A stretch of 64,000 nt of DNA from Paracyclopina nana. Lineage: Eukaryota; Arthropoda; Copepoda; Cyclopoida; Cyclopettidae. The position numbers and the translations under genes are program-made. Positions 1-64,000 of the stretch are shown piece by piece. The DNA lies in NCBI GenBank assembly GCA_019096065.1, contig JAGUCH010000002.1, positions 7,638,501 to 7,702,500 on the forward strand, in the 5' to 3' direction. Numbering within the stretch: the first letter of the stretch is position 1; each line of letters opens with the position of its first letter. The notes beneath the pieces were generated by a model. It was not told the origin of the DNA. It ran no database searches and worked only from the letters and a program-made list of their open reading frames with translations.

Positions 1-657
1 CATAAATGGAGGCCAAGGAGGCCTCCCCAGTGTTTGGAATCTCAAAGGCGTTGATGGTCAAAATGCCGGACAGCCTGAACACCTCATCCCTGTCCAAATT
101 GAGGCTTGTCCCAAAATTCGCCATGAGGATGTCAACCGCGTGTTCAGCGCATTCTTCCAGTTCAGCATCTGACCACGAGCTATCTGAGCTGGCTTGCAGC
201 TGGTTGATCTTGAACCACTCATCATCCACTCCTTGTCTGAGATGGAGGCATCGGAGAAGCATGACAATGTCAAACAAAGTAGGCAGATCGTCTAGAAGTT
301 TCATGGAGAGCTCGCGGCCTTTTTCCAACCCGATTGATTGGAAAGCGTGACATTCTGGTTGGTGATGAGATTTTGGACAGCCCTGGTGACAGAGAGGTAA
401 GCCACAGGCGTCACAGGCAAACGGATCATCATCATCCAAGGATTTGTAGCAGCCAAAGCAAACCAAAGCCGAGTCTCTGGTGAGCCCATGAACTGTGAAC
501 GATCCAAATGTGTTTTGGTGTGTGCATATAGCATTTCATGTGAGAGCTTACCTAAAGGTTTATCGTGCAAAATTAACTCGCCTTGCTCCAAAGCTTTTTT
601 AGCCACCAACACCCGACCTTTTTTCTCGTCCAATTCTATGGCAAAATTAACTTCCAT
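1..657 (-). CDS. SET and MYND domain protein (SMYD/SmydA-like), 5' part only
   Basis: Likely protein-lysine methyltransferase-like protein of the SMYD family, which is expanded in arthropods. Two exons are visible: 552-657 (start at 657) and 474 down to the window edge. The intron 475-551 begins GTAAGC. Exon 1 gives the start of the split SET domain (GRVLVAKKALEQGELI). After the splice comes a MYND zinc finger with the spacing CFGC, CDAC, LCHQGC and HHQPEC, then a helical insert and the second SET part ending in LSGILTINAFEI, the usual SMYD wording. The reading frame is still open at base 1, so the NHSC part and the C-terminal helices lie outside the window. An upstream in-frame ATG at 789 exists, but the start at 657 fits the family. 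Whether it is catalytically active cannot be judged from this part. Confidence 0.82.
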
Positions 658-1822
658 CACACTATGTATCTTTTTTAATGAGCCTGACTTTGTCAGCTGC
701 AGCGTATAGCAATTTAGTGCCGCTTCATCTTGGGCAACGTTCCAATAAATGATTCCGAAGGAAAAAGTGCTTATACACACGAAAAGCATTCCTCATAAGC
801 CACATTTGTAGATTCATGAAGAAGAGGATATTGAATAGATTGCTCACGCTTCTCGCAGCAATACATACTAATCACGTATTAAGCAGCCTTATTCAGAGAT
901 TTTTCTTTGCACTAGCTTTTGAATAAGGCAAATATTCAAGGCTATTTGAAATCGCAATTATGCTGGGTGTAGCTTAAAAGCGACTTAGTTCCTTTCTCGC
1001 TAAACGAAATTGGATAAAATTCCCCAAAGGAGAAATTCCTAACAGTTGTAGCGCTCGCTATGCCACACGAAGCAATTTTTGGCTTAATTTTATCGTTAAA
1101 AGGTTTCAATCTTTTTTTGTTTTCTTTTTTTTCTATACTTGTATGTCATATGATCTAGCTGCAATTATTTACATGATTTGTCTCAAAATGGTCAAATACA
1201 TTTCATGATCATGAAAAAGGCAAAATGAATTTTCAGGAACGGGGCGATTTTTACCAATCATGTATATGTAATCATGTATAAGCTTAAATATAAAAAAGCA
1301 ATTCAACAAAATATTTTCTTGATTTTCATATGGACCTCAATTTCACAGCTAAATCCCAGCCAATGCTAAGAGAAAGGCAATAGAAGCCAGAAAGTGTCCT
1401 TGCTTGACTCAGACTAACTGGAGCCCGATGAGTAAATTGCCTAGTTTTTTATTATTAAATTATTTGTTAATACATTGAGCCGGTTAGATTAAAATGAATT
1501 ATTTGATTTTCGGTGTTTTATTTTTTAAACAGCTGTAATCAAGATTACGTATAACATTATCGCATTATTTCGATACATATCAAAGTACGTATCTTGTGCA
1601 TGCAATTAACTAACGCAACTAAGAGCTAAAATAAAAAACTGGAATATCTGCTTTTATGCAATTGTCGCTAATTTTTCTACAGGAAGCAAATACTCGGAGA
1701 CAAACATTTATTTTTAGTTTTGGTAGCAAAAAGTCGGTAAGTGCATGGAAAACCTGATATTGTGTGCACTTCCTTGACTCACTTGTCGGCCATATCTCAA
1801 CAGGTATAGTCGCAGATTCAAA
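658..1822. other. Head-to-head intergenic gap
   Basis: AT-rich spacer between the SMYD gene (-) and the CD36-family gene (+). No convincing ORF, RNA gene or repeat was seen. It must hold both promoters, but no clear TATA or other core element could be assigned. Confidence 0.5.
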
Positions 1823-3460
1823 ATGTCGTTGAGGGAATTTTTTCCCCTTTTTGTCTTCATCTGTGGAGTTTTCACCAAAGATCTAGTAAGTTTCATTAAT
1901 TCGCACAGCAATGAGGCGAATTTCAGACCTTTATTGCAGAATCTTGACTTGGAAAATGAGTACATCACAGCAAAATGGATTGACCCTCCCGTCAATCCAA
2001 AGTTGAAGGTTTACATTTTCAATTTTACAAACACTAAAGACTTTTTGGCGGGTGCCAAGCCTATTTTGCAAGAATTGGGCCCTTATGTATTCCAGTAAGT
2101 GATCTGTATGATGGAGCAAAAATCCTTTGATGCATGCTCATATATTTCAGGGAGGATTGGGAAAAGTCTGATATCACCTGGAAAAACGATGACGAGAGCA
2201 TCGAGTACAATCAACTGAGGTATTTCAAATTTCTCCCAGATGAATCCAACGGCCAACTGAGGGACCAAGTGACAGTGCCAAATATTCCAATGATAGTATA
2301 ACAAAAGGCTATCCTTACTTTTTTTCCAAAATACTAATCGGAATCATGCTTTTTAGACAGCCCTCAATGCCATGAGTGATGGAAACCCGGTGCTCAAACG
2401 GGCCATAGGGAATATTTTGGCTGTTTTACAGCAGGAAAAGTTTGTCACTCAGCCAGTGAGGAAGCTCTTATTTGGCTACTCAAATCCCCTGATCAAGTTG
2501 GGCACGGACATATTACCACCCGAAAAGAGGTGGCCCCATGATACTTTTGGACTCTTTGTTGGTGTAAGCTAACTAACATCTATGTTTTTAAATCCAGTAG
2601 TAGCAACCATTTTGTGTGCAGAAAAATGCTTCATCTGATGGTATTTTGGAAGCCTTGACGGGACTAAGAAATAGAGCAGATGTTGGAAGATTTGTTGCAT
2701 TCAACAAAAAAACCTCTTTGGATTGGTGGTCAGGAGATAAATGCAATGAGCTCAAGTACGAAGAGCGTTCTAGAATGTCGTTTAGCAGCTAGTGTGCCTA
2801 AATTATGCCTCTTAAATTTCAGAGGGACTGATGGATTCATTTTCCCACCAAACTTGACAAAGACGGATCAAATATTCGTCTTCAACAGAGATTTATGCAG
2901 ATCTTTGCCATTAGAGTTTGATAAGGAAATCGAGGATCCAAATGGTATACCTGGGTATCGCTTCGTGCCACCTGCAAATGTTTTCGGAACTCCGGAAGAG
3001 AATCCAGACAATGCATGCTTTTGCAACAATCCTGATGGGGCTTGCGACACTCCTTCCGGAGTCTTCAATATAAGTATTTGCCAATTTGGCTCTCCAACCT
3101 ACCTTTCTTGGCCCCACTTTTTCCAAGCTGACCCGAAGCTTCTGGAAGCTGTGGAAGGCCTCAGTCCCGACAAGGAAAAGCACCAGCTCTACATTGACGT
3201 TCAACCGGTAATCCTCTCAAGTGTTCCATTATTTTCTATGTAAGGCAAAATATTCATAATTTTCCTATTTCTATTAGGGGCTTGGCAATGGTTTGGGGGG
3301 AAGAGTAAGGTCTCAAATCAACATTCAAATGAAGAAAATAGATGACGTTGAGTATGCCGAGGGCCTAAGAGACATTTTGCTACCCATAGTGTGGTTTTCA
3401 GATGATCTGGAGAAAATCACAGATTCTGATATGATAGCAAAAATCAAAGCTCATCTTTAA
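1823..3460 (+). CDS. CD36/SCARB-family protein lacking the C-terminal transmembrane helix
   Basis: Scavenger receptor class B family protein; relatives bind and move lipids at membranes. Six exons: 1823-2094, 2151-2295, 2357-2563, 2622-2755, 2823-3207, 3278-3460. Family signatures appear in order: an N-terminal hydrophobic stretch (FFPLFVFICGVF), WIDPPVNPKLKVYIFNFTN, KPILQELGPYVF, TGLRNRADVGRF, KGTDGFIFPP, the cysteine cluster ACFCNNPDGAC followed by FNISIC, and SWPHFFQADPKLLE before the final beta strands. The coding sequence stops right after MIAKIKAHL. A normal member continues with a second membrane helix and a short cytosolic tail. No donor site precedes the stop, and AATAAA follows 21 bases later, so the short end looks real. 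The product is either anchored only by its N-terminus or, if that segment is cleaved as a signal peptide, secreted. Confidence 0.88.
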
Positions 3461-3481
3461 TGCTTGTGTCCAATGCTCATG

Positions 3482-3487
3482 AATAAA
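3482..3487 (+). terminator. AATAAA polyadenylation signal of the CD36-family gene
   Basis: Canonical AATAAA 21 bases after the TAA at 3458-3460. It supports the short 3' end of the CD36-family gene. Confidence 0.7.
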
Positions 3488-3644
3488 TTATGACTCAACT
3501 CCATAGTGACTTTGTTTGTTGTCTTCAAATACCTGTTTCTTTAACACGAAGGCCCTTGCCCTTAAAGGGAACAACACAGGTTTGAGCCATCTGCCTTTAG
3601 TTGCTATTGCTTTGTCCTCAAGGGAAGACTTGCGAATTAACAAT

Positions 3645-4214
3645 ATGGGAGAGATGAAACTTTTTGTGCTTTTGTCTCTGTTCAGCCTTGCTCATGCAGG
3701 ATCCAATGGAGCCTATCCAGGGGCTTGTAGGATCAACAGAGCCGAGCCTGACTTGTCAATCAACATGATTCCCAGTCATCCAAGAGAGGATGTAGCCTTG
3801 GAGAGAACAAATCCTGAATCAACCATGGAAATCAACAAGGAAGAAGATACTTTGAACATCACAATTTCCTCAGAGAACAAGCCTTTCATCGGTATCAACC
3901 AATTAGGCCTCTAAAGCAGATACGCGCATAATTAATGGTTTTCTTCAGGTTTCCTGATTGTGGTTCAGGATGGAAATGAGAAGAAGGGAGGCAAAGTGAG
4001 AGGGAAGTTTTTGCCCTTCGGATTTGATCAGAAAGGGCTGAGGTGTGATGGGGATGATACAGGCCTCACTCACAGCCATAATGGCGAAAAGACGAGCGTT
4101 ACTGGCATTTGGCAAATCCCGGAAGATATTGGCCAAAATTCGGTTGTTGTGAGAGCGACAGTCCTTTATGAGAAGTTTGCTGGAGATCATCTGAGAGAAA
4201 AATTTGAGCTCTAG
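3645..4214 (+). CDS. Secreted reeler-domain defence protein (insect Dfp/Hdd11-like)
   Basis: Small secreted single-domain reeler protein of the arthropod defence-protein family, usually a haemolymph protein induced by microbes (family knowledge). Two exons: 3645-3891 and 3949-4214. MKLFVLLSLFSLAHA is a clear signal peptide. The mature part carries family hallmarks: GAYPGAC near the N-terminus, FIGFLIVVQD across the splice, RGKFLPFG, LRCDGDDTGLTHS, the W of GIWQIP, and VVVRATVLYEKF. About 170 residues is normal for the family. Start: the ATG at 3645 is followed by a second one at 3654; both keep the signal peptide. It lies 180 bases after the CD36-family gene on the same strand with its own leader, so it is taken as an independent gene. 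Confidence 0.87.
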
Positions 4215-4357
4215 TGTGCTGCATTACATTCGACAACTAAACATGACTGTAAAATACAAGAAAAAATAACGACGTAGCCTGCCTGAATATTACGCAGTGC
4301 ATGATAAAAATATTAGCAAACTGCCTCAAATCTTGCAGTCTTCCATTGCACTGTGAT

Positions 4358-4890
4358 ATTTGACTTCGGTAGGGTACTGACCCAAGCTCTATACACCACC
4401 GAAAATTACATTTATAATTAGTATATTTTCTAAAAGCATTTGTCCCGGGGGTTTGTTTGGTTGTGATTTTAAAATCCTGGCCTATCCCTGCCCATTACAT
4501 AAAATTCTCAAAATTTTTAGTGACTACATTTTCATTTTTCTGGGATAATTTATAACAATAGCCCCATCCAAAAATAAGATATTTTATTATTTTAATTCAT
4601 AAGCAAGTCTCAAAAATGTTTAAAAAGGTGAGATAATTTGCATCAAACATGAATGAAAATTTGGTTTTATTTGACCAATGCTCTTTTCATCCTAGCGATA
4701 TTTTATTATGAAGTCACAAAAGTTAGATTATCTAATTAAAGTGGGGGTCACTGATTTTGCCTAAAGGGATAGGCCAAGATTTTAATTTTACCACCAAATC
4801 AACCCTAAGGATATATACTCTTTCTGTATTATACTATTAGGTGGGTGTTGAAAACAGTTTGGGTTGGGGCATACGTATAACAAGTCAATA
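4358..4890. repeat. Terminal-inverted-repeat element, copy A
   Basis: Non-coding element of about 530 bases. The left end (4360-4490) and the reverse complement of the right end (4765-4890) match through TTGACTT, CCCAA, CACC, a conserved ATCCTGGCCTATC-like block and TTTGGT. The same ends recur at 36.7/38.3 kb and 43.2/43.5 kb. No ORF inside, so it is probably a non-autonomous DNA transposon. Confidence 0.7.
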
Positions 4891-4963
4891 TGAAGTTAAT
4901 GCAACTGACAGTGACCAACCATGACGGATGAGGAAAGTTGTCGTTGGTGTAGTAACCGCATTG

Positions 4964-5010
4964 TTAAAATCCGCTCAGCAAAAATCCGTTAATTGAAAAT
5001 TCGATTACTA
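4964..5010. repeat. Short dispersed repeat shared with about 24.33 kb
   Basis: The string GTTAAAATCCGCTCAGCAAA and the following bases up to GTTAATTG recur with few changes at about 24327-24372. The context in both places is non-coding and AT-rich. Nature unknown; probably a fragment of a repeat family. Confidence 0.55.
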
Positions 5011-5249
5011 AAAATTCTCTCGCTGTCAGGTTTACGCAAATAAGAAAAAATGACAAAAACAGAGGGAAAAATATTTGCACTTACTATTTTCTAACTCTGC
5101 TTGATGAGAGCAAACAAACTGGCGTCATCTAGTTTGCTACCTTATTATGCAAAGCTTCATTTTAAAAGTGCGCAACTAAATAAGAAGGCAAACAAGATTG
5201 CAGCATTTAAATGGCTTGCACTCGTTCTGGTGCATTCGGTGCTATCAAA

Positions 5250-6642
5250 ATGAGCTTGATGGTGTGGTTCATATTGGCTATTTCTGTTTTCTGTAGTTGC
5301 AGTCAGGCAATGGAAAATCCTTACACTCTTGGTTCTTATCCTGTTAAGGAACACACTTTTAATAGCATTTTCAACAATGCGTTGGATCACAACGTAAAAG
5401 TGATTGCACCAGACAAACCAGGAACTTACCCAGTGATTTATTTCATCACGGGCGTCGCAGGTGCTTACTTTCAAAACATTTGCCAACAAATCAATGATTT
5501 TATATGTCAAAATTCGATCTTTCAGGCCTCATACCACCAGTCTTTTACTCAATTGCGCTCACCCAAATTGCAAGCCATGGTTTCATAGTTATATCCCCAT
5601 TTTCCTACATTGGCTCTCCCACAGCACAGTATAATGCTCAATGGCTCATAGAAATTGACATATGGGCCCAAAAAAGTCTTGGAAGCTACCTAGAAAAAGA
5701 AGGATTTCAGCTTTCCAGCATTGATTTTGCGAGCACATTCATGGTTGGCCATTCTTCTGGCAACCATGTGATAATCAACTACTTGAAAAGTGGATGCTAC
5801 AATGTGAAAGGAACAGTGTTATTGTCTCCAGTTGACGGAGTGGATCCATTTGGTTTCATAGATGATTACTGCATTACGCCAGGCGAAAAGCTTTCATTTG
5901 AGACACCTACACTCGTACTTTCAGTGGGCCTTGACAATGTTCCAGGTTTGCTCGGATTTATTTTTATCTGATTATCTAACTACCTATATTTTATAAACAA
6001 TAAGTATATTTAGTAAAGTTTAACTTGATGAAATACTGAATATTCGCACAGGATCTCATTGATGAGAACTTTATTAATGCCCGCATTTATTTAATCATGC
6101 AAAACACTTTACCTTTAGGTATAGAAAGATTAAAAATAATTTTTAGGCGTATCATCAGTTGGTGACCTCTTTCCACCATGTGCGCCAGACAATCTTAGCA
6201 ACCTTCGCTTTTGGAATGCCTTAAATGGTCCAGCTTGGCTCAATAACGCCACACTTTTCGGTCACACAGATATTTTGGACCCTGGTATTGCATCAAATGT
6301 TGCTGGGGTAATTTTAAAAAGCCAATTATTTCAAAAACTATGTATACCTACAGATACACAATTGAATGAGATTTCTTTAGTTTTTGCACGTGTGTGCCCA
6401 TAATGACAATGGGATTGACGATGTGCTCATTAGCTTTACTGCTGGCCAAATTGTGTCGCTATTCTCAGGTTAGTTGATCCGGACAGGAACAAAGTGCTAT
6501 TAGTAATTATTACTTTACAGGTCTACAAGGTGATTGCGAGTCATTGAAATTTCTAGAGGACACAACATTGATGCCAACAACCGTAGAAGTTCGATCTCAA
6601 GGAGAAGTCAAGTGCCCCATGGGATATTGCTCACTTATTTAA
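5250..6642 (+). CDS. Secreted chlorophyllase-like alpha/beta hydrolase, copy 1
   Basis: Serine hydrolase resembling plant chlorophyllase, which cleaves the phytol ester of chlorophyll (family knowledge; the substrate here is inferred). Five exons: 5250-5460, 5526-5945, 6147-6307, 6381-6468, 6521-6642. The signal peptide ends in FCSCSQA. Then come the oxyanion-side segment YPVIYFITGVAG, ASHGFIVISPFSYIG, the nucleophile elbow GHSSGN, the acid region LSPVDGVDPFG (plant enzymes have a similar DPVDG), and the His segment LFGHTDILD (plant GHMDMLD-like). The Ser-Asp-His triad therefore looks complete. A second gene with the same exon pattern lies at 30.8-32.2 kb on the other strand. An upstream in-frame ATG at 5211 would add 13 residues; copy 2 has the same ambiguity. 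Confidence 0.82.
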
Positions 6643-6787
6643 TAAAAAATCCATTCCATACAGCATATTGATAAGTAGCGGTTATATGAAAGTAGAATCC
6701 CTCGCACGATCATGTACCGAAATTTAGGAGTCAAGATGATAATTAAGAACTCACACTTTATTGTGATATAATCTTTACAGCAATCAT

Positions 6788-7667
<880 letters not shown>

Positions 7668-8090
7668 ATTTGTTCAGATTTTCTGATGCCTGTTTTTGTC
7701 GCATAAAATGTTTCACTTGTCAACTTTTCTCAGTTTTCTGTTGTTTGCCAACATTTCATTAAGAAAAATGAAAGGTTCATATAAATGCATACAACAACTC
7801 ACAATTTTACAGAACTAATTGAGCATTTAATTCAAATTTTGTTTTCTTTGCTTAATTTTGGGAGCAAATAATTCGGCGAAATCTTAAGTTTAAATTGATG
7901 GTACATTTATTTTACTTCTCTATTTATTTCGAAAAAAGATAGCGCGCTACGTGGCTATTGGTGCACATACCACAAACGTATCTTTTTTTTATATCGGTTC
8001 TCCTCGTTTGGCATCAAAATTTGTTTAGCAGGCTTCCAAGAAGGTGAAATAGAGAAAAAGCCGACTGAAACTTGCAGCAAAAAGAGGAAA
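7668..8090. promoter_or_regulatory. Bidirectional promoter gap TEX261 / HDAC3
   Basis: A 423-base AT-rich spacer between two divergent start codons. It must hold both promoters. No specific factor site was identified with confidence. A TTGCAG acceptor-like string lies about 15 bases before the HDAC3 ATG. Confidence 0.5.
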
Positions 8091-9791
<1,701 letters not shown>

Positions 9792-9874
9792 TATGAACTC
9801 AAGGTGGTCTTGCAAAAAGTTAGCTACAGACCCCCTTTTGAATGAATGTTGACAATACATAATTGCTCTAAATG

Positions 9875-11562
9875 TTACTCGATTTCCTCTATCTTGGGCA
9901 ACATATCTTCCTCATCAGACTGCTGATCGTTCTTCATCGCCCTCAATTTGATCACCTCTGCCTTGGGGGTGGCCTCGGCTATTTCATTGTCGTCTGGCAG
10001 GTCATCTACGTTGGCAATACCTTGAGGATCCGGAATGTTCAGCTCCTCACTTTCGGGAATTTCAACTTTTTTCCCAGAGTTCTCCTCATATCGGTCAAGG
10101 ATCCGCTTGATGGCGGCGTCAGATGCCTTTTTGACGTGACGGTAATGCCTTAACCACACAACCCTGTACCATTCAGGAGAGTCGGCCAGATTTATTGAGT
10201 AGTTCACCAAAATCTCCTCACCCTCAGAGATATCTCTGATGGCTCGTAAACCCCTGATGAGACCAAAGCGAGGGTGTTCAACCAAGATCCATTCGACATT
10301 CGGTTCAAAGGAATGGTTGACTTTATGTCCTAGTGTAGCACTGTATACTTCGATACTTTCGTGCCCCTTGATCAGATCTAAGTCTACTTCTGCATTCAGC
10401 CTCACTCGATAGTCCGAATGACCGAACCGTTGCTCAAGCAATAAGGACTTGGTGTTAAGCCTGATACCATTGTAAAAAGCCACAAGGGAGAGCCGAGGTA
10501 GTTTTTCAATAGCAAAAAGACCATCTCCCCCTTGAGGTAGGGTAGATGACTTGACAGCTACCCTCTGAGTCTCCCAAGGCTCCTTCATTAATGGATTTTT
10601 CGCCATTATCTTCCTAGCGGGCTCTTCAAATTCGTACACTTGCCCTTGAGGCTTGGAAAATATCGGAATGCAAATTCCACGCTCGAACTTGCTGCCAATC
10701 AATTGGCATATTTGAGCCTTGACAATCAAGCCATTCTTGAACTGGCCTCTAAGAGCGGTTTTAAAGTCCGGATATATAAACGCCAAGTCTTTGCCAGTAA
10801 ATGATCCATCTTGGGGATCGACGAAACCGCAAAGAAAGCCGCCGCCGAAAAGGCCTCTCCAGCAAAAGCCTCGAGGGATTCCCTTGTAAAATCGTCCGAA
10901 AAATCTCAATGAAGGGTGCTTAGCCATCATGTATTCCTTGACACCGAATTCTCGCTGAAATCCATGCGGAACCCCGTGATGATAATAACCCTCTATCCAT
11001 CCTCCTTCGTCGGTCTGAAAATGTGCCAATGCAATTTCAAAATGAAAAGCTCTATGAGAACAAGTACCTCCACGCGCATTTCTCCTTCCATTAGTCCATC
11101 TTGCCACTTGCCCTCGATTGAAAGGCCACATCTATCAGCCAAGGTTAATTTACCCTCTCTATCCAAAACACCATTCGAGAAAACTCCCTTAAAGACAGTT
11201 TTATTGTCATAGGCAAGCATACCCTCTCCGTTGGGGAAACCTTCAGCATTGCGCATGCCTCCATACCAGCATGGCTTGATACCATCAGTCACCTTTTGCT
11301 TATCCTTATTAACCTTGATAGAGGCTCTTCCCTCAGGAGTCTTCAAGAAGGCTATTGTGGTGTTCAAGTACTCAATATTCTGCAAATATTCAGCCGAGCC
11401 TTTGCACTGCTCATGCTGGAGCTCTATACTTTCAAAGTATTGGGCAAAGTCGCGTTGGATTTCATCAACAATGATATCATTGTCATCACTGATCCGTTCA
11501 AAAAGCCAGTCCTTTAGTTCTTGAATCGAGCCGTCTTCATTAGAATTGCCATTGATATCCAT
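9875..11562 (-). CDS. SETD7: SETD7-like histone-lysine N-methyltransferase (MORN repeats + SET)
   Basis: Monomethyltransferase family acting on H3K4 and many non-histone lysines. Two exons, 11068-11562 and 9875-11014, joined over a 53-base intron with GTACTT...TTTCAG; the join restores one frame (MRVE / TDEGGWIEGYY). The order is an acidic helical N-terminal extension (about residues 1-90) absent from vertebrate SETD7, MORN-type repeats (WYGGMRNAEGFPNGEG, FKGVFSNG, IEGKWQDGLMEGE, IEGYYHHGVPHG), then SET: GDGLFAIE, VAFYNGIRL, LGHKVNHSFEPN (the NHS core), and EEILVNYSINLADSPEWYR. A further tail of about 75 residues is acidic and also absent from the human protein. Total about 545 residues against 366 in human, so it is a long variant. 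Confidence 0.87.
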
Positions 11563-11686
11563 TTCTACTGATGCACATGTGCATTAAGCCGATTGGAGAG
11601 CAGCCAACTTTTAACCTACTTTCTATTTTTAACGGCAATCTATATTGTTACAAGAGAAAGTAATAGTCGTTGACTTTAAAAATAAC

Positions 11687-12534
11687 TTAGGTGGCATCTC
11701 TTTTTCTTGCTGATTCAGCTTCCACTCTGACATTCATAGCTGCCACGAAGTTGCTCAGAGCAGTGTTCGCTCTCATTGATTCGATGTTTTCTGTAGAATC
11801 AATGCAAGAGAGGGTATGACGCGTCACAATCTCAAATTCAGTTATTAAAGACCTCAAAACGCCCTCGGTAGCACCTCTTTCGAATAAGCTAGAAATGAGA
11901 CTATGGTTCCTCAATCATGCCATCATAATTGAATTTCTCACTAAGTCAATCCTCTGTCAAGCTCAAGATCTTCAAGGACTTCTAGAAAGTCTTTCGATCC
12001 ACAATCTTTGGTGTCGTCAGGCAGTCCCAGCAAAAGAGGATAGCCGAAACCGATCCCGTAGCTCGCAATAAATCCCCACTTGTACCAGACAGTCATTTCT
12101 AGATTCCCAAATGAGCGATTGTTGGCTATGTAGTCAGAGGCAATATCGTACCAAGAACCAACGACAATCGACCAACCCTGCGCAAAAGTTCTACTTCAGG
12201 AAATTGGTAATCCCAATGCAAAAAATAAATAATAATATGAAGTAAAGGAAACTTACTTGGGATAACCTTTTAGAAATTACAAATTTGGACCCTTTTTCAG
12301 AAACGTGAACAGCCTCATCCAGCAATTCGGGGATCTTTTGAATGGAATACTTAATAACTTGATCCATATGCGAAATGGGATCTAGACGTTTTTCTGAAAG
12401 CAAACGAATGTGCTTGTTGCAGACACATGACTTTTTTTGCAAATGAGTATACCAGGGTCAGCGTAAGCAACCGAAAGGAACATTGTAAAAATGAAGGCAA
12501 GCTTGACTGATTTTAAGTACTTTTCCTTGAACAT
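11687..12534 (-). CDS. Unrecognised secreted protein
   Basis: I do not recognise this family. Four exons assembled by splice signals and phase: 12453-12534, 12257-12393, 11942-12177, 11687-11888, with introns of 53-79 bases. The signal peptide is LKSVKLAFIFTMFLSVAYA. The mature part of about 190 residues has a helical N-terminal half, an aromatic and Gly-rich middle (GWSIVVGSWYDIASDYIA, GFIASYGIGFGYPLLLG), few cysteines, and a helical C-terminus ending ARKRDAT. The middle segment is hydrophobic enough to be membrane-associated. The last splice is phase-matched (TA/C gives Tyr) and avoids an in-frame TAG at the donor. An upstream ATG at 12591 would add 19 residues before the signal peptide. 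Confidence 0.6.
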
Positions 12535-13220
12535 ACTTGCAAAGTTGCTGAATTTTGACAGCAACACTAACCATGAGCTGAGAGCTCTCATATTGGGCGG
12601 ACATTTTTGTGCAAGAATGGTATATTGTTTTTATGGTGATTGGTCGTTTTTATGTGAGTGAAACAACTGAAAGCTTCCCAGTCTAAAGCTGTAAGTAGAC
12701 GTTTTGAAGGTTTTTTTTGCTTACAATTGTTCCCAATTGAGGTTCGGCATTTGACTGTCCTAATAGCATAAAAATTGCCGCATAACTTAAATGTAAAACG
12801 CCCTAAAGATGCCGGCTCGAGTTTCATAAAACCTGGCACAGCTTATTTTTGGTAAAAGTCAGTAGCCATTAAACTTTCCATTACATTATGTTACCACGCA
12901 GCAAGCCTATTCAAAACGAGGCTTCCTAGCATTTTGACAATTGAGAGTTGGCAAGACATGCTCTGCTAGAAAAGAAACCATAATGCATTTTTATCAACAT
13001 GAAACAGTGTTGTCAGAATGCTAATGTAGGTCAAAAAAAGTCATTTGGCTATTTTGCAACTATTCTGGCACTATGACACTGAGAAAGCATCAGTGACACT
13101 TCTAAATTTGCCAAGGCGCATTTCAGAGTTAGCGTCCACGAAAATCCAGTTTGACTGCTTTTTGTGTAAGATCAATTTGTGAGCCACTCACTTCTCCCTC
13201 TTCTCTGCGACTGTTGACAG
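12535..13220. other. Divergent intergenic gap
   Basis: AT-rich spacer between the unrecognised secreted gene (-) and ALDH6A1 (+). No coding or repeat signal was seen. A pyrimidine-rich stretch ending GACAG directly abuts the ALDH6A1 ATG. Confidence 0.5.
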
Positions 13221-14992
13221 ATGCAACAATTTAAAATGTCTGCCCTTGTGAACATTGCCAAGGCTTCAGTAAGTGTAAAATTAGGTTTTCTGCGTCAGGT
13301 CCATTTTCATCTGTTTTCCTTGCAGGCCAGGACTTTGCCTTGTCAAGTAAGGTATTTGAGCTTTGTAGGCAACAAAATCCCAGCCCATACTCAAAACTTT
13401 GTTGATGGTAAATTCACCACTTCAAACACCTCAAATTGGGTAGATGTCCACAATCCTGCCACCAATGAAGTGGTCACCAAAGTTCCTTGCAATACTCAAG
13501 ATGAGATGAATGCAGCAGTGGCTTCTGCCAAAGAGGCCTTCAAGACATGGAAGAAGACATCCCCTTTGCACAGGCAAGGCATCATGTTCAAATATCAGGA
13601 GCTGATCAAGAAACACATGCGAGACATTGCTGGTTTAATCACAATTGAACAAGGAAAAACCTTGGCTGATGCTGAAGGAGATGTCTTGAGAGGACTCCAA
13701 GTCGTTGAGCATTGCTGCTCAATCACAAATTTGTTGCTAGGAGAAACCATGTCAGGTGTGCACCCATATTTGCAGCGTTCTTCTTTGTTTTAATTCAAAA
13801 TTCTCAAGGTTAGGCATCACCAAGGATATGGATTTGACCAACTACAAAGTACCTCTTGGAGTCTGCGCAGGCATTGCTCCTTTCAACTTCCCAGCCATGA
13901 TTCCCCTTTGGATGTTTCCCATGGGAATTATTTGTGGAAACACTTATGTTATGAAGCCGTCAGAAAGGGATCCCTCTGCTTGCATGGCCTTAATAGAACT
14001 GCTGAAAGACTCTGGTTTGCCAGATGGCGTGGTCAATGTAATTCATGGCCAACATGATACAGTCAACTTCATTTGTGATCACCCTGACATTAGAGCTATC
14101 TCCTTTGTTGGTGGAGATGTTGCAGGTAGGCACATTTTCGAGAGGGGCTCCAGAAACGGCAAGAAAGTACAGTCTAATATGGGGGCGAAGAATCACGGTG
14201 TCATCTTGCCTGATGCTAACAAGGAGTACACCATCAATTCTTTGGTTGGAGCAGCCTTTGGAGCTGCCGGACAAAGGTGCATGGCTCTATCCACAGCTGT
14301 TCTTGTTGGACAAGCTCAAGATTGGCTGCCAGAGATCAAGGAGAAGGCTGCCAAGCTAAAGGTCAATGCTGGACACGAACCAGATGCTGACCTTGGGCCC
14401 CTAATTTCTCCTGCAGCTAAGCAGAGAGTTCTTGATCTGGTCCAAAGTGCTGTGGATGAAGGCGCCGAGCTGTTGTTAGATGGCAGAGATTGCAAGGTTG
14501 AAAAGTATCCGAATGGAAACTTTGTTGGCCCTACCATCATCTCAAAAATGAACCCTACTATGAAGGCCTACTCCAATGAAATTTTTGGCCCTGTTCTGTG
14601 CGTCATTGGGGTTGACACTATGGACGAAGCTATCGAGTTGGTAAACAACAACCACTACGGCAACGGAACCGCAGTTTTTACGACAAATGGAGCTACTGCC
14701 AGGAAGTTCACATCTGAGATTGAGGCTGGCCAAATCGGTGTCAATGTGCCGATTCCTGTACCCTTGCCAATGATGTCTTTTACTGGTTCTAAGGGCTCTT
14801 TCTTGGGTGACAGCCACTTCTACGGCAAACAGGTATGGTCAACCTCCCATAAAACAATAACGTTTTAAACTAAGATGTATTACTTTCCAGGGCATTAACT
14901 TCTACACGGAAACCAAGACTGTGACTTCTCTTTGGAGATCGGCTGATGCATCAGATGGCAAGATTGCAACTTCAATGCCAGTTCCAAACTAA
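13221..14992 (+). CDS. ALDH6A1: Methylmalonate-semialdehyde dehydrogenase (acylating), mitochondrial
   Basis: CoA-dependent aldehyde dehydrogenase of valine and pyrimidine catabolism, giving propionyl-CoA or acetyl-CoA in the mitochondrial matrix. Exons: 13221-13268 (or from ATG 13236), 13326-13755, 13814-14832, 14891-14992. The N-terminus ([10 protein letters not shown] ... [13 protein letters not shown]) looks like a mitochondrial presequence. ALDH signatures: [70 protein letters not shown], and [11 protein letters not shown] with the catalytic Cys, then EIFGPVL and [18 protein letters not shown], the ALDH6 signature. The last exon closes as [13 protein letters not shown], as in human. Normal length (about 530 residues). 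Poly(A)-like AATAAA strings follow within about 60 bases. Confidence 0.95.
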
Positions 14993-15268
14993 AAATCTGT
15001 CTGCTGCTTTAAAATGAGATAGCATTGAAAATAAAAATGGAACCATTTCCAAATAAATGCATTCCCCCGTTTCTTTTGTAGGGTTAATTCATAGGTTTTT
15101 TTATTGGCCCGTCTTCAATTCGGCCAAAAAATACGTAATGACTTAAGCATTTTACTCAAGTCTAGACAGTCAGCTGCTGACAACAATCAACGTCTTGGCG
15201 AAAAAAAACAATCTAGAAAATTCGTCAATTTGATCGTTGACGCCCGAAACTCTTGCCATTCTGAAAAT

Positions 15269-16566
15269 ATGTTTTCCTTGATAAGAAATGTGACTCCTAG
15301 AGTTGTGACAGGCTGCCAAAAGTTATCCTCAAGTCCTGCTGTTTTCCAACGTGCTGCTTTCAAAGATTGGGGTACTCCAATCAGCGAGTCAAAGTTCACG
15401 GTTCCTTCATTTGGAGGAAGTGTGACCATCAAGACTCCCGTAGACGTTTGGGTAATCATCTGCCTCGTCGCCATTCTTTTTAAAACGCGAAAAGTCAATG
15501 GCTTTTTTGCTCTTTTTTTTAGGTCAAGCCAGCAGGAACAGACGAACATCCCAACCTCGATCGAGCAATTGTCAAAGTGTTCAGTAAAACTGGCCACTCT
15601 GCCGTGCTCCAACCCTCCGACTTAGAAGGCCGCTCCACTATCAATGCTAGTCAAGTGAGCAGCAATTTAAAAATAGAAACAAAGGCTGGAAGTGAATCGA
15701 AAAACGATGCCATTGTCGTAGAGGTTCCCATGGTGCACAGCGTCAATGTTGAGGCTGATCATGGTGCCAACGTCGAAGTGTCCGATTTCATAGAGTCGGA
15801 ATTCTGCCAAGTATCCACCGATACTGGCACAGTTTCGGCTCGAGGCATCAAGACGGATGCCATGTCTATCAACACGAGATCGGGGGACATTATTTGCACT
15901 GGTAGCATTCAAGGAACTGTGAAATTGTCATCGGCATCTGGCAATGTAATTGCTGAAAACAGAATAACTGGGCCTTCTTTGGACATTTCAACTGATACTG
16001 GAGACATTAGAGTTGGTGCATGCTATGCTGACCAGGTAAAGAGAGCAATCCAGTGGGCTTTATAGACAAGTTTCATAGCTCTTAACTTTCAGAGCAAGTT
16101 TGTGAGCAACAAGGGTAACATGAATTTGAGGAATATTCATAATGAGTCCTACATTGCCAGCTATGAAAGTGGCACCGTTAAAATTAGAGGCATTGACGGC
16201 TCTACCAACATTTTTGTCAAAAATGGCGATCTAGAGATACACATCAGCCAAATTAAGCACGAATCTCGAATCCTGGTTGAAAAGGGGGACATCATTCTTA
16301 AGATGATTGATACTCATCCAGTCAAGCTGACGATTGATGCCAATCAAATCATTCCTGATGTCAAGTTTTCAAAGCATGGCAAACTGGAGCCACGAAGCAA
16401 CAACAACACTATGCACTTCTCGGCCTCCATACACCCCAATGTTTTCTCGCCTGCTTTGACAGTGATCGCTGAGAATGGCAACGTTGTCCTAGAGTCCCAG
16501 GATTGGGCTGCCAGTCTCGGGATCAAGCTAAGGCAGCCTAAGTATTCTGAAGACACATTGTTATGA
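15269..16566 (+). CDS. FAM185A: FAM185A-like protein (DUF4097 beta-solenoid)
   Basis: Conserved animal protein of unknown biochemical role with a DUF4097-type beta-helical adhesin-like fold; human FAM185A is probably mitochondrial. Exons: 15269-15451, 15523-16035, 16093-16566. The N-terminus has a basic, presequence-like segment (MFSLIRNVTPRVVTGC). The body is built of short beta-strand repeats such as VSTDTGTVSARGI, INTRSGDIICTGSIQG, ISTDTGDIRVGACYA, VSNKGNMNLRNIH and VKNGDLEIHISQ, with a strand-Gly/Asp-turn period typical of this fold. Start chosen at 15269; the frame is open upstream to 15104 but the added residues do not look like the family. Confidence 0.72.
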
Positions 16567-17288
16567 ACAGATAATTTATAAAAATTATTCAAGAGATTTA
16601 CAAAATATAGCTATCATCTATATGAAATACCAACTCTCCGTTCTCGCACTATTTACGGCAGTCTTGAATTTCTTTTCTCCAACTCAAAGTTCCTAACATG
16701 GAGAGCGGTTTTTTTTAAAAAAAAGGATAAATTGGATAGTAGCGAATTTTATTAAAAAGTGTGGGTGATTCAAGAAGGTTAAATATTGGTATTTTAAACA
16801 AATGCTAGCTGTTAATTAACTTTTTTAATATTTATCAACCCACATTCGGAGGTAGAACTTATTGATCATATGAATCGCGCAACATACTCGCTGAATAATC
16901 GTTGGTTTTCCAACCATGATGCGCACGTTGCAAGTTCCCGCCTCTTGTTTGAAAGACTTTTAATCCGCGCACACACAAAGCACGGTGGTAACTGTGCATG
17001 GCCACTGCGTGCAACAACGTTCTTCTACCTGGATTCTCTTAGTCAGGATTTATACCTGGGTCATTCAATTCTCAAGTTAGCTTCTTTTCTTGATCAAAAG
17101 ACCCTTATTCGAACTGAGCCAAGCTCTTTGAGTGTTTGATTGGCAGATTAAGTTAGCTAAGCACAGTGTGCATGTGCCAAACCCTTATCTTATCAGAGTT
17201 GCTACATTCATACAACTGACGATTTTGGACACAACTCTGCAATAGGCGTGACAGTGATGGTAAAGGCTTGACACAACACACTGGTACA
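16567..17288. other. Intergenic gap before M6
   Basis: No gene was seen. Close to M6 there is a four-codon upstream ORF (ATG at about 17256, TGA before 17271) that could damp translation, and a TTATCTTATC string (GATA-type) at about 17186-17195. Confidence 0.4.
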
Positions 17289-18554
17289 ATGGGATCAGGA
17301 GGAAAATCCTCTTACGGAGGCTCTTCAATGCACAGACCCAATGAGGACTGTTGCAGCCGCTGCATCACTAGAGTTCCATATGCAACTCTGATTGCACTGA
17401 TATTGTCTTGGGCAGGAGTCGGAGTCTTTTGCGGAACTCTGTACAGAGGAGTCAATCTCACTTTAAGACTGCTCCAGGATGTCTTCAGACTAGACAGAGG
17501 TCTCGGATGGTAAGAAATTTACCGTTTTCGATTTGGAAAACAAATATGGCCTCGGGCAAAAGCAGTCGCAAAATTGTCTGGTTTTCACCTTTATGGACTA
17601 TAAAAGGCAGCTTAAAATCACTGCGTGTAACATACTGTCATCCCACAAATTCCCATAACATTCACATAGCTTGAAAAAAATGCAATTCCACTATCAGTCT
17701 TCAAAAAGACACAAAGCACATTTAAGTTCTTTAAGAGTCGATTTAGATTCGAGACGAAAATTGGTCATGGTTGAATGTGCGCAACGCACTGATTGCGTTT
17801 TTTCAATGCTAATCTTTGTTTTTAGGGTAGAGCCAACTCAACTTGCTTTCATAATATTGGGAGCGTCCATGGCTGCCTTGGCCTTGATGATCTTGGTTGT
17901 GGCCATTCTGGCAACAGGCAACACTCGACATGAAGTGTACAAGTCTTCCTTTGGCAGAACTGGAGGAACAATAGGTACATTAAATGCTACTTCCAACTAC
18001 TGTTGACCATCAATGCCCTTCTTATTATTTTGCAGCCTGTATGATCTTCATATTTGTGACATATCTGCTCATGTTTTGCTGGCTGGTAGTGTTTGCGTGC
18101 TGCATTATCATGACAGTTTTCTACTCCCTCAGCTGGGGAGTGTGCAACACAGATGAAATCGGGTGGGAAGATGGATTCATTGACTTTTATCCGTACCATT
18201 TCATGTTTCCAAAAGGTAAAATATCAGTATACCCTTCTTGCCACAATCACTAACGATGATGTATGGATTGCAGGAACTATAAGAGAATACATGGAGGTGC
18301 GAGGCAAGGCTGAAATCAAGATGTTCTGCAAGGACTATGTGGAACACGCGACAATCATGTTCATCTTGTCCACGGTGGCCTGCTTTGTCGTCATCATCAG
18401 TCTGGTCCACTTTTTGATGGCTTTATCGGCCAATTATGCCCACATCCGGGGGCACGGGAAATTTGCGGAGCTGCAAGACTTGCATGATCTCACTAGCGAA
18501 ACTTTGACTCTCACAGAAAGAGATCATCATCATCATCCCTACCACATCAAATGA
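17289..18554 (+). CDS. M6: Neuronal membrane glycoprotein M6 (PLP/DM20/M6 family)
   Basis: Tetraspan proteolipid-family membrane protein; in insects and vertebrates it acts at cell contacts and the neuronal surface. Exons: 17289-17509, 17826-17974, 18036-18215, 18274-18554. The protein starts MGSGGKSSYGG, then has CCSRCITRVPYATLIALILS into TM1 (GVGVFCGTLYRG), TM2 (LAFIILGASMAALALMILVV), TM3 (ACMIFIFVTYLLMFCWLVVF), a large second extracellular loop ending MFCKDYVEHATIMF, TM4 (STVACFVVIISLVHFL), and a cytosolic tail ANYAHIRGHGKF ending in a His-rich HHHHPYHIK. Length and intron positions are ordinary. The first intron (316 bases) is the longest here. Confidence 0.92.
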
Positions 18555-19172
18555 TATTTCCACAAATGAATTTTCTATTTTGCACTCATTTTCTACAAGG
18601 AAAAAATCCCTTCCCTTCACTCAACTACTATGGGCACTATTACAAGGTGTAAGATAATGTTGCACTTCAATGACCAAAAAAGCTATAATGAATATACACA
18701 GTCGTTTCATGAATATGTCCTCTCTACATCTTAGCAAAAATGCATTGCGCCTACCCAAAGATCATCAAGGCAAAGGCACTTTTTTCCTGGCCCTAAATGC
18801 CATCGAGCTCAATCTGGTTAAAAGTGGCAAAGAATAATGAGCAGAATTGCTCGCTCGAATCAGTGGGCAGCCTTTGTTTGACGAATGAGCATTAATATTG
18901 CATAGGGTCTATTAGAGAGCAGGCCAGCAATATGTAAAAATTTGAATGCACAGTTACCATTTCGTGAGGAGGAAAGCTACAGAAAGTGATGTCCACATGG
19001 CACACAAAATTGCTTACATGCATTTTACCTTGAAAAAGATTTTGTGCCTCCTGACCACCCAGTGTGGCAGCAAATTTGATTGCGTTGCGCTGCCCAAATT
19101 CATAATTGATAATTGCGGGGAAAAAACTGTCCGGTTACATATTGATTACCCAGTTGGTTGTCTACAGTCATT
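18555..19172. other. Intergenic gap
   Basis: Spacer between M6 and the mosaic gene on the same strand. An open frame near 18946-19299 is not supported; the real first exon of the next gene overlaps it in another frame. No repeat was recognised. Confidence 0.4.
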
Positions 19173-22100
19173 ATGCAAGGCAAAACTTATTTTCACTTGC
19201 TTCTGCTTTTATGTAAGGCTCTTTTTCCTCAAGTTGGCAGCCGATATAATAGAATTATCTCACAGTTTCAGGCTCTGCATTGGGAGGATGCCCAGATAGC
19301 CATCCAATCGCCTTTAACCAAGGGCTCAAGTGCTGCGATTTAGCTCTTGTAGCTTTCCAAGTATTGCTAGCATAATTATTTGGCTAAATGCTATTCTTGT
19401 AGGATGGATCGAACGATTCTCCCTTAACGCTACGAAGCACAACTTGTCGAGGAAAAACGTTGGATTGTCCAACCCAATGCGGTTGCAAATCAAGTGAGAT
19501 CTATTCATTACGCTATTTAATAGCGCTATTAGCACTTGGCTTGCCATTTTATCAATTATAGTTCCTGATGATGAAGACCTCCTTTTTCAGAGTTTGTAGT
19601 TGACACAAATGACGCAACCAAGGGATTTGTGTTTGTTGGAGCATTGACTCCTACTGCCTTGGTTCAAGTTTGCCAAAATTTGCCATACCCTGGAAAATTG
19701 CCTAGAATCGACACAGCTGAGAGGCAGCAGTTGCTCAATAACTATAAACCTGGCCACGAAACGTATATTGGACTTGTACCTAAAGATCCAAGCAGCATTT
19801 GCCTATCCTATGATGCTTGCGCCACAAAAAGTAACGAGCAAGATGAATTAATTCACCAAAATACGATGGGTTTTCTTTTCAGGATACTTTTGGTCCAATT
19901 TTTCCACAGAGTTGGCGGTTGAAGTGCAATTGACAGCCTTAAAGACTTTGTATGAGATCTTTCGCCAAGATGACCTGTATATGCGGTACAAGGTCGCTCA
20001 GAAGGCTTTAGATGCCAACGTCATACCAATGCCGTCATTTTGTGAAGTCGCGTTTGGTAATGAGTATGCATAAATTATGACGATTGAATTTTTGGCTTAA
20101 CGTTTCAAATGAGTAGATGAACAGCCAAGATGTGTTGCAAGAGCAAACTGCTGCTTTTTGGGAAACAAATGCAATCCAGGAGAGGGCTTTTGCACAGCAG
20201 ATTCAGAATGCTCTTCCGGACCAGATGGAGAAGGGAAATGCCTGATGGGTGCGTGTGACACAACTCTTTGCAGCCGAAATACGCTCAAATGCTTCAAAAA
20301 TACAGACAAATGCTGCACGCGAGGTGAGACGCAGAATTGAAAAGCCGTAAGAGCGGAATATATTATACGTACTATACAGCTCCAAAATCGCTCACAAGTG
20401 CCCAAGAATGGACGGCCTGGACATACACTGAGTGCTCAGCAACATGCGGAGACTCCGCGACCAAAACTGCCACACGCACTTGCGTCAAAGGCTGCAAGGC
20501 CGGCCAAGATGTGGAGACAATGACAATGCCTTGCGAAGTTGACAATTGCATTAGTACGGTTTGACTCAATGACAAGGAACTCGTCGTAATTTAAGCTTTC
20601 TTTAAGATCAAGCCTCGGTGAAAATGTGCCCCAAACCGACATCAATTTACAGAGCTCGAAAAGATCCCATTTACAGAGAATGCCTTTTGTCTGGAAAGCT
20701 TCCGGACTCTGCGTCAATATTGAATTCTGATTTCGAGACAACATTAGAAGGCTGCATGTTCACTTGTTCAAAGCTGCGAGCTTGCAAAGCCTTCTCCTTC
20801 GACTCCACCAATAGCAAGTGCTACCCAAAGAGCTCCGCTAATATGGGAGACATCACCACAGATGCTGGATATGTAACGGGAGCAAAGAAACTCTGTGGTT
20901 AGCTAAAATCCAGGGCATATTAAATTACTCTAAGCATTTTTTTCGCACAGAGCCCTGGATGTTGATGTTTAAACACGACTCAGTTGACTCATCGTTTCCC
21001 ATGTGCCCTCTCATGGTGGAAGAGGACGAGGATGTGCTCCTTCATCTGCCAAATAAAGACCATGCAGCTTTGAACCTCTTTTCCAATTTGCAACAGCTAG
21101 AATTCATGAGAGATGGAAATGACGAACTGACGCTGATGATGTCATACCCAAAGTCCCTTCAAAAAGAGCGAATTATTTGGAAACAGTCAACTGGACTGCT
21201 TGATGCCGACATAGAGGGATTTTCGGCCGTCTCTGGCACTGATGGGTACGAAAGTGGTAGATAGTTAAGAAAGAGCAGAACGAACGTAGGCTGTTTTTTG
21301 CAGAGCCTTCAAAGGACTTGGACGATCGAAAGACCCTACAATCGCAGTGATCAATGACCAGAGTGAAAAAAACCTTATGGCAGTTGGGCAAAAAAGCAGA
21401 GTGCCTAATTTCAGCAGAGGATTTCCAGGCACTGAAAACATGCAAGAAGAAAACGGAGCCAAAGGAGAGGCCACGCTAGTCTATTTGTACGGGAGACGAA
21501 ATATGGGAACATTGAGGCAGTTTGGTATACAAACTGACATTTCTATTTAGCACAGATTTCAAACGATATGCTTTGATTACAGATATCACAGCATCCACAA
21601 GCAATGATAAAGCCCATCTGCTCATCGATGGTGCAGCCAGTTGCTTCCCGGAAGAGAGCTTGTACTTCAAGCACGAGATTGAGGAACTCCCCAAAATTGA
21701 AATAAGCTTCAATAACGAAAAGAGAGTAGTTAAAGGGGTCATTTTTTACCTTAGAGTGGACGCTGGAGCTCCACCAGACAAGGGTAAGCACGATCTTTGC
21801 TGGAGAAATATCTAAAGTATTTTCACTACTAGAAATTACCAACATAAAAATCCTCGTTTCGGACGAATCGCTGTTGGGGGTTACCGACCTGGACGACAAA
21901 GATGGATCCTTCGAGATCTGCGCTACTCTAGACAAAATCTCATCTCCAAATAAGCAAGTGGTCAAATGCGATTATCCACTCGAGGGACAATTTTTGACGA
22001 TCGTGAAAGATTCCAAGAGCCCAACTTTCATGACGTTCAATGAAATAGTTCCCCTACTACTCGGTATTGCTAGGAAAGTACGGAAATACAATGATCGTTC

Positions 22101-23781
22101 AAACTCGCCATTTTTTAGGCAAGCCGGAGGCATTCGCATCCTCTTATTTCAACGATGGATCAAAAAAGTACCTTCCAGACTACTCGATTGATGACAAAAT
22201 TGGAGATGATAGCTTCAAAAGTATCAATGAGCCTTACCCTTGGCTGACCATTGATTTTGGGGAACCGAGACTGGTTAACTCGGTGACTTTGGTTGTTCCG
22301 CAGTCTTACGTAGCTCCAGGTAAAAATATCGATTCGGAAAAATATAGCTCTTTTTACTTATATTGCATACCTTTAGGGGCGTGCCCAATCGGATGGACAT
22401 TGGACAAAAACAAATGTTATTTCTTTTCCGACAAAATGATGAACTATTACAACGCTGTCAAATACTGCAGCAGAAAAGGTGGAAGACTATATGAGCCCCA
22501 CTCTAAGGATGTTACAGCCAAAGTTGTGGAAGCCGCCAAAAAATCCTTTTCATCTGCATTTTGGCTGGGAATGAACAATATTGCTGATGTCAACAAGTAC
22601 TGAATTTTTAGGGACAATCAGATAGCAACCTGCATAACCCAACTTTCAGAATTGCCTATGATTCGAGCGGTTTAGCAGCAACGGAGTTTGAATTCAGCCC
22701 AGGCGAGCCCAATGAAATCAGTGCCGAAAGATGCTATGGCCTTGGCGGAAATTACGACTCACTCGTGATCAATTTGCCATGCACGGAGGATTCTCTGTTG
22801 AAAATAGTGTGCGAAACAAGTAAAATTTCACGATTTCTTGCGCTTATGATTAAGCCACATAAATGTCTTTAAAAGAAAATCCGACGGAAGTTGGAGCAAG
22901 TGCGACATCGTCAACCGGAAATGCTGCTCTACCAACCTCAGTCAATTTGAAAGCCATCGAAGTCAGAGTCGGACATGAGAGAATAACCAAGTTTGGAGCT
23001 CCTCTGAATGACAGAAACGCTTTGTGCGCAACGCTAGATGCTGCCACGTCCGACACTGGAAACTTTACGCTCAACTGCAGCACAGATTTGACAGGCAGAT
23101 ATTTGACGATTCAGCTCTTGCAATACGGGTACATTCATTTTGATGAAATCGTGGTCGACCCCCAACCAAGTATGGAAGAATGGGTTGAACTTTTAAAAGC
23201 ACAAAAAACATGAATCATTTTAGTTGACGGAAAGTTTTCGACTGAGGTGCCCTGGGGCTTATGCAGTAAAACGTGTGAAAATGGCACGAGGAAGAGAGAC
23301 TTGACTTGCACAAAACCTAGCCCTTTCAACGGGGGCAAACCCTGCCTGGGAAATGTGACTAGAGTGGAAACGTGCAATCCTATCGTATGTCCAGTCAATG
23401 GTGGCTTTACTGAGTGGTCAGCTTGGTCAGAATGTTCAATGGATTGCGGCGTTGGATCACGATACAGGTCAAGAAACTGCTCCAATCCTGCCCCAGCTAA
23501 TAAAGGATTTCCTTGTTTTGGAAATTCGGAAGAAGTTGAAACCTGCGGAAACCCAGACGAAAAATGTTGCGTTGTCACTTGCTGTGACGGTAAATACGGC
23601 ACGCTCAAAAACAACTGAACTAATTAGCTATTGGTTGTAAACTTTCAGATTACTACTTATTAGAGGGAAATGACATAATGTGGCCTAACCATCCTAGAGT
23701 GACGCCTTTAGCTAGCTGCTGCGCCAGGCTCGTGTGGCAAGGCGGCAAAGAGACCTGCCAATTAGGTAAATTCACTAAGTG
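19173..23781 (+). CDS. Large secreted mosaic protein: Cys-rich modules, TSP1, PAN, fucolectin-like, C-type lectin-like
   Basis: About 20 exons, joined by GT...AG and phase (almost all phase 1, typical of shuffled extracellular modules): 19173-19212, 19272-19360, 19403-19493, 19591-19830, 19883-20056, 20117-20323, 20380-20553, 20607-20897, 20951-21245, 21304-21486, 21551-21783, 21833-22063, 22119-22319, 22377-22596, 22650-22819, 22876-23169, 23224-23589, 23649-about 23781. Signal peptide MQGKTYFHLLLLLCSALGG. Order: a CPDSHPIAFNQGLKCC motif; a module of unknown type; a Cys-rich knot; TSP1 (WTAWTYTECSATCG); a PAN/apple-like domain (about 20.6-20.9 kb); an unnamed module opening WMLMFKHDS; a fucolectin/F5-8-like domain; a second one; a C-type lectin domain (CYFF ... 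GEPNEISAERC ... IVCET); a third fucolectin-like half; two TSP1 (PWGLCSKTCENG, FTEWSAWSECSMDCG); a CCARLVW segment. Role in adhesion or recognition is inferred. The 3' end is uncertain: reading through gives a stop at 23779-23781, but a donor at 23766 may lead to unseen exons. Confidence 0.72.
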
Positions 23782-26770
23782 ATCCAATGCCAAACAAGTT
23801 AAGTGAACTTAAATGAGTGGCCTAAAATAGCCTACTTCTCTTATTCTAAAGCCAGTTTTACAGCCATTGCTTTTCGGATATCACATTCAATTGCTGTTTT
23901 AACTTGCTCAAAAGCTAGCCCAAAAGCTACTAGCCCTTTGGCCAGCCTAATTTTCTTCAAATTATTAGAATTTCAAGCTAAATAAGACGCACAATATGGT
24001 AGAATGATAATATGATTTGATTTGATTGCTCCAATACTTGGAAAGCAAAAGTTCCAACTATCAAAAAATAATATTGATCAGAAAAAGCTACTTAACAGTT
24101 TTAGGATGCCCAACTTTTAAAAGTTGTGTTCAGGCAATTCTCTTTTTTGCCGGTATGATGTGTATGAACAAGGTTTCTGTTTCCTACTATAAAAGCACCT
24201 AACTACACATTGAGTCCACATTAAGCTTTAATCAGCCATGAATGAAGATGATGGAGATGCTAACGCAAGCCATCAAGATCCATGGAATTCTAAAAGGTAT
24301 ATCTGTTTAAATTCGTTTCCGCAAAAATCCGCGCCGTTAAAATCCGCTAAGCAAAAATCTGTTAATTGCACATTAGATGAAAAAAAATTCGCTTGATCAC
24401 TGTAACTTGACTTTACAGAAGATGCAAGGGATCCCAAAACGAATTCATCTTGATCCTGGGTCATATTTATGTGCTTGTATAAGTTACTCTGCTCTTTTTC
24501 TTTGCAGCCAAGTTGGTAGATCTACCAACCAAGTCGACTAACGGCACAAAAACATTGAATTTATGCTTAGAATACCATACAGAATTTAATCTTCCTACAA
24601 ATATTGCACAACTTTGAATTCAGAGTTATAAAAGAAATGTTTTTGATAGAATTTATCAAAAGTTGCCAAAAGCAATTCATCTGTAAGTAGCTTGGATAGC
24701 TTATCAATCAATTACTCATAAAAAGGTATATTACAGCTGTTATTTAAAGTAATGATGAAAAATATGAGAAAATTATGTCTGCTATTTTGTCAACATATTG
24801 AAGAGAAATACTGAAAAACCAAACATTTTTGGAGATCAAGCCGGATGGTTTTTTGGTGCAAAAATAGCGTTTCTAAAGATTTTAATGAATTCCTCTCATA
24901 TTCAACGCAAAAGCCAAATTGGGGATTAATTTGAAGTGATTGCAATTTTCCTGGTAGCTAGGATTCAATTTCCGGTCTACTCATTTTCGCCCTTTAAGGC
25001 CTGAAGGAATCCCCGTGGTCAATGTTGATGTTGTGATCAGGATGTCAGACCGATGTCTTATTTGTGCACTAGTATGGGCTCATAGAACTTGACGCCACTA
25101 TTTCTTGAATTTTTCATTAAAAGCCACTTTCTTACACATGCACCATGGAGGTAGATCAGACCCCGAAAAATGTGATATTTTGGCTGTCATTCCAATTCGC
25201 ATTGATACAGGCAGACAATTATTTAGATACAAAAACAATTATTTTTAGATGAATTTTGTCTGAGGCGGCAAAAATCAACTTATTTCCCCCGGTTGATCTA
25301 GAAACCGCGGCCTCGAAGTTGGAAGAAAAAGGAGAATAATCGGATAGAGACCCAAATCATAACATTTTGTCGCTATCTAGTGTGAAAATATGGGAAATAC
25401 TGGTTTGAAAAGGGATGCCACAACTTTTTTGTTGACAAAATGGAGCAATTTTTTTCAGGTGCTCAACCCTTAAAAAAGCAGACATAATTCTGGTTTTTCT
25501 TAAGAAAAATCAAAGTTAACAAAAAATACAAGAAGAGGTATGAATGGTCATATTAATTGATGTTAACTCCTAGCTAAAAATTAAAGATTTAGCGAAAATA
25601 TCGAAATTAAACAAAGATTGTACCCCAGACGATCCGCTTGCAGTAGTACCTCATTCTGACTCAGGAAAGTGTTATTTTTTGGTATCTTATGCAAAAATAC
25701 AATTTCTCACAGAAAAAGCCTAGCCATAGACAAACAAGTTCTGAATGGAACTTTCTGGTAATGATTACTTCTTTTCCGGCTGCACACCAATTTTGCCCAT
25801 AAAGATCGCGTGGAAGACTCTATGTCATTGTTATTGTTATGATTTAGGTCTCTATAGCATCAATCATACATTACTAGTTACGGAAAAGGAAGTCGCTTCT
25901 CGGAGAACGTTTACAGTACCCAACTAGCGCGGCAGACTATGATACTGATACACCTACTGACACCTAGTTGCTACTTACTATGTACTGGCTACGGTCTCTG
26001 AAGTCTGAATGCATGATTTATGGTTTCGTATACACAAACATTTCATGCGTGAAAGCGTGGTTCAGTTAAGAAAAAGCCTTTTAAAACATCCACGGAGATT
26101 AAGAGTGTCTCTTACCGTAATGATGGAAGCTAAACAGCTCTTGAGCACCCTTTTGAGTTACATTGGCACCAAAGCAGCCGGATCGCCTTGGTCTTCACGC
26201 TGTTTAATTTTGCAGACGAAGGCACTATTTGACATTAAGAGATCACAAATATTGACGCACACACTCAGTTTTGAGACCAGGAGATCAGCGGGTTCGAGAG
26301 CTCATCCATATGGTAAGGATCTTCCATTTTAGGCTGTTTTCACTTGCCTTAGTTACACTAGAAATTGAGAAATCTCAAAAGCTCAGTTAAGCAATCGCCG
26401 ACCCGCGTGGCTCGATGCTTGTAGAACTAACTAGAGCTCCAGATTTAACGAGTAACGACGACGAAATTGTTGTTTAACATGTTTCATAGCTACCAGATAT
26501 TTTTCAAATTCGACTTGAAAAGAGTAATTCACTTGAATTACCAGAATTAAAATAAAGTGCTGCCACTGCTTTGATTTTTGCTTATGCTTCATCAAATGAT
26601 GTGACCAAAAATATCAAGTCGTAAATTTTATTTTGTTGCTTGAGAATGTTGCTATTTTCACTCCAATGCCTTATTTTATTCCGATATCTGCATCTGGTAG
26701 CACTGACTCGACTTGTTTACAAAACAAATTTTGGCGAACTTTTTCTCAAGGCTGAGTCCGTGAGTCGGAT
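23782..26770. other. Three-kilobase AT-rich gap
   Basis: No supportable gene. Short open frames near 25745 and 26009 have no family resemblance. It contains the second copy of a short dispersed repeat (24327-24372). It could hide terminal exons of the mosaic gene. Confidence 0.45.
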
Positions 26771-27355
26771 ATGTTTTCGGCGAGAAATATCGTGTTTCGT
26801 TCGCTGCCTGCCTTGAGGACTTTTGCGCTATCTTCGCAACTACCACGGAAAGCGCTGCCAACCGATGACACGACTGTCACCTACATTGACACTAAATTTG
26901 ACAAGCATAAACTCAGCTTCGCCGAGCTGAAAGCCAAGGCTGCCGAGGTTAAGGCCTCTAAAGGTCGTTCTTTGGTTCACGTGTCCATAAGTGGTGAAGC
27001 CAACTTGATTCCGACTTTTCACTTGGTCAATAGTCAGGAGCTCGAGGCGCTTGTACGCAAAAGTCGCAAATTTGCCAAAGGTCACTTGTTTTCCTTTGTC
27101 AATTTGGAAGACGGGACTCTCAAAAGGGTCAAGATCAAGGAGTTCATCGTGTCAATGAATGGAACCAGTGACGCTACGGAAACGATGGTATCCAAAGTCA
27201 GAGCTGAGCTTGTAAAAGACAATTTTGTTGCTGTGTCCTTCAAGGCCATGAGCAAGAATAGCAATCCAGACCAATTCAAGGAAGAATTTGTCAATAAATG
27301 TCTCGATGGAGGCCTAGCTAGCAAAAAACACTTTCTCAATGTCATAGGAAAGTAA
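26771..27355 (+). CDS. Unrecognised small protein, probably mitochondrial
   Basis: An intronless open frame of 194 residues that I cannot assign. The N-terminus (MFSARNIVFRSLPALRTF, then SSQLPRKALP) is basic, Ser/Arg-rich and amphipathic, like a mitochondrial presequence. The body is soluble and mixed alpha/beta, Lys-rich, with a helical LSFAELKAKAAEVKAS segment and a C-terminal KKHFLNVIGK. Codon use resembles the neighbouring genes and there are no stops, so it is probably real. The next gene (Apollo-like) begins 28 bases after this stop on the same strand, which suggests a shared transcript. Confidence 0.6.
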   Translation: MFSARNIVFRSLPALRTFALSSQLPRKALPTDDTTVTYIDTKFDKHKLSFAELKAKAAEVKASKGRSLVHVSISGEANLIPTFHLVNSQELEALVRKSRKFAKGHLFSFVNLEDGTLKRVKIKEFIVSMNGTSDATETMVSKVRAELVKDNFVAVSFKAMSKNSNPDQFKEEFVNKCLDGGLASKKHFLNVIGK

Positions 27356-27382
27356 CAATATACGTACATTCTGTTGCAGAAT

Positions 27383-28714
27383 ATGAACCGAAACGGGGGC
27401 CTGGTTGGACATGACACGATTGCCATTGATTATTGGGACAGAAGTGATGCGAGACCAAGGCTTCACTTTCTGACTCATTTGCACGCCGATCACATTCAAG
27501 GGTTGACTAGCCTTTGGTCCTTCCCAATCTATACATCTAATTTGAACTGCAAATTGGCTCACGAGTTCATTCCTGGCATTAACAGAAATGTGCTTAAGCC
27601 TCTAAAATTGAATGAAGAAGTCAAGCTGCCATTGAATGACTCTCTAAGTGTTTTAGTCACACTGCTTGACGCCAATCATGTCCCAGGTGCTGTCATGATC
27701 TTGGTCAAAGGCTTCTTTGGCAACATTCTGTATACTGGAGATTTTCGTTTTGATCCGAGCATGCTCCAGATTCCCAGGTTGCGGCAAGTTGTCAATAGGG
27801 AAGATTTGGATGTGCTGCATTTGGACAATACTTTTTTCTATCCAACTTGTGACTTCCCTAGCAGAAAAGATGTCACTAAGAAGCTCTTGGACTTAATCGA
27901 CCGATTTCCCGCTCATCATATTTACGTGGGCATACGAAAAATCGGCAAAGAATGTGTTCTGGTCGAATTGGCTCAAAGGCTGAATGAAAGAATATTAGTG
28001 AGTGAGGAGAAGCTACGAATGCTTGGCACCATTGGATGTCCTGATGTCTTCACAACTGACCCGAACAAGTCAAGAATTTATTGTGTTCACATGAATTTAT
28101 TGAAGAGGAAGTTCATCGAGTCGGAAAATTTGAAACGTCCAACTATTGGCATTATGTTGACAGCATTGTACTACGGTTGGGACAATGCATCAATTGCAGC
28201 CCCATACTCAGCCTCAGCTAGTTACGGCTTGCATGTCGTCGAATACAGTGATCACTCTTCATATAATGAACTCTTGGAGTTTGTGCGCGCACTTAAGCCA
28301 AAGAAAGTTGTTCCTATTGTCACTTCTGATCAAGCCTTTGGCCTCATGAAAGAATGGCCTGCATTTCACAAGTACCGCATTGACATGACACCATTTCGTC
28401 CTTTCTTGTCAACCATCCGTGAAAAGCCATGGGTGATTCCGGAGAGTCTCGATGAAAGCCTCCCACTGCAACCCATGATTGGACCAAAAAGGCTAGAAAT
28501 CAAGGAGAGAATCTACAGGGGTCCAAAAGGACCCGTTTATGAAACTACTGTGGACACCACTAACAGTGAAGACCATGGGGATGTGTTTGAGTTCCATCTA
28601 CGGTCATTGGAAGACATTGATAAGAAAATCGGACAAGTCACGGAATTGTCTTTAGATATTCTTCAGTCGTTGGACCAAAGCCTTTCAAACCTCAAAAACG
28701 AGCTCGTTGTTTAA
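27383..28714 (+). CDS. DCLRE1B: SNM1-family 5' exonuclease, Apollo-like (DCLRE1B)
   Basis: Metallo-beta-lactamase/beta-CASP nuclease acting in DNA interstrand cross-link repair and telomere end processing. One exon, about 443 residues. Motifs: THLHADH (H32, H34, D36, H37), LLDANHVPGAVM, ILYTGDFRFDPSML, HLDNTFFYP, IYVGIRKIGKE, and the beta-CASP segment VVEYSDHSSYNELLEFVRAL followed by VVPIV. The N-terminus GHDTIAIDYW matches Apollo better than Artemis. The tail after about residue 340 is shorter than in vertebrates and I see no TRF2-binding motif (YxLxP), consistent with arthropods lacking that shelterin partner. Start at 27383; an in-frame ATG nine bases upstream is also possible. A CTGTTGCAG acceptor-like string ends just before the ATG. 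Confidence 0.8.
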   Translation: MNRNGGLVGHDTIAIDYWDRSDARPRLHFLTHLHADHIQGLTSLWSFPIYTSNLNCKLAHEFIPGINRNVLKPLKLNEEVKLPLNDSLSVLVTLLDANHVPGAVMILVKGFFGNILYTGDFRFDPSMLQIPRLRQVVNREDLDVLHLDNTFFYPTCDFPSRKDVTKKLLDLIDRFPAHHIYVGIRKIGKECVLVELAQRLNERILVSEEKLRMLGTIGCPDVFTTDPNKSRIYCVHMNLLKRKFIESENLKRPTIGIMLTALYYGWDNASIAAPYSASASYGLHVVEYSDHSSYNELLEFVRALKPKKVVPIVTSDQAFGLMKEWPAFHKYRIDMTPFRPFLSTIREKPWVIPESLDESLPLQPMIGPKRLEIKERIYRGPKGPVYETTVDTTNSEDHGDVFEFHLRSLEDIDKKIGQVTELSLDILQSLDQSLSNLKNELVV

Positions 28715-29297
28715 GTGATGCTACGATGCGAAGTAAAGTGAAACCAAACCATGCATGGTAAGAAATTATTTTTTGCAAAATTGATCAGAAAAGCTATGTT
28801 TGCCGAGATAAATTATTATTTTCACATTATTTTGCCCAAGCTGAACTAGATTGGGATTCCCATCTGTGACTCACTTTTTAAGCCTATTTCTGGCAGTCCC
28901 AGCGTTCAGTTTTGACGTCCACATGACTCACAAGTGTTGACCGAGAATGTTGTGTGTGCACTATGGGGCTGATAGAATCACCAGGACACACCCGGTTTTG
29001 CTTTAGCAGTGTGACCTCTCTGATATGTTCTTCATTCAAAGAAGTTGAAATATGAGCCGAATCTGAATGCAAGCCAGTTTCGCAGTAGCTCCTCCTTCCT
29101 GTGAAGATAATGAGGTGATTCATAATTTGTCTGCTGCCCTTTTAAAAACGGCTACAACTTTGCTTCTGATCTTTTCGCCTCACTCTCTATACCCTCATAT
29201 GTGAAGCTTGTAGCGTACAGGTGGAACACACTGCTCTGCGACTGTGTAGAGAGTGCGTAAACTTCTCTTTGTCAGTAGCTTAAGCCAAGCTTGAAGC
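28715..29297. other. Intergenic gap
   Basis: Spacer between the Apollo-like gene and the innexin. No gene or repeat was seen. Confidence 0.4.
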
Positions 29298-30797
29298 ATG
29301 GCTGAAATTCTCAACACTTTGAAGTCCTTTCTGAAAGTGAAGGAAATCAACAGAGATAATTTGGTGTTCAAATTGTTCTCGTCTGTTTCTGTTGGCCTGT
29401 GTTTTCTTGGATCCGCCATCGTTGCTGCCACTCAATATTTTGGAAATCCTATCAACTGTGATCATCATTCCTACGTGGTAGATGATGAAACGTTCAAAGC
29501 TCATTGCTGGATCCATGGCTCTAAAATTGTGGACAAGAAGTACCAGTCGCATTTCGACTGTGTCGCTCATCTCGTGAGTGCCTCTCTGCTTAAAGGTGGC
29601 ATTTCATAGGAAAAAATGCAGAGGTTTCGTATAAGATCGAGAAAGCAGCATCTAGCAATTTTCCACCAGTTAAGAGTGCCGAAATTTTTTGTTGGGTTCA
29701 AGACTATATTTGTTGGTTAACGCTATGGCAACTGTTTTGTTTTTCGGATTATGAAAGCTGCATCCATCTTTTATGCTCGATTGCTATACGAAATGGCTAC
29801 GAGGCCTATTAATAATGCTACTTCCTTGATATCGCCATTGCAGAAATTATTCATGTTTGCAATTAAGCTAAAAATTGCTTTTGCAGAGAGATGAGTACGA
29901 CGGCAATGACACCATCTATTACCAATGGGTCATTTTCATGCTTGCGATCAACGGCCTCATTTTCATGATTCCTAACCAGATTTGGAAGGCCTATGAGGGC
30001 GGTCTCATTCAAGGCTTTTACTCGTCCGACGCCAAATCTGCATTTATTGCGTGTAAGAACGAGGAAGCTAGAGATTTGACGGAAAAGTTTTCCAACTACT
30101 TCAGATCGCTGATGGGTCAGCACCAGAAGTACTTTTTTGTGTTCGTCCTTTGCGAGGTGCTCAATCTAGCAGCCGCTGCTGCCATCTTCATCATCAATGA
30201 TAAATTCTTGGATGGAAACTTTAACAATTACGGGAAGGAAGTGTTGCACTACTACAACTTGGATCCCTACGAGCGAAATCGTTCAGTCAACCCCATGTGC
30301 AATGCATTTCCTACCAAGGTACTTAATTATATGCAATACGGTTCCTTTGCAAACTATAGTGATATTTTTCGCAGGTCAGCTGCACATTTAAGAGGATTTC
30401 ACTAACTGCTCAAGAGGAGACGGTTTCGGGCATTTGCATTCTCTCTCAAAACATCATAAATGAAAAGATCTACTTTGCTCTATGGTTCTGGCTTTGGTTT
30501 CTCCTCTTAGTTGGCATCTTACAGCTTCTCATGCGAATGTGCATCCTTCTAATTCCCTCCTTAAGAAGAACTATGATTGCAAGCCAATTGGGAACCTCTC
30601 ACTTTAATGAAAGGCTGAGATTCTTTTTGACAAAGGAGTGCAACATGGGAGATTGGTTTTTGCTCCACCAAATTGGAAAAAATACAGATAAATACTTCTA
30701 CCAAGAGTTCATTAATGCCCTCACTTCCAAGAGCTGCCTAAACGGTGGAACAGCTTTGCTCAAAGATAACCAAGAAGAAGCTTTTGAGATGAGCTAA
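29298..30797 (+). CDS. Innexin (gap-junction channel subunit)
   Basis: Protostome gap-junction protein forming intercellular channels. Three exons: 29298-29573, 29887-30318, 30375-30797. Signatures: LKSFLKVKEI at the N-terminus, TM1 (LFSSVSVGLCFLGSAIVAAT), extracellular loop 1 with INCDHHSY and HCWIHGS, the innexin signature YYQWV before TM2 (FMLAINGLIFMIP), TM3 (VFVLCEVLNLAAAAAIFII), loop 2 with NPMCNAFPTKVSCTF, CILSQNIINEKIYFALWFW into TM4, and the tail GDWFLLHQIGKNTD ... FYQEF. About 376 residues, normal. The first intron (313 bases) is long for this window. The stop lies 26 bases from that of the convergent hydrolase gene. Confidence 0.93.
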
Positions 30798-30823
30798 TCA
30801 AACATATGTATTTTTCAAACAGT

Positions 30824-32225
30824 TTAATAAATAGTTTGCTTGCAATAACCAACAGGACATTTTTCTTCGCCCTGAGATCTTACTTCAACGTCTGTTAGCA
30901 TTAAAGATGGATCTTCTAGGTAATTCAGGAATTCACAGTTTCCAGTCAATCCTGAAAGAGAAGGACGGTAATTGATTGCCGGTACTGTATCCATTGTGCA
31001 CAGACATTTGTGATTACCTTTAAAAAGCGATACTATTTGGCCAGCACTAAAACTGATGTTCACATCATCAATGCCATCTTCATTGTTTGCACATAGGTTC
31101 ATAAGCTAATGAGAAAAGTTTTGTGACTTGCATGGTTATTATCATAGCTGAAATTCCAAATTACCTCCCCAAGCTGAGAAATGGCACCAGGATCCAAGAT
31201 GTCAGTGTGACCAAAGAGTGTTGCATTGTTTAGCCATGCTCGGCCATTTAAAGCGTCCCAGAAGCGAAGATTGCTCAAGTTGTCAGGCGCACATGGTGGA
31301 ATGAAGCCACCCGCTGATATGCCTATGCGTAAGCAACAAATATTGAAGATGAATTGATGAACTACAGCATATAAGAATGTCCATGTTCCCATAAGCAAAT
31401 ATTGACTTTGTCTGAGCAATAAATGACATTTTTAGCGTACCCTGCTTTGTGACATCATCGTACTCAAAATATTTCTGCCGTCTCCCAATTAGTACTGCAC
31501 ATACCTGGTAACCCGTCTAGGCCAACGGAAACTATGAGAGTTGGAGTCTCAAATGGAAGCTTTTCTCCAGGGGTTATGCAGTAATCATCTATGAAGCCAA
31601 ACGGATCCACTCCATCCACAGGGGACAACAATACAGTTCCTTTCACATTGAAGCATCCACTCTTCAAGTAGTTGATGATCACATGATTGCCAGAAGAATG
31701 ACCAACCATAAATGTATTTTGAAAATCAATATCAGATAGCGCAAATCCCTCGTTGTGCAATAGCTCCAACAGATTTGCATGCGCCCAATTGTCAATGTCA
31801 ATCAGCCATTGAGGATCATATTGAGAGGTGGGCAGACCAATGTAGGAAAATGGCGACAAAACAATAAAACCATGGCTGGCAACTTGGGTGAGCATGAGAG
31901 TGTACAAAGATGGCGGAATCAGGCCTGACAAAATATATGTCTATTGAAAGAGTGCTCACAGTATGATAAGTAATAATTATCCCTTACCTGCTAAACCAGT
32001 AAGGAAATATATGACTGGATAAGTTCCTGGCTCATCAGGAGCAACAACTTTAAGGTTGTGGTCCAGCTCCGAGTTGAAAATGCTATTGAATGTGTGCTTC
32101 TTCACAGAGTGAGGACCTAAAGAGTAAGGGTAGTCCAAGGTTTGACTTAGACAGCCAAAGAAGCTCATGAACAAAACTAGGAGCTTCGTTGAGATCATCT
32201 TGATGACCACTGAATGCGTGGACAA
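30824..32225 (-). CDS. Secreted chlorophyllase-like alpha/beta hydrolase, copy 2
   Basis: Paralogue of the gene at 5250-6642, with the same five-exon structure: 31988-32225 (or start at 32198), 31505-31924, 31165-31322, 31018-31105, 30824-30951. Signal peptide around MSFFGCLSQT. Conserved segments: HTFNSIFNSELDHNLKVVAP, YPVIYFLTGLAG, ASHGFIVLSPFSYIG, GHSSGNHVIINYLKSGC, LSPVDGVDPFGFIDDYC, IPPCAPDNLSNLRFWDAL, LFGHTDILDPG, and a short last exon ending GEEKCPVGYCKQ. The Ser-Asp-His triad is complete. The paired cysteines near the C-terminus are shared by both copies. The two genes lie in opposite orientation about 25 kb apart. Confidence 0.82.
30826..30831 (+). terminator. AATAAA signal of the innexin gene overlapping the opposite stop codon
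   Basis: AATAAA on the + strand lies 29 bases after the innexin stop and overlaps the stop codon of the convergent chlorophyllase-like gene (30824-30826). The two mRNAs must overlap at their 3' ends. Confidence 0.6.
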
Positions 32226-32557
32226 TCACCAAGTTCTTTATGCATCGCATTTATTATCTTGAATGATTGTTTTCCTATTGGATTAAATAATAGTGCGCAC
32301 ATTGCCTATTACGCAATCCACGTACGTGAAATCACTATAAAAAACGCGAATTTGACTTAAGTAATTTAGAACTGCAAGTATGCGATTCTCTTGCAATTTT
32401 TTTCTCAATATTTGTAGTTTTCAAGATCTATTTTTAGATTTTTTTGCAGTTCTCTTTTAGAAGAGAAAGATTTACTAAACTCGTTTACTGGCTTCAATTC
32501 CCAGTTTGCGAGTGAACTACTTGGGATCGAGGCACAACATTTTTTTATGGCTGCATA

Positions 32558-35082
32558 ATGGAGGCTTTTGCTGCAGTTTACACCAACGCTCCTGAACAGC
32601 CATCTGAATTGAAAAATGGCCAAATGACGAAGGCACAATTGGATCAGTTTTTCAAAGACGGGTATGTGATTCTTGAGGATTATTTGGACATCGATTTGCT
32701 CGAAAAAATCAAAGATGAATTGGAAAAGAGCGTGGACAACTTGGCACACAAACTACTTAAGGCTGGAAAGATCACCAACACATACGCAGATAAAGACCTC
32801 TTCACTCGGTCGATCTACCTAAATAAAGAGTTCCCAGGTGAAAGCTAATTCTTCAACCGTTTAAATTGGCAGCATTATTCTTATACATCCATAATAAGCA
32901 TTTTTTATATACCTTGTACACAATTTCATTTAAAAATCCCTTAATTTGAAGGATTATAAATAAATTTTGATTAAAGTCCCTGATATAACAATGTGACTTT
33001 TTTTTGAGTCATTTAACTCTTATGTATGTAACTTTCATTGCTATAGGCGTGTCTGTCCTCCATCACAAGTCGGACAAAATACTAGAAGAATGTCCCTCAA
33101 TTAAGGATTTGTGGAGCAATGAAAAATTGGTTGATGCCATTGAGCAAATCATAGGTCCAGATATAGCTGGCCACCCTGTATGGAATTTAAGGATCAAATT
33201 ACCCAACCACAATTTGGAAGAAGTGCCTTGGCATCAAGATAATGGTTATTTTGAGGACGATGCTCAAGGTACCATGATTTGTACTGCTTGGATTCCTCTT
33301 ATGGACACCAGCAAAAGCAACGGTGGGCAAAATGTCCAAAAGCAATTGAATAATTTTATAGTTCATTCATTAGGTGGAATGGCTATGGTAAGAAAAACTC
33401 ACCAAAAGGGGATTTTAGGAGACCACACGTGTTGCTCCAATGGGACTTGGTATATTGAAATGGATATTGAAACTATTGAGAAGACTTTTGGCTCCTCGAT
33501 GGCCAAGGATGAAGTTGAATGCAAAGTTCCATACGGAGCAGTTTTGCTTTTCAGCAATGCCATAGTGCATTGCAGCTACTCCAATACATCTAACGTTATC
33601 AGGTGGTCTATGGACCTCAGGTGGCAAGATCCCAAAAAGCCCAATGGTAGACCTGAGCCAAATGATGTCATGCCCATTTTTCGAAAAGACGGAGAGCACG
33701 TGCGAAGCGTGGATTGGTCTGTCATGTCAGACAGACACAAGGTAAAAGGCAATTCTTTGCAACTCCTAGGTTTGCAAGCATGGCTCTACTGGTTAAAGGC
33801 AATTTGGTGTAAGGCTAATTGGTTAAAGGCTAAATGGTGAATGGCTAATTGGCCAAAGGCTAGATTGGCCAAAGGCTACCAAACACAAAGGCTAAATTGG
33901 GATTAAATTGGGAATGATTGAAGAGCCAAAAAATATTCAATGACATCTATTTTGATCATTGAAGTTCCAGCATTGAAAATAAGCTAGGTCCTAGCAAGTA
34001 TGTTTGCTCATCTGCACCATACTTTGATGGTTAATTGAAATACGTATATGCACTAAACTAATCTTTATAATGTCTGGATTCAGTAATATCCCCAAAAGCT
34101 CTTTCAAACTGCCAGAAGTTTTATAATTCTTAAGTAGAATTGTCTGTCAGGATTGATTGCTCGGTAGAGATGGCCCTGGTCAAGCTATCTTGCATGCTCA
34201 GCTTCATATAAGTGGCTACCTGTTCTTTAAATACTTCACTGATTTGGAAAGGAACATTTAGGGAAGTTCCATGGCGACTAAAGGATCAAATCTTGCTTAG
34301 TCTTAACAATTTTGATCAGCTTGGTCAGCCAAGTCTTGACAAGTAAGTCTTGTTTGTAAAATGAAAAATTGAGATATGTTGTCTACCAATCAACCACTCC
34401 CAACCAGAAATTTTCCCATGTTTTTTTGTAAAGTTATTGTAACGAGTTAGCACTCCTTTGTTTTACCAAGGTTGAGTTTATGTCGTTATGTAACATTACC
34501 TTCAGTACCACCTACGTAAAAAAATTGAAAAAAATCGAAGGTGACACGGAAAATAGGTGTCAAGGTAGTTAATGTTACATAATGACTTAAACTCAATGTT
34601 GATAAAACATATAAGTTTCACTGAGAGTTTTTTGGCGTATGAGGGCTCAGAATTTCTGGCAGGGATATCACAAAAAAAACATCTCCTATTTGCCTTTTTT
34701 ATATAGCCTTTTACCAATCTTGCCGATTGGCCTTTCACCAATTAGCCTTTAACCTATTAGCCTTACACCAAATAGCCTTTTACTGATTAGCCTTTAACCA
34801 GTATACCCGCAAGCATGCATGCTGATAGTGATATTTGAAGCGGTCGCCAAGTCCAAAATTGCTTTATCATTTCTTTCAAAATTATCATGATGATTATTCG
34901 CTCGCTAGAATGATGCCATTTACTGCAACGATGGAGAGGAGAAAAAAGTGGAGGATGAATTCGATACCAGGATTAGCGGTCCTTGGATGAAACGATGGCC
35001 AATTGTCCATCATAACCAACATACTGCTCACGGAGGATTTACATCACCTACTGCTATACAGACTGATTCTGAGTCTAGCTGA
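32558..35082 (+). CDS. Phytanoyl-CoA dioxygenase (PhyH)-family protein
   Basis: Non-haem Fe(II)/2-oxoglutarate dioxygenase-like protein. Exons: 32558-32836, 33047-33322, 33374-33741, 34909-35082. The N-terminus has the family opening (LDQFFKDGYVILEDYLDI). The double-stranded beta-helix shows WHQDNGYF (the HxD iron ligands), CTAWIPLMDTSKSNGG, then MVRKTHQKG, VPYGAVLLFSNAIVHCSYSN (distal His) and IRWSMDLRW with the 2-oxoglutarate Arg. The tail is PWMKRWPIVH and a Ser/Thr-rich end. The second intron (51 bases) lacks an in-frame stop, so its retention would still be readable. The third intron is 1.17 kb and carries a fold-back repeat. No peroxisomal targeting signal is evident at the C-terminus (ends DSESS). 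Confidence 0.85.
33770..34815. repeat. Fold-back element with tandem-repeat arms in the PhyH intron
   Basis: The left arm (about 33770-33900) repeats a 13-16 base unit of the type GGTTAAAGGCTAATT. The right arm (about 34690-34815) carries the same units in reverse complement. Both outer edges show ACTGGTTAAAGGC next to a GCAAGC-containing string. A second inverted pair lies inside (about 34462-34500 against 34565-34605). No ORF. It accounts for nearly all of the unusually long third PhyH intron. Confidence 0.7.
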
Positions 35083-35201
35083 AAGTTGCAACATAAGTGA
35101 TGAGAAATCTCTGAATCAGGCTGTATAGCCAACGTTAAGAATCTTACCTTGCTAGTTTCCATAAGCACGTAGAATCATTTATTGGACTACAGCTGATCAA
35201 T

Positions 35202-38200
35202 TTAGTCAACAAGAAAATTCACTTCCAAAGGAATGAACTCGTCATCGTCGCACTCACCATCAATCTCCGTCATTTGGAAGCTCAAGCCGTTGTAGGAATA
35301 CAGCCCAGGAGCAGACACAGCAACATGAAACTTGATGCTTTTCATGCATTCCCCTTCAAGGGGTATGACAGCTTTTGTGCACCCCAAAAACCTAGCAAAG
35401 TCTTGACTACCACTGAAGAAGTCTTTGCTGCTGTCAGTTTTATATCGGAAGGCTGACCTCGTCGGCAGAAAGTTCTCCACAGTAAGGCTAAATTGGACCA
35501 GGCAGACGGGATCTTGGTCAAAATTATGCCTAATATTGCAATTGTTCACCACAATTCCGACACGGCAAGGCTTTTTGGTAGTTGGTAACGTGGGAGCGTC
35601 GATAGACTCAACACTGCTCATGTGATCCACTTGATCAGAGGCCGGGTTTTCATCTGGATTTATAACAGCATAGGCAATGCCCGACTTGTCGTTGGAGGCT
35701 CTCCAAGATAGGACGATTAAATCTGACTTTAGCTTCGCCGGCTCCTTGAGAGTTCCATATGCAAAAGCATTTTTCAAAAAGTCAATCTGCGGGGCAACAT
35801 CAACATGTTCAGCTTCAGAGTTCTTGCTTACTTTGAGGCTTGAAAAATGCAGTCCTCCCTGGCTCTTGCCTTCTCCTAATGGCGCTTGAGCAGTTCTCAA
35901 GCCTAAAACCAAAGACTCGCCTCTGGTGACAGGAGTGTTTTCATTGCCAGACAGGAATCCCGACAATACCCTCGAGGAACAGCTGATCATACTCACTTGC
36001 CAGAGGTAAACCTGTTCAACTTGCTGGCTTTTGGCTTCATTGCTATGATTGGTCACACTGAGGAGCAAGGCTTGACTTTTGTCATCATCATATCTGCAAG
36101 CATTGACCAAGCTTGCAGTGATGGCAACAGAAGGCAAGACTTTAACAGTCAAGTCCATTTTCAGAAGCCTCTTCAGTGGTTTCTTCTCCATGCTGAAAGG
36201 AATGTTGTAAGCAAAAAAGACACTGACATCTCTCGATCCTGGTTGAGTGGGGGCACATATCCAAAGCTTTTGCTTATGCACTTGTCCTGGATGCAAGATG
36301 TTCTCGTGACCTATATTTATCGGAAGTATGTCGAGCTGCAAGTCGTCATCTTTGATCAGAGGAAAATCAAACAGAGTTGCCTTTCGTTTCTCGGCCCCAA
36401 GGGAAAACATTCCTGGTGAATGATGAACCAAATGCACGTGTGTCATGGGAGCATTGCCAACATTTTCAAGCACCATTTCAATACTTTGAACTTGTCCTTG
36501 ATGCATAACATCTGGTATCTTAAGACTCGTCACCTTTAACCTAGGCTGATGGGGTACAATTTTGCAGCTCAACCGGTTGTCTTTCATGTACAGAGGTGTT
36601 TTGCTGACTTTTTGTTCCTTGGTGGCGTTCAATCTTGGGCCCTGTACCTGCAGTTGAAAATTTGACTTTCCAAGACTAGTTTTTTATTAAATGAATCATA
36701 ATCATTCACATTGACTTGGCAAAGGACCTAACCCAAACTTCATACAACACCCAAGAATCATGTATTTTCTGAAAGCGTGTGTCCCTAGGGTTCATTTGGT
36801 GATAAAATAAAAATCCTGGCCTATCGCTTCCAATAACATATAAATAAAAACGTTTGGCGCAAAAACGGCTCATTTTTTGGGGATAGTAGCTCTCTAGGGA
36901 TAGTTAGCAACAATGACCCCCACTAAAATTCATAAGTAAAACTTAAGTTATTTTATACTAAAATCTTAGGATGAACAGAAACGGAGATGTAGCCATGCAG
37001 GGGGGTCTCGTAAGTGAGTTCTTGACGCAAGTTTTGCATGCCAAAATCACCAAATCTGTTTGTCTTAGCCTAGGTGGCGCTAGTAGTTCTTACTACATAG
37101 CGCGTGAGCTCAAGTGATGTGTCAGTCATGGAAGCAAGCGGGCTAATCTCACGCGTCTTCAAAAGAGCTCCTAGATAAGTTCTGTATTTTTTAAAAAAGT
37201 ATGCAATTTGGGCACTTTTTGATAATTTAAGGCAGGTTATGGAAATTTTTGGAAGTGAAATCCACAGAATTATATTGAAATTTTGTCTTGAAGCCTACCA
37301 CAGCTCAGTCAGACTGTGTGCTATAGTACAGCAGCGACAAGAACTCACCTTATTACTATAGATCATCTTGTAGCCATGCTAAAAGGTGATTACTACCAAC
37401 TTCAGAGGGGGTTGTAGCCATGCTAAAAGGCGATTACTACCAACTTCAGAGGGGGTCATTGCTATTACTATTAGCTGAGAGGGCTGAGCAGTACATAAGT
37501 TCCAACCATATAATTTCCATGATTTTTTTGTTGCTCTTTGATTCAGAGGAGGATAATGAACATAATCCATCTACAGGTGGATAATGATCATTATACCTTA
37601 CTAGATCTTTGCGCCATCTATTTCATACAACTGAAACAGAACAAAAACGCAAGGACCTAGAAAGAATCGAACACAGGGCAACTGATTACCATGCCGACGC
37701 TCTACCTCTGAGCTAACCAGTTGCTGTATAAATTAAGGGTTCGTTGATGGTTAAATCATAAAGCCAGTACTGCAATACACGGCGGGACTAACCGGTGCAG
37801 GCTGGCTGGGTCAAAAAGCATGGCAAATGCAGCAAATAGATGGCCGGACAGGCCGGCGCAACGCCAAGATGCAGCAGAAGCATGTTGCAGTCTAGACCGC
37901 TGGGTCAACTTTGATGAGCTCATGCAGCAACAAAGCGGACTGCAAAATCTAAGGTATTTTTTGCAAAAAATTGAGCCAAAATCTTTCCTTAATTCAGTTT
38001 TAGCCAATGCTTGAAATGTTGGGGTTAGCTATTAGTAATAGGATTATACACCTCTAGGCTGTCGGAGAGAATCCTATATTAATAATCGCAAAAAAATAGT
38101 AAACTGTAAGGGCTAGACGCTTTTGAAAATTTTATGCTAATGGAAGCCATAGGCCAGGATTTTTAAATTACTACCAAATGAACCCTAGGAACATAAGCTT

Positions 38201-41040
38201 TCAGAAAAAATATATTTTTTGGGTGTTGTAAAGAGTTTGGGTTCGGACCTTCTTCCAAGTAAATGTGCATTGAGTTAAAAGTAATCCATCCATACCTTTA
38301 AAGCTTGTTTCCCTTTAATGGTGTAGTCAGTGGATTCACTTTGTGGGAACAAAGCCTTGAGAGTATATTCAATCCCATGGATCGAGAGCTCACCAGGCTT
38401 AAGGGGAGTCAGCTTGAACTCGAGAACCAAAGGTACTTCCTTCTCGAGCTTAACATTATCCAATATTTCAGCCTTGACGCAATTGGCAGCTTCATCTATA
38501 TCAGTATTGCTGAAAACGGCTGCTGCTTCCTGGCCCTCTGGTACAAATTTCCAAATCAGCTTGAGCTTCCTCATGAGTAAAGGAGTTTGGAAAGGGTTGG
38601 CGACTGGCAATAGCAGCCGAATTTCCTCGGTCACAGCTACTTGGGGCATGATAGAGTTGCTCGTATTTGGGCCAAAAAGGGTCTGACAAGTTTGGTTCAA
38701 GTGGACATATTCCGCACCGTGAATGGCTTCAACGACAGTTTTTTCAAGGTTTTTCCAAGAAGAGCCTTTTGATTGATACACAAGGTCCTCGTGAGGCTTA
38801 TGTTCACCAGTCAAGTCAATGAGGCATTGCTGAGCCTTGAAAAAAGGAATGGTGATGGTAGCCACCGCCTTGTCTTCTTTCTCCCTCATATGGTGGACGA
38901 TGAAGAATTCTCTTAGATGGCACATTTGCTGAAGAGGATTAAGGCCCACATTTGTAGTGGCTACGAGTTCGTTAAAAAGACTTCCAGCCGTATAGTGGTC
39001 TTTTAGGAGAAGAGACTGATGGCCTAACGTGTACAGAATGTGATTTTCAGCAAGCTCCCATCCATGGCTTTTGTACACCTGAAAAGAGGAAATTGAACTT
39101 CGATTAGTAAAGATCCTAAAAGCCAAATTGACAATCAATTATTACTTGAAAGCCTTGTCGATATGCCCTGGAAGAATGCTTTTTCTGGCCACTTTTGGAA
39201 AACCTATAGCCAGCCAGGATGATGTGAAAAGCATATTTTCTTACTAAAGGAGGCGTGCACAACAAATAGCAATAGGCAGCTTGCTCCAATAACATAGCAC
39301 TACGAAGGTCCTTGGCTTCATTCGTCATGCGAACATAAGACAACGCAGATTCTTGGAACCTGAGAAAAATAATTGAAAGTTAATTGTTTTCAGCGAAATG
39401 CTTTAAGAAACTCACATTCCCTGGTACTTCAGGCACATAGCATCAAAAAGCGAGGCACGAATGGCGAATTCGGGCATTTGACAGACCTGGAGGTATTTTG
39501 TAATGCTATCTTCCATGTAGTGAGCAGGGTACTTCTTGCCTACTGCATCACCTTGCATAAACTGAGATAATGCACACATTTCTGCAGCTCCAGCATAGTA
39601 GTTCCACGCTTCATCGCTCTGGAAGTAAAAGTGTATCGTGTTAAATCAAAGGACAATTTTTTGTTCACCAGAACTATTGTTCAACCTGAAAATCTTTTTT
39701 TGCGTTGTGGTAATGGGTGTATGCTGCCTTGTACATCTTGAGCATGAAATACAAATCAGCCAATTTTCTGAGCTGAAGCTCCGGCGCGTCTTTTCCATAA
39801 ATGACGCTAGTTCCCATAGTAACTCCTGGCTTACTTTGGCCGAACCAACGCTTGGCTCCACTGAACAATGACCGGCTTTTGCGGTTAGTGACAATCTCAA
39901 ATAGCATCCTTAATTGACGCTCACAAAAGGGCACAAGGCATTTTGAGACAAACCTAAAGCATTACGAAAGTATTTTTGAGTAATTACAATTTTTGCTGAA
40001 ACACCCTGAATTGCTTACTCTCGAATCATAATGCGTATACGGTCGATATCGTTGTAGGTTAGGTGTAAGGCAATGTTCTCCTTGGTGACAGGCGCCAGTT
40101 TCGGCACGATCACAGTAGGTAAACTCTTTTCCGCTGTTGCATCAGCAAGAGGATGCTCAAGCTCTTCAGTGGTGGCTTTCAATGGATCATCATCGGCACT
40201 GTTAGCATTGGGTATCAAAACGCTGTCCCCGCTTACCGCCATGAGCCTCGTTTCTATGTTGCTGAACCTGTGGCTGAAGCTCATACTTGTCCAATGTTCA
40301 GCCACGTTGGGATTGCCATCGTCCCCCTCGTTTTGCACGGTCCTTGAGTTGAACTGGAGCAGGTGACAAGACGTGGAGCCAAATGAGGATTGCATCTGCT
40401 TAAACACCTCGTGTGCTTTAGACTCCTCGACGGAGTAGACGTCGTGCAAAAGAACGTAGTATTTAAGAGCATTAGTGCTGAAATATTGCGGATAAGTCAG
40501 ACCCGAAGATGACCGCTCGTGTTGACCTTTATGCTGAACTTGAATAAGATTCCGCAACTGCTCCAGGGGGTCCTTGGCATTTGAGGAGACGACAAAGACA
40601 CAGCCCATGTGGTGACGAAGGAACTCGTGCTCGACATTTGGAAGAGACTGGAGGTATATTTTGGTCCAGGAGTCGAACCAAGGCGTAAATCCCGGGGCTT
40701 CAAGTTGCAAGGACCTCGATGGAAAGACTCGCGAAACCAGGGGCTCCTCGGTGATTGAGCCTACTGTGTCTGCCAAAAGCCGAGGGCCCACCAACTTGGC
40801 CGGGTCCTTGTGGAATTCCTGGAAGGCTAAGCTAAGGTTTACAATCGAGTGGTTGGTGCCCTCGGGGTCCTTAATCGGCACATCCGAAGTGAGCTTGGAG
40901 AAGGGCTGAAGCATTTCAACCATGGACAGGTTGTTCTTGTGGCAGAGCGCGTCGACATCTTGGGTGGTGAGGATGCCAATTACGGGGCAGAAGTGATCCT
41001 CGATCCACTCGTGCGGCAAGATCTTCTTCGTCTTGGTCAT
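35202..41040 (-). CDS. TRAPPC8: TRAPP complex subunit 8 (TRAPPC8)
   Basis: Large subunit of the metazoan TRAPPIII complex, a Rab1 exchange factor in ER-Golgi traffic and autophagy. Six exons: 40019-41040, 39686-39953, 39416-39618, 39146-39359, 38296-39078, 35202-36647. Matches run through the whole protein: SMVEMLQPFSKLTSDV, FTPWFDSWTKIYLQSLPNVE, TNALKYYVLLHDV, RSLFSGAKRWFG, APELQLRKLADLYFML, LRSAMLLEQAAYCY, VRKYAFHIILAGYRFSKSGQ, HGWELAENHILYTLG, and a C-terminal half of Ig-like beta domains (QGPRLNATKEQ, FVAVSAPGLYSY-like end). About 1310 residues, close to the family. The last intron (36648-38295) is 1.65 kb because it holds a terminal-inverted-repeat element. Confidence 0.93.
37369..37456. 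repeat. 44-base direct repeat, two units
   Basis: Two adjacent near-identical units beginning TGTAGCCATGCTAAAAGG and ending AACTTCAGAGGGGG, inside element copy B. They differ at one or two bases, so the duplication is recent. Confidence 0.75.
37655..37732 (-). repeat. tRNA-like remnant (SINE head or pseudo-tRNA)
   Basis: On the minus strand TTAGCTCAGAGGTAGAGC matches a Pol III A box/D arm and TGTTCGATTC a B box/T loop at normal spacing. The anticodon loop would read GGT (Thr), but the anticodon and T stems do not pair well and there is no good acceptor stem. Taken as a tRNA-derived SINE fragment or dead tRNA, not a working gene. Confidence 0.5.
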
Positions 41041-41212
41041 GGCTCGACTATTGGCATAGCAGCGGTGGAAAAGCGACCTTTATCACCAACATCAACTGAC
41101 ATATGAGGCCATGGATCAATTTTTCCTCCTGCGTTATGCTACTACTGAAGCAGCTGACGTAAGAGAAAAACAAATTTCAGCTGCCACTCAACTGAGTCAA
41201 CTCAGAGACTTA

Positions 41213-42156
41213 GATTTCTCTACCGGTAACCGAAAATCCCTGGTTAGGTTTCAATTTCCAAATAGTTCTCAGTTTATTTCTCTACCAAGACGAAATGTAA
41301 ACAAACACATTGGGAAAAAATTAACCAGGGGAATTTTTTTCCCGGGAAAAAAAATCACCAGGCGAATTTTTTTCCCACAGAATTCATAGTCTTGAGTAGG
41401 CACAATGTGCGGGAGTTGTTGCCGTGTGCGGGAGACGCTGCCGTGTACGGGAGATGCTGCCGGGTGCGGGAGACGCTGCCGGGTGCGGGAGACGCTGCCG
41501 GGTGCGGGAGACGCTGCCGGGTGCGGGAGATGCTGCTGGGTGCGGGAGCCTCAAATTGCCGTCTTGGTCTTGAGCAGCCTCAATTTGCAGTTAAAGACGC
41601 AGCTGGGTGCGGGAGACAATGCCAGGTGAGGGAGACGCTGCCGGGTGCGGGAGACGCTGCTGGGTGGAGAGACGCTGCCGGGTGTGGAGACGCTGCCGGG
41701 TGCGAGAGACGCTGCCATGTGGGGGAAACGCTGCCGGGTGGGGGAGACGCTGCCAGGTGGGGGAGCCTCAATTTGCAGTTAAAGACGCTGCCGGGTGCGG
41801 GAGATGCTGCCGGGTGTGGAGACGCTGCTGGGTGCGGGAGATTGGGAGATGCTGCCGGGTGTGGAGACGCTGCTGGGTGCGAGAGACGGTGCCAGGTTGG
41901 GGAGACGCTGCTGGGTGCAGGGGACGCTGCCGGGTGCGGGAGCCTCAAATTGCCGTCTTGGTCTTGAGCAGCCTCAATTTGCAGTTAAAGTTTTGTAACA
42001 CTGCACTTGCAGCGTAATCAGTAATGGCGTCAATTTGTTGTCAGTGACTCAGCTGAGATCCGCTACTGGGATCAAAGTATGATGGATCGAAATAGTAGGT
42101 CGAGCTTGTCTTGGAATTTCAACAAACCTGGGATTTTCGGTTACTGTTAGAGAAAA
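41213..42156. repeat. Inverted-repeat element carrying a GC-rich 19-base minisatellite
   Basis: A left repeat at about 41213-41262 (CTCTACCGGTAACCGAAAAT, then CCCTGGTTAGG) and its reverse complement at about 42112-42156 flank a GC-rich tandem array at about 41405-41960. The unit is about 19 bases (GACGCTGCCGGGTGCGGGA with variants). A 48-base AT-richer block beginning CCTCAAATTGCCGTCTTGG occurs twice (about 41543 and 41940), with a partial copy at 41765. Long open frames across the array come from its base composition. Confidence 0.75.
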
Positions 42157-42160
42157 ATGA

Positions 42161-42350
42161 ATCCCTACCTCCCTCAGCAAAAGTTAGACCCCGCGAAAAA
42201 TCCCTGATCGGCCGGGAAAAATTTGAGAACCTTGCACATTTTTCATTCCTCGCTGCGCTCGGATGAAAAATAGTTGCTCGGTTCTCAAATTTTTCCCGAC
42301 CTCTCAGGGATTTTTCTTGGGGTCTAACTTTTGCTGAGGAGGTAGGGAAC
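42161..42350. repeat. Near-perfect 190-base hairpin
   Basis: The left arm (42161-42235) and right arm (42275-42350) are reverse complements over about 75 bases: CCCTACCTCC, CAGCAAAAGTTAGACCCC, AAAAATCCCTGA and GGGAAAAATTTGAGAACC all recur inverted. The loop has its own small inverted repeat (ATTTTTCAT ... ATGAAAAAT). It abuts the minisatellite element. Probably a hairpin-type miniature transposon. Confidence 0.78.
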
Positions 42351-43193
42351 TATTATACTAGAGAAGCGAAATTATGTGACGTCACAGGGGGTGCGTGCCT
42401 CTTTTTTGGGACGCTCCAAAAGAGATTACAATGGCTCTTTGGCGCTGGCTGCCTGAGTTTGGGCTGGGGCTGACTTTTCATTCCAAATATTTCAGAAATG
42501 ATCCATTTGTGATCAATGTCAAGTATAGTTTGAATGTAAGTTGACCAAGTGCCTCTAACTTTTATTTTCAACAGTTTTAAGGTTCTTATTGAAAGTTTCA
42601 ATTTATTTAAGAATCATTTTTATGGTACAGCCATTTTATCATTCCCGGCTGAGCGTTCCTGGAAATGGTCAAACACTTTCAGAAAAAGTCGATTTTTTAA
42701 CATATATGATCAAACTTGCGAATCTGGTTACTCTGATATCATTTGACGGAAAATCTCGGCTGTTAGGAAACCAAGGCAGTATGGGTAATCTCTTTCTGAT
42801 GTAGCACTGATTTTGGCCTTACTCTAAATGGGATTTTTATTGTCAAACAAATGCCGAGTGTGGCATTTTTTGAAAGTATACGTCTACATAAAAGTGATGA
42901 AAAAGATAACTTATTGACGCGTAGCAGAAAAGTGGAATGTTTACATTTTTACTTCGCTTCTCTTATAATCTAAGTCTCTGAGTCAACTCCCATCATAGCT
43001 CCGCTAGAGCCTAGAAGTGAGGCGGTAACTTTCAAAACATGAAAATCGTGAAGCTACTTAAAGCAGCCGAACGGTGCTTGCCAGTCTCCGGGTGTCTATT
43101 TAGCGATTTTTTATCGGTTGGACCTGTTTTACGTTGCAAGATACTCAACTTTTTTCTTATGCAAAAAGTATCAGGTTCAAAAACATTACATCA

Positions 43194-43470
43194 CATTGAC
43201 TTGATGAAGGTACCAACCAAACTCTTTCCAACATACAAAACAATTATTCAACTGTAAGCTTATGTTCTTAGGGTCCATTTGGTTGTATTTTAAAAATCCC
43301 GGCCTTTGACCAATAACAGGATTTTATCAAAAATGTCTAGCACCCTCGGTTATTGGTAGCGTATTTTTCCGCCAAATGAGCTATTGGGTCTCTGTTTTCA
43401 TATTTTCATAAAATATATAATTATGGAGAGCTGTAAATAGTTTGGGATAGGTCCTTTGCTAAGTCAATAT
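43194..43470. repeat. Terminal-inverted-repeat element, copy C
   Basis: The left end CACATTGACTTGATGAAGG ... CCAAACTCTTTCCAACA and the right end, in reverse complement, ATATTGACTTAGCAAAGG followed by ACCTATCCCAAACT belong to the same family as copies A and B. At about 280 bases it is the shortest of the three. Confidence 0.72.
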
Positions 43471-43502
43471 GCTATTTAGTGGTGCTTTGACGAAAATCAA
43501 TA

Positions 43503-44206
43503 TTACAGAGATAGTTTTAGGTTTATGCATTGCAATAGTGTGAGAGCAATCGCAAACGAGGAAGTCATCGGTTTGGTTTGTCCACCACAGTATTGTAGTT
43601 GGGCTTCATGTTCACACAAACCCCCATAAGCTGTACACAGGTTGATGTCGAGGCCGAAATTAGGCCCTCCCTCAGCAACCCAAACTTCTCTGTAATTGAG
43701 TAAGGCTGCTCGCGAAGCCGGCGCTGAAATAAAAAGAAGCTTTTGCTATAGGACTATTTCAGTAGCTAATGTTGCACTTGCCTAGCGCAGCGGAAGTAAA
43801 TGAGCCTTGGCCAGTGTGCAGCAAATCCTGGGAACATTTGTCGTTGAAAAACTTCAGACAGCCACCTAATGCTTGAGCTAGTCCATAGCAAGCCACTATT
43901 TTTATGTCATTAGAAGTGACCAGCCTCTACTCCTTTTAAAATGTACTCAATGATGCATACCTTGAAGCCTTTTGGGACCAGATAGCCCACTGAGCCTGGC
44001 TTTTATTGATTGCGTGTATCCTTTGAAACATTTTGGCTCGTAATAATACACGAATTTCGCGCAAATCACGTCTTCAGAATCTGGTTCCCAAGCCGGGAAC
44101 ACTGCATGAAAGATAGCACTTGATTGCCAGTATTACGTGAAAGCCAATTTTTATTACTTTTGCATTCGCCGCGATGCATCAAAAGCAGTAATGCGATCCA
44201 ATACAT
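43503..44206 (-). CDS. Small Cys-rich secreted protein
   Basis: Family not recognised. Four exons: 44158-44206, 43961-44101, 43782-43895, 43503-43723. The start MYWIALLLLMHRGEC is a compact signal peptide encoded by a 49-base first exon. The mature part of about 155 residues has about ten cysteines in a regular spacing (DVICAKF, EPKCFKG, VACYGLAQALGGC, NDKCSQ, NLCTAYGGLC, LQYCGGQ) and ends in a hydrophobic tail, TSSFAIALTLLQC, which could be a GPI-anchor signal. The intron after exon 3 starts with GC (AG/GCAAGT), a minor but valid donor; using the nearby GT instead gives an early stop. The ATG lies 26 bases after the stop of the esterase exon upstream. Confidence 0.6.
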
Positions 44207-44232
44207 AATTTAATATGGCATTTACTTTGAAA

Positions 44233-47200
44233 TCACAAGCCTCTTGGATGACTAGCCATGAAACGATATGCTACTTCCGCTGCTGCAGTTTTACTTTTTG
44301 ATAATGGATAGTCGTGGCCGTAGTCTCCGAAGCATCTTACAATAGCTTTTCCTCCATGGCAAAGCTTTTCAAAGCATTTGAATCCTGCCTGGCCATCATA
44401 GGGAGTATGGTATGGATGTTCCAACTCCTCACAGCCCATTTTGTCAGCCCATGATTTTAGTAGGCTGGCTTTATCGTCATAATAGTACCCATCATAGGAA
44501 AGTAGGCTATTTTCCGGGCCGTAGCCGAAGCTGTGCTCATAATCATAGGGTATAGTGTCATCGGCAATACCGTGCATATCTATGATGGAAAAAGCTACAT
44601 TAGCTTCTGGAGGTGGCTGTCCAAATCCAATCAGAGAGGATGCTGCAACAGGGTTGATAGATGCAAAGCCTGAAAATGTAATGGTTGATTTACAGTTGAT
44701 ATCCCATCTCATAATTTAACTTTATTAGCATTAGCATCGTGAAGAGCAAGAAATAGCCAATCACGACTAGAATCAAAAGCTGCGATCATGCACTCATATC
44801 CGAGCAAGTCTGCAGTAAACACGTAGCCTTGATAAATGAGAGGTTGCGCGATTAAAGAGAAAAAAGCTGAGTAAACATATGTTGGATTTTCCGTCGAATT
44901 CCCTGCCGCCGGTGCATACAAAACGAAAACAAGCTGATGTGGCGGCCTTTAGTAATGGACAAGCTCAAAACAAAACTGGCCTTAGCGGCTATTTCTGCGA
45001 CTGTCCTGCTCATCTTGGGTTGGAATGGTAATTAACTATACGAAAAAGGATACATTTTTTGCAAAGTTTTCTTGAGTGCGCATAAAATTTGACATTTAAT
45101 TCTTTTTTCATTCAAGGCCCTCAATGTGCAATGGCTCATGGCCATTCTCACGACGATGGACATGGCCATTCTCATGGTGAAAATCCAGCCTTCAAGTACT
45201 CGAGGCAAGCCAACGCGGCCGTCAAAGAGGATGAAATCATGGAAGAAGATATTGTAGATCTTCCTCCATCTCATGGACCCAACTTGAAAAATGCCCATGG
45301 TCATAGTCACGGTGGTCATGGCCATAGTCACGGTGGTCATGGTCACAGTCATGGTGGTCACGGCCACAGTCACGGGCATGGGCATGCTCAAAGAGAGATG
45401 ACCCCAGAGGAGAGGGAACAGGCTCGGCTTAGACTGCATAAAAATTGGGATGACGATGATGAAGAAGAGTTCATGAGTGACAACATTTGGCTGAAGGCAA
45501 TTTTGGCCACTGTTTTGATCAGCCTTGCGCCCTTTGTCATTCTCTTCCTCTTCCCCTTGGACAACAGCAAAGAAAAAGAGTGGCTGCTCAAGATTTGCTT
45601 GAGCTTTGCCTGTGGAGGCCTACTGGGAGATGCTTTCCTTCATTTGATTCCTCATGCAATGATGGCCTCGGAAGGCCATGGCCATAGCCATAGCCATGGA
45701 CATGGTCATAGCCATGGAGGAGAGGGTAATAATTAAAAAGCTATGATCGCATCCTAAGATTAATTTTTGGGCACCGTAGGTGAACATGGCCCTCATGACT
45801 TGAGTGTTGGACTTGGAGTCTTGTCAGGTATAGTGGCCTTCTTGTGCGTGGAAAAATTTGTGAGAATTTACAATGGAGGTGGTCACTCACACAGCCATGG
45901 AGAGCCATCACCAAAGCCAGCTAAGAAGGATTCGGCAGAGAGTGCCAAAACTGACGAAAAGAAAAAGAAATCTCCTGAATCTGCTAAAAAGGTGAAAGCT
46001 ATAGTATTCAAACAAGTGCTTGAGAAAACATTCTACAAGTCTTTCATAATTTTATGATAGAGTCTTTTTAAAGAGCCGGATACATTTATTACAGAAATCT
46101 GACGATGATGGCCTGAAAGATTCTAAGGAAACGTCCACTGATAAACCAAAAGAAGCTGACCATGATCACGGCGAGGATATAAAAGTGACAGGATTCTTGA
46201 ATTTAGCTGCTGACGCTTTCCACAATTTTACTGACGGGATGGCCATAGGGACTAGCTTTTTGGCCGGCAACTCAATTGGAGTGATGACTACGTTTATGAT
46301 TTTGTTTCACGAAATCCCTCACGAAATAGGGGACTATGCCATCCTTATTCAATCTGGAGTGAAACCGGCCAAGGCAAAAATGCTGCAACTTTTGACAGCT
46401 CTAGCTGCCATCATGGGCTGCGTTGTGGCTCTTTTTGCGCAAGAAGCCGGAGAGGCTGCTGCTGCTGGATTTATCCTACCTTTCACTTCTGGAGGATTCA
46501 TCTACATAGCAACTGTCTCAGTCATTCCAGAGCTGTTAGAGGGCACAAATTTCAAGCAGTCTGTCATGGAAGTTGGAGCTCTGCTTTTTGGAGTTTTCAT
46601 AATGGTTGTTGTTGCTCAATATGAGTAGTGATCAGTGTTCAACTTTATATACCATGATAAATCATAAGCTTATCTTTCATTTTTGCAACTAAAGTAATAA
46701 CTAACTAGCTTCCTAACTTGTTTTATTCTATCTGACTTTTACCGCGTTATTCGTCTGCAAAATTAGGAACATATCCGCATTTAGTGCTTAAGTTTTCAAT
46801 TGCCACGAAGCCTATTTTATCGTAAACTTAATGTGTGCAGCCACTCAGTATGTATAATCAAGATGTTAAATTTTGGTGACAAGCACAGAAATACATGAAT
46901 GATGCATCTTTTAGAGGGCTTATAAGCAATAGGTGTTGATTCACCGACTTGAAATGCTAAAAAACAATAGCCAAATTATACATTTTCTACAAATTATACA
47001 TTTTCTACAAGCTATAAAAAGTTTCTTCCCTGTAGCTGTCCAATAATAAGAATTAAAAGGTCTTAAGTCAAGGTAATCACCAATACCTATTAGATCGAAG
47101 CTTTCATCATTCACTCATTGCCGGATTTCCAAAGTGATCTGCTTTCACATTCTTAAGTGTGATTTATACCTGTGCGAAAGCAAAACCAGGTATGATGGTT

Positions 47201-50200
47201 GAAGCAACGTATTAGTCACGCAGCAAAAAACAATGCAGATTAAGTATCTCAAAAATATTCTATCGTGCCAAGATGGAGCAGCCAAGATTTCAGCTCTGTC
47301 ATGGTCTCCCAATAACTTGAAGCTAGCCGTTTGCACAGCAGACAGAGTCATCATACTTTTTGATGAAACTGGAGAGAAGCGGGACAAGTTTTCAACGAAG
47401 CCCGCTGATGCAAAATACGGAAAAAGAAGCTACACAGTCAAAGGTCTTGAGTTCTCTCCTGATAGCTCCAAATTAGCAGTGGGCCAAACAGACAACATTG
47501 TCTTCGTCTACAAAGTGGGCGAGGATTGGGGTGAAAAGAAAGTGATTTGCAACAAGTTCGTTCAAACATCAGCAGTGACATGTCTCACTTGGCCTATGCA
47601 GGTAGTTAGCTTAGAGTAGCTATCACTAGGGCATCCCTAATAATTTCTAATTCATCATGATAGGGTCCAATCATAGTTGGGTTGGCAGATGGAAAGGTCA
47701 GAGCAGCCCACACAAAGACAAACAAGGCCACCACATTATATAATACCGACTCCTATGTTGTGTCTCTTGCATCCAACAGTGAAGGCACAGGGTTCTTATC
47801 TGGGCATGCAGATGGGTCAATTGTTAGGTGGTATGTGGCTGATGATACGACAGCAAAGCCCCAAGGAAAAGTTGTGGTGCACAGCATTCCTCCATATGCT
47901 TTGGCTTGGGCTTCAAACCACTTGGCAGTGGCTGGATCCGACAAAAAAGTGGTCTTTTACACACCTGAGGGAACAGTGTCTCAACAATTTGACTATTTCA
48001 GAGATCCCACAGAAAAAGAGTTTACCACCATGTGCTGCAGCCCTAGTGGACAGGCCCTTTGTGTTGGCAGCTATGACAGAATCAGAGTTTATAGTTGGAG
48101 TGCAAGGAAAAACCTGTGGGAGGAGAACGGAGCCAAGGAAATCAAGTACTTGTACAGCATTACAGCTTTGGGGTGGAAAAGAGATGGATCCAGAGTTGCT
48201 GCTGGATCCTTGTGTGGAGGAGTGGAAGTCTTTGAATCTGTCCTTAGAAGAGCTGTTTGGAAAAATAAGTTTGAGATGACTTTTGTGGGACCCAGCCAAG
48301 TTCTTGTGAAGCCTCTAGTGAAAGGAGCCAGGGGCGTCATCTTGAAGTCAGTGTATGGATACGAAATTACTGATGTCAAGATCATGGGTGGGGAAAACTA
48401 CCTGGTGGCAAGAACTCCAGAGACAATGCTTTTAGGAGATTTACAGAGGAATCTGCTCTCAGAGATTCAATGGGGATCTACCATGGGTGGCAATGAGAAA
48501 TTTTACTTTGAAAATGCCAACGTCTGCATGATTTTCAACGCTGGAGAGCTGAGCTTGGTAAGTAAATATTAAAAGGGCAAAGTGACGCAGGGTGCTTTTT
48601 TTAGTCTTTCCAGAAAGGATCATAGAAACATAGAAGCTTGCAATCAGAATTAAAAATAGGCTTGATTTTTCATTTGTAAATTTGATTCGAGGGGACTTGA
48701 TTAAATATTTCCGATTTTGATTAAGCGAATGCATCTCAATCTATGTAGTGCAGACTTTAAAAATTCGAGCGAACCTGTAATAGTATTTAATTTAGGAAGG
48801 GCGAAATATATATTTATATCCAGCTGGGGAACAAAAAGTAGGGCCATAAAAGAGCTGAGATAGGATTTCATAGCAATGGAACGAGCTCTAACTCGGCTCA
48901 GTAACTCACGATATGGAAGAATGGAAATATAATTTGATTATATTATTTCAAGACTTAGCTATCAAAAATCCCAATCGCCAGAAAATAATACTTTTGAAAG
49001 AGCTATAATATATATTTGTATGAAGCTGGGGAACATAAAGTAGGGCCGTTAAAGAGCTGAGTGAGGATTTCAAAAAGGAATAAACAAGTTATTCTCGATT
49101 GGACTTATATTATCTCGGTTGCGGTATTTGTTCACGGTTCTCTCAATCAATTTGCAGCGTATGCGCGTCTTACAGTCCAATTCAGTTTTTGAACACTTCC
49201 GTTCAATTAGAAGCGTCTACTGAATTATCTTGCAATTTTCAGGTAGAGTATGGCAAAAATGAGGTTCTAGGCTCTGTGAGGACTGAATTCATGAATCCTC
49301 ATCTTATATCGGTCAGGATAAACGAAAGAAAAGTCAAAGGCATTGAAGACACCAAGAGGTTGGCCTACTTGTTGGACTTGAAGACGATTTCCTTAGAAGA
49401 TCTAGGCTTTGGCTACAGCCTTGGACAAGTTACCCACGACTCTAAAATTGATTGGGTAGAGCTTAATGAAACGGGAAGAAAGCTTCTATTTAGGGACAAA
49501 AGAAGTCGTCTGAATTTGGTTGATGTGGAGACCCTCACAAAGACGTCCATCATGAACTACTGCACCTTTGTGCAATGGGTTCCAGGCTCTGACGTTGTTG
49601 TGGCTCAAAGCAGGGACAACATGGGAGTCTGGTATAATATTGATGCACCTGAGAGAGTTACTTTGGTGGCCATTAAAGGAGATATTATTGACATTGCCAG
49701 GTACTTTGCAGTGTTTTTAGAATTGTTCATGGGTGCATTTTATAAAGCGGTGGCAAAGATTTTTTATTGCTACCAATCTTTAAAACTTAATTTGAAGTTT
49801 CTGTAATTACGCTAAAAGTATTTTTAAAAAAACACTTTTTTCTGAAGGTATGGTGATTTATCTAAAATTGCATACGTTTATTTCATCAAAAATTAGCAGT
49901 AGAGGGCATAATGTTAATGTTCTCTCACAGTTAGTTTGTGAGCGGTTACAAAGTGAAGTTTTTAGTATGAATTTATTGATTACTTTCAGAGAAGACGGAA
50001 AAACTGAAGTTATAGTCCAAGAGGGCCAACACCAACTTTCTTATGAGTTGGATGAAGGATTGATTGAGTTTGGAACTGCTATAGAGGATGGAGATTTCAA
50101 CCGCGCCATTGCTTACTTGGAGTCACTAGAGGCCACTCCTGAAACAGAGGCAATGTGGAGAACTCTAGCGAGGCTTTCTTTGGAAAGTAAGCAACTGCAC

Positions 50201-53200
50201 GTGGCCGAAAGAAGCTATGCAGCTCTTGGTGATGTCAGCAAGGCCAAATATCTGAGGGAAACCTTGAATATTGCTGACAATGCCATTGCCTTGTATGGCG
50301 GAGACGGGTTTGACTCCCCAGAGGTCTGGGCAAGGCTCTACATCTTGGAAAAGCAGTTCAAGGCAGCGGAAGGAATTTACTTGGAGCAAAATCAACCAGA
50401 TGAGGCCATTAGGATGTATCAGAGGCTGCACATGTGGGATGAAGCTCTGGCCTTAGCTGAAGCGAAAGGCCATCCCAACTTAGAAGAGCTAAGAGCTTCC
50501 CATGATAAGTGGCTTCTAGAAACTGGCCAAGAGGAGAAAGCTGGTGCAATAAGAGAAGCTGAAGGTGATTACAAAGAAGCACTCAATCTATTCCTGAAGG
50601 CTGGTATGGCTACAAGAGCCTCAAGACTGGTTCAAAGCCGAGAAGAGCTCCTCGACAATCCTGACGTTGTGGGCAGAGTCACTTCTGCCCTATTAAATGG
50701 GGAATTTTATGAGCAGGCAGGGGAGCTCTATGAAAAGGTCGACCAAGAGGACCAAGCCTTGGAGTGCTACAGAAAGGCCAATTCTTATGCCCGAGCTGTT
50801 GAGCTAGCCAGAAGAACGTTTCCGAGTGAGGTAGTGACCTTGGAAGAGGAATGGGGAGACTACTTGGCAGACAGCAAGCAAATGGATGCAGCAATCAATC
50901 ACTATATTGAAGCTGGTAGAACCCTCAAAGCTTTGGAGGCCGCTATCAGTGCAAAGCAATGGAAGAAAGCAGTGCAAATCATTCAGGTATACAAAAAGGA
51001 AGATTTGATACAGTTATTCTAGAGTGCACTTACTTTCAACTGTTTTTAGGTCATAGATGACCATAATGGTGAACTGAGCAAGTACTACTATCAGCTGGGC
51101 CAGCACTTTTTGTCAGTGAGAGAGTACAAAATGGCAGAAAAGTTCTACTTGGAAGGCAACATGGCCAAACAAGCCATTGAAATGTACAACAATGCTGGCA
51201 TGTGGGAAGAAGCTCACACTTTGGCCAAGAGATACATGGACTCATCCGAGGTTAGCAATATGTATATTGCACAAGCCCACAAACTGGAGCAGCAAGGGAA
51301 GCTGAAGGAGGCTGAGAAGCTATACATCAGTGTTCAAGAGTCTGATTTGGCCATCTCCATGTATAAAAAGCAGAGACATTATGACCAGATGATGAGACTA
51401 GTCAAGCAGTACCATCCAGATTTAGTGCAGTCCACTCACATTCACTTGGCCCAAGAACTTGAGCAGGAAGGCAATCACAGAGCTGCGGAAAAGCACTTCA
51501 TCGATGCTGGTGACTGGAAATCAGCTGTTCACATGTATCGGTAGGTTAAAGCTACAATAGCATTACAGCAAGTGTTTTTTGGTACAGCTGCTGGATGAAA
51601 TTGGTCTGATTTCAGGGGCGTTGACCATTGGGAGGATGCATACAGGGTAGCTCAAGCTCAAGGTGGCCCTAACGCAGCCAAGCAAGTGGCATTTTTATGG
51701 GCCAAGACCCTCGGTGGGGAGTCGGCTGTGAAACTCCTGACCAAATTTGGCATTCTTGAGCAAGGCATAGATTATGCATGTGAAAGCTATCAGTTTGATT
51801 TTGCCTTTGAACTTGCCAAGTTGGCAGCCAAGGAGAAAACTGAGGACATTCATTGCAAGTATGCCATGGCACTGGAAGACGAGGGCAAGTTCACGGAAGC
51901 AGAGGTGCAATTTATCAAGGCGAAAAAGCCTAAGGAAGCAGTTCTCATGTATGTCCACAATCAAGATTGGGAGTCAGCTCAGCGAGTCGCTGAAGAGCAC
52001 GACCAGGCAAGTGTAGCAGATGTTCTCGTTGGCCAGGCTAAGGTTGCCTTTGAGACTGGAAACTTTACAAAGTTTGAAAGCCTCTTGCTGCGAGCACAAA
52101 GGCCAGAGCTGGCAGTGAAGCAGTACAAGGATACAGGCATGTGGCCCGAGGCTTTAAGAGTGTGCAAGGAGTACCTACCCCACAAGCTGAAAGCCTTGCA
52201 GGACGAGTATGACAAAGAGTCCATAGCCGACTCATCTAAAGATGTGGATGCTCTGCTGGCACAGGCCAGGAACTGGGAAGAAACTGGAGAATACGAAAGA
52301 GCGGTAGACTGCTACCTAAAAGTTGACAAAAGCAACACCAGCAACACTGCTACCATTGCAACTGCTTGGACCAAGGCCGCTGAATTGGCAATCAAGTTCC
52401 TGGATTCTGACAAGGCCATTGACGTGGCTCAAACAGCTGGACCAATGTTAGTTGAGATTGGCAGGCACAATGCAGCTGCCCAGCTCTACATGGGAGTAGA
52501 AATGATTAAGGAAGCTGTCGATGCCTTCATTTCTGCTCAGGAGTGGGGCAAGGCCAAAAAAGTGGCCAAAGAGCTAGAGCCTAGGTTAGAGCCCTACGTG
52601 GATCAGAGGTACAAGGATTTCCTCAAGAATGAAGGCAAGGCGGATCAACTGGCCAGTGTGGACTTGATTTCGGCCCTTGACATGTATGTAGAACAAGGCA
52701 ATTGGGACAGGGCTCTGGACACAGCAGCCACTCATGGGCAAGATGTGCTTCACAAGTATGTTGCAATTTGTGCTACCAAAGCAATCAAGGATGGAAAGCC
52801 CCTCGATGCTCTCAATTTGTACAAGAAATACGGAGCGCCCGCTTTTGCGCAAAATTTCAATATTTACAAGAGGATAGCAGTTGACCTTCTTTCATTGCCA
52901 TTCGACGACGACCACCTAGGAGGAGCTAATTATTTTACATGGGCCTCCTTCAGAGATATCATGCTAGACCTGACGGAAAATATGCACCAAGAGTATGAGG
53001 GAAGTCAGGCGCACAAGGACTTCAAGATGTTGCTTTTGATTTCGCATTACATGGCCCTCAGGGCTGCATGCACGCCGCAAAAGGCCCTCAAGGAAATATC
53101 TACCAAAATATCCGTTGCCTTGCTGAGGCACACCGATGTCATCCCAGCAGACAAGGCTTTTTACGAGGCGGGTATTGCCGCCCGGGAGGTTGGTTGGCTA

Positions 53201-54562
53201 AACATGGCATTCGTTTTCCTCAACAGGTACACAACTTTTTTTGAACTTATTCCAACAAGCCCAGCTTTAATCCTCGCTTCATAGATACCTAGATTTGTAT
53301 GAGGCCATTGAGGAGGGCAATACCGACAGCTTGGACAACACCGACTTTCTCGACACTGACATACCCTTAGAAATCCCCCTACCTGAATATCCCCACTTGC
53401 CCAAAGACAAGCACGAGGCTATAAAAGAGTGGGTGTTGGCAGTATCCATGGACCAGAAAGTGGAGCAGATACTGCCAATGGACGAAAGGATGACTTACGA
53501 GGCGTCACTTTCAACTGCTAACACCGGTACAACCTACCCGGCATGTGTCATCACTGGCTATCCCGTGCTAGGAAGCAAGATTGAATTTGCTCGGGGCATG
53601 GTGGCAAACAAGGAGGATTGGAACAAGTTTGTGATGACAGCTAAAATGGTTTCAGATACAGAGATACAGGATGTTCTCAAGTTTATCAGCAATTGGTGTG
53701 GACTTGGGGGTGCAGCCCCTAGCTTTTCTTTTAAATAACTTAATAAAATTCGTCTTAGCCACATGTAAAAGATAATTCGTTCTGTAGCCGCAAGTAGCGT
53801 GATTTGGCTGGTTTTAATCAACCAGCCTATCTTTTAAGCTGTAAACTACTCGCAAAAAATAAATTTAAGCACAACTTACCAAGCCCGTCTGTTGCCATAG
53901 AAGCCACATAGTAGGCAAACATGCCGCCATTGGAAATGCCCGACAAATGGATCTGGTCCAAGTCTATGCACCATTCCTCAGAGATTTTGTCAATCAAAAA
54001 TCCAATGAATCCTATATCATCATGACAACTGGTCCAATCACACGAGCTCAACGCGCTGCAAAGTGGGCAAGATCCATAGCATTCAATGGGGCCCCATTGC
54101 TCCCTATTTGTATCACAAATGGCTCCCTTCGGTCCTTCGGTAGAAGAGCAATTCCAAGAGCCCATTTGATTGGGGCTGTCAGCCATGCCATTGGGCCAGA
54201 GCAGCATGAAATTTTGGGCTAGAGCAACCTTTTTCCAGGGCGAAGTGTGCACTTGGCCGTCGGAGCTGCCAGTCCATCCATGGAGATCCAACACCAATGG
54301 AATTGGCTCCACATCGGCATCTGTTTTTGCAAGCCATCTTATAAATGGATCATTAATTATCTTCACTATACTCACACCAGGGTACTTGAAGGATATAATC
54401 TCTTTCCACTGGTCCTTGTTGTTTATCCTGATAAGTGACAAAAAATTCCCCATGATGACCAGGAGATGGCCAACTTGGAATTGGTTTTTCACAGCCATTC
54501 GATGGTTTTGAGGCCGCTGTAATGCTGATCATGGCCAACAGATGTAATAAGTTGGACATCAT
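44233..54562 (-). CDS. PHB-depolymerase-like secreted esterase, split by a 9.2 kb intron (or two fragments)
   Basis: Alpha/beta hydrolase of the LpqC / esterase-PHB family; relatives cut polyhydroxybutyrate, feruloyl or similar esters. Exons 1 and 2 (54376-54562, 53880-54320) give the signal peptide [58 protein letters not shown] and the nucleophile [13 protein letters not shown], stopping at a phase-1 donor (GTAAGT). Exon 3 (44233-44669) starts at a phase-1 acceptor and gives exactly the missing C-terminal half: [26 protein letters not shown] (acid), YGHDYP (His) and [11 protein letters not shown]. Together they make one complete triad with no overlap. The intervening 9.2 kb holds ZIP7 and IFT172 on the other strand. 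The alternative is that a rearrangement broke the gene. Confidence 0.62.
44955..46628 (+). CDS. SLC39A7: Zinc transporter ZIP7 (SLC39A7 / Catsup)
   Basis: ER/Golgi zinc exporter of the LIV-1 ZIP subfamily. Exons: 44955-45027, 45117-45725, 45780-45991, 46095-46628. A signal-type N-terminus ([17 protein letters not shown]) leads into a long lumenal His-rich region with repeated HGHSHGG units, then TM segments ([34 protein letters not shown]), a cytosolic loop with another His cluster and a Lys-rich stretch, and the transport core [10 protein letters not shown] and [13 protein letters not shown] that bind zinc in TM4 and TM5. It ends [13 protein letters not shown]. In insects this gene is Catsup, which also restrains tyrosine hydroxylase. 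Normal length (about 475 residues). It lies inside the putative long esterase intron. Confidence 0.92.
46629..47232. other. Intergenic gap
   Basis: AT-rich spacer between ZIP7 and IFT172. The only feature seen is a 17-base tandem pair (AATTATACATTTTCTAC twice, about 46974-47008). Confidence 0.45.
47233..53738 (+). CDS. IFT172: Intraflagellar transport protein IFT172
   Basis: Peripheral IFT-B subunit needed for cilium assembly and tip turnaround; in arthropods it acts in ciliated sensory neurons. Seven exons: 47233-47601, 47664-48557, 49243-49700, 49990-50986, 51050-51540, 51616-53226, 53285-53738. The N-terminal half is two WD40 propellers ([99 protein letters not shown]). The C-terminal half is TPR-like helical repeats ([69 protein letters not shown]), ending [11 protein letters not shown] ... 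FSFK. About 1750 residues, colinear with vertebrate IFT172. Confidence 0.96.
48795..49075. repeat. Direct duplication in IFT172 intron 2
   Basis: Two copies about 195 bases apart share AGCTGGGGAACA, AAAGTAGGGCC, AAAGAGCTGAG and AGGATTTCA blocks (about 48810-48875 and 49010-49075). The copies have diverged. This duplication is part of why this intron (685 bases) is long for the window. Confidence 0.6.
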
Positions 54563-54736
54563 GTGGCAATTGGTAATAACGAACTTGTACCGCTTATGCT
54601 GGCGTCTCACTGATCAGTAGCAAAAAAGCTAACAAAAACAAAGCCGTACTTTAGGTCACTCTTCAAACATACAATATCTATATAGTTGAATGTTTGGCCA
54701 AGCCCCCCTGCTGACCTTTGGGGTTTAAGATAATTT

Positions 54737-54922
54737 TCAAATTAACGAATCCCGAGGGCAAATCTTAAAATTGACAACTAAGTAAATGTCATCATAGCCT
54801 TCATAATAGGCTTTCGGCTCAATGGAGAATAAAGCACAAGGAGAATTGTTGCCGTTTCGAGCATCAATCCACATGAAAGTGTGGGAAGCCATTAGGGCAC
54901 GCTTCGAAGTGATATTTGTCAT
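54737..54922 (-). CDS. Doubtful small ORF upstream of the esterase
   Basis: A 61-codon frame with ATG start (MTNITSKRALMASHTFMWID). No signal peptide and no family recognised. An acceptor-like GTAAGTCAG precedes it, so it might be a last exon of an unseen gene. Weak evidence; listed so it is not lost. Confidence 0.2.
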   Translation of the reverse strand: MTNITSKRALMASHTFMWIDARNGNNSPCALFSIEPKAYYEGYDDIYLVVNFKICPRDSLI

Positions 54923-55733
54923 TTCTTAATTCTGACTTACGAAGATACCAGCATACTTGATATAGCTTCAAAATGACCAACGCAATTTTGGCGACGGGTG
55001 CATTTTCTGCCAAACACATTTCTCATAGTTGCAAAATGTCAAACAAAAATTGGGCGACAGGTTCGTTTTGCTACGGACACATTTGGCAGTTTTGGGTTTT
55101 TTGGCATACCTTTTCCCAATGTTTTTTCTTTAGACTGGTCAGCGGGCCGGCCGGGCCCGTCAGTCTCAGCCAGTCACTCAGCCTTAGAGTGACCAGAAAA
55201 TTTGAGTGGGTTGTAGTCAGATTTCTCTGAAAAATAGCCACATTTGGCTGTCTCAGAAAAAAGACTCAAAATAGCCACAAATTGCCACATTTTTAGGAAT
55301 TTTTATGATAACAATAATTATCATGAAAATTTAATCCAATTTTTGAGATTATTGTTGCTGAAATCAAGAATGAATTTTTGGTAGCAAAAGACATAAAAAA
55401 AACCCCGCCATTTTTGCAAATTCAACTTTTCAAGCGTTTATTAAGTAAAAATATCAAATTGGGCTTTCCAAATATATATGGCCACAAATGGCTATGGCTA
55501 TGGCTATTCGGCCTTAATTTTGGTATCCCTGCCCGGTAGCAGTAAAAGGCACACTAGGCACACCGGCACACAGAGCACACTATGATATGGCAGGTAAATA
55601 TCTAAGTGAGTGTGCTTTTTACCATTGATTGTGCATTTTTCCAATTTGTAAAAGGCACACTCCAGTGACAAAGTTATGATAAAGAGTTGCAAGAAATTAA
55701 TCAACCAAAAAAAAGTACGATATTCCATCTTAA

Positions 55734-55930
55734 TGCAATCTTTTCCAACTGAACTTCACTAATACCTATTTGAAAACAAAAACAGTGTGTTAAGTCTTTC
55801 AGAGAGTAATTATGAGTCAAGTTAATCTCAACAGCTCCACTCCAACTGAACTCCACAAATACAAATTTAAAAAAACCATTGTGTTGAGTCATTCAGAAAA
55901 TAATTATGAGTCAAATAAATCTCAACAACA
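55734..55930. repeat. Tandem duplication of about 105 bases
   Basis: Two neighbouring units share CCAACTGAACT, ACTAATACC/ACAAATAC, GTGTTAAGTC/GTGTTGAGTC, TAATTATGAGTCAA and ATCTCAACA. The units run at about 55734-55835 and 55838-55930. Non-coding. Confidence 0.6.
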
Positions 55931-56149
55931 TCCATGTTTTATAAAGTTATTTCTCTTTTAATTAAAGTTATTTAAATCATGTTAGACAGAAAGACTAATA
56001 TATTAACTAATGAACATTATCTTTTTTGGCCATTTTTCTCTTAGATCTTTTTGTTTGTCCATTTTTTGTCACTCCACTTATCAAACCTTTGCTTGGATTT
56101 ACTAAGTATGAAAAATCAAAAAGTATAGGTACTGAATCTCTTAAACTTT

Positions 56150-56960
56150 TATGGAACATTTCTCCAACAGTGGTTGTCTAAAACCTGCGCTGACCCGCAC
56201 CAAGCCGCACCGCGACCCGCACTGACCCGCACCGATCCGCACTGACCCACGACAACCCGCACCATATTGCACTAACCATTAATAAACAAAAATAAGCTTA
56301 TAAAAGGATGTTGCAAGCATGACCTTCCTGGCACAGCTGGCCTTTTTGGCCTTTGCAAGAAAAGTTACTGCAGTGGCTGGCCAAGAAAGAGCCATTTCTA
56401 CTCTCCTAAGTAGCGAAGCAAAATTTCGAGTGCAATTTTTAACCCGTGCCAAGAAGTAACTTTTTTCAAAATGGTTAGTGCAAAAGTTAGCTGGTAGCAT
56501 AAACTTTCTGGCACAACTGGCCTTTTTGGCCTTTGCAAGAAAAGTTACTGAAGTGGCTGGCCAAGAAAGCCATTTCTGCTCTCCTATGTAGCGAAGCAAA
56601 ACTTCAAGCGCAATTTCAAACCCGCGCCAAGAAGTAACTGGTTACTGCAAAAGTTAGCTAGCAGCATGAACTTTCTGGCACAACTGGCCTTTTTGGCCAT
56701 AGGAGAGCAGATATGGCTCTTTCTTGACCAGACACTGCAGTAACTTTTCTTGCAAAGGCCAAACAAAAAGGCCAGTTGTGCCAGAAAGTTCATGCTACCA
56801 ACTAACTTTTGCAGTAACCACTTTGAAAATAGTTTGCTTTTTATTGTTGTTTTTTGGTTGGTGCGGGTCGGTGTGGCTCGGTGCGTTATGGTGCGGGTCA
56901 GTGCGGCTTGGTGCGTTTCGGTGGGGGTCGGTGCGGGTCGGTGCAGCTTTTAGACGCGGC
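56150..56960. repeat. Fold-back element with GTGCGGGTCG-type arms
   Basis: The left arm (about 56170-56275) is a run of decamer-like CCGCACTGACCCGCACC units. The right arm (about 56858-56950) is the reverse-complement run (GGTGCGGGTCGGTG). Outer edges match as TGTCTAAAACCTGCGCTGACC against its inverted copy near 56945-56965. Between them lie three direct copies and one inverted copy of a unit containing CTGGCACAACTGGCCTTTTT and AAGAAAAGTTACTG. Non-coding mobile-type repeat. Confidence 0.75.
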
Positions 56961-57409
56961 CTGTAACTAGTGCCAAGATCGTACTTGGTGCAACAAAACG
57001 CATCGTACCAGGAACTACTGACCGAACGAATCGTACTCCTTGCTACTGATTCATAAAACTGAATTTCAAGATTTTTTTTTGATAGCGCAAAACATCTTTT
57101 AGAGTCCCTTTTTTAAAAGAGTTGACTGTCACTACAACACTTGCGCGCTATTCAAAAGTAGAATTGTTCCGTCTTTTCGTCTTTTCATGCTTTTTTTGCA
57201 GTACTTGCTACTTGGTGAATCTCATTTTCAATAAGTGCTGCGTTATTCTTTTAGAAATGTAGCAGACCTACAATTACTTTCTATTGCCTAACGCTGCCTG
57301 ATAGCTCACTGTTGTCAGGCAGGAATCTCGGCTGGCCTGCCTGGTGCTTGAAATCAATGGCCTTTGTTTGCTCTATGGCTTTGCGTCGAATCACAACGCG
57401 TGATTTGCC

Positions 57410-57431
57410 CACGTGACTCAAGTCAACCAAT
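57410..57431. promoter_or_regulatory. E-box (CLEAR-like CACGTG) and CCAAT box upstream of the TP53INP-like gene
   Basis: CCCACGTGACT at about 57408-57418 fits the MiT/TFE CLEAR motif (GTCACGTGAC) in reverse. ACCAATCAG follows 10 bases later, a good CCAAT box. Both lie about 400 bases before the ATG of an autophagy-type gene. Function is inferred. Confidence 0.4.
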
Positions 57432-57815
57432 CAGGAGATGACATTTCATGTCGAAGAGAGCTTAGAGATGAGTCGATCAAGCTAGATCCGCATCGAGACC
57501 AGTGCGCCTCGAGTCAAACTCGAAATTCGTCTCAGCTGATCAACGTTCTAGTTGTCAAAACCTCCGTCTAGAAAAAGAGAAGAGCCAAGTTACCAAGGCA
57601 GCCTACGTTGAAAAAGGTTACTACATTCACTGTGGCCTTCGTCACCCCAACATCCTTTCATTAAAACATACCCGCTAGGCTGTGAGCAAGCCCTCTGACC
57701 TTGATCCGAGTCTCGAAGGTTATCTTCTCTTTCGTCATAATTCGTTGAAGTAACATTTCCCTCAAGCACTATCTCATCAATTCTGTTGCATATTCCCTTG
57801 ATTGAACTAGTAGAC

Positions 57816-58337
57816 ATGTTGAGCAATTTGGCAAGCTACATTTTTGGCAGCAGCAGCTCCAGGTCTGAAGAGACCAGTCAAACGTCCGCCAAAGCTGCTG
57901 AAGGGGCCAAGGATGACGAATGGGTCATTGTTGGAGGCGATGACAAGCCCCTGCTGACTCTGGGATCCCTCAATGAAGCTGCTCCCAGGCCTTCATTCAG
58001 CTCCACTGGATCATCCGAGATGTCCAGCGTTGAAGATCTTGACAACTCTCCAGATGACAACGATGTGGGGGAAGTGGAGCAACCCACGCCTTTGGTCAAG
58101 ACTGCGAGACGCCTCGTTTCGTGTGCCAATGGCTTGTCACTGACCCAAACGAAAGCCCTAAGACTGTCGCAAAAGGTCAAGCATAAGGAGTCAGGCAAGC
58201 ATTTGACTGCTAAGTCAACTGAGCGCCATAACAAGGCTGTGAAGGCTGGTGGCCACCACCATTCTAACAAGAAGAACAAGTCTGCCAACTTGTCAATAAG
58301 GTCTTGTGGAATCAATAAGCAACTCAAACAGTGTTAA
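57816..58337 (+). CDS. TP53INP/DOR-like autophagy and nuclear cofactor
   Basis: Short, largely disordered protein resembling the tumour-protein-p53-inducible nuclear protein/DOR family, which shuttles between nucleus and autophagosomes. Single exon, 173 residues. The N-terminus MLSNLASYIFGSSSS resembles the family opening. An acidic segment leads into DDEWVIVGGDD, an LC3-interacting motif (W-x-x-V) in the conserved position. A Ser/Asp-rich linker follows, then a basic helical C-terminal part (TARRLVSCANGLSLTQTKALR, then Lys/His-rich). The ATG at 57816 is the first in the frame. The main alternative is an unrelated LIR-bearing protein. Regulation: see the CACGTG/CCAAT pair upstream. Confidence 0.6.
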   Translation: MLSNLASYIFGSSSSRSEETSQTSAKAAEGAKDDEWVIVGGDDKPLLTLGSLNEAAPRPSFSSTGSSEMSSVEDLDNSPDDNDVGEVEQPTPLVKTARRLVSCANGLSLTQTKALRLSQKVKHKESGKHLTAKSTERHNKAVKAGGHHHSNKKNKSANLSIRSCGINKQLKQC

Positions 58338-58698
58338 TAATTTTTTTACGCTCATCTCCTCAAAACGCAATCGTTTCGTGCGTGGGTGCAATGTTCCGCC
58401 CTAACAATAGACCCTCTTTGTAATTATAATAGATAAAAAAGGTCACCCCATTAAAAAGGTAGACGAACAAACGTGCTAATTAAAAAAAGCTTTAGTAGAT
58501 TGGTGATGGAATTAACGTGACCTAGAAGTGTTCGCTGCTATCCTCCCCCCAAAAAAACTAAAAATTCGACAATTTTTCTTCAATTAGCCCTTGCAGGTGG
58601 ATGCGTGAAATTAATTCTTAATTCCTGCTAATTATTCATCATATGATAGACTGCACCTTACCCAAAGAAATCGAATAAATGTTAATAAGCCGCAGCTT
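58338..58698. other. Convergent 3' gap
   Basis: AT-rich 3' untranslated and intergenic sequence between the TP53INP-like gene (+) and RBM34 (-). No other feature was seen. Confidence 0.4.
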
Positions 58699-59847
58699 CT
58701 ACTTTTTATTTGCTGTATGCTGCAATTTCTTAGAGATAATATTTCGTTTTCTCTCACCCTGGCTCAACTTCTTTTTCTTATGCTGCTTTTCAACTTTATC
58801 CTTTATGCTCTTCTTGTGCTTCTCAGCCTTGCTACCCTCAAACGAGGGCTTAAGTTCTTTCTTGTTGACCTTTTTAATCTTGGCCGATTTATCAAGCAGT
58901 TTCTTCTTTAGCTCTGGCTTTTTGGTAGCAAACGGAGTATTGGACTTGATATTTTCGACCTTTTTCAAAGTTCTCTTGGCGCGGTTCACCGACTTGGTCA
59001 CTCTTAGCTCACGATTGCCCAACGTGGTTCCATTCAAAAGATCAATGGCAGTAGCAACACTTTCCTTTTTTTCAAAATTCACATAACAAAATCCCTTTCC
59101 AATGCCTGTCTGGGAATCACGCACGATTCGAACATTGACGATTTTGCCGCACCTTTCAAAGTGCTCGCGCACTTCGTCCTCTTCAATGGCAAATCCCAGA
59201 TTTCCAACAAATATCGCTTTCGATTGGTCTAATGCAGAACCATCCTTGTCTTCAGCGCCAGCAATGTCCACACGGATAACGTGCTCAAGAAACTTCTCCC
59301 CGTTCATGGCGAGACTTTTTTGGACCGATTCCTCATCTTTGAATCTGACAAACGCAATCAGGTTGTGCCTTTTCTCGTGGAATTTCTTTTGTATGATGGC
59401 CTGTTTCTTGGTCGTCTGCATGTCAGGCCGTGCTGCTCCTCTAAACCGGACCGCTTCAACTAATCCGAACTTGTCAAAAAACTTTTTCAACTTCTTTTTA
59501 TCAGCCTTTAGCGGAAGATTGCCTACAAAAATCGTTCGCTTCTCCTTTTCTAGATCTCTCTCTTTGCTTCGGTTTTCTTCCTCGTGCATCACTTGGAAAC
59601 GACGACTAGGCTGAGTAAATTGGACAGCGGTTGACCCGTCCTCGTCGTCAGTGCTCTCCACATCTTTCGTTTTAGCTTCTTTTTTCGATTTTTTCTGCTT
59701 CTTGGTAGGCGGTTCAATAGATAAATTTTCCTTTATCTCTTCAAGTTTTGGCGGCGGCTTCATAACCGGCTTGAATAAGTCATCAATTTTCTCCTCGTTA
59801 CTTTGAGAAATGAGGAAAGACAACGCGCCCACCTTGTAATCAGCCAT
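58699..59847 (-). CDS. RBM34: RNA-binding protein 34 (RBM34 / Nop12-like)
   Basis: Nucleolar two-RRM protein linked to pre-60S ribosome assembly (yeast Nop12). Single exon, 382 residues. The N-terminal acidic/basic region (KKQKKSKKEAK) is followed by RRM1 with RNP2 TIFVGNLPL and an RNP1-type strand LIAFVRFKDEESV, a long inter-strand insert (TTKKQAIIQKKFHEKRHN) typical of RBM34, then RRM2 with AIFVGNLGF and GKGFCYVNFEKKE, and a Lys-rich tail (KKLLDKSAKIKKVNKKELK ... KLSQGERKRNIISKK). The lack of introns contrasts with most neighbours. Confidence 0.88.
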   Translation of the reverse strand: MADYKVGALSFLISQSNEEKIDDLFKPVMKPPPKLEEIKENLSIEPPTKKQKKSKKEAKTKDVESTDDEDGSTAVQFTQPSRRFQVMHEEENRSKERDLEKEKRTIFVGNLPLKADKKKLKKFFDKFGLVEAVRFRGAARPDMQTTKKQAIIQKKFHEKRHNLIAFVRFKDEESVQKSLAMNGEKFLEHVIRVDIAGAEDKDGSALDQSKAIFVGNLGFAIEEDEVREHFERCGKIVNVRIVRDSQTGIGKGFCYVNFEKKESVATAIDLLNGTTLGNRELRVTKSVNRAKRTLKKVENIKSNTPFATKKPELKKKLLDKSAKIKKVNKKELKPSFEGSKAEKHKKSIKDKVEKQHKKKKLSQGERKRNIISKKLQHTANKK

Positions 59848-60435
59848 GATTAATAATTTTTCTCGTCAAGTAAAACGTGGGATAATTTGTTTTTGTTGAT
59901 ATTCCTTCACCCATGAAAAGGTGATTCGAAATAGCTCAATCTCAACCTCCAAGCATTCATTTTTCCAAAATTCAGCTCAACTTTTTGTGTTTCCCAGCTT
60001 AGTTAGCCATTTTAAAGATAATTTTTTTTAGATTTTCATCCCAAAGCATTAATATCTTGCTTATAGATTGACAACTTACAGTTACAAGCACGGGAATAAC
60101 TTAAACAATATTTGCCCTAAAAATCGTAGTTTGCTACTTGTATTGACGCAGAGAGCTCAAAACAAAGTGATTATTCCACTACTTCACAGGCAAGCTTAAC
60201 GACCGGAACGATCGTAGCAAAAGCTTTCTCTCCTTAAAAGTCCACGTATGCAAAAAAAGGCCAGTGAGGAAGGCCTTTAACATCGATTTATTCGATGGGA
60301 TGCATCTGGGCCCGCTCCAATACTAGTCAGTGTCATACATGCGCCATTAATCGCAAATATCCTATCTTTAAGCCAAAGAAAAACCCACCAAAGATTAAAC
60401 TCGACACATTGGATATTTTTGCGCAAGCCCATATC
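59848..60435. other. Divergent gap RBM34 / PAPS synthase
   Basis: Spacer holding both promoters. The PAPS synthase frame is open back to an ATG at 60295, so the last 141 bases may be an N-terminal extension or 5' leader. Confidence 0.45.
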
Positions 60436-62740
60436 ATGTCCAGTTTGGAAGACAATCTCACTGCGGCGAAAAAGGTTCGGACCAACGATGGGTCAAGCCA
60501 GCCTGCCTCCAGCAATATCTTCATTGTTGAGCACAAAGTGAGCAGACAACGTCGTGGATCCATCCTCGGATTTGGAGGACGTTTTCGAGGATGCATTGTC
60601 TGGTTTACTGGCCTTTCAGGTGCTGGAAAATCAACAGTTGCCATGGGCGTCGAGGAATTCCTAGTATCAAGAGGTAAGAGCAAATTGCCATTTTTGTTCT
60701 GTGTGCGACAACTATAATGGCATCGATTGTTTGACAAGGAATCTCGTGCTATTGCCTGGACGGGGACAATATGAGAGCAAGTGTTTGCAAAGGACTTGGC
60801 TTCCCTCCTGAGGACCGCAAAGAGAATATTCGACGCACAGCAGAGACAGCCAAGCTTTTAGCCGATTCGGGTCAAATTGTCGTCTGTTCGCTTGTCTCTC
60901 CATCCTTGGATGACAGAGCTAATGCTAGAGCAATAGCAGCAGCGGGTGGATTACAATTTTTTGAAATCTATGTAAACACACCTATTGAGGAATGCGAAAA
61001 GAGAGATACCAAAGGATTGTACAAGAGAGCCCGAGCAGGGGAAATCAAAGGTACTACATGTTTCCATTGAAAGGAAGAGGACAATGAACATAATTGCTTT
61101 TCGTGATTATATAGGGTTTACTGGCATAGACCAAGTCTACGAACCTCCCACTTCACCTGAGTTGTCCCTCACGACTGTTAATCGCACCATCGAAGAGACT
61201 GTTGGGGAAGTCATTCTTCTGCTTAAGCAAAATGTAATTTTAGAAAAAAAGCAGGCTGTGCTTAGAACAACTTTAATTGATAATTACTTCCTGCAGGACA
61301 TTATTCCTAACATACTTCCTCCAAGAGTGAACGGAAATGGGATCAATTGCCACAAGATCGAGGAGCTCTTTGTACGCCCAGAAAAATTGCCCCTTGCACG
61401 TGAGGAAGCTTCAAAGTTGGCTGCAATCGAGATCTCAACAGTTGACCTCCAGTGGGTTCAGGTTTTGAGTGAGGGATGGGCCACTCCTTTGAAAGGGTTT
61501 ATGAATGAAGAGCAGTACCTGCAGGCATTGCATTTTAAATGCTTGATTCATGTCCGTACCACAAATCAATCGATACCTATTGTGTTAGCTATTTCAGAAT
61601 CTGACAAGGCTACCGTTGAGGGTATGTGTTTTTCTAGAAGCATTGTTTATGATTAATTAATATTGGATAAATGTAGGGAAGCCTGCTGTGGCTCTGCGGT
61701 ACCGTGGGAAAAATGTTGCCATTCTGCGTGCCCCTATTGTCTTTCCTCATAGAAAAGAGGAACGAATCGCGAGACAATTTGGAACATCTCACCCTGATCA
61801 TCCATACATAAAGGTTTTGATTATATTATTCATGGACATGACAGTGGTCTAAAAAATATGTTTAGATGATTATCGAATCGGGAGAGTGGCTTGTAGGAGG
61901 AGATATTGAGGCTTTAGAGCGCATCATTTGGAATGATGGTCTGGATAAGTATAGACTGACACCAAATGAACTGAAAGAGCAGTATGCTAAGCTCGGTGCG
62001 GATGTAGTGTTTGCTTTTCAATTGCGAAACCCTGTACACAATGGACATGCTCTTCTTATGACAGTAAGTTGTTGCTCAGATTTGGGTCTGTGGCCAGTTT
62101 AACGGATCTCCTCTAATTTAAGGACTGCGAAAATCAGCTTCGCGAGAAAGGATATAAGAAACCCGTTTTGCTCTTGCATCCTCTTGGAGGTTGGACCAAA
62201 TCTGATGATGTCCCCCTGGACACGAGAATCTTGCAGCACGAAGCCATATTGGAGGAAGGAGTCCTAAACCCTCGCTCAACCATTCTGGCTATATTTCCTT
62301 CGCCTATGTTATATGCCGGACCTACAGAAGTGCAATGGCATGCAAAAGCGAGATTAGTGGCTGGCGCCAATTACTACATTGTTGGCCGAGACCCTGCTGG
62401 TATGAAGCATCCAGGATACCCAGATGAGGATCTTTATGAGCCTACTCATGGTGGCAGAGTCTTGGCAATGGCCCCTGGACTGGATGAGCTCAAAATCATC
62501 AAATTTCGTGTCGCAGCATATGATAAAAGGGACAACAAGATGGCATACTTTGATCCTAAAAGGGCGGAGGATTTTGACTTCATTTCTGGTACCAGAATGA
62601 GAAAGCTGGCCAGAGATGGCGTTGACCCACCCGACGGTTTCATGGCGCCCAAAGCTTGGGATGTATTAGCTAACTACTATCGAGACCTTGCAGCTACAGA
62701 CAGCAACCTACCAAAGAATGGCGAGACTCTGTCCAGATAA
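60436..62740 (+). CDS. PAPSS: Bifunctional PAPS synthase (APS kinase + ATP sulfurylase)
   Basis: Makes the universal sulfate donor PAPS from ATP and sulfate in two steps. Seven exons: 60436-60673, 60739-61050, 61115-61233, 61297-61621, 61677-61813, 61866-62063, 62123-62740. The APS kinase domain comes first: P-loop [62 protein letters not shown]. The sulfurylase domain follows: [31 protein letters not shown] (HxGH), [45 protein letters not shown], and the end [14 protein letters not shown]. Colinear with animal PAPSS. The start at 60436 (MSSLEDN) is preferred over 60295. Confidence 0.95.
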
Positions 62741-62824
62741 AGTAGCCATTTGTGAAAAATTGTTTGCACTCGTGATTTTCCAATTTTTGACACTACAAAT
62801 GCAAATATCACTTTTCAATGATCA

Positions 62825-63602
62825 TCAATCTCGGATTTCATCGACACTCGTTATTTCGTCTTCATCGGCTGAAGGAGGCGGCTTTGAATTCTCGATGTGT
62901 AACTTTTTTGCGTCTAACAGGTCCATTTCTGCTGCCTTGACCACCTCAAGTTTGCTCTGAACGTGATTGACAGCGGAATTTAGCTTTTCTGAGGCCTGCT
63001 TGGAGCAAAATTCTTCCCCGACCAAAAAGCTTACTTCTGAGCTTGCTTCAACCAACTTCTTAACGTACAGGAATAGAAGCTCGAGATCTCGTATATTGCT
63101 TAGCTTTTCTTGCGTAATCATTCTCAACTCGGTAAGTCTCTCCTCTCCCAATTCTGTGAGAGTGTAAGTGGTGCTCATCTCATATAGATTCGCCATTTCA
63201 CCATTTGCTTCTAAAAATAGATTCACTGATTCATCAAACGATGAAATAACAAACTGGAGTAGCCTAAGAAGAAAACAAGGAGACGGTGAAAGGTTTTTTA
63301 AATGTAATTGAGGCATCGTAGTACCTAGATGCAGCCTCTTCAGACAAAATGCTTGACTGCCGAATAAAGAATTCTGTGGTCATCTTAGACTGAGGTATAG
63401 AAACTGGGCTCTCTGGTAGAGGCTTTTCCAGTCTAGCCTGCTCGTCTTCGGTGAAAATAAATGTAGCAGCAGCAGCAGCAAAAGGAGCAACATAAGTCTT
63501 GCCAACAAAGGAAGATTTCGGAATCTTGAAGAAGCTGACAAAACGCATGAACTGGCGAGACCACATCATGCTGAAAGCAAGAAAATAACGTGATTGCGCC
63601 AT
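62825..63602 (-). CDS. DIABLO: Smac/DIABLO-like mitochondrial protein
   Basis: Resembles Smac/DIABLO, the intermembrane-space protein that neutralises IAPs after release. Two exons: 63325-63602 and 62825-63263. The N-terminus (MMWSRQFMRFVSFFKIPKSS) is a presequence. The rest is the long three-helix bundle: EEAASRLLQFVISSFDESV, YTLTELGEERLTELRMI, NIRDLELLFLYVKKLVEAS, KQASEKLNSAVNHVQSKLEV, then an acidic end, with family spacing. No AVPI-type IAP-binding tetrapeptide is obvious after the presequence; the region reads YVAPFAAAAATFIF. The ATG may be 63602 or 63569; an acceptor-like TTGCTTTCAG directly precedes the latter. GTF2A1 ends about 100 bases upstream on the same strand. Confidence 0.65.
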
Positions 63603-63702
63603 ATTCTTTCTTTCGCCTTTCCAACCATGAGAGTTTTTTATCTATTCTTAAAATTGATGAGGGTACATGAGTTAACATATGCTGAATATTTAAGAGTCCG
63701 AT

Positions 63703-63977
63703 TCACCATTCTGCCTCACCGGTAGCTTTTTGAAACACGTAGTCTTTGCCATTAAGATTCATGATACCGTCTTTAAGGTGAAACTTCCACTTATTCCTCG
63801 TTCTGGTGATCTTGTCATACTGACAGACAACCACGTTTTCAGTGTTAAATAAGTCGCTGGGATCACCGTCTGAGATGTCGTCTCCACTGCCAAGGGGTTC
63901 ATCTTCAGCTCCGTCTCCATCGCCATCCTCGGAGAGAGCATCATTTCCATCGTCATCGTCGTCGTCGATGTCATCAT
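63703..63977 (-). CDS. GTF2A1: TFIIA large subunit (alpha/beta), last exon
   Basis: General transcription factor that stabilises TBP on the promoter. Only the last exon is in the window, entered through a TTTCAG acceptor at 63978-63983; the earlier exons lie beyond base 64000. It encodes an Asp/Glu/Gly-rich acidic segment, EPLGSGDDISD, then the nearly invariant beta-domain LFNTENVVVCQYDKI, NKWKFHLKDGIMNLNGKDYV and FQKATGEAEW followed by the stop. The match to the C-terminus of animal GTF2A1 is unmistakable. Confidence 0.93.
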
Positions 63978-64000
63978 CTGAAAGAAGATTAACATTTAAA

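Follow-up and report, generated by a model that had tools for sequence, protein, structure and literature searches.

Is an esterase gene whose exons are separated by 9.2 kb of DNA, itself carrying two genes on the opposite strand, a single gene with a long intron or a gene that has been broken apart? This question is raised by a locus of the copepod Paracyclopina nana (GCA_019096065.1, contig JAGUCH010000002.1), which was analyzed within a stretch of 64,000 nucleotides (positions 7,638,501 to 7,702,500 of the forward strand; referred to as the window, in which all positions below are counted). We read the locus, with a probability of roughly 0.8, as a nested-gene arrangement in which a small esterase gene is the host and its second intron holds, on the opposite strand, a ZIP7-like zinc transporter gene and IFT172. 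The parts of the host gene, in the order in which they would be transcribed, are as follows.

Exon structure of the esterase gene

54376..54562, minus strand: esterase exon 1, with the ATG at 54562, an in-frame join and, by eye, a signal-peptide-like N terminus
54321..54375, minus strand: esterase intron 1, 55 bases, GTGAGT..CAG
53880..54320, minus strand: esterase exon 2, with the nucleophile motif GISNGG
44670..53879, minus strand: esterase intron 2, 9,210 bases, phase 1, GTAAGT..TTTTCAG, with two plus-strand genes inside
44233..44669, minus strand: esterase exon 3, with the putative acid GIADD, the putative His YGHDYP and the stop codon

An earlier note on this DNA had described two non-overlapping esterase halves on the minus strand with a phase-1 junction between 53880 and 44669, which was borne out here, as exons 1, 2 and 3 join in frame to encode 354 residues with no stop or frameshift in the exons. 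Motifs for a candidate feruloyl-esterase-like catalytic set are present in the order nucleophile (GISNGG, starting at residue 190), acid (putative, GIADD, 243) and His (putative, GDYGHDYP, 324), and similarity to known esterases reaches the acid region only; the catalytic roles of the acid and His motifs are presumably those of the alpha/beta-hydrolase family. Exon 2 extends 14 residues beyond GISNGG, and the predicted exon 2–exon 3 splice junction falls in codon 210, where ..MATDGLG is followed by FASINPVA... When coding scores were compared across all six frames, the true frame was the best for exon 2 (0.14 bits per codon) and exon 3 (0.24 bits per codon). Exon 1 scored −0.29 and its true frame was not the best of its six, which makes it the part of the esterase model placed with the least certainty. 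On the host strand, exon 3 is followed by the poly(A)-like words ATTAAA (44214) and AATAAA (44155). The small esterase encoded by this gene would probably be secreted.

The esterase missed the curated cut-offs of the family models NF050058 (72.5 versus 150 bits) and TIGR01840 (27 versus 107.85 bits) and that of Pfam Abhydrolase_2 (15.9 versus 23), and PF10503 found no match when the whole genome was scanned. Because of these low scores and the lack of a PF10503 match in the genome, the protein is placed as a distant relative of the PHB depolymerases and feruloyl esterases, with which it has in common the GxSxGG nucleophile region and similarity on to the acid region. GTDB genome contigs were also scanned by a method that is limited to close relatives; none of its 12 pattern matches was confirmed as a relative of the esterase.

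Splice signals of the predicted 9.2-kb intron

Splice sites were scored with a matrix trained on 10 introns of this locus, which are themselves predictions and include esterase intron 1. The donor of intron 2 scored 8.04 bits, the top of 20 local GT sites and a score reached or exceeded by 0.72% of the 6,231 GT sites of the window, but one training donor is identical to it in nine letters, so this score is partly circular. The acceptor scored 5.12 bits and ranked second of 15 locally, with 5.9% of the 8,103 AG sites of the window scoring at least as high. A rival acceptor, with which exon 3 would start at 44579, is also in phase and outscores the chosen one, but would cost the esterase 30 residues.

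Two further signals bear on a rival reading, in which the ZIP7-IFT172 block was recently inserted or inverted and so broke an esterase gene that would now be decaying, with an exon 2 transcript ending near 53.8 kb and exon 3 either silent or read alone. An ATTAAA lies on the host strand at 53818, 61 bases into intron 2, and could end such a short transcript; and the exon 3 frame stays open upstream as far as an in-frame ATG (44712, 43 bases ahead of the acceptor), from which exon 3 could in principle be read on its own. The only other intron of the host is 55 bases long, which likewise suits a broken gene. However, 10 poly(A)-like words, six of them AATAAA, are found on the host strand within intron 2 besides those past exon 3, and such words are therefore poor discriminators here. 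The exon frames are also intact and the splice signals in phase, which argues against a decaying gene, although intact splice signals would be compatible with a block that entered an existing intron very recently.

Similarity across the exon 2–exon 3 junction

In the 92-Mb assembly, a search that scores its best candidates only (here, three of three) gave a single occurrence of each esterase half and no intact second copy. When the joined protein was searched against PDB, feruloyl esterase 9j07 matched with 41.2 bits over a stretch (residues 162–252) that crosses codon 210 without a gap there. This score was higher than that of the N half alone (34.7 bits) or of the protein joined at the rival acceptor 44579 (34.6 bits), and the C half alone matched no esterase in the same PDB sequence search. 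A similar pattern was seen for 8jh8 (29.9 bits joined, 22.4 N half, 20.1 rival join), which aligns with a 2-residue gap located a few positions ahead of the junction, and for 3wyd, which matched the joined protein with 19.6 bits and was absent for the N-half and rival-join queries. Conversely, the match to 8daj ends before the junction and scored lower with the joined protein than with the N half (15.3 versus 19.3 bits). These four chains (9j07, 8jh8 and 3wyd crossing the junction, and 8daj) were listed together with six spidroins at E 0.4–0.6, making 10 chains in all. The gain from exon 3 in the PDB matches, about 6–8 bits, is modest.

Outside PDB, a PHB-depolymerase esterase on a Novosphingobium plasmid, the sole record from a tblastn search against plasmids, matches residues 53–252 unbroken across the junction (26.6% identity, E 6e-9). 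This match helps at the junction, but the Novosphingobium protein appears too distant to speak on the origin of the gene. The family models gain little or nothing from exon 3, with NF050058 giving 72.5 bits for the joined protein, 69.3 when the rival acceptor is used and 61.1 with exon 2 by itself, and TIGR01840 giving 27.0 bits for the joined protein and 28.8 for exon 2 alone. Overall, the in-frame join and the similarity spanning the junction suggest, with modest strength, that the exons flanking intron 2 encode one protein. The reading of the earlier note, one gene split by an intron, is the best supported.

Open frames in both halves would also suit halves that are transcribed apart and then trans-spliced, or that act as two polypeptides, and cis-splicing of intron 2 is itself a prediction. 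Nevertheless, ordinary cis-splicing is enough to join halves that lie on the same strand, in order and at a distance of 9.2 kb, and each half taken as a separate polypeptide would, by motif, be without part of the catalytic set. We consider either variant extremely improbable.

The ZIP7-like and IFT172 genes

Two genes were modeled between the esterase exons, on the plus strand:

44955..46628, plus strand: ZIP7-like zinc transporter gene (nested gene 1), with 4 exons, 3 predicted introns and 475 residues
47233..53738, plus strand: IFT172 (nested gene 2), with 7 exons, 6 predicted introns and 1,757 residues; AATAAA at 53742

The last exon of the ZIP7-like gene matches the Pfam Zip family (PF02535) and has no close second copy in the genome, where other places reach at most 43% identity. 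Introns 2 and 3 of this gene were picked partly by eye, by reading the protein, neither being the leading or only choice under a simple score. Since two of its three introns were chosen in this way, its exon edges are less sure. The only poly(A) signal between the ZIP7-like gene and the start of IFT172 is an ATTAAA at 47052. IFT172 was aligned to the solved IFT172 structure (PDB 8bd7_S) over residues 1–1723, that is, nearly end to end, and its 537-residue exon had no match in the genome outside this gene. Within IFT172 intron 2, two 66-base repeat copies that are 88% alike (48805–48870 and 49007–49072, plus strand) were observed; a genome search with the first copy returned at least 16 matches including itself, indicating a small dispersed repeat family.

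The coding parts of both genes, which translate without interruption, lie wholly within esterase intron 2 (44670–53879) on the strand opposite to the host. The ZIP7 start is 285 bases away from the esterase acceptor, and the IFT172 stop is 141 bases away from the donor. The intron of 9.2 kb holding ZIP7 and IFT172 that had been described from this DNA was thus recovered, at 9,210 bases and with both plus-strand genes inside it. The introns predicted in both inner genes (six in IFT172 and three in ZIP7) argue against retroposition, as retrocopies would not carry them.

In the nested-gene arrangement favored here, an esterase pre-mRNA of about 10.3 kb would be transcribed from the minus strand and its 9,210-base intron 2 removed by the ordinary spliceosome, and two unrelated genes, the ZIP7-like gene and IFT172, would be expressed from their own promoters. 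Since each of the two inner genes itself contains introns, they most likely came to lie there through a DNA-level rearrangement rather than through retroposition. Such a rearrangement may have inserted the block into a pre-existing phase-1 intron, or may have separated the esterase exons around the block.

Block edges and assembly

No repeats beyond chance were shared by the two edges of the block: the longest direct match was 7 bases and the longest inverted match 9 bases, and inverted matches of at least 9 bases arose in 40 of 300 mononucleotide shuffles. Each of the two edge stretches has a single match in the genome. Edge repeats no more than chance, and the lack of a second copy of the inner exons and edges tested, speak against a recent insertion or inversion having disrupted the gene, although a block that had simply moved would leave no second copy in any case. 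When weighed with the intact frames and in-phase splice signals, we regard a broken and decaying esterase as unlikely.

A further explanation is that the ZIP7-IFT172 block was misplaced inside the esterase gene during assembly. The window contains no Ns and sits inside a 17.5-Mb contig, and the single matches of both edge stretches likewise argue against an error. On the 17.77-Mb contig C1, arrays of TTAGG, the repeat typical of arthropods, are found no more than about 13 and 19 kb from the two ends, which points to a chromosome-scale assembly; a few TTAGG words were also found on this contig near 13.05 Mb. On these grounds an assembly error is very unlikely.

Intron lengths in the window and a local survey

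The earlier note had taken introns of 50–75 bases to be typical here. Among the other introns placed in the window (n = 11, from a tally that covers four genes rather than every gene), the median was 75 bases and six of the 11 were no longer than this, in keeping with that claim, but lengths ranged from 54 to 1,648 bases, beyond what it allowed. The longest lies in TRAPPC8. The 9.2-kb intron is therefore long for this region, yet introns here are not confined to 50–75 bases.

In a crude survey by eye of Pfam-scanned frames from 164 kb around the locus, no other domain was seen to be divided by a gene on the opposite strand. A coding score had left 74 frames, 44 from the flanks and 30 from the window. 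Of these, 36 from the flanks (six of which were cut at 10-kb piece edges) and 12 from the window were scanned with Pfam; with a further 12 that were not among the 30, the scan covered 24 window frames in all. This survey gives no rate of nesting and does not mean that nesting is rare here.

Comparison with nested genes in other animals

The locus was compared with nested genes described elsewhere (PMC8527503, PMC10282587, PMC3933685, PMC3786989 and PMC8467205). In the ctenophore Hormiphora californensis, 2,357 nested intronic genes were reported in 1,654 hosts, some of which hold more than one nested gene, with four in a single host in one figure legend (PMC8527503). That set is backed by Iso-Seq, whereas the present locus is known from genomic sequence alone. 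In a compact glass-sponge genome of 80 Mb, 12.4% of genes were nested, compared with 5–10% stated for others and next to none in several annotations; annotation programs report almost no nested genes when nesting is switched off (PMC10282587). Values of 4.3–8.7% were given for seven vertebrates, with 74–78% of the simple pairs in human and mouse on opposite strands (PMC8467205), and older figures are about 6% for Drosophila, 2.1% for C. elegans and 0.5% for human (PMC3786989). Depending on the animal and the annotation, the fraction of nested genes in these sources spans 0.5–2% to about 12%. In these sources, nested genes are regular in animals, and a 1,648-base intron is present in TRAPPC8 nearby; the expectation that a 9.2-kb intron with two opposite-strand genes would be extraordinary could not be upheld.

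The locus shares with the opposite-strand pairs of mammals and Drosophila that its inner genes lie antisense within one intron (PMC8467205, PMC3786989). In the usual pairs (PMC8467205), inner genes are typically short and intronless and hosts are long with many large introns. Here this asymmetry is reversed, as the host is small, the inner genes are multi-exon and IFT172 is long. A literature search on IFT172/SLC39A7 nesting, judged by title, found no report of it, which does not prove absence.

As it stands, the locus is a commonplace case of gene nesting, of use mainly as a warning for gene prediction, since a predictor with nesting switched off would call the esterase halves separate or broken genes. 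Owing to the reversed asymmetry, it would become more interesting only if relatives showed that the block arrived recently. That a small host was recently split by a DNA block with two multi-exon housekeeping genes, in a genome with many very short introns, and that its mRNA is still made by splicing out 9.2 kb of antisense genes, is unlikely. If true, close relatives would reveal a new long intron at its birth, and the comparison would probe how a genome accustomed to short introns handles a long one.

Other features of the window

Several minor features were observed elsewhere in the window. The 1,648-base TRAPPC8 intron contains a 44-base tandem duplication (37368–37456, 97% alike) and, near 37.7 kb, a tRNA-like stretch recognized by eye that ARAGORN does not call; run with the bacterial code, ARAGORN reported no tRNA in the window. 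Adjoining the TRAPPC8-like 5′ end is a GC-rich minisatellite (41407–41942) with a 19-base unit in about 27 copies and 70% matches. No Rfam family matched the window at its gathering score. As to the animal itself, a let-7 hit, typical of bilaterians, fell just short of its cut-off (52.9 versus 53.5 bits); together with an innexin from the Pfam scan and the TTAGG arrays of contig C1, it suggests an arthropod, and it speaks against a ctenophore. Two chlorophyllase-like (PF07224) pieces, at 5498–5971 on the plus strand and 31464–31940 on the minus strand, lie about 26 kb apart and are very similar by eye.
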